Source: an uncultured Aquimarina sp.
GTDB taxonomy: Bacteria > Bacteroidota > Bacteroidia > Flavobacteriales > Flavobacteriaceae
DNA length: 14,088 bases
Assembly (NCBI GenBank): GCA_937958735.1
Contig: CALGNG010000054.1
Coordinates: 1 to 14,088 of the forward strand
Direction of reading: 5' to 3'
Shown piece by piece: positions 1 through 14,088 of this stretch. The position numbers were made by a program, and so were the translations under genes. Under the pieces are notes generated by a model, which was given only the letters and a program-made list of their open reading frames with translations, was not told where the DNA came from and did no database searches. How positions within the stretch are numbered: position 1 is the first letter of the stretch; each line of letters begins with the position of its first letter.

Positions 1-146
1 TACAATGCTAGAGATTTCCCTACACCATTGTATGTGCTTTTTGTAGAACTCGTATTGTGAGTTCCAATTATAATACTCAATCCTTTTTGATTAAAATCAA
101 TAGTATTGAAGCTTTCTTTAGATGAACTGAGTCTCACTAACCTCAT
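1..146 (-). CDS. ABC-3C system ATPase component (DUF2326-type), N-terminal fragment
   Basis: The start of a gene reading leftwards off the window. The reverse strand from 146 opens with ATG and stays open for 48 codons to the edge. The protein begins MRLVRLSSSKESFNTIDF, followed by a hydrophobic strand (LSIIIG) and a Walker A-like stretch TYNGVGKSLAL (about residues 38-48). The phrase 'YNGVGKS' after a strand ending in IIIG is typical of the DUF2326 ABC/RecN-like ATPases that serve as the motor of ABC-three-component systems. Its ATG overlaps the stop of the 79-residue middle-component gene as ATGA (143-146), so translation is probably coupled. Only the first nucleotide-binding lobe is visible; signature, Walker B and coiled coil would lie outside the window. 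Family placement rests on this short N-terminus and on its two neighbours. Confidence 0.8.
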   Translation of the reverse strand, partial: MRLVRLSSSKESFNTIDFNQKGLSIIIGTHNTSSTKSTYNGVGKSLAL

Positions 147-382
147 AATTTAATTAATTTATTTTCAGTCAGTTGAACCTTATTTAAAACAAACAACAAA
201 TCAATAGATAAAATAAAGTTGTCAAATGAATGATAAGTAGGACATTTATCTGTATTATTTATTTTTTCGAATTTCGTCCATAAATCTTCGAGTGAAATTG
301 TTTTATTCATTTGTTCAAGTATAATCGAGGCTAATCCAATCAAACTTTCACATTTTTTTAAATGCTTACTTGGTAGTATCAT
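143..382 (-). CDS. ABC-3C system middle component (MC6-like), 79 aa
   Basis: A 79-residue protein without signal peptide or membrane segment. It starts MILPSKHLKKCESLIGLASIIL and ends with FILSIDLLFVLNKVQLTENKL, a pattern of an N-terminal 'LPxKH...SLIGL' helix and a C-terminal winged-helix-like 'Y-x-F-IL-x-DLLFxL-x-x-V' unit. This matches my memory of the middle component (type 6) of ABC-three-component systems, small adaptors between the ABC ATPase and the effector. The gene overlaps both neighbours by 4 bp (ATGA at 379-382 and at 143-146), so the three genes are probably translated as one coupled unit. The small size is normal for the family. The exact MC subtype is inferred from sequence pattern; the middle-component role is supported strongly by position between effector and ATPase. 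Confidence 0.78.
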   Translation of the reverse strand: MILPSKHLKKCESLIGLASIILEQMNKTISLEDLWTKFEKINNTDKCPTYHSFDNFILSIDLLFVLNKVQLTENKLIKL

Positions 383-1314
383 ATTATAGTTGGCTTTTCA
401 TATATATCGCAACTAATAAAAAAATAAGATATTAATAAAAGACTAGCATTCATTGAATCTTTCGAACTATCAGGTGAAAGTTTATTTAGAATTGAAAAGA
501 AAGAAGATGGTCCAGTTAATTTGTCAAATGAATGATTATTTCCTTTTTCTTCTTCATAAATATAATTTAGACAATCACGTACTAAAGTCTTTAATTTTTT
601 ATTTTGATTATTAGTAAAATAGTCTTCTATTAAATAAGACTGCGTCTCAGACTTCTCTATTAGTTCAGCAATATCCGAACCTAAATTATTAAATTCTATT
701 TTAGAATGAAGCTCTTCTTGGTCGAATGTTTCATCAGGTTTTACAGAATCGCCTACAATCTTTTTTAAATGCTCAATTGTGTTTGAAATAGCAGGTATTG
801 ATATTGTGGTTAGATTATCAAAAGAAGGTATAAAACCAACGATTGAATGCTTTTTATCGAGAGTTAATGAATTGAAATCTGAAACCAAGTCATCAAGTGT
901 ATAAGAACTGAAAGTAATGTTAGTATGCTTAGCTCTAAGTTCAATTAACTTTTGCTCAACAGGTGCTGGACAACCTTTCTGTTTATCATTCACAACATAT
1001 TTAAAATGCTTAATGGGCTCAGTTTTTCCCCAATGAGTTTTTAGTCCATCAAAATCCTCTTCTAGCTTACTAACAGCCTTTACTACAGTTCTGTTTTTCT
1101 CAATATCTTCTGGTGCAAATACTTGATAATATGTTCCAGAATCAGGCTCAAAACCATCATTTTTTCTATCTCCAATATTACCGTACGCTTTAATTTTTTT
1201 AAAAGTAGGGTTTATTGATTTTTTTATTGAAGTAAACAAATCTTCATATGCTTGTCCGTCAGACTTTATCCCTTTAACAATAATCGATAATTCAGCAATG
1301 TAATTTTCATTCAT
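379..1314 (-). CDS. ABC-3C system effector with restriction-endonuclease-like N-terminus and ABC-3C C-terminal domain
   Basis: A 311-residue soluble protein, first gene of the left operon. Residues about 15-70 carry AYEDLF (E24), then KAYGNIGDRKNDGF (D49, D53) and GTYYQVFAPED (Q64-V65-F66). This order of a conserved Glu, a GD-x-x-NDG turn and a YQVxAPE strand is what I know from the N-terminal domain of ABC-three-component effector proteins and resembles the core of PD-(D/E)xK nucleases. The usual (E/Q)xK lysine is not visible, because the strand reads QVF, so catalysis may be altered or lost. The rest (about 160-311) is mainly helical and is probably the C-terminal domain that docks onto the middle component. 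No membrane segment is seen. The stop overlaps the next start as ATGA. The start at 1314 is the first ATG after the intergenic region and lies 47 bp downstream of the shared 42-bp repeat. Confidence 0.75.
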   Translation of the reverse strand: MNENYIAELSIIVKGIKSDGQAYEDLFTSIKKSINPTFKKIKAYGNIGDRKNDGFEPDSGTYYQVFAPEDIEKNRTVVKAVSKLEEDFDGLKTHWGKTEPIKHFKYVVNDKQKGCPAPVEQKLIELRAKHTNITFSSYTLDDLVSDFNSLTLDKKHSIVGFIPSFDNLTTISIPAISNTIEHLKKIVGDSVKPDETFDQEELHSKIEFNNLGSDIAELIEKSETQSYLIEDYFTNNQNKKLKTLVRDCLNYIYEEEKGNNHSFDKLTGPSSFFSILNKLSPDSSKDSMNASLLLISYFFISCDIYEKPTII

Positions 1315-1360
1315 TCTTTCATTGTTTATTCCAGTTTTATTATTATGCCTTTATATCGTA

Positions 1361-1402
1361 AATAGCTAATTTAATAAATCTTTTAAGTTTTTAAACTTTT
1401 TT
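1361..1402 (-). repeat. 42-bp direct repeat, copy A (upstream of ABC-3C operon)
   Basis: Identical over 42 bases to 10002-10043 and in the same orientation. On its upstream side (for the minus strand) similarity continues after a 2-bp offset: both copies go on with AACGG, then an ATATAA-containing stretch, to about 1425. It contains the inverted repeat AAGTTT-TT-AAACTT (forward 1385-1398). It ends about 47 bp before the ATG of the ABC-3C effector gene, the same relative position as copy B before the OLD gene. Confidence 0.9.
1366..1396 (-). promoter_or_regulatory. Putative Bacteroidota-type promoter for the ABC-3C operon
   Basis: Inside repeat copy A the minus strand reads GTTT (1396-1393), 19 bp, then TAAATTAG (1373-1366). 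This approximates the Bacteroidota -33 (TTTG) and -7 (TAnnTTTG) boxes at normal spacing. The small palindrome overlaps the -33 region and could be an operator. The match is imperfect, so support comes mainly from its exact conservation at the other copy. Confidence 0.4.
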
Positions 1403-1571
1403 ATAACGGCATAAATATAATTTTAACACACTGATAGTACTACATTTTATCTACTCGATAGCTTTTTAGTAGGTTTTGCATCAAACCTATAGTAGCGCCA
1501 TAACTGATAACTTAAAAACTGATATACTATCACTTTTTTTGTAGTAATTTTTTCTATACACAAAACTAATC
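1403..1571. other. Intergenic spacer with inverted repeats between jetD and the ABC-3C promoter
   Basis: No coding potential is seen. The spacer holds a 7-bp stem, TAGGTTT (1470-1476) with AAACCTA (1483-1489), around the loop TGCATC. A wider inverted pair, TGATAGTA (1432-1439) and TACTATCA (1525-1532), encloses it. The palindrome TAGTACTA lies at 1435-1442. A T-run at 1534-1540 follows the outer arm on the plus strand. The stems could end jetD transcription on the minus strand, but no U-run follows them in that direction, so an intrinsic terminator is not demonstrated. Confidence 0.5.
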
Positions 1572-2450
1572 TCAGGATAATAAATTAGAACGTTTGTTAT
1601 CTGTTTGTATGTAATATTCTTGGTCTAGACCTTTTTTTTCTAATTTAATTATTTCAATCAAGTCTAAAATTTTTGATTCCTGTATTTTGTCAATTTTGAA
1701 ATTCACTTTTTGATTATCAAATCGTTCTCTATTACCATTATTTTTTAAATCTCTTTTAATATTCTCAGGAATAAAAAATGTTGCTTTTTCTGATAGATGC
1801 TTTTTATATTCGTTCAAGTAAATGCCAATTCCTGCAATATCGAAATCACCAAAATGCAAATAATTATTTGGGATAGAACTCATCCATTTTATAAAATCTT
1901 TATTTTGATTTTGAGGATAACGAGAAACAAACAAAGGGTTTATATTTTTAAATAAATATTTCTGTCCTTGAATTTGACTGAAATTTTTAGCATTCTCTAC
2001 TCCAATAACGGTTATTTCTTTTGGAATCCTGAAAGTTTCATAATCATGTATAAAAACAAAACTCCCTTTAATCGGATTAATGATTATAGCTTCATTATTC
2101 AGTTCAGCTTTTATAAAAGTATAACTATTCACTAAGAAGCCTTTAAAAGCTCTCTCTTTTGATTTTTTAGAATCTGTTGTAATCTTTACAAATTCTGCAC
2201 GAGTTGAATTTTCATTGTCTAAAGCCAAAATATAATTGTTCAAATCATTAATTTGTAACTGATTTGCTAGATATATATGTAAATCCGTTTTGTTTATTAA
2301 TTCTAGAGACTTTTTGTGTTTTCCTTTTCTGTAAATAATATTTTCAGAAACTAAATCGTCAATTAACTTGCTATTAACAAAACTATTAGGAATAGATTCT
2401 CCATTGATTAGCCGAACTAATACCTTTGCTATTTTTAATGTTAATTTCAT
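1572..2450 (-). CDS. jetD: JetD-like Toprim nuclease subunit of a Wadjet-like system
   Basis: A 292-residue soluble protein, last gene of the four-gene operon. Residues about 1-55 look like a winged helix (IAKVLVRLINGESIPNSFV... LVSENIIYRKGKHKK). Residues about 145-280 form a Toprim domain of the topoisomerase VI A/DUF2220 type: VIGVENAKNF supplies the catalytic Glu (E152), YLHFGDFDIAGIGIY supplies the D-x-D pair (D202, D204), and GLDQEYY near the C-terminus resembles the terminal QE motif of that family. In characterised Wadjet systems JetD is the nuclease that cuts circular DNA after loop extrusion by JetABC. Here the protein is about 100 residues shorter than the usual type I JetD, and the large DUF3322-type N-terminal region is reduced. 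Its ATG overlaps the jetC stop as TAATG at 2450, indicating coupled translation. Confidence 0.78.
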   Translation of the reverse strand: MKLTLKIAKVLVRLINGESIPNSFVNSKLIDDLVSENIIYRKGKHKKSLELINKTDLHIYLANQLQINDLNNYILALDNENSTRAEFVKITTDSKKSKERAFKGFLVNSYTFIKAELNNEAIIINPIKGSFVFIHDYETFRIPKEITVIGVENAKNFSQIQGQKYLFKNINPLFVSRYPQNQNKDFIKWMSSIPNNYLHFGDFDIAGIGIYLNEYKKHLSEKATFFIPENIKRDLKNNGNRERFDNQKVNFKIDKIQESKILDLIEIIKLEKKGLDQEYYIQTDNKRSNLLS

Positions 2451-5400
2451 TAATTAAGAACTTTGATATTTACTTTAATCAATCGATTAATTTTTGTGAT
2501 GTATTTTTTAATATTGCTTTTAGATTGTTCTTTGGCAAGTTTATATGTGTATTTATAATCTGTAGCATTTTGACTTGTTGGAGAACCATTAATTAGTAAA
2601 ATATTTCTTTCATTCGCAAATCTTAAAATCCCTTTTTGATTTGTAGGGTGAAGTGTACCTATTTCATCCATCATACAATGAAGCTTAAAGTCTTTAAATT
2701 TCTTTGAAGCATCAATTTTAAAAACATTTAATAGAGAAATATTAATCATAGCTTTAACCAAAATATCTGTACCGTTACTACCTACATTAGATAACTTTTC
2801 AACCCAACCAGAGTCATTATCATTCTCTATGATTCTAAACTGTAGATCAAAAGATTCTGACAACGTTAATTTTGTGTTTTTAGATTTTACTAATTCTTTG
2901 ACTAGTTGTTTTAATAATTCTACCGCTTTTTGATTTTTTGAATTACTTTCTGATGAAGTAAAAAGATTTGCTTCTCCTAGAGCAATACTGTTTTCATCAT
3001 TAAACTCTTTTATCTTAATTAATAACCTAACAATTGGATTTGAACTTTCTAAAGTTTTCATTTCCATTGTTTTTATAGCTTCTATAAAATTTTTACCAAG
3101 GAAATCATCATTGATTTTTTTAATTATTTTTTCAATATCTCCTTTTTTAGAGTTTAGCTCAGTTGTTTCTCTTCCTATTAAACGAATGATATGCGCAAAT
3201 CTATCATTCACACGTTTTTCATATTCGCTTATTTTATCCAATTCGATAAATTCGTTAAGTTCAGATGCAAAGTTTAAAAATTCAATATCTTCATTTAACT
3301 TTACTTTAAAACTAAATATATTCTGTTCACTAAAATTACCTGTAAATGCATTTGTAGATTGTTGTAATTCTTTAAATGTATCGATTCCTTTATAATGTTT
3401 ATCATTTATTTCCGCTATACTTGAGATAGCAGTTTTTGTCTCAATAAGTTCTCTAATTGGCTCAGAAAAATAAACATGAATGCTTTTATAAGTTTCTGAC
3501 TTTTCTTTAAACTCAATAAATTTATTTTCATCATTATCAAATTCATCAATTTTAGATTGTATTGATTTCACAAAATCTTCTTGTTTAGTATATTTTGAAT
3601 TGATTTTATTCAATTCAACTCTATGTTCATTAACTATTGAATCTTGTTTTTTTTCTAAACTAGTCCTATTAACTTTTAATTGGGGTACAATATCGAAAAG
3701 CTCTCTTTTGTCTTTGTTGTACTCAATAACAATTGTTTCGTTCTCTTTTATATAATTTAAGTCGTTTTCTATGTCTTTTAATCTATCATCAATTATACTG
3801 AGCCTTTTTGTATCAGCTCCTTTGTTGTCTAACTCTGAGGTTTGTTCTTTTTTAAGCTCTTGAATACGTTTATCTGATACTTCTTTACCATTTAAGATAG
3901 AAGTTTTTATTTCAGAAATAGTATTGTTTTTAATTTCCTCTAAAGATTTAATTTCAGAATCTCGCTCCTTTTCTTTTAAATTTATTTTACGTTTTATTCC
4001 TTTCTTAATAAGTGTCAGGCTCTCTTCTGCTTTTATTTTTTTTAAAGTAACCCTATCTAAATCATTTTCAATTTTTTGTGAAATAGCTTCTTTTTCCGAT
4101 TTAGCTTTTGAAATCCATTCATCTAAATCAATCTTATTTTTCTTTAACTTTTCTTCGTTTTGTGATATTGTATATTTATTTTCAGCAATACTTTCTTCAA
4201 GGTTATTTAGTTTTTTCTTAAATTTAATTTTCAGCTTTTGTAAACTATCGGCTGCATTTGTATTAAGTTGTTTAATAGTATTTTGAACTTCAACAATCTT
4301 ATTTTTATATTCTTCAATTTCTTGATTATATTCTTTGACAGTTTTAACACTATTTTTTAAGGTGTTTAAGTTTAACTCTACACCAAATAAAGTAGCTGAA
4401 TTACTATCAATTAATTTAGGATTTAGTTCTGTGTTAAATAGTACCTTATCTTCATCAATTACTTTACCTATGGTGTTTTGCCAATTAGAAATATTATTAT
4501 CATTTAGCCAACCGTAAAGAGAATATTTACTCTGCTGAATTTTATTTTCAATTTTTTCGATATTTACAGTTAGTTTTTGAACTTTTTCTGCCTCTTTTTC
4601 AATGGATATATTATTGGTTCTTTCAACTTCTTTTGTCTCTAATTCCCATTCTTTACGAATTATACTGGTTTGATTTGTTGAATTTAGAATTATACTCTTT
4701 GAACTAGATATTTTTTCATCAAGTGCTTTTTTCTTGTCTTTACATTTAGTGATTTCTGTTAAGAAAAATGTTTTATGTTTTAATTCTGATTTGTTTCTCT
4801 TTAGGATGTTTTTGTTTTCTTTTATTTTATCTACATCATTATATCCTTTGTCTACTTCATCTTTGTTTTCTTCTTTAATTTGATTTATTAACTTTTGGTA
4901 GTTATCAAATATTGAAGTTTTATTCTCTCCAAAATTACCCTGTATCTTATTGATTACTGCGTTTTGCGTATTGGTAAACTCTTGTTGCTGATTTTGAATT
5001 TGGGAAATGAGAGCTTGATATTTTTGACTGATTTCTGTGAATTTAGAAGTTAGAAGGTTTTTTTCATCTCCTAAAGTTTTTTGCTCAACAGTCAAAGCAT
5101 CTTTCTTGGCAACTTTTGAAATTATTAGATTGATGTTTTGATTATTGTATTTCGTTTGTTTTTGTTTTGCTTTTGCTAATTCTGTGGTGATTAATTTTAT
5201 ATCCGAAACAATATCTTGCTCTCTTCTTCGATGTGTTTTTGCTAAGTTTTCTCTTTTCTTAGATAGCTCATTTAATTCATTATTCTCTTTAGAATAACTA
5301 GAATGTAAAATTGGCTTTTCGTTTTCTATGAAATCCATTCTAGATGCTAATTCATAAGCTAGTTCTTTTTTTTCTCTTTTGAGAAAATTATAAATCCTAA

Positions 5401-6154
5401 ACCTGTCAATAATTTTGTCGGCTTGTTTTCTAACTACAATTTGTCCTTTTCTATTTTCTTTAAACCATATTTTAATATCATTAATTTGAGTTTCAAAATC
5501 ATTTAAATGATTTATAGAATAGTTCTCTATATCTATAACGAACTCTTCTTCATTAAGGGATTTTATAATGGTGTCTTTAATGAATTTTGCTTCTAAATTA
5601 GTATTAAGAAGTACATTTTGAATAGTTCTAGGTATATTTTGGTATTGCTTACTTTCTATTAACGCATATTTTTTGAGTTCGGGCTTTAAACCATTATTAT
5701 CCCCATAAATGATTCTACGAAAATCTTCATAACTCTTTATTAAATTGGTGTAATGAATGTCTTTTCCAAATGCATTTCTAATTTTATCCCAATTTTCAAA
5801 AGCTCTATTATTGTTATCAATGAATAACTCTCGCTTATACTCAGAATTAAAAAATCGAAATGCAACTTTACCATTTACTTTATAGGCTAAAACACAAAAA
5901 GGTATATTATCTTTTATAATTTCGTAAATAATATATGAATTTTGATATTGAAAATAATAGTCATCAAATCCTTTTTTTTCTCTAGGTATCCCAAGTTTTG
6001 TTTTATTTGCATTGTAGAAAAACAGAATAGCTCGAAGCAAGGTACTTTTCCCAACACCTTGAGTTCCTATTAAATGGACATTCCCATCTAATTCAATTTC
6101 TGCGTATTGTACAGATGCACTATTTATAAAAACTATTTTATTCAGGTATCTCAT
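2450..6154 (-). CDS. jetC: JetC-like SMC (MukB-like) ATPase of a Wadjet-like system
   Basis: A 1234-residue SMC-type ATPase. Walker A is LIGTQGVGKSTLL (G30 to T38, with K36). Two long Lys/Glu/Asn-rich coiled coils span roughly residues 265-545 and 605-1050. Between them lies a non-coiled insert with GWLNDNN (W549), IGKVIDED and TLFGVELNL (F590), the likely hinge. The C-terminal lobe has VGSNGTD (to D1130) where an ABC signature would sit and the Walker B HCMMDEIG (D1163, E1164), then LLINGSPTSQ as the switch region. This is the DUF3584/MukB-like class rather than canonical chromosomal Smc, whose signature is LSGGE. With JetA and JetB it is expected to form a condensin-like loop extruder that feeds plasmid DNA to JetD. 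It starts 17 bp inside the end of jetB and overlaps jetD by one base. Confidence 0.85.
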   Translation of the reverse strand: MRYLNKIVFINSASVQYAEIELDGNVHLIGTQGVGKSTLLRAILFFYNANKTKLGIPREKKGFDDYYFQYQNSYIIYEIIKDNIPFCVLAYKVNGKVAFRFFNSEYKRELFIDNNNRAFENWDKIRNAFGKDIHYTNLIKSYEDFRRIIYGDNNGLKPELKKYALIESKQYQNIPRTIQNVLLNTNLEAKFIKDTIIKSLNEEEFVIDIENYSINHLNDFETQINDIKIWFKENRKGQIVVRKQADKIIDRFRIYNFLKREKKELAYELASRMDFIENEKPILHSSYSKENNELNELSKKRENLAKTHRRREQDIVSDIKLITTELAKAKQKQTKYNNQNINLIISKVAKKDALTVEQKTLGDEKNLLTSKFTEISQKYQALISQIQNQQQEFTNTQNAVINKIQGNFGENKTSIFDNYQKLINQIKEENKDEVDKGYNDVDKIKENKNILKRNKSELKHKTFFLTEITKCKDKKKALDEKISSSKSIILNSTNQTSIIRKEWELETKEVERTNNISIEKEAEKVQKLTVNIEKIENKIQQSKYSLYGWLNDNNISNWQNTIGKVIDEDKVLFNTELNPKLIDSNSATLFGVELNLNTLKNSVKTVKEYNQEIEEYKNKIVEVQNTIKQLNTNAADSLQKLKIKFKKKLNNLEESIAENKYTISQNEEKLKKNKIDLDEWISKAKSEKEAISQKIENDLDRVTLKKIKAEESLTLIKKGIKRKINLKEKERDSEIKSLEEIKNNTISEIKTSILNGKEVSDKRIQELKKEQTSELDNKGADTKRLSIIDDRLKDIENDLNYIKENETIVIEYNKDKRELFDIVPQLKVNRTSLEKKQDSIVNEHRVELNKINSKYTKQEDFVKSIQSKIDEFDNDENKFIEFKEKSETYKSIHVYFSEPIRELIETKTAISSIAEINDKHYKGIDTFKELQQSTNAFTGNFSEQNIFSFKVKLNEDIEFLNFASELNEFIELDKISEYEKRVNDRFAHIIRLIGRETTELNSKKGDIEKIIKKINDDFLGKNFIEAIKTMEMKTLESSNPIVRLLIKIKEFNDENSIALGEANLFTSSESNSKNQKAVELLKQLVKELVKSKNTKLTLSESFDLQFRIIENDNDSGWVEKLSNVGSNGTDILVKAMINISLLNVFKIDASKKFKDFKLHCMMDEIGTLHPTNQKGILRFANERNILLINGSPTSQNATDYKYTYKLAKEQSKSNIKKYITKINRLIKVNIKVLN

Positions 6155-6710
6155 TTTCTATTTCTTCTGGAATATTAATAGCTATTATAATGTCTTTCAA
6201 ATAATTTAACGAGGTAAGTACTTTGTAAGTTTCTGAAATCTCATTTTCCAATGTTATAAAACTATCCTTTTCTAGTTTCTCAATTATTTTTTTTATTCTA
6301 TCTGAATAAATTTTTTTATCAACACCTATTTTCTTTAGTTGTTCTAGTTTTGTTTTTAAATCTGCATTGTTTTTTAGCTGATTTAAAATATCTGATGGGG
6401 AGAATCTAAAACCTACATCAAAAGAAGAATCAAAAGTTTTAAAGAAGTCTAGTATGTCAATCCAACTGAATGCTTTTTCTAGCTTCCTATCTAAGTCTGC
6501 ATTATTTTCTATTCGACTGAAATAGAAATATTCATTACCTTCTTCTAAGATGTAGTTAATTTTATGAAAGTATCCGTATAAATATTCAAATGTCTCTTCA
6601 TCTTCTAAAATCTTATAAAGTTTTTGAATGTCATTATCAGGACTGTTTGAGCATATGAATTGTCCTTTACGGAGCATGTCGAATATTTCTGATGTATATT
6701 TTGTAATCAT
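6138..6710 (-). CDS. jetB: JetB-like (MukE-like) winged-helix subunit of a Wadjet-like system
   Basis: A 190-residue acidic protein without signal peptide or membrane segment. Residues about 30-67 (LYKILEDEETFEYLYGYFHKI, then EGNEYFYFSR) look like a winged helix ending in an aromatic hairpin, the form seen in MukE/DUF4194 proteins. A second helical, winged-helix-like unit lies at about 135-180. In Wadjet and MukBEF-type complexes this subunit binds the kleisin and DNA. No catalytic motif is present, as expected for the family. The gene begins 6 bp after jetA ends, and its last 17 bp overlap jetC. The assignment depends on size, position between kleisin-like and SMC genes, and the fold pattern; direct sequence similarity is weak. 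Confidence 0.65.
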   Translation of the reverse strand: MITKYTSEIFDMLRKGQFICSNSPDNDIQKLYKILEDEETFEYLYGYFHKINYILEEGNEYFYFSRIENNADLDRKLEKAFSWIDILDFFKTFDSSFDVGFRFSPSDILNQLKNNADLKTKLEQLKKIGVDKKIYSDRIKKIIEKLEKDSFITLENEISETYKVLTSLNYLKDIIIAINIPEEIENEIPE

Positions 6711-6716
6711 TAAAAT

Positions 6717-7913
6717 CTATTTTGAAAATACCATAGCATACTCAATACCATTGGTTATTTGGAAATTATCTTTTATGTTCAATTCTTGTTCATATTGAGA
6801 AACGATTTGGCAGAAGATAGTTACTCGTTCATTAAAATGAACCTCTTTTAAAAAATCATAGTTTAAAATAAAATGAAATAAATTATCACTCGTAGCAGTA
6901 AAATGATTGCGAACCTCCTCTAAGTTTATCATTACTTCTTCCTCAATATTGTTTTCAAGATATTCAGTAGAAATACTATCCGCTATTTCTGGTTTAAACA
7001 GTAATCTGTCTTGATGCTTTTTAGATATTCTTTTAATTGCTTCGAAAGCTCGTTCATCTTCTCTAAGGAAATTAATAGACAAATTCAAAGGTTGATTTGT
7101 TCTTCCTTCAAAAATTAACTGATTTTTATTTGATACTATTTGTTTAATATCTGTTTCTGCTTCAACAGTAAAATTATCTTTTAAATATTTTAACTTTCGT
7201 AATTTCTCTAAAAATTTCCCTTGTTGTTTTATTTGATTTAGAAAATCAATTATCTGTTTTTCTATTTCAATTAGGTTATGTGAGCATTCTCCTAGCTGAT
7301 GCTTTAATTCAATAATAATTCGTTTCAACTCTTCATCTAAGGCTCTATTAAAAAAAGTTACTTCTTCCTCGTTAATAAGAGTTAGTGTTTGCTGTATCAA
7401 ATTTGTTACTATTGTTCTTTTCTCATCAAGATGCTCTAACTTTAATTGTTTGTTCTTGTAATTAGATTCGTTTTTAAAGGTGTTTTCAATATTTCTTCTT
7501 AAATCTACCACACTTCGTAGTGTGACAAGCCCCATATTTCTAAAGGTTTTCTTTATTAATTTTAAATATGAATATCTGCGATTTTCATTAGGCTCATTCA
7601 AAAAATATAGGATATGCTCTTTTATAGTTTTGATATTATCATCAATGTACGACAAGTTAATTTCTTCACTAACATACAGCACCTGTTCAAAGAATTCCAG
7701 AAATTGACCATCAAGTTCTAATAAGCCTCCATTTTCTCTTATTACAGATTTTTCTATTAACCTATCAATACGGTTTTCTTGGTAATCAACCAATTCTAGT
7801 GCATCACTCAATCTGTAATCAATGGATTTTCTCTTACTAAACATTTCAGATATTAGTTTCTCCTCTCTTTTTAAAGCGGTAACTAATTCTTTTATGTCAT
7901 TGAATGTGTTCAT
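6717..7913 (-). CDS. jetA: JetA-like (MukF-like kleisin) subunit of a Wadjet-like system
   Basis: A 398-residue, almost entirely helical, charged protein, first gene of the Jet operon. Residues about 25-80 (YRLSDALELVDYQENRIDRLIEKS... LLELDGQFLEFFEQVL) resemble the N-terminal winged helix of MukF/JetA. A long helical bundle or coiled coil follows (about 90-260), then a mixed C-terminal part (about 270-398) that could be the SMC-binding end. In this class of complexes the kleisin bridges the two SMC heads. No nuclease or ATPase motif is visible. A 118-bp gap separates it from the OLD gene upstream, and jetB begins 6 bp downstream. It could be another SMC-associated kleisin (MksF-like), but the terminal Toprim gene of the operon favours JetA. 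The length is shorter than the roughly 500 residues of type I JetA, so the Wadjet type is left open. Confidence 0.65.
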   Translation of the reverse strand: MNTFNDIKELVTALKREEKLISEMFSKRKSIDYRLSDALELVDYQENRIDRLIEKSVIRENGGLLELDGQFLEFFEQVLYVSEEINLSYIDDNIKTIKEHILYFLNEPNENRRYSYLKLIKKTFRNMGLVTLRSVVDLRRNIENTFKNESNYKNKQLKLEHLDEKRTIVTNLIQQTLTLINEEEVTFFNRALDEELKRIIIELKHQLGECSHNLIEIEKQIIDFLNQIKQQGKFLEKLRKLKYLKDNFTVEAETDIKQIVSNKNQLIFEGRTNQPLNLSINFLREDERAFEAIKRISKKHQDRLLFKPEIADSISTEYLENNIEEEVMINLEEVRNHFTATSDNLFHFILNYDFLKEVHFNERVTIFCQIVSQYEQELNIKDNFQITNGIEYAMVFSK

Positions 7914-8031
7914 CGTTTCATTTTTAATCTAAATTTCAATGTCTTGTATAACGTTAAATTATAATTTTCAAAACACTTCTTTTATTTTCCAATCAATTAT
8001 TTCAGAGCACGTCTCAAACCTACTTCTTAAC
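7914..8031 (-). other. 118-bp gap between OLD gene and jetA
   Basis: A spacer in an otherwise overlapping gene block. No second copy of the 42-bp repeat and no strong hairpin is seen. The minus strand contains TTTTG near 7967 and AT-rich sequence downstream, but no convincing -7 box at the right spacing. jetABCD may therefore be read through from the OLD promoter or have a weak promoter of its own. Confidence 0.35.
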
Positions 8032-9948
8032 TTATTCGAATAGTGAATTCATTTCTTTAAAAACATTTTCAAAATTATCTAATGTTTGGGGTGAAAAATA
8101 CTCTTTGCTAACACCTAGTTTAACAAGTTCATTTGCTGGTCTGTAATGATTAAACCTATCTTTTCCAATATGTTTATTAATTTGAATAATAATCTGATTT
8201 ATATCTGTATTCAATTCAGTTTCTTTTATATCTGTAATGTCTTTAAATGCAGAGTTAAATAATTTTAAATAATCCCCTTTAACAAATAAATCTTCAAGGT
8301 CTGCCTTAGAAAAATCTTTAATAAACTCATCAAAAAACCTTATTTTATTTTTATGAATGATTTTTTCAGAAATCATTTTATCCATTTTCGCTTTTCCTTT
8401 TGCATCTGTATAAGAATCGAGTAAACAAGCAATTTCTAAATTCGAACCTCTAAGTAAAGACACAAATGTGCCAACTTTCTCTAACCCTCCAGTTGGAACA
8501 ATAGTTATATCTTCTCTTAAATATTCTCTTTTTTCAGATTCTAAAATACCTGAAATTGCAGTTAAAATGATTAGATCAGATACACCTTCTACGAGTAGAT
8601 TTTTTTTGTTAACAAAAAGATTTTGTGCTATATCATAACCAAGAGAAGCTTGAAGAGGGAATAATGTATTTGGGTCTTTTTCTTGTATGCTTTCAGATAT
8701 TATAGAACCTTTATCGGTTTCTAATACAGTTCTTACACGATTCAGACTATTTGATGCAATCATAAATGGTGAATGAGTTGAATAGATTATTTGATAATCC
8801 GCAGACAAATCTTCTAGAAACCTTAATAAATCATCTTGAGCGGAAGCATGTAAATTTAAACCGGGCTCGTCTAAAAGTAATATATAATTTGAATTTTGGT
8901 CTTCTTGAATTCGTTTGAACCAGACTAAAAATGAGAAAAACCAATTAAAACCTTTACTTCTATTTTTCAATGAAAGAGAAACTCCTTTACTTTTTACCCT
9001 TATATCTAAAATATGCTCTACAATTCTAGAGCCACCATATGAATCATTCTTTTCTTTTTTATCTATTCTAAAAGTTATCTGTAAATTTTTGTTCGTAGCC
9101 CAATACTTAAATAACTCTTCTGAAATTATAGCTTCTGTAGCTTCTAATTCTGCTATAAAATCTTCGAAATTATTACTTCTTAAAATTTCAGAAGTACTTA
9201 TGTCTGCTAATTCGAATAAAGCTTTAGCAGTTTTCATTTCACTTTCTTCTAGATTATTATTCTGTAATTTTTCAATACTAATTCTAGATGGTAAAGAAAA
9301 ATATTCATCATAATACAAAAACTTGGGCTTATTTGGTTTTAGGTATTCTCTTGAGACATATTCACTAATCAAATCTTGCTCCCAATTCAAAATGTTTACA
9401 AAATATTTATCAAATGATTTAAGTTCGTCGCTATGTTTATCCTCAGAATATTCTTTTTTAAGTTCTTCTAAATCTTCTTTTGATTCAATTGTTAACAATT
9501 TATCATTTAAATTTTTGCTTGATATTCCGAGCTTATTTGTTTGATGTTCTATAAATTTCAGTTTATTTATAGCTACCCCTAAATAAGAATCAGTATTGTC
9601 GTATTTAGTGATAATTCGAAATTCTTCAAAGTTTAAAGTATCTTTTCCTAGTTCTTCTTCTATAGTAGATTTTAATTCTTGGTCAACTACATAAGTACAA
9701 ATAATTGCCTCTGGAATATTTCCAGATTTATCCATTTTCTTTTTTTGCTTTCTCGGATAATCGTGTGTAGTATTATATTTGAAAGCATCATCATTTTGGA
9801 AATAATTTGTCTTTGCTATTGCTTCTAATGCAGAAGTTTTACCTGATTCATTCATCCCCACAAGAATTGTAATATCTTTTTCAATCTCAATTTTTTGTGG
9901 GCTCTCAAATGATTTGAATTTTAATATTTCTACATTTTTTAATTTCAT
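8032..9948 (-). CDS. OLD-family ATP-dependent nuclease (ABC ATPase plus Toprim)
   Basis: A 638-residue protein with the two-domain layout of OLD (overcoming lysogenization defect) and GajA-like nucleases. ATPase: Walker A LVGMNESGKTSAL (G31-T38, K37); an OLD-type signature region SLKNRSKGFNWFFSF (about 326-340); Walker B YILLLDEPGLNLH (D360, E361); switch YSTHSPFMI (H392). Toprim: LLVEGVSDLIIL (E454), PTGG (485-488) and CLLDSYTDAKGK (D511, D515). The acidic pair is spaced D-x3-D rather than D-x-D. Such proteins cleave DNA and act in phage defence. The length is normal for the family. No UvrD-like helicase (GajB) gene lies beside it, so this is not a complete Gabija system in this window; a stand-alone OLD or a partner of the Jet genes is possible. 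The start follows the A-rich leader ATTAAAAATAG and lies 53 bp downstream of repeat copy B. Confidence 0.88.
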   Translation of the reverse strand: MKLKNVEILKFKSFESPQKIEIEKDITILVGMNESGKTSALEAIAKTNYFQNDDAFKYNTTHDYPRKQKKKMDKSGNIPEAIICTYVVDQELKSTIEEELGKDTLNFEEFRIITKYDNTDSYLGVAINKLKFIEHQTNKLGISSKNLNDKLLTIESKEDLEELKKEYSEDKHSDELKSFDKYFVNILNWEQDLISEYVSREYLKPNKPKFLYYDEYFSLPSRISIEKLQNNNLEESEMKTAKALFELADISTSEILRSNNFEDFIAELEATEAIISEELFKYWATNKNLQITFRIDKKEKNDSYGGSRIVEHILDIRVKSKGVSLSLKNRSKGFNWFFSFLVWFKRIQEDQNSNYILLLDEPGLNLHASAQDDLLRFLEDLSADYQIIYSTHSPFMIASNSLNRVRTVLETDKGSIISESIQEKDPNTLFPLQASLGYDIAQNLFVNKKNLLVEGVSDLIILTAISGILESEKREYLREDITIVPTGGLEKVGTFVSLLRGSNLEIACLLDSYTDAKGKAKMDKMISEKIIHKNKIRFFDEFIKDFSKADLEDLFVKGDYLKLFNSAFKDITDIKETELNTDINQIIIQINKHIGKDRFNHYRPANELVKLGVSKEYFSPQTLDNFENVFKEMNSLFE

Positions 9949-10001
9949 CTATTTTTAATTTGGAGGTTTTAGTTTTTCGGTAACTATATATTAATTACGC
10001 G

Positions 10002-10043
10002 AATAGCTAATTTAATAAATCTTTTAAGTTTTTAAACTTTTTT
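10002..10043 (-). repeat. 42-bp direct repeat, copy B (upstream of OLD/Jet genes)
   Basis: Identical to 1361-1402, with further similarity (AACGG and ATATAA blocks) to about 10064. It holds the same AAGTTT-TT-AAACTT inverted repeat (forward 10026-10039). The two copies are 8641 bp apart in the same orientation and bracket exactly the OLD gene plus the four Jet genes. Confidence 0.9.
10007..10037 (-). promoter_or_regulatory. Putative Bacteroidota-type promoter for the OLD gene (and perhaps jetABCD)
   Basis: The minus strand has GTTT (10037-10034), a 19-bp spacer and TAAATTAG (10014-10007), identical to copy A. The distance from the -7 box to the OLD ATG is 58 bp, against 51 bp in copy A. It is an imperfect match to TTTG/TAnnTTTG, supported by conservation between copies and by position. 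Confidence 0.4.
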
Positions 10044-10255
10044 AACGGTATGTATATAAATTTATTTATCGTAATAAAATTGAAGACTCATTTATAGAAA
10101 ATCAATTTCAGACAATCATTTTTAACCAATCTTAATCGCTTTTTTTTACTGCACTTAAAAATTGTTCAAACACTATTTCAAACACACAACCCCCTTCCAA
10201 ACACTACCCGTTCAAAGCCAATTAAAGTCATAAAACCTCCTTCTTAAAAAGCACT

Positions 10256-10316
10256 GTATTCTCAAAATACATTCGTGTAAAACAAGCTAAAAGTCAGCTT
10301 AAAACCACACACGAAT
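10256..10316 (+). promoter_or_regulatory. Tandem inverted repeats in the traE leader
   Basis: A small hairpin, GTATT (10256-10260) with AATAC (10266-10270), directly abuts a larger nested one. In the larger, ATTCGTGT (10271-10278) pairs perfectly with ACACGAAT (10309-10316), and inside it AAGCT (10284-10288) pairs with AGCTT (10296-10300). There is no T-run after the stem, so this is not a plain terminator. An operator or a structured 5' leader of the tra transcript fits better. Confidence 0.5.
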
Positions 10317-10381
10317 GAAAGAGAAAATCTTCATAAAACAGCACTTTGAATACGGATAATTTTTTACTGAATACTTCCATC

Positions 10382-10401
10382 TGCCTGAATTCAATCAGGC
10401 A
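10382..10401 (+). promoter_or_regulatory. Hairpin TGCCTGA/TCAGGCA upstream of traE
   Basis: A perfect 7-bp stem, TGCCTGA (10382-10388) and TCAGGCA (10395-10401), with the loop ATTCAA, 36 bp before the traE ATG. No U-run follows. It is the most GC-rich element of the leader and could be a regulator site or an RNA stem that affects traE expression. Confidence 0.5.
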
Positions 10402-10437
10402 CTTCTCAGCATTTAATTCATTAAAAAATATTCAAAA

Positions 10438-10743
10438 ATGAAAACTAAAATTTATAAAATCATCTTTAGTGTCATCTCCTTTTTCTTATACAGTTTGGGA
10501 GCATATGCACAAAATGGTGTGGGCGGTATTAATCGTGCTACACAAATGGTTACTTCCTATTTTGACCCAGCCACTAAACTGATCTATGCCATTGGTGCAG
10601 TGGTGGGTTTAATTGGCGGTGTAAAAGTATACAACAAATTCTCATCAGGCGACCCTGACACTTCTAAAACGGCAGCATCGTGGTTTGGAGCATGTATTTT
10701 CTTAATTGTTTCAGCAACCATTTTACGTTCATTTTTCCTATAA
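10438..10743 (+). CDS. traE: Conjugative transposon protein TraE (DUF4134), VirB2-position membrane protein
   Basis: A 101-residue secreted or membrane protein. Residues 1-24 form a signal peptide (KTKIYK, then a hydrophobic core, ending LGAYA before QNGVGG). Two membrane helices follow at about 47-66 (LIYAIGAVVGLIGGVKVY) and 81-100 (SWFGACIFLIVSATILRSFF). Size, topology and the GGV-x-x-Y...GDPDTSK loop fit the DUF4134 family, TraE of Bacteroidota conjugative transposons. Its place directly before TraF and TraG matches the VirB2-VirB3-VirB4 order, so a pilin-like role in the mating apparatus is inferred. The traF ATG follows three bases after its TAA. The start is preceded by the A-rich stretch AATATTCAAAA rather than a Shine-Dalgarno sequence, as is common in this phylum. 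Confidence 0.9.
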   Translation: MKTKIYKIIFSVISFFLYSLGAYAQNGVGGINRATQMVTSYFDPATKLIYAIGAVVGLIGGVKVYNKFSSGDPDTSKTAASWFGACIFLIVSATILRSFFL

Positions 10744-10746
10744 GCT

Positions 10747-11073
10747 ATGGCAGATTTTCAAATCAACAAAGGCATAGGAAGAACCGTAGAGTTTAAAGGT
10801 CTAAAAGCCCAGTACCTGTTCATTTTTGCAGGTGGGCTTTTAGGGCTATTTATTGCCGTAGTCATCTTGTATATGATTGGCATTAACCAATACATATGCT
10901 TAACACTTGGACTTATAAGTGCTGGAGTTTTAATATGGAAAACCTTCGCTTTAAATACTAAATATGGCGAACACGGTTTAATGAAAGTTTCGGCTCGTAA
11001 AAGGCATCCACAATACATCTCTCGTAACCATACAGTGCTGTCTCTTATTAATTTTCAAAATCAAAGCCGATGA
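10747..11073 (+). CDS. traF: Conjugative transposon protein TraF (DUF4133), VirB3-like
   Basis: A 108-residue inner-membrane protein. It has a short cytoplasmic N-terminus (INKGIGRTVEFKGLKAQY), two adjacent membrane helices at about 22-45 and 48-66, and a basic C-terminal tail with NTKYGEHGLMK and KRHPQYI. This is the pattern of DUF4133, TraF of Bacteroidota conjugative elements, equivalent in place to VirB3, which anchors the VirB4-type ATPase at the membrane. It follows traE after 3 bp, and its TGA overlaps the traG ATG (ATGA, 11070-11073), so TraF and TraG are probably made in coupled fashion. Confidence 0.9.
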   Translation: MADFQINKGIGRTVEFKGLKAQYLFIFAGGLLGLFIAVVILYMIGINQYICLTLGLISAGVLIWKTFALNTKYGEHGLMKVSARKRHPQYISRNHTVLSLINFQNQSR

Positions 11074-13571
11074 GACCGATAGCCAAACGTAATCCATTTG
11101 GAGATAAATTTCCAATCTGGGCAGTAGAACATAATTGTATCATTAGTAAAGATGCAGATATCACCATCGCTTTTAAAGTGACGTTACCCGAACTTTTTAC
11201 CATAACCGCAAAGGAATATGAAGCTATCCATGCAGCTTGGCACAAAGCCATTAAAGTATTGCCCGATTATAGCATTGTACATAAACAGGATTGGTATTTA
11301 AAAGAAAACTATGAGCCAGAACTTCAGAAAGAGGATCTAAGCTTTTTGTCTCGAAGTTTTGAAAAGCATTTTAACGAACGTCCTTTTTTAGCACATCACT
11401 GTTATGTGTATGTGACCAAAACTACCAAAGAACGAATGCGTCGTCAAAGTAGTTTTTCTACCCTTACTCGTAAGCATTTAGTTCCAAAGGAAATTCAAGA
11501 TCAAGAAACCATGCTTAAGTTCATGGAATCGGTAGACCAGTTTGAGCGGATTATCAATGATTCTGGTTTTGTTGCCTTGGAGCGTTTAACGGATACCGAC
11601 ATTATTGGCTCTGATACTAAAAAAGGACTTTTAGAAGAGTACCTATCGCTTTCTTCTGAGAAAGATAATTTTACATTGCAAGATATTCATTTGGGTGTAG
11701 ATGAGGTGAAGGTTGGAGATAAGGTATTGTGTTTACACACCTTATCAGATACCGAAGATTTACCCAATGAAGTAAGCACCGATAAACGTTTTGAGCGACT
11801 ATCTACTGACAGAAGTGATTGCCGATTGTCCTTTGCTTCACCTGTAGGACTCTTATTGAATTGCAACCATATTTACAATCAATATATTTTTATTGATAAT
11901 AGCGATGAAAATTTACGCAAGTTTGAAAAATCGGCTCGTAATATGCATTCGCTAGGCAAGTATAGCCGAAGCAATCAAATTAATAAAGAGTGGATTGAGA
12001 ATTACCTCAATGAAGCACATTCAAACGGATTGACCTCTGTTCGTTGCCATTGTAATGTGTTGGCATGGAGTGATGATCGTGGAAAACTCCGCCAAATTAA
12101 AAATGAGGTAGGTAGCCAATTGGCATTAATGGAATGCCGTCCACATCACAACACCATAGATACCGCAACTTTATATTGGGCAGGCATGGCAGGCAATGCT
12201 GGTGATTTTCCTGCCGAAGAAAGCTTTTATACGTTTATAGACCCTGCGCTGTGTTTCTTCACACAAGAAACCAATTACCGCAACTCACTATCTCCTTTCG
12301 GAATTAAAATGGTGGACAGATTAACAGGCAAACCCATCCATTTAGATATTTCCGATTTACCAATGAAAAAAGGAATCATCACTAATCGAAACAAGTTTAT
12401 ACTTGGTCCTTCGGGAAGTGGGAAATCTTTTTTTACCAATCATTTAATTCGACAGTATTATGAGCAAGGCACGCATGTGTTGTTGGTAGATACAGGAAAT
12501 AGTTATCAAGGTTTATGCGAACTCGTTCGTCAGAAAACTGGTGGTAAGGACGGGGTCTATTTTACGTATACGGAAGAAAACCCAATTGCTTTTAACCCTT
12601 TTTACACAGACGATGGGGTGTTTGATATTGAAAAAAGAGAAAGTATTAAAACACTGATTATGACTTTGTGGAAACGAGATGATGAACCCGCTTCTCGTTC
12701 GGAAGAAGTAGCTTTATCTAATGTCGTGAATTTATTTATCAAAAAGATTCAAAAAGATAGCTCTACAGAAGTGTCTTTCAACGGATTTTATGCCTTTGCC
12801 AAAACCGATTACAAAACCATTTTAGAAGAAAAATCGGTACGAGAAAAGGATTTTGATTTGGCAAATTTCTTAAATGTATTAGAGCCTTATTACAAAGGAG
12901 GGGAATATGATTACCTGCTGAATTCCACAGAAGAATTGGACTTATTAAGCAAAAGATTCATTGTTTTTGAAATTGATGCGATTAAAGATCATAAGATTCT
13001 ATTTCCCATAGTTACCATTATCATTATGGAGGTCTTCATTAACAAGATGCGAAGATTAACAGGGATTCGTAAACTCATCTTAATTGAGGAAGCATGGAAA
13101 GCGATTGCTAAGGAAGGCATGGCAGAATACATCAAATACTTATTTAAAACAGTACGTAAGTTTTTTGGAGAAGCCATTGTAGTTACTCAAGAAGTAGACG
13201 ACATTATTCAATCGCCTATTGTTAAGGAATCCATTATCAATAATTCGGATTGTAAAATACTGCTTGACCAGCGTAAGTATATGAACAAATTCGATGGTAT
13301 TCAAGAAATGTTAGGGCTTACCGAAAAGGAGAAAGCACAAATTTTATCGATCAATCTGAACAATCATCCAAGTCGATTATACAAGGAGGTTTGGATTGGT
13401 TTGGGTGGCACGCAATCGGCAGTATATGCCACCGAAGTAAGCTCCGAAGAATACCTGACCTACACCACAGAAGAAACCGAAAAAATGAAGGTTTTAGCAC
13501 TTGCCAAAGCGCAAGGAGGAAATATAGAATCTGCCATTAAGCAATTGGCAGAACAGCGGAAACAATCTTAA
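11070..13571 (+). CDS. traG: Conjugation system ATPase TraG (VirB4 family)
   Basis: An 833-residue VirB4-type ATPase that powers pilus assembly and DNA transfer at the inner membrane. Residues about 1-60 (RPIAKRNPFGDKFPIWAVEHNCI) match the DUF3875 N-terminal region of Bacteroidota TraG proteins. The middle (60-430) is the VirB4 N-terminal domain. The P-loop domain has Walker A FILGPSGSGKSFF (G446-S453, K452), then HVLLVDTGNSYQGLCELV. Walker B is KLILIEEAWKAIA (669-674 LILIEE), followed by AIVVTQEVDDI and NNSDCKILLDQ, typical of VirB4 C-terminal lobes. Length is full for the family with no frameshift. The gene is clearly richer in G and C than the minus-strand block. The start overlaps the traF stop. 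Confidence 0.95.
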   Translation: MRPIAKRNPFGDKFPIWAVEHNCIISKDADITIAFKVTLPELFTITAKEYEAIHAAWHKAIKVLPDYSIVHKQDWYLKENYEPELQKEDLSFLSRSFEKHFNERPFLAHHCYVYVTKTTKERMRRQSSFSTLTRKHLVPKEIQDQETMLKFMESVDQFERIINDSGFVALERLTDTDIIGSDTKKGLLEEYLSLSSEKDNFTLQDIHLGVDEVKVGDKVLCLHTLSDTEDLPNEVSTDKRFERLSTDRSDCRLSFASPVGLLLNCNHIYNQYIFIDNSDENLRKFEKSARNMHSLGKYSRSNQINKEWIENYLNEAHSNGLTSVRCHCNVLAWSDDRGKLRQIKNEVGSQLALMECRPHHNTIDTATLYWAGMAGNAGDFPAEESFYTFIDPALCFFTQETNYRNSLSPFGIKMVDRLTGKPIHLDISDLPMKKGIITNRNKFILGPSGSGKSFFTNHLIRQYYEQGTHVLLVDTGNSYQGLCELVRQKTGGKDGVYFTYTEENPIAFNPFYTDDGVFDIEKRESIKTLIMTLWKRDDEPASRSEEVALSNVVNLFIKKIQKDSSTEVSFNGFYAFAKTDYKTILEEKSVREKDFDLANFLNVLEPYYKGGEYDYLLNSTEELDLLSKRFIVFEIDAIKDHKILFPIVTIIIMEVFINKMRRLTGIRKLILIEEAWKAIAKEGMAEYIKYLFKTVRKFFGEAIVVTQEVDDIIQSPIVKESIINNSDCKILLDQRKYMNKFDGIQEMLGLTEKEKAQILSINLNNHPSRLYKEVWIGLGGTQSAVYATEVSSEEYLTYTTEETEKMKVLALAKAQGGNIESAIKQLAEQRKQS

Positions 13572-13625
13572 TTCAACCGCTTTAAAAAAGATAAAAAAAC
13601 AGTATTAATTTAAAAAATAGAGACC

Positions 13626-14088
13626 ATGAAAAAATTCATTTATCTCCTAGTTTTTGTGATCGGTTTTCACAGCACTATACAAGCACAATGGGTCGTTACC
13701 GATCCTACCAATTTAGCACAAGGTATTGCCAATACTGCACAACAAATTGTGCAAACATCTACTACGGCTACTAACATGATTAACAATTTTAAGGAGACCG
13801 TAAAAATTTATGAACAGGGAAAAAAGTATTACGATAAACTAAAGCGTGTTAATAATCTAGTGAAAGACGCTCGTAAAGTACAACAAGTGGTACTTATGGT
13901 GGGTGAAGTCTCAGATATCTACGTAAATAATTTTCAGAAAATGATAAATGATGAAAATTATGCCCCACAAGAACTCTCTGCCATTGCTTTTGGCTATTCT
14001 AAATTATTGGAAGAAAGTGGTGGTTTGGTTAAAGAACTTAAAAAAATCATCAACCCTTCTTCTTTATCCATGAATGATAAAGAACGTA
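13626..14088 (+). CDS. traI: Conjugative transposon protein TraI (DUF4141), N-terminal part
   Basis: The first 154 codons of a gene cut by the right edge. The protein has a signal peptide (KKFIYLLVFVIGF, ending HSTIQAQ), then WVVTDPTNLAQGIANTA, helical segments with ETVKIYEQGKKYYD, RVNNLVKDARKVQQ, ELSAIAFGYSKLLEES and a SLSMNDKER motif at the truncated end. This is the characteristic sequence of DUF4141 (TraI of CTnDOT-like elements), a periplasmic protein of about 200 residues that occupies the TrbJ/VirB5 position. It follows traG after a 54-bp gap rich in A runs, with no terminator stem visible, so it is probably in the same operon. About 50 residues are missing. Confidence 0.9.
   Translation, partial: MKKFIYLLVFVIGFHSTIQAQWVVTDPTNLAQGIANTAQQIVQTSTTATNMINNFKETVKIYEQGKKYYDKLKRVNNLVKDARKVQQVVLMVGEVSDIYVNNFQKMINDENYAPQELSAIAFGYSKLLEESGGLVKELKKIINPSSLSMNDKER

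Follow-up and report, generated by a model that had tools for sequence, protein, structure and literature searches.

The window, by which we mean the whole stretch of DNA analysed, is a contig of 14088 bp that runs out at both ends. Homologues of traE, traF and traG (PF13572, PF13571 and PF19044) occupy 10438..13571 on the plus strand and stand in that order, as in a CTnDOT-type conjugative element. The remaining genes lie on the minus strand, in two groups, each of which is preceded by one copy of a 42-bp repeat. The first gene past the copy nearer to the transfer genes (site 2) encodes an OLD-like nuclease with AAA ATPase and TOPRIM domains (8032..9948); at E <= 1e-60 this protein was matched in its own genome only, among 66 in the genus, so that no donor for the gene was found. 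Next come a gene for a probable JetA of 398 aa (6717..7913), which neither Pfam nor PADLOC matched, a JetB/MksE-like gene (6138..6710; PF21980), a gene for a JetC-like SMC protein with DUF3584 (2450..6154; PF12128; PADLOC JetC, E 7e-7) and a gene for a DUF7281 protein (1572..2450; PF23947), which is probably JetD, judging by its position. The MksE, DUF3584 and DUF7281 proteins agree with an assignment to JetB, JetC and JetD of a Jet/Wadjet system, whereas the candidate JetA is named solely from its position.

The first gene past the distal copy (site 1) encodes an ABC-3C CTD10-like protein (379..1314; PADLOC PDC-M68A), with a PF20275 match just under the cut-off (26.5 vs 28.1 bits), and is followed by a gene for ABC-3C middle component 6 (143..382; PF20293, above cut-off). 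These may form an ABC-3C set, the contig stopping ahead of any third gene or ATPase. The OLD/Jet and ABC-3C labels of the original prediction thus hold, with caveats for JetA, JetD and CTD10.

The repeat had been predicted from the same sequence as a perfect match on one strand, and direct comparison bears this out: all 42 bp at 1361-1402 recur unchanged at 10002-10043, with the orientation preserved. One further adjoining base is shared (A at 1403 and 10044) and the copies are 91% identical in a 54-bp register, while the bases around them differ, as had also been noted. The ATG codons of the genes that follow, at 1314 and 9948, lie 46 and 53 bases away; the predicted distance of 53 bp is correct, and that of 47 bp is one too many. 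When up to three mismatches are allowed, the 42-mer occurs at these two places only in the window, and no other match at E <= 0.001 exists in its own assembly (2.18 Mb, completeness 55.75%). That the repeat arose by chance or as an assembly artefact might be considered for AT-rich DNA from a draft metagenome assembly, but such a repeat appeared in none of 200 dinucleotide-preserving shuffles of the window, the flanks of the two copies differ and the motif is found again in independent genomes, so that we regard this explanation as negligible. Weak matches (E 1e-3 to 1e-6) were used solely for an initial context scan. A search of IMG/VR with a 31-base core gave no match, and no Rfam family matched the window or eight loci. 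A single weak plasmid match (E 0.6) was judged to be due to chance, as were two pattern matches beyond the Flavobacteriaceae (Prevotella and Pelagibacteraceae), at loci put through the site profile scan only.

The identity of the sequence becomes apparent from relatives. At ten of their platform loci, the same DNA constitutes the last 14 codons and the stop of a tyrosine recombinase gene. Among 364 overlapping stretches, none exceeds these 14 codons in synonymous conservation (0.815 vs a mean of 0.592), and therefore the DNA itself is under constraint. On the 3' side of the integrase stop follow a palindrome and then GTTR, where the first cassette starts, so that a predicted attI-type site directly adjoins the integrase gene.

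An attC profile applied to 49 Flavobacteriaceae integrase loci gave 185 matches, every one of which lies past the integrase stop and on the same strand as the integrase gene, with none on the opposite strand; at least one match was obtained at 41 of the 49 loci and at least two at 34. The right ends of attC had been picked by stem score (28 sites from 48 loci), and the model was built on 17 of these sites, belonging to one length class. Cassette ends are exact 10-base inverses of each other in 23 of 45 loci, compared with 40 of 2160 swapped pairs. In 637-3Z, complementarity between cassette ends over 18 pairs reached 44/108 (random expectation 33.4; equalled in 391 of 20000 random sets). The signal is confined to the nine short pairs (30/54 vs 16.4, reached by 5 of 20000) and is absent from the nine long ones (14/54 vs 17.0), with the division at 2.3 kb having been set post hoc, after the data had been seen. 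DNA folds computed for six attC strands were better than those of nearly all shuffles in five cases (z -2.6 to -7.5), and for the sixth (z -0.8) 37 of 200 shuffles were equally good.

Judged by sequence, the identity with the integrase tail in the platforms together with the one-sided attC matches marks the 42-mer as the core of the attI-type site at which an integron of the Flavobacteriaceae would recombine. We read the two copies in the window as truncated remnants of an integrase tail with attI that have become separated from the integrase gene. Site 2 (minus strand, 9978..10063; ATATATAGTTACC) comprises a decayed integrase tail, the 42-mer and the left half of the palindrome; its core (10002..10043), which elsewhere encodes the last 14 integrase codons with the stop region, is noncoding here. 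The att profile matches it from 10063 to 9978 (E 2.8e-11), and its alignment with the intact platform of genome G059 shows 81% identity in 85 columns. The same core, on the minus strand at 1361..1402 ahead of the ABC-3C-type genes, is matched from 1423 to 1358 (E 3.9e-9) and retains none of the palindrome. Together with its upstream block it forms a site block (1361..1539, minus strand) that aligns with the site block of a related element, contig C38 of G059, and is 73% identical over 199 columns to positions 3430-3627 of locus L042. Across four noncoding element copies the 42-mer is 82-100% identical and the flanks 29-47%, the latter being an understatement because the flank comparison was ungapped.

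The original prediction offered two interpretations, one of them that the 42-mer is a promoter or operator through which a single regulator drives both defence systems. The common orientation of the copies, 46 and 53 bases from their first genes, would suit this, platform sites too stand a short way ahead of a gene, and cassette promoters inside attI are known from other integrons, so that by analogy one could also be present here. However, a promoter is not supported: the best match to TTG/TAnnTTTG, the one motif form covered, is 7/9 in each copy and is equalled in 46% and 57% of 1000 shuffles. Moreover, an integrase gene elsewhere ends in this same DNA, which there precedes many different genes (aconitase, bestrophin, restriction-modification and others). 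Occurrence at many unrelated sites had been named as an outcome that would refute the prediction, and it is what we see across the genus, where it counts against a regulator; within the incomplete home assembly, which has two copies, it does not. We consider a shared regulator improbable.

The other interpretation, that the repeats are the ends of an 8.6-kb module that recombines in or out, is upheld in outline but not in its exact bounds. The transfer backbone (10099-13528) is 88.8% identical to that of the G059 element, relative to which the window has 8559 bp of extra DNA (1540..10098) containing site 2, the OLD gene and the Jet genes; the module is thus not bounded exactly by the repeats. 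Opposite this block, the G059 junction has 25 unaligned bases, and a single attI-type site lies at the same element edge, ahead of other defence-like genes. In a further element (L104), an intact site precedes a retron pair beside similar transfer genes. A site heads the cargo in all five copies seen on three element contigs, and defence-like genes come next (orphan-site contigs were scanned for transfer genes in part only).

We favour an explanation, to which we assign a probability of a little under 0.8, in which the 42-mers are attI-type sites and modules entered or were exchanged at such copies. Two integrase-tail/attI pieces, free of the integrase gene, stand in front of one defence module each within a conjugative element, and recombination at such copies would most likely have brought in or exchanged the modules. 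The integrase may have been supplied in trans, in which case the platform integrase would have captured the modules, or homologous recombination between copies may have acted instead. Being truncated, the window copies are probably weak or inactive now, and their present activity is doubtful.

The main rival holds that the copies are dead relics, and that the integrase played no part in the arrival of the modules: common homologous or illegitimate recombination would have placed them next to traE, at a hot spot for cargo. It draws on the truncated palindromes and on attC, which was not detected in the window (best match 11.3 bits, E 0.24) nor, at E <= 0.01, in the G059 element, L104 or three other elements. 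Those three carry different cargo at the same traE edge and have no site. Also, the G059 site block aligns with the distal window copy rather than with the backbone-proximal one, which is not expected from a plain attI x attC insertion. Against this, the cargo is headed by a site in every copy seen and the 42-mer itself is conserved, and we regard the rival as unlikely, if far from negligible. The truncated palindromes, the lack of attC and the G059 alignment weigh against the favoured explanation as well, as do the home assembly, which yielded no close integrase, the OLD-Jet block, on which inspection by eye revealed no inverse ends, and the fact that neither excision nor an empty site was seen within one strain.

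The favoured explanation, with attI-type copies as the sites of entry or exchange, invites comparison with known systems. Like integrons, the platform loci have an integrase gene, an adjacent attI-type site ending in GTTR and tandem cassettes whose core ends are inverse and whose attC-type sites share a strand; in the window, two attI-type copies were found, and an integrase gene and attC were not. The platform integrase differs in lacking the IntI-specific insertion: three integrases score 175-189 bits against the cut-off of 265 of an IntI-type model, 23 residues stand at the place of 65 in IntI4, and in 16 genomes no protein exceeded the cut-off, the best matches skipping model positions of about 181-237. 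It has about 105 extra N-terminal residues and a divergent Cys-rich neighbour in 44 of 49 loci, and is transcribed towards attI, an arrangement known only as an atypical case in Treponema (PMC3607928). The best NCBIfam match is the XerA-type family NF040815 (one of three proteins above cut-off) and the best PDB relative is the Pyrococcus-type 4a8e. Unlike XerA-type recombinases, however, the platform integrase adjoins attC cassette arrays and not a lone chromosome-resolution site. Close homologues are spread over 45 of the 236 Flavobacteriaceae genera that were sampled, and none was found in the home assembly, which is 55.75% complete (best 33% identity).

As Vibrio integron cassettes also include defence genes, anti-phage functions are exchangeable units in both cases, but here the units are whole multi-gene operons, no attC was detected in the window and the integrase is a different one. 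The variable cargo alongside traE-, traF- and traG-like genes resembles CTnDOT-type cargo regions, except that integron attI-type relics head it in the window, the G059 element and L104. Truncated attI copies (delta-attI) act as recombination sites beside cassettes in class 1 and 2 integrons (PMC12901181). The predicted attI-type copies of the window differ in bearing an integrase gene tail and in residing in a Flavobacteriaceae conjugative element.

We lean, by a small degree, towards a separate class of Flavobacteriaceae integrons, in which a XerA-like integrase would use attC by means of its own N-terminal region and a conserved Cys-rich partner, dispensing with the IntI-specific helix that is considered necessary for this. 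As the integrase tail and attI overlap, pieces comprising both could travel, seed capture sites in conjugative elements and stack whole anti-phage operons. In the open-licence PMC literature (preprints aside) we found no report that deals with the 42-mer, with integrons of Aquimarina or with integrases or integrons of this class. Older surveys name intI or integrons for the phylum and give no detail. For the Bacteroidetes proper, IntegronFinder 2.0 lists nothing beyond In0 and a single complete integron, that of Salinibacter ruber (PMC9024848), and integron surveys search for the IntI-specific domain (PMC9668308). The cassette arrays described here adjoin an integrase without the domain that such surveys look for. 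Single-strand recombination reportedly arose, in one study, along with the I2 helix; if the integrase acts on attC, that account would require a second route, and a large marine reservoir of gene cassettes would open to search. The findings also suggest a way in which a conjugative element could exchange whole defence systems (Jet, OLD, ABC-3C-type, DdmD-like, DRT and retron) at one of its edges.

The two 42-bp copies (1361–1402 and 10002–10043) are exact and in the same orientation, as the original prediction held, and no further copies exist in the window, which is one entire contig, or in its own assembly, which represents a genome 55.75% complete. The promoter-like pair also predicted within the repeat did not withstand comparison with shuffled sequences, about half of which equalled the best TTG/TAnnTTTG match; a cassette promoter inside attI is possible. 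By eye, a short inverted repeat TTATGCC/GGCATAA flanks the first copy, one arm on each side of its 42-mer (window 1403–1571 and flanks). On the minus strand, the 42-mer together with its surroundings aligns with many sites across the genus. A 60-base query found matches (E <= 1e-6) in 14 of the 66 genus genomes, counting the own genome, and searching the genome collection with a degenerate core pattern gave 38 matching stretches.

At ten platform loci whose gene end is intact, where a tyrosine recombinase (integrase) gene is followed by an attI-type site and cassettes, the repeat corresponds to the last 14 codons and the stop of the recombinase gene, encoding the C-terminal end TEIYTHVAxKxxxxxKDLLx. 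A palindrome follows 15–25 bases beyond the gene end, e.g. ATATAGTTACCATGGTAACTATAT, and then TGTTR. The recombinases have 375–376 residues, except for three of the ten (328, 357 and 394 aa) which differ at the start. Among 364 overlapping 14-codon windows along the gene, the final one ranks first in synonymous conservation, indicating that the DNA there has a role beyond coding for protein. Both window copies match the platform-site profile (E 3.9e-9 and 2.8e-11), and a longer integrase-end profile matched 64 and 85 bases at them.

Cassettes in the platforms begin after GTTR, and their first ten bases return inverted at the far end, exactly so in 23 of the 45 loci with enough sequence to be counted and without an exact inverse in the other 22, while a swapped-pair control gave 40/2160. 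At this far end starts an attC-type site, bounded by NNNYAAC and GTTRNNN and having complementary arms; five of six examples folded better as single strands than did shuffles. At E <= 0.01, a covariance model built from 17 sites, which match by construction, yielded 248 matches spread over 47 sources. When the 49 integrase loci were scanned with the attC profile, 185 matches were obtained in 41 loci, every one on the integrase strand and 3' of the integrase stop, and none on the opposite strand. The platforms are integrons in layout. In four loci (L189, L190, L203 and L210) the contig ends 161–205 bases past the integrase stop, as expected for assembly breaks at attI or attC repeats.

While the platforms share the layout of integrons, their integrase is without the IntI-specific domain: three proteins scored 175–189 bits against the integron-integrase model (cut-off 265), with 23 residues between the shared parts versus 65 in IntI4, and no protein in the 16 genomes examined exceeded the cut-off. 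About 105 residues precede the recombinase domains. Close homologues (E <= 1e-90) occur in 49 of 299 family genomes and 45 of 236 genera, and a phylum-wide draw of 296 genomes contained three with a match, all likewise of the family Flavobacteriaceae. In 44 of the 49 loci the integrase adjoins a divergent gene that encodes paired Cys motifs. Its ~125-aa product, encoded for example at 3460–3825 (plus strand) of locus L054 and with counterparts at 43 further integrase loci, combines C..C and C...C motifs with a conserved core FTHYWKN..YLF.YEYGF; there was no Pfam match above cut-off for three examples and no PDB relative for one, and the protein likely serves the platform as an accessory or as a regulator. 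Two genomes (G224 and G343) each have several tyrosine recombinases of 298–305 aa with near-identical scores; these align with the integron-integrase model over its C-terminal part and look like a multiplying element.

Sites also occur without an integrase. Isolate 637-3Z has 28 on five contigs, where a decayed integrase tail and palindrome stand ahead of successive genes. Intervals of up to 2.3 kb show cassette-end complementarity above random pairing (5/20000), but the ends of longer intervals are not complementary more often than random pairs. One of these contigs (L053) also has three canonical attC matches; another (L058), unlike the rest, bears both site orientations. In class 1 and 2 integrons, according to PMC12901181, truncated attI copies are known to work as cassette sites. 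Genes after sites were sampled as 20 hand-picked proteins, 7 of them from the conjugative element contigs G059:C38 and L104; outside such elements they are mixed (aconitase, bestrophin, ATP-grasp, type I restriction-modification, HATPase, GIY-YIG and Schlafen-type), and several have no match. In Aquimarina Aq78 and A. macrocephali (L062 and L070), a diverged site lies behind the same upstream gene and ahead of the same 186-aa protein start.

The window carries traE/F/G-like genes on its right side, and its backbone is the same as that of the related element G059:C38 (88.8% over 3432 columns). After this backbone G059:C38 has one site block, aligning with window 1539–1361 (73%), and then a gene for a DdmD-like protein (E 1.4e-40). 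Directly 3' lies a gene for a 664-aa protein (7193–9184 of this locus, L042) with no Pfam or PADLOC match which, at a guess from its position, might be the DdmE partner in diverged form. Next come a 149-aa protein, which matches the PADLOC candidate PDC-M35B, and a second site; 0.7 kb past the latter are a DRT-type reverse transcriptase (RT_UG19, 10695–11642), represented by its C-terminal part, and its partner. The RT_UG19 match is limited to profile positions 225–519 of 562, the frame being broken or its start missing. Relative to G059:C38 the window has 8559 bp extra (1540–10098), containing the second site copy and the OLD and Jet genes. Three other elements have traE in common and other cargo, and no site was found in them. 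In L104, from a genome labelled Tenacibaculum, a palindrome-intact site precedes a retron III-A pair and adjoins transfer-region genes resembling those of another locus, L138. Among those orphan-site contigs that were scanned for transfer genes, three are element contigs with sites, and for all five of their sites the next genes are defence-like by PADLOC or Pfam.

Site identity, the cassette and attC layout, and the differing cargo at one edge are directly evident; from there we infer capture or exchange of modules, either by the integrase in trans or by homologous recombination between copies. The platform integrase would act on attI and attC, pieces with an integrase tail and attI would have turned into separate sites, some within conjugative elements, and modules would be captured or exchanged at these. 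Against this account, the site block of G059 pairs with the window's distal site, a result that a plain insertion at attI would not predict. Also against it, the palindrome is half or wholly lost in the window copies, no attC was found in the window, and no close integrase was found in its own, incomplete assembly.

Integrons, and defence genes within them, are known kinds. Such proteins already carry the name site-specific tyrosine recombinase/integron integrase at NCBI, so the name is known, not the arrays; in the open-licence papers searched we found no report of a Flavobacteriaceae-wide integron class whose integrase lacks the IntI-specific domain. By strict definition the platforms are only “integron-like”, because one defining feature that was tested is lacking. 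Judged from sequence, their working appears integron-like in every layout feature testable here.
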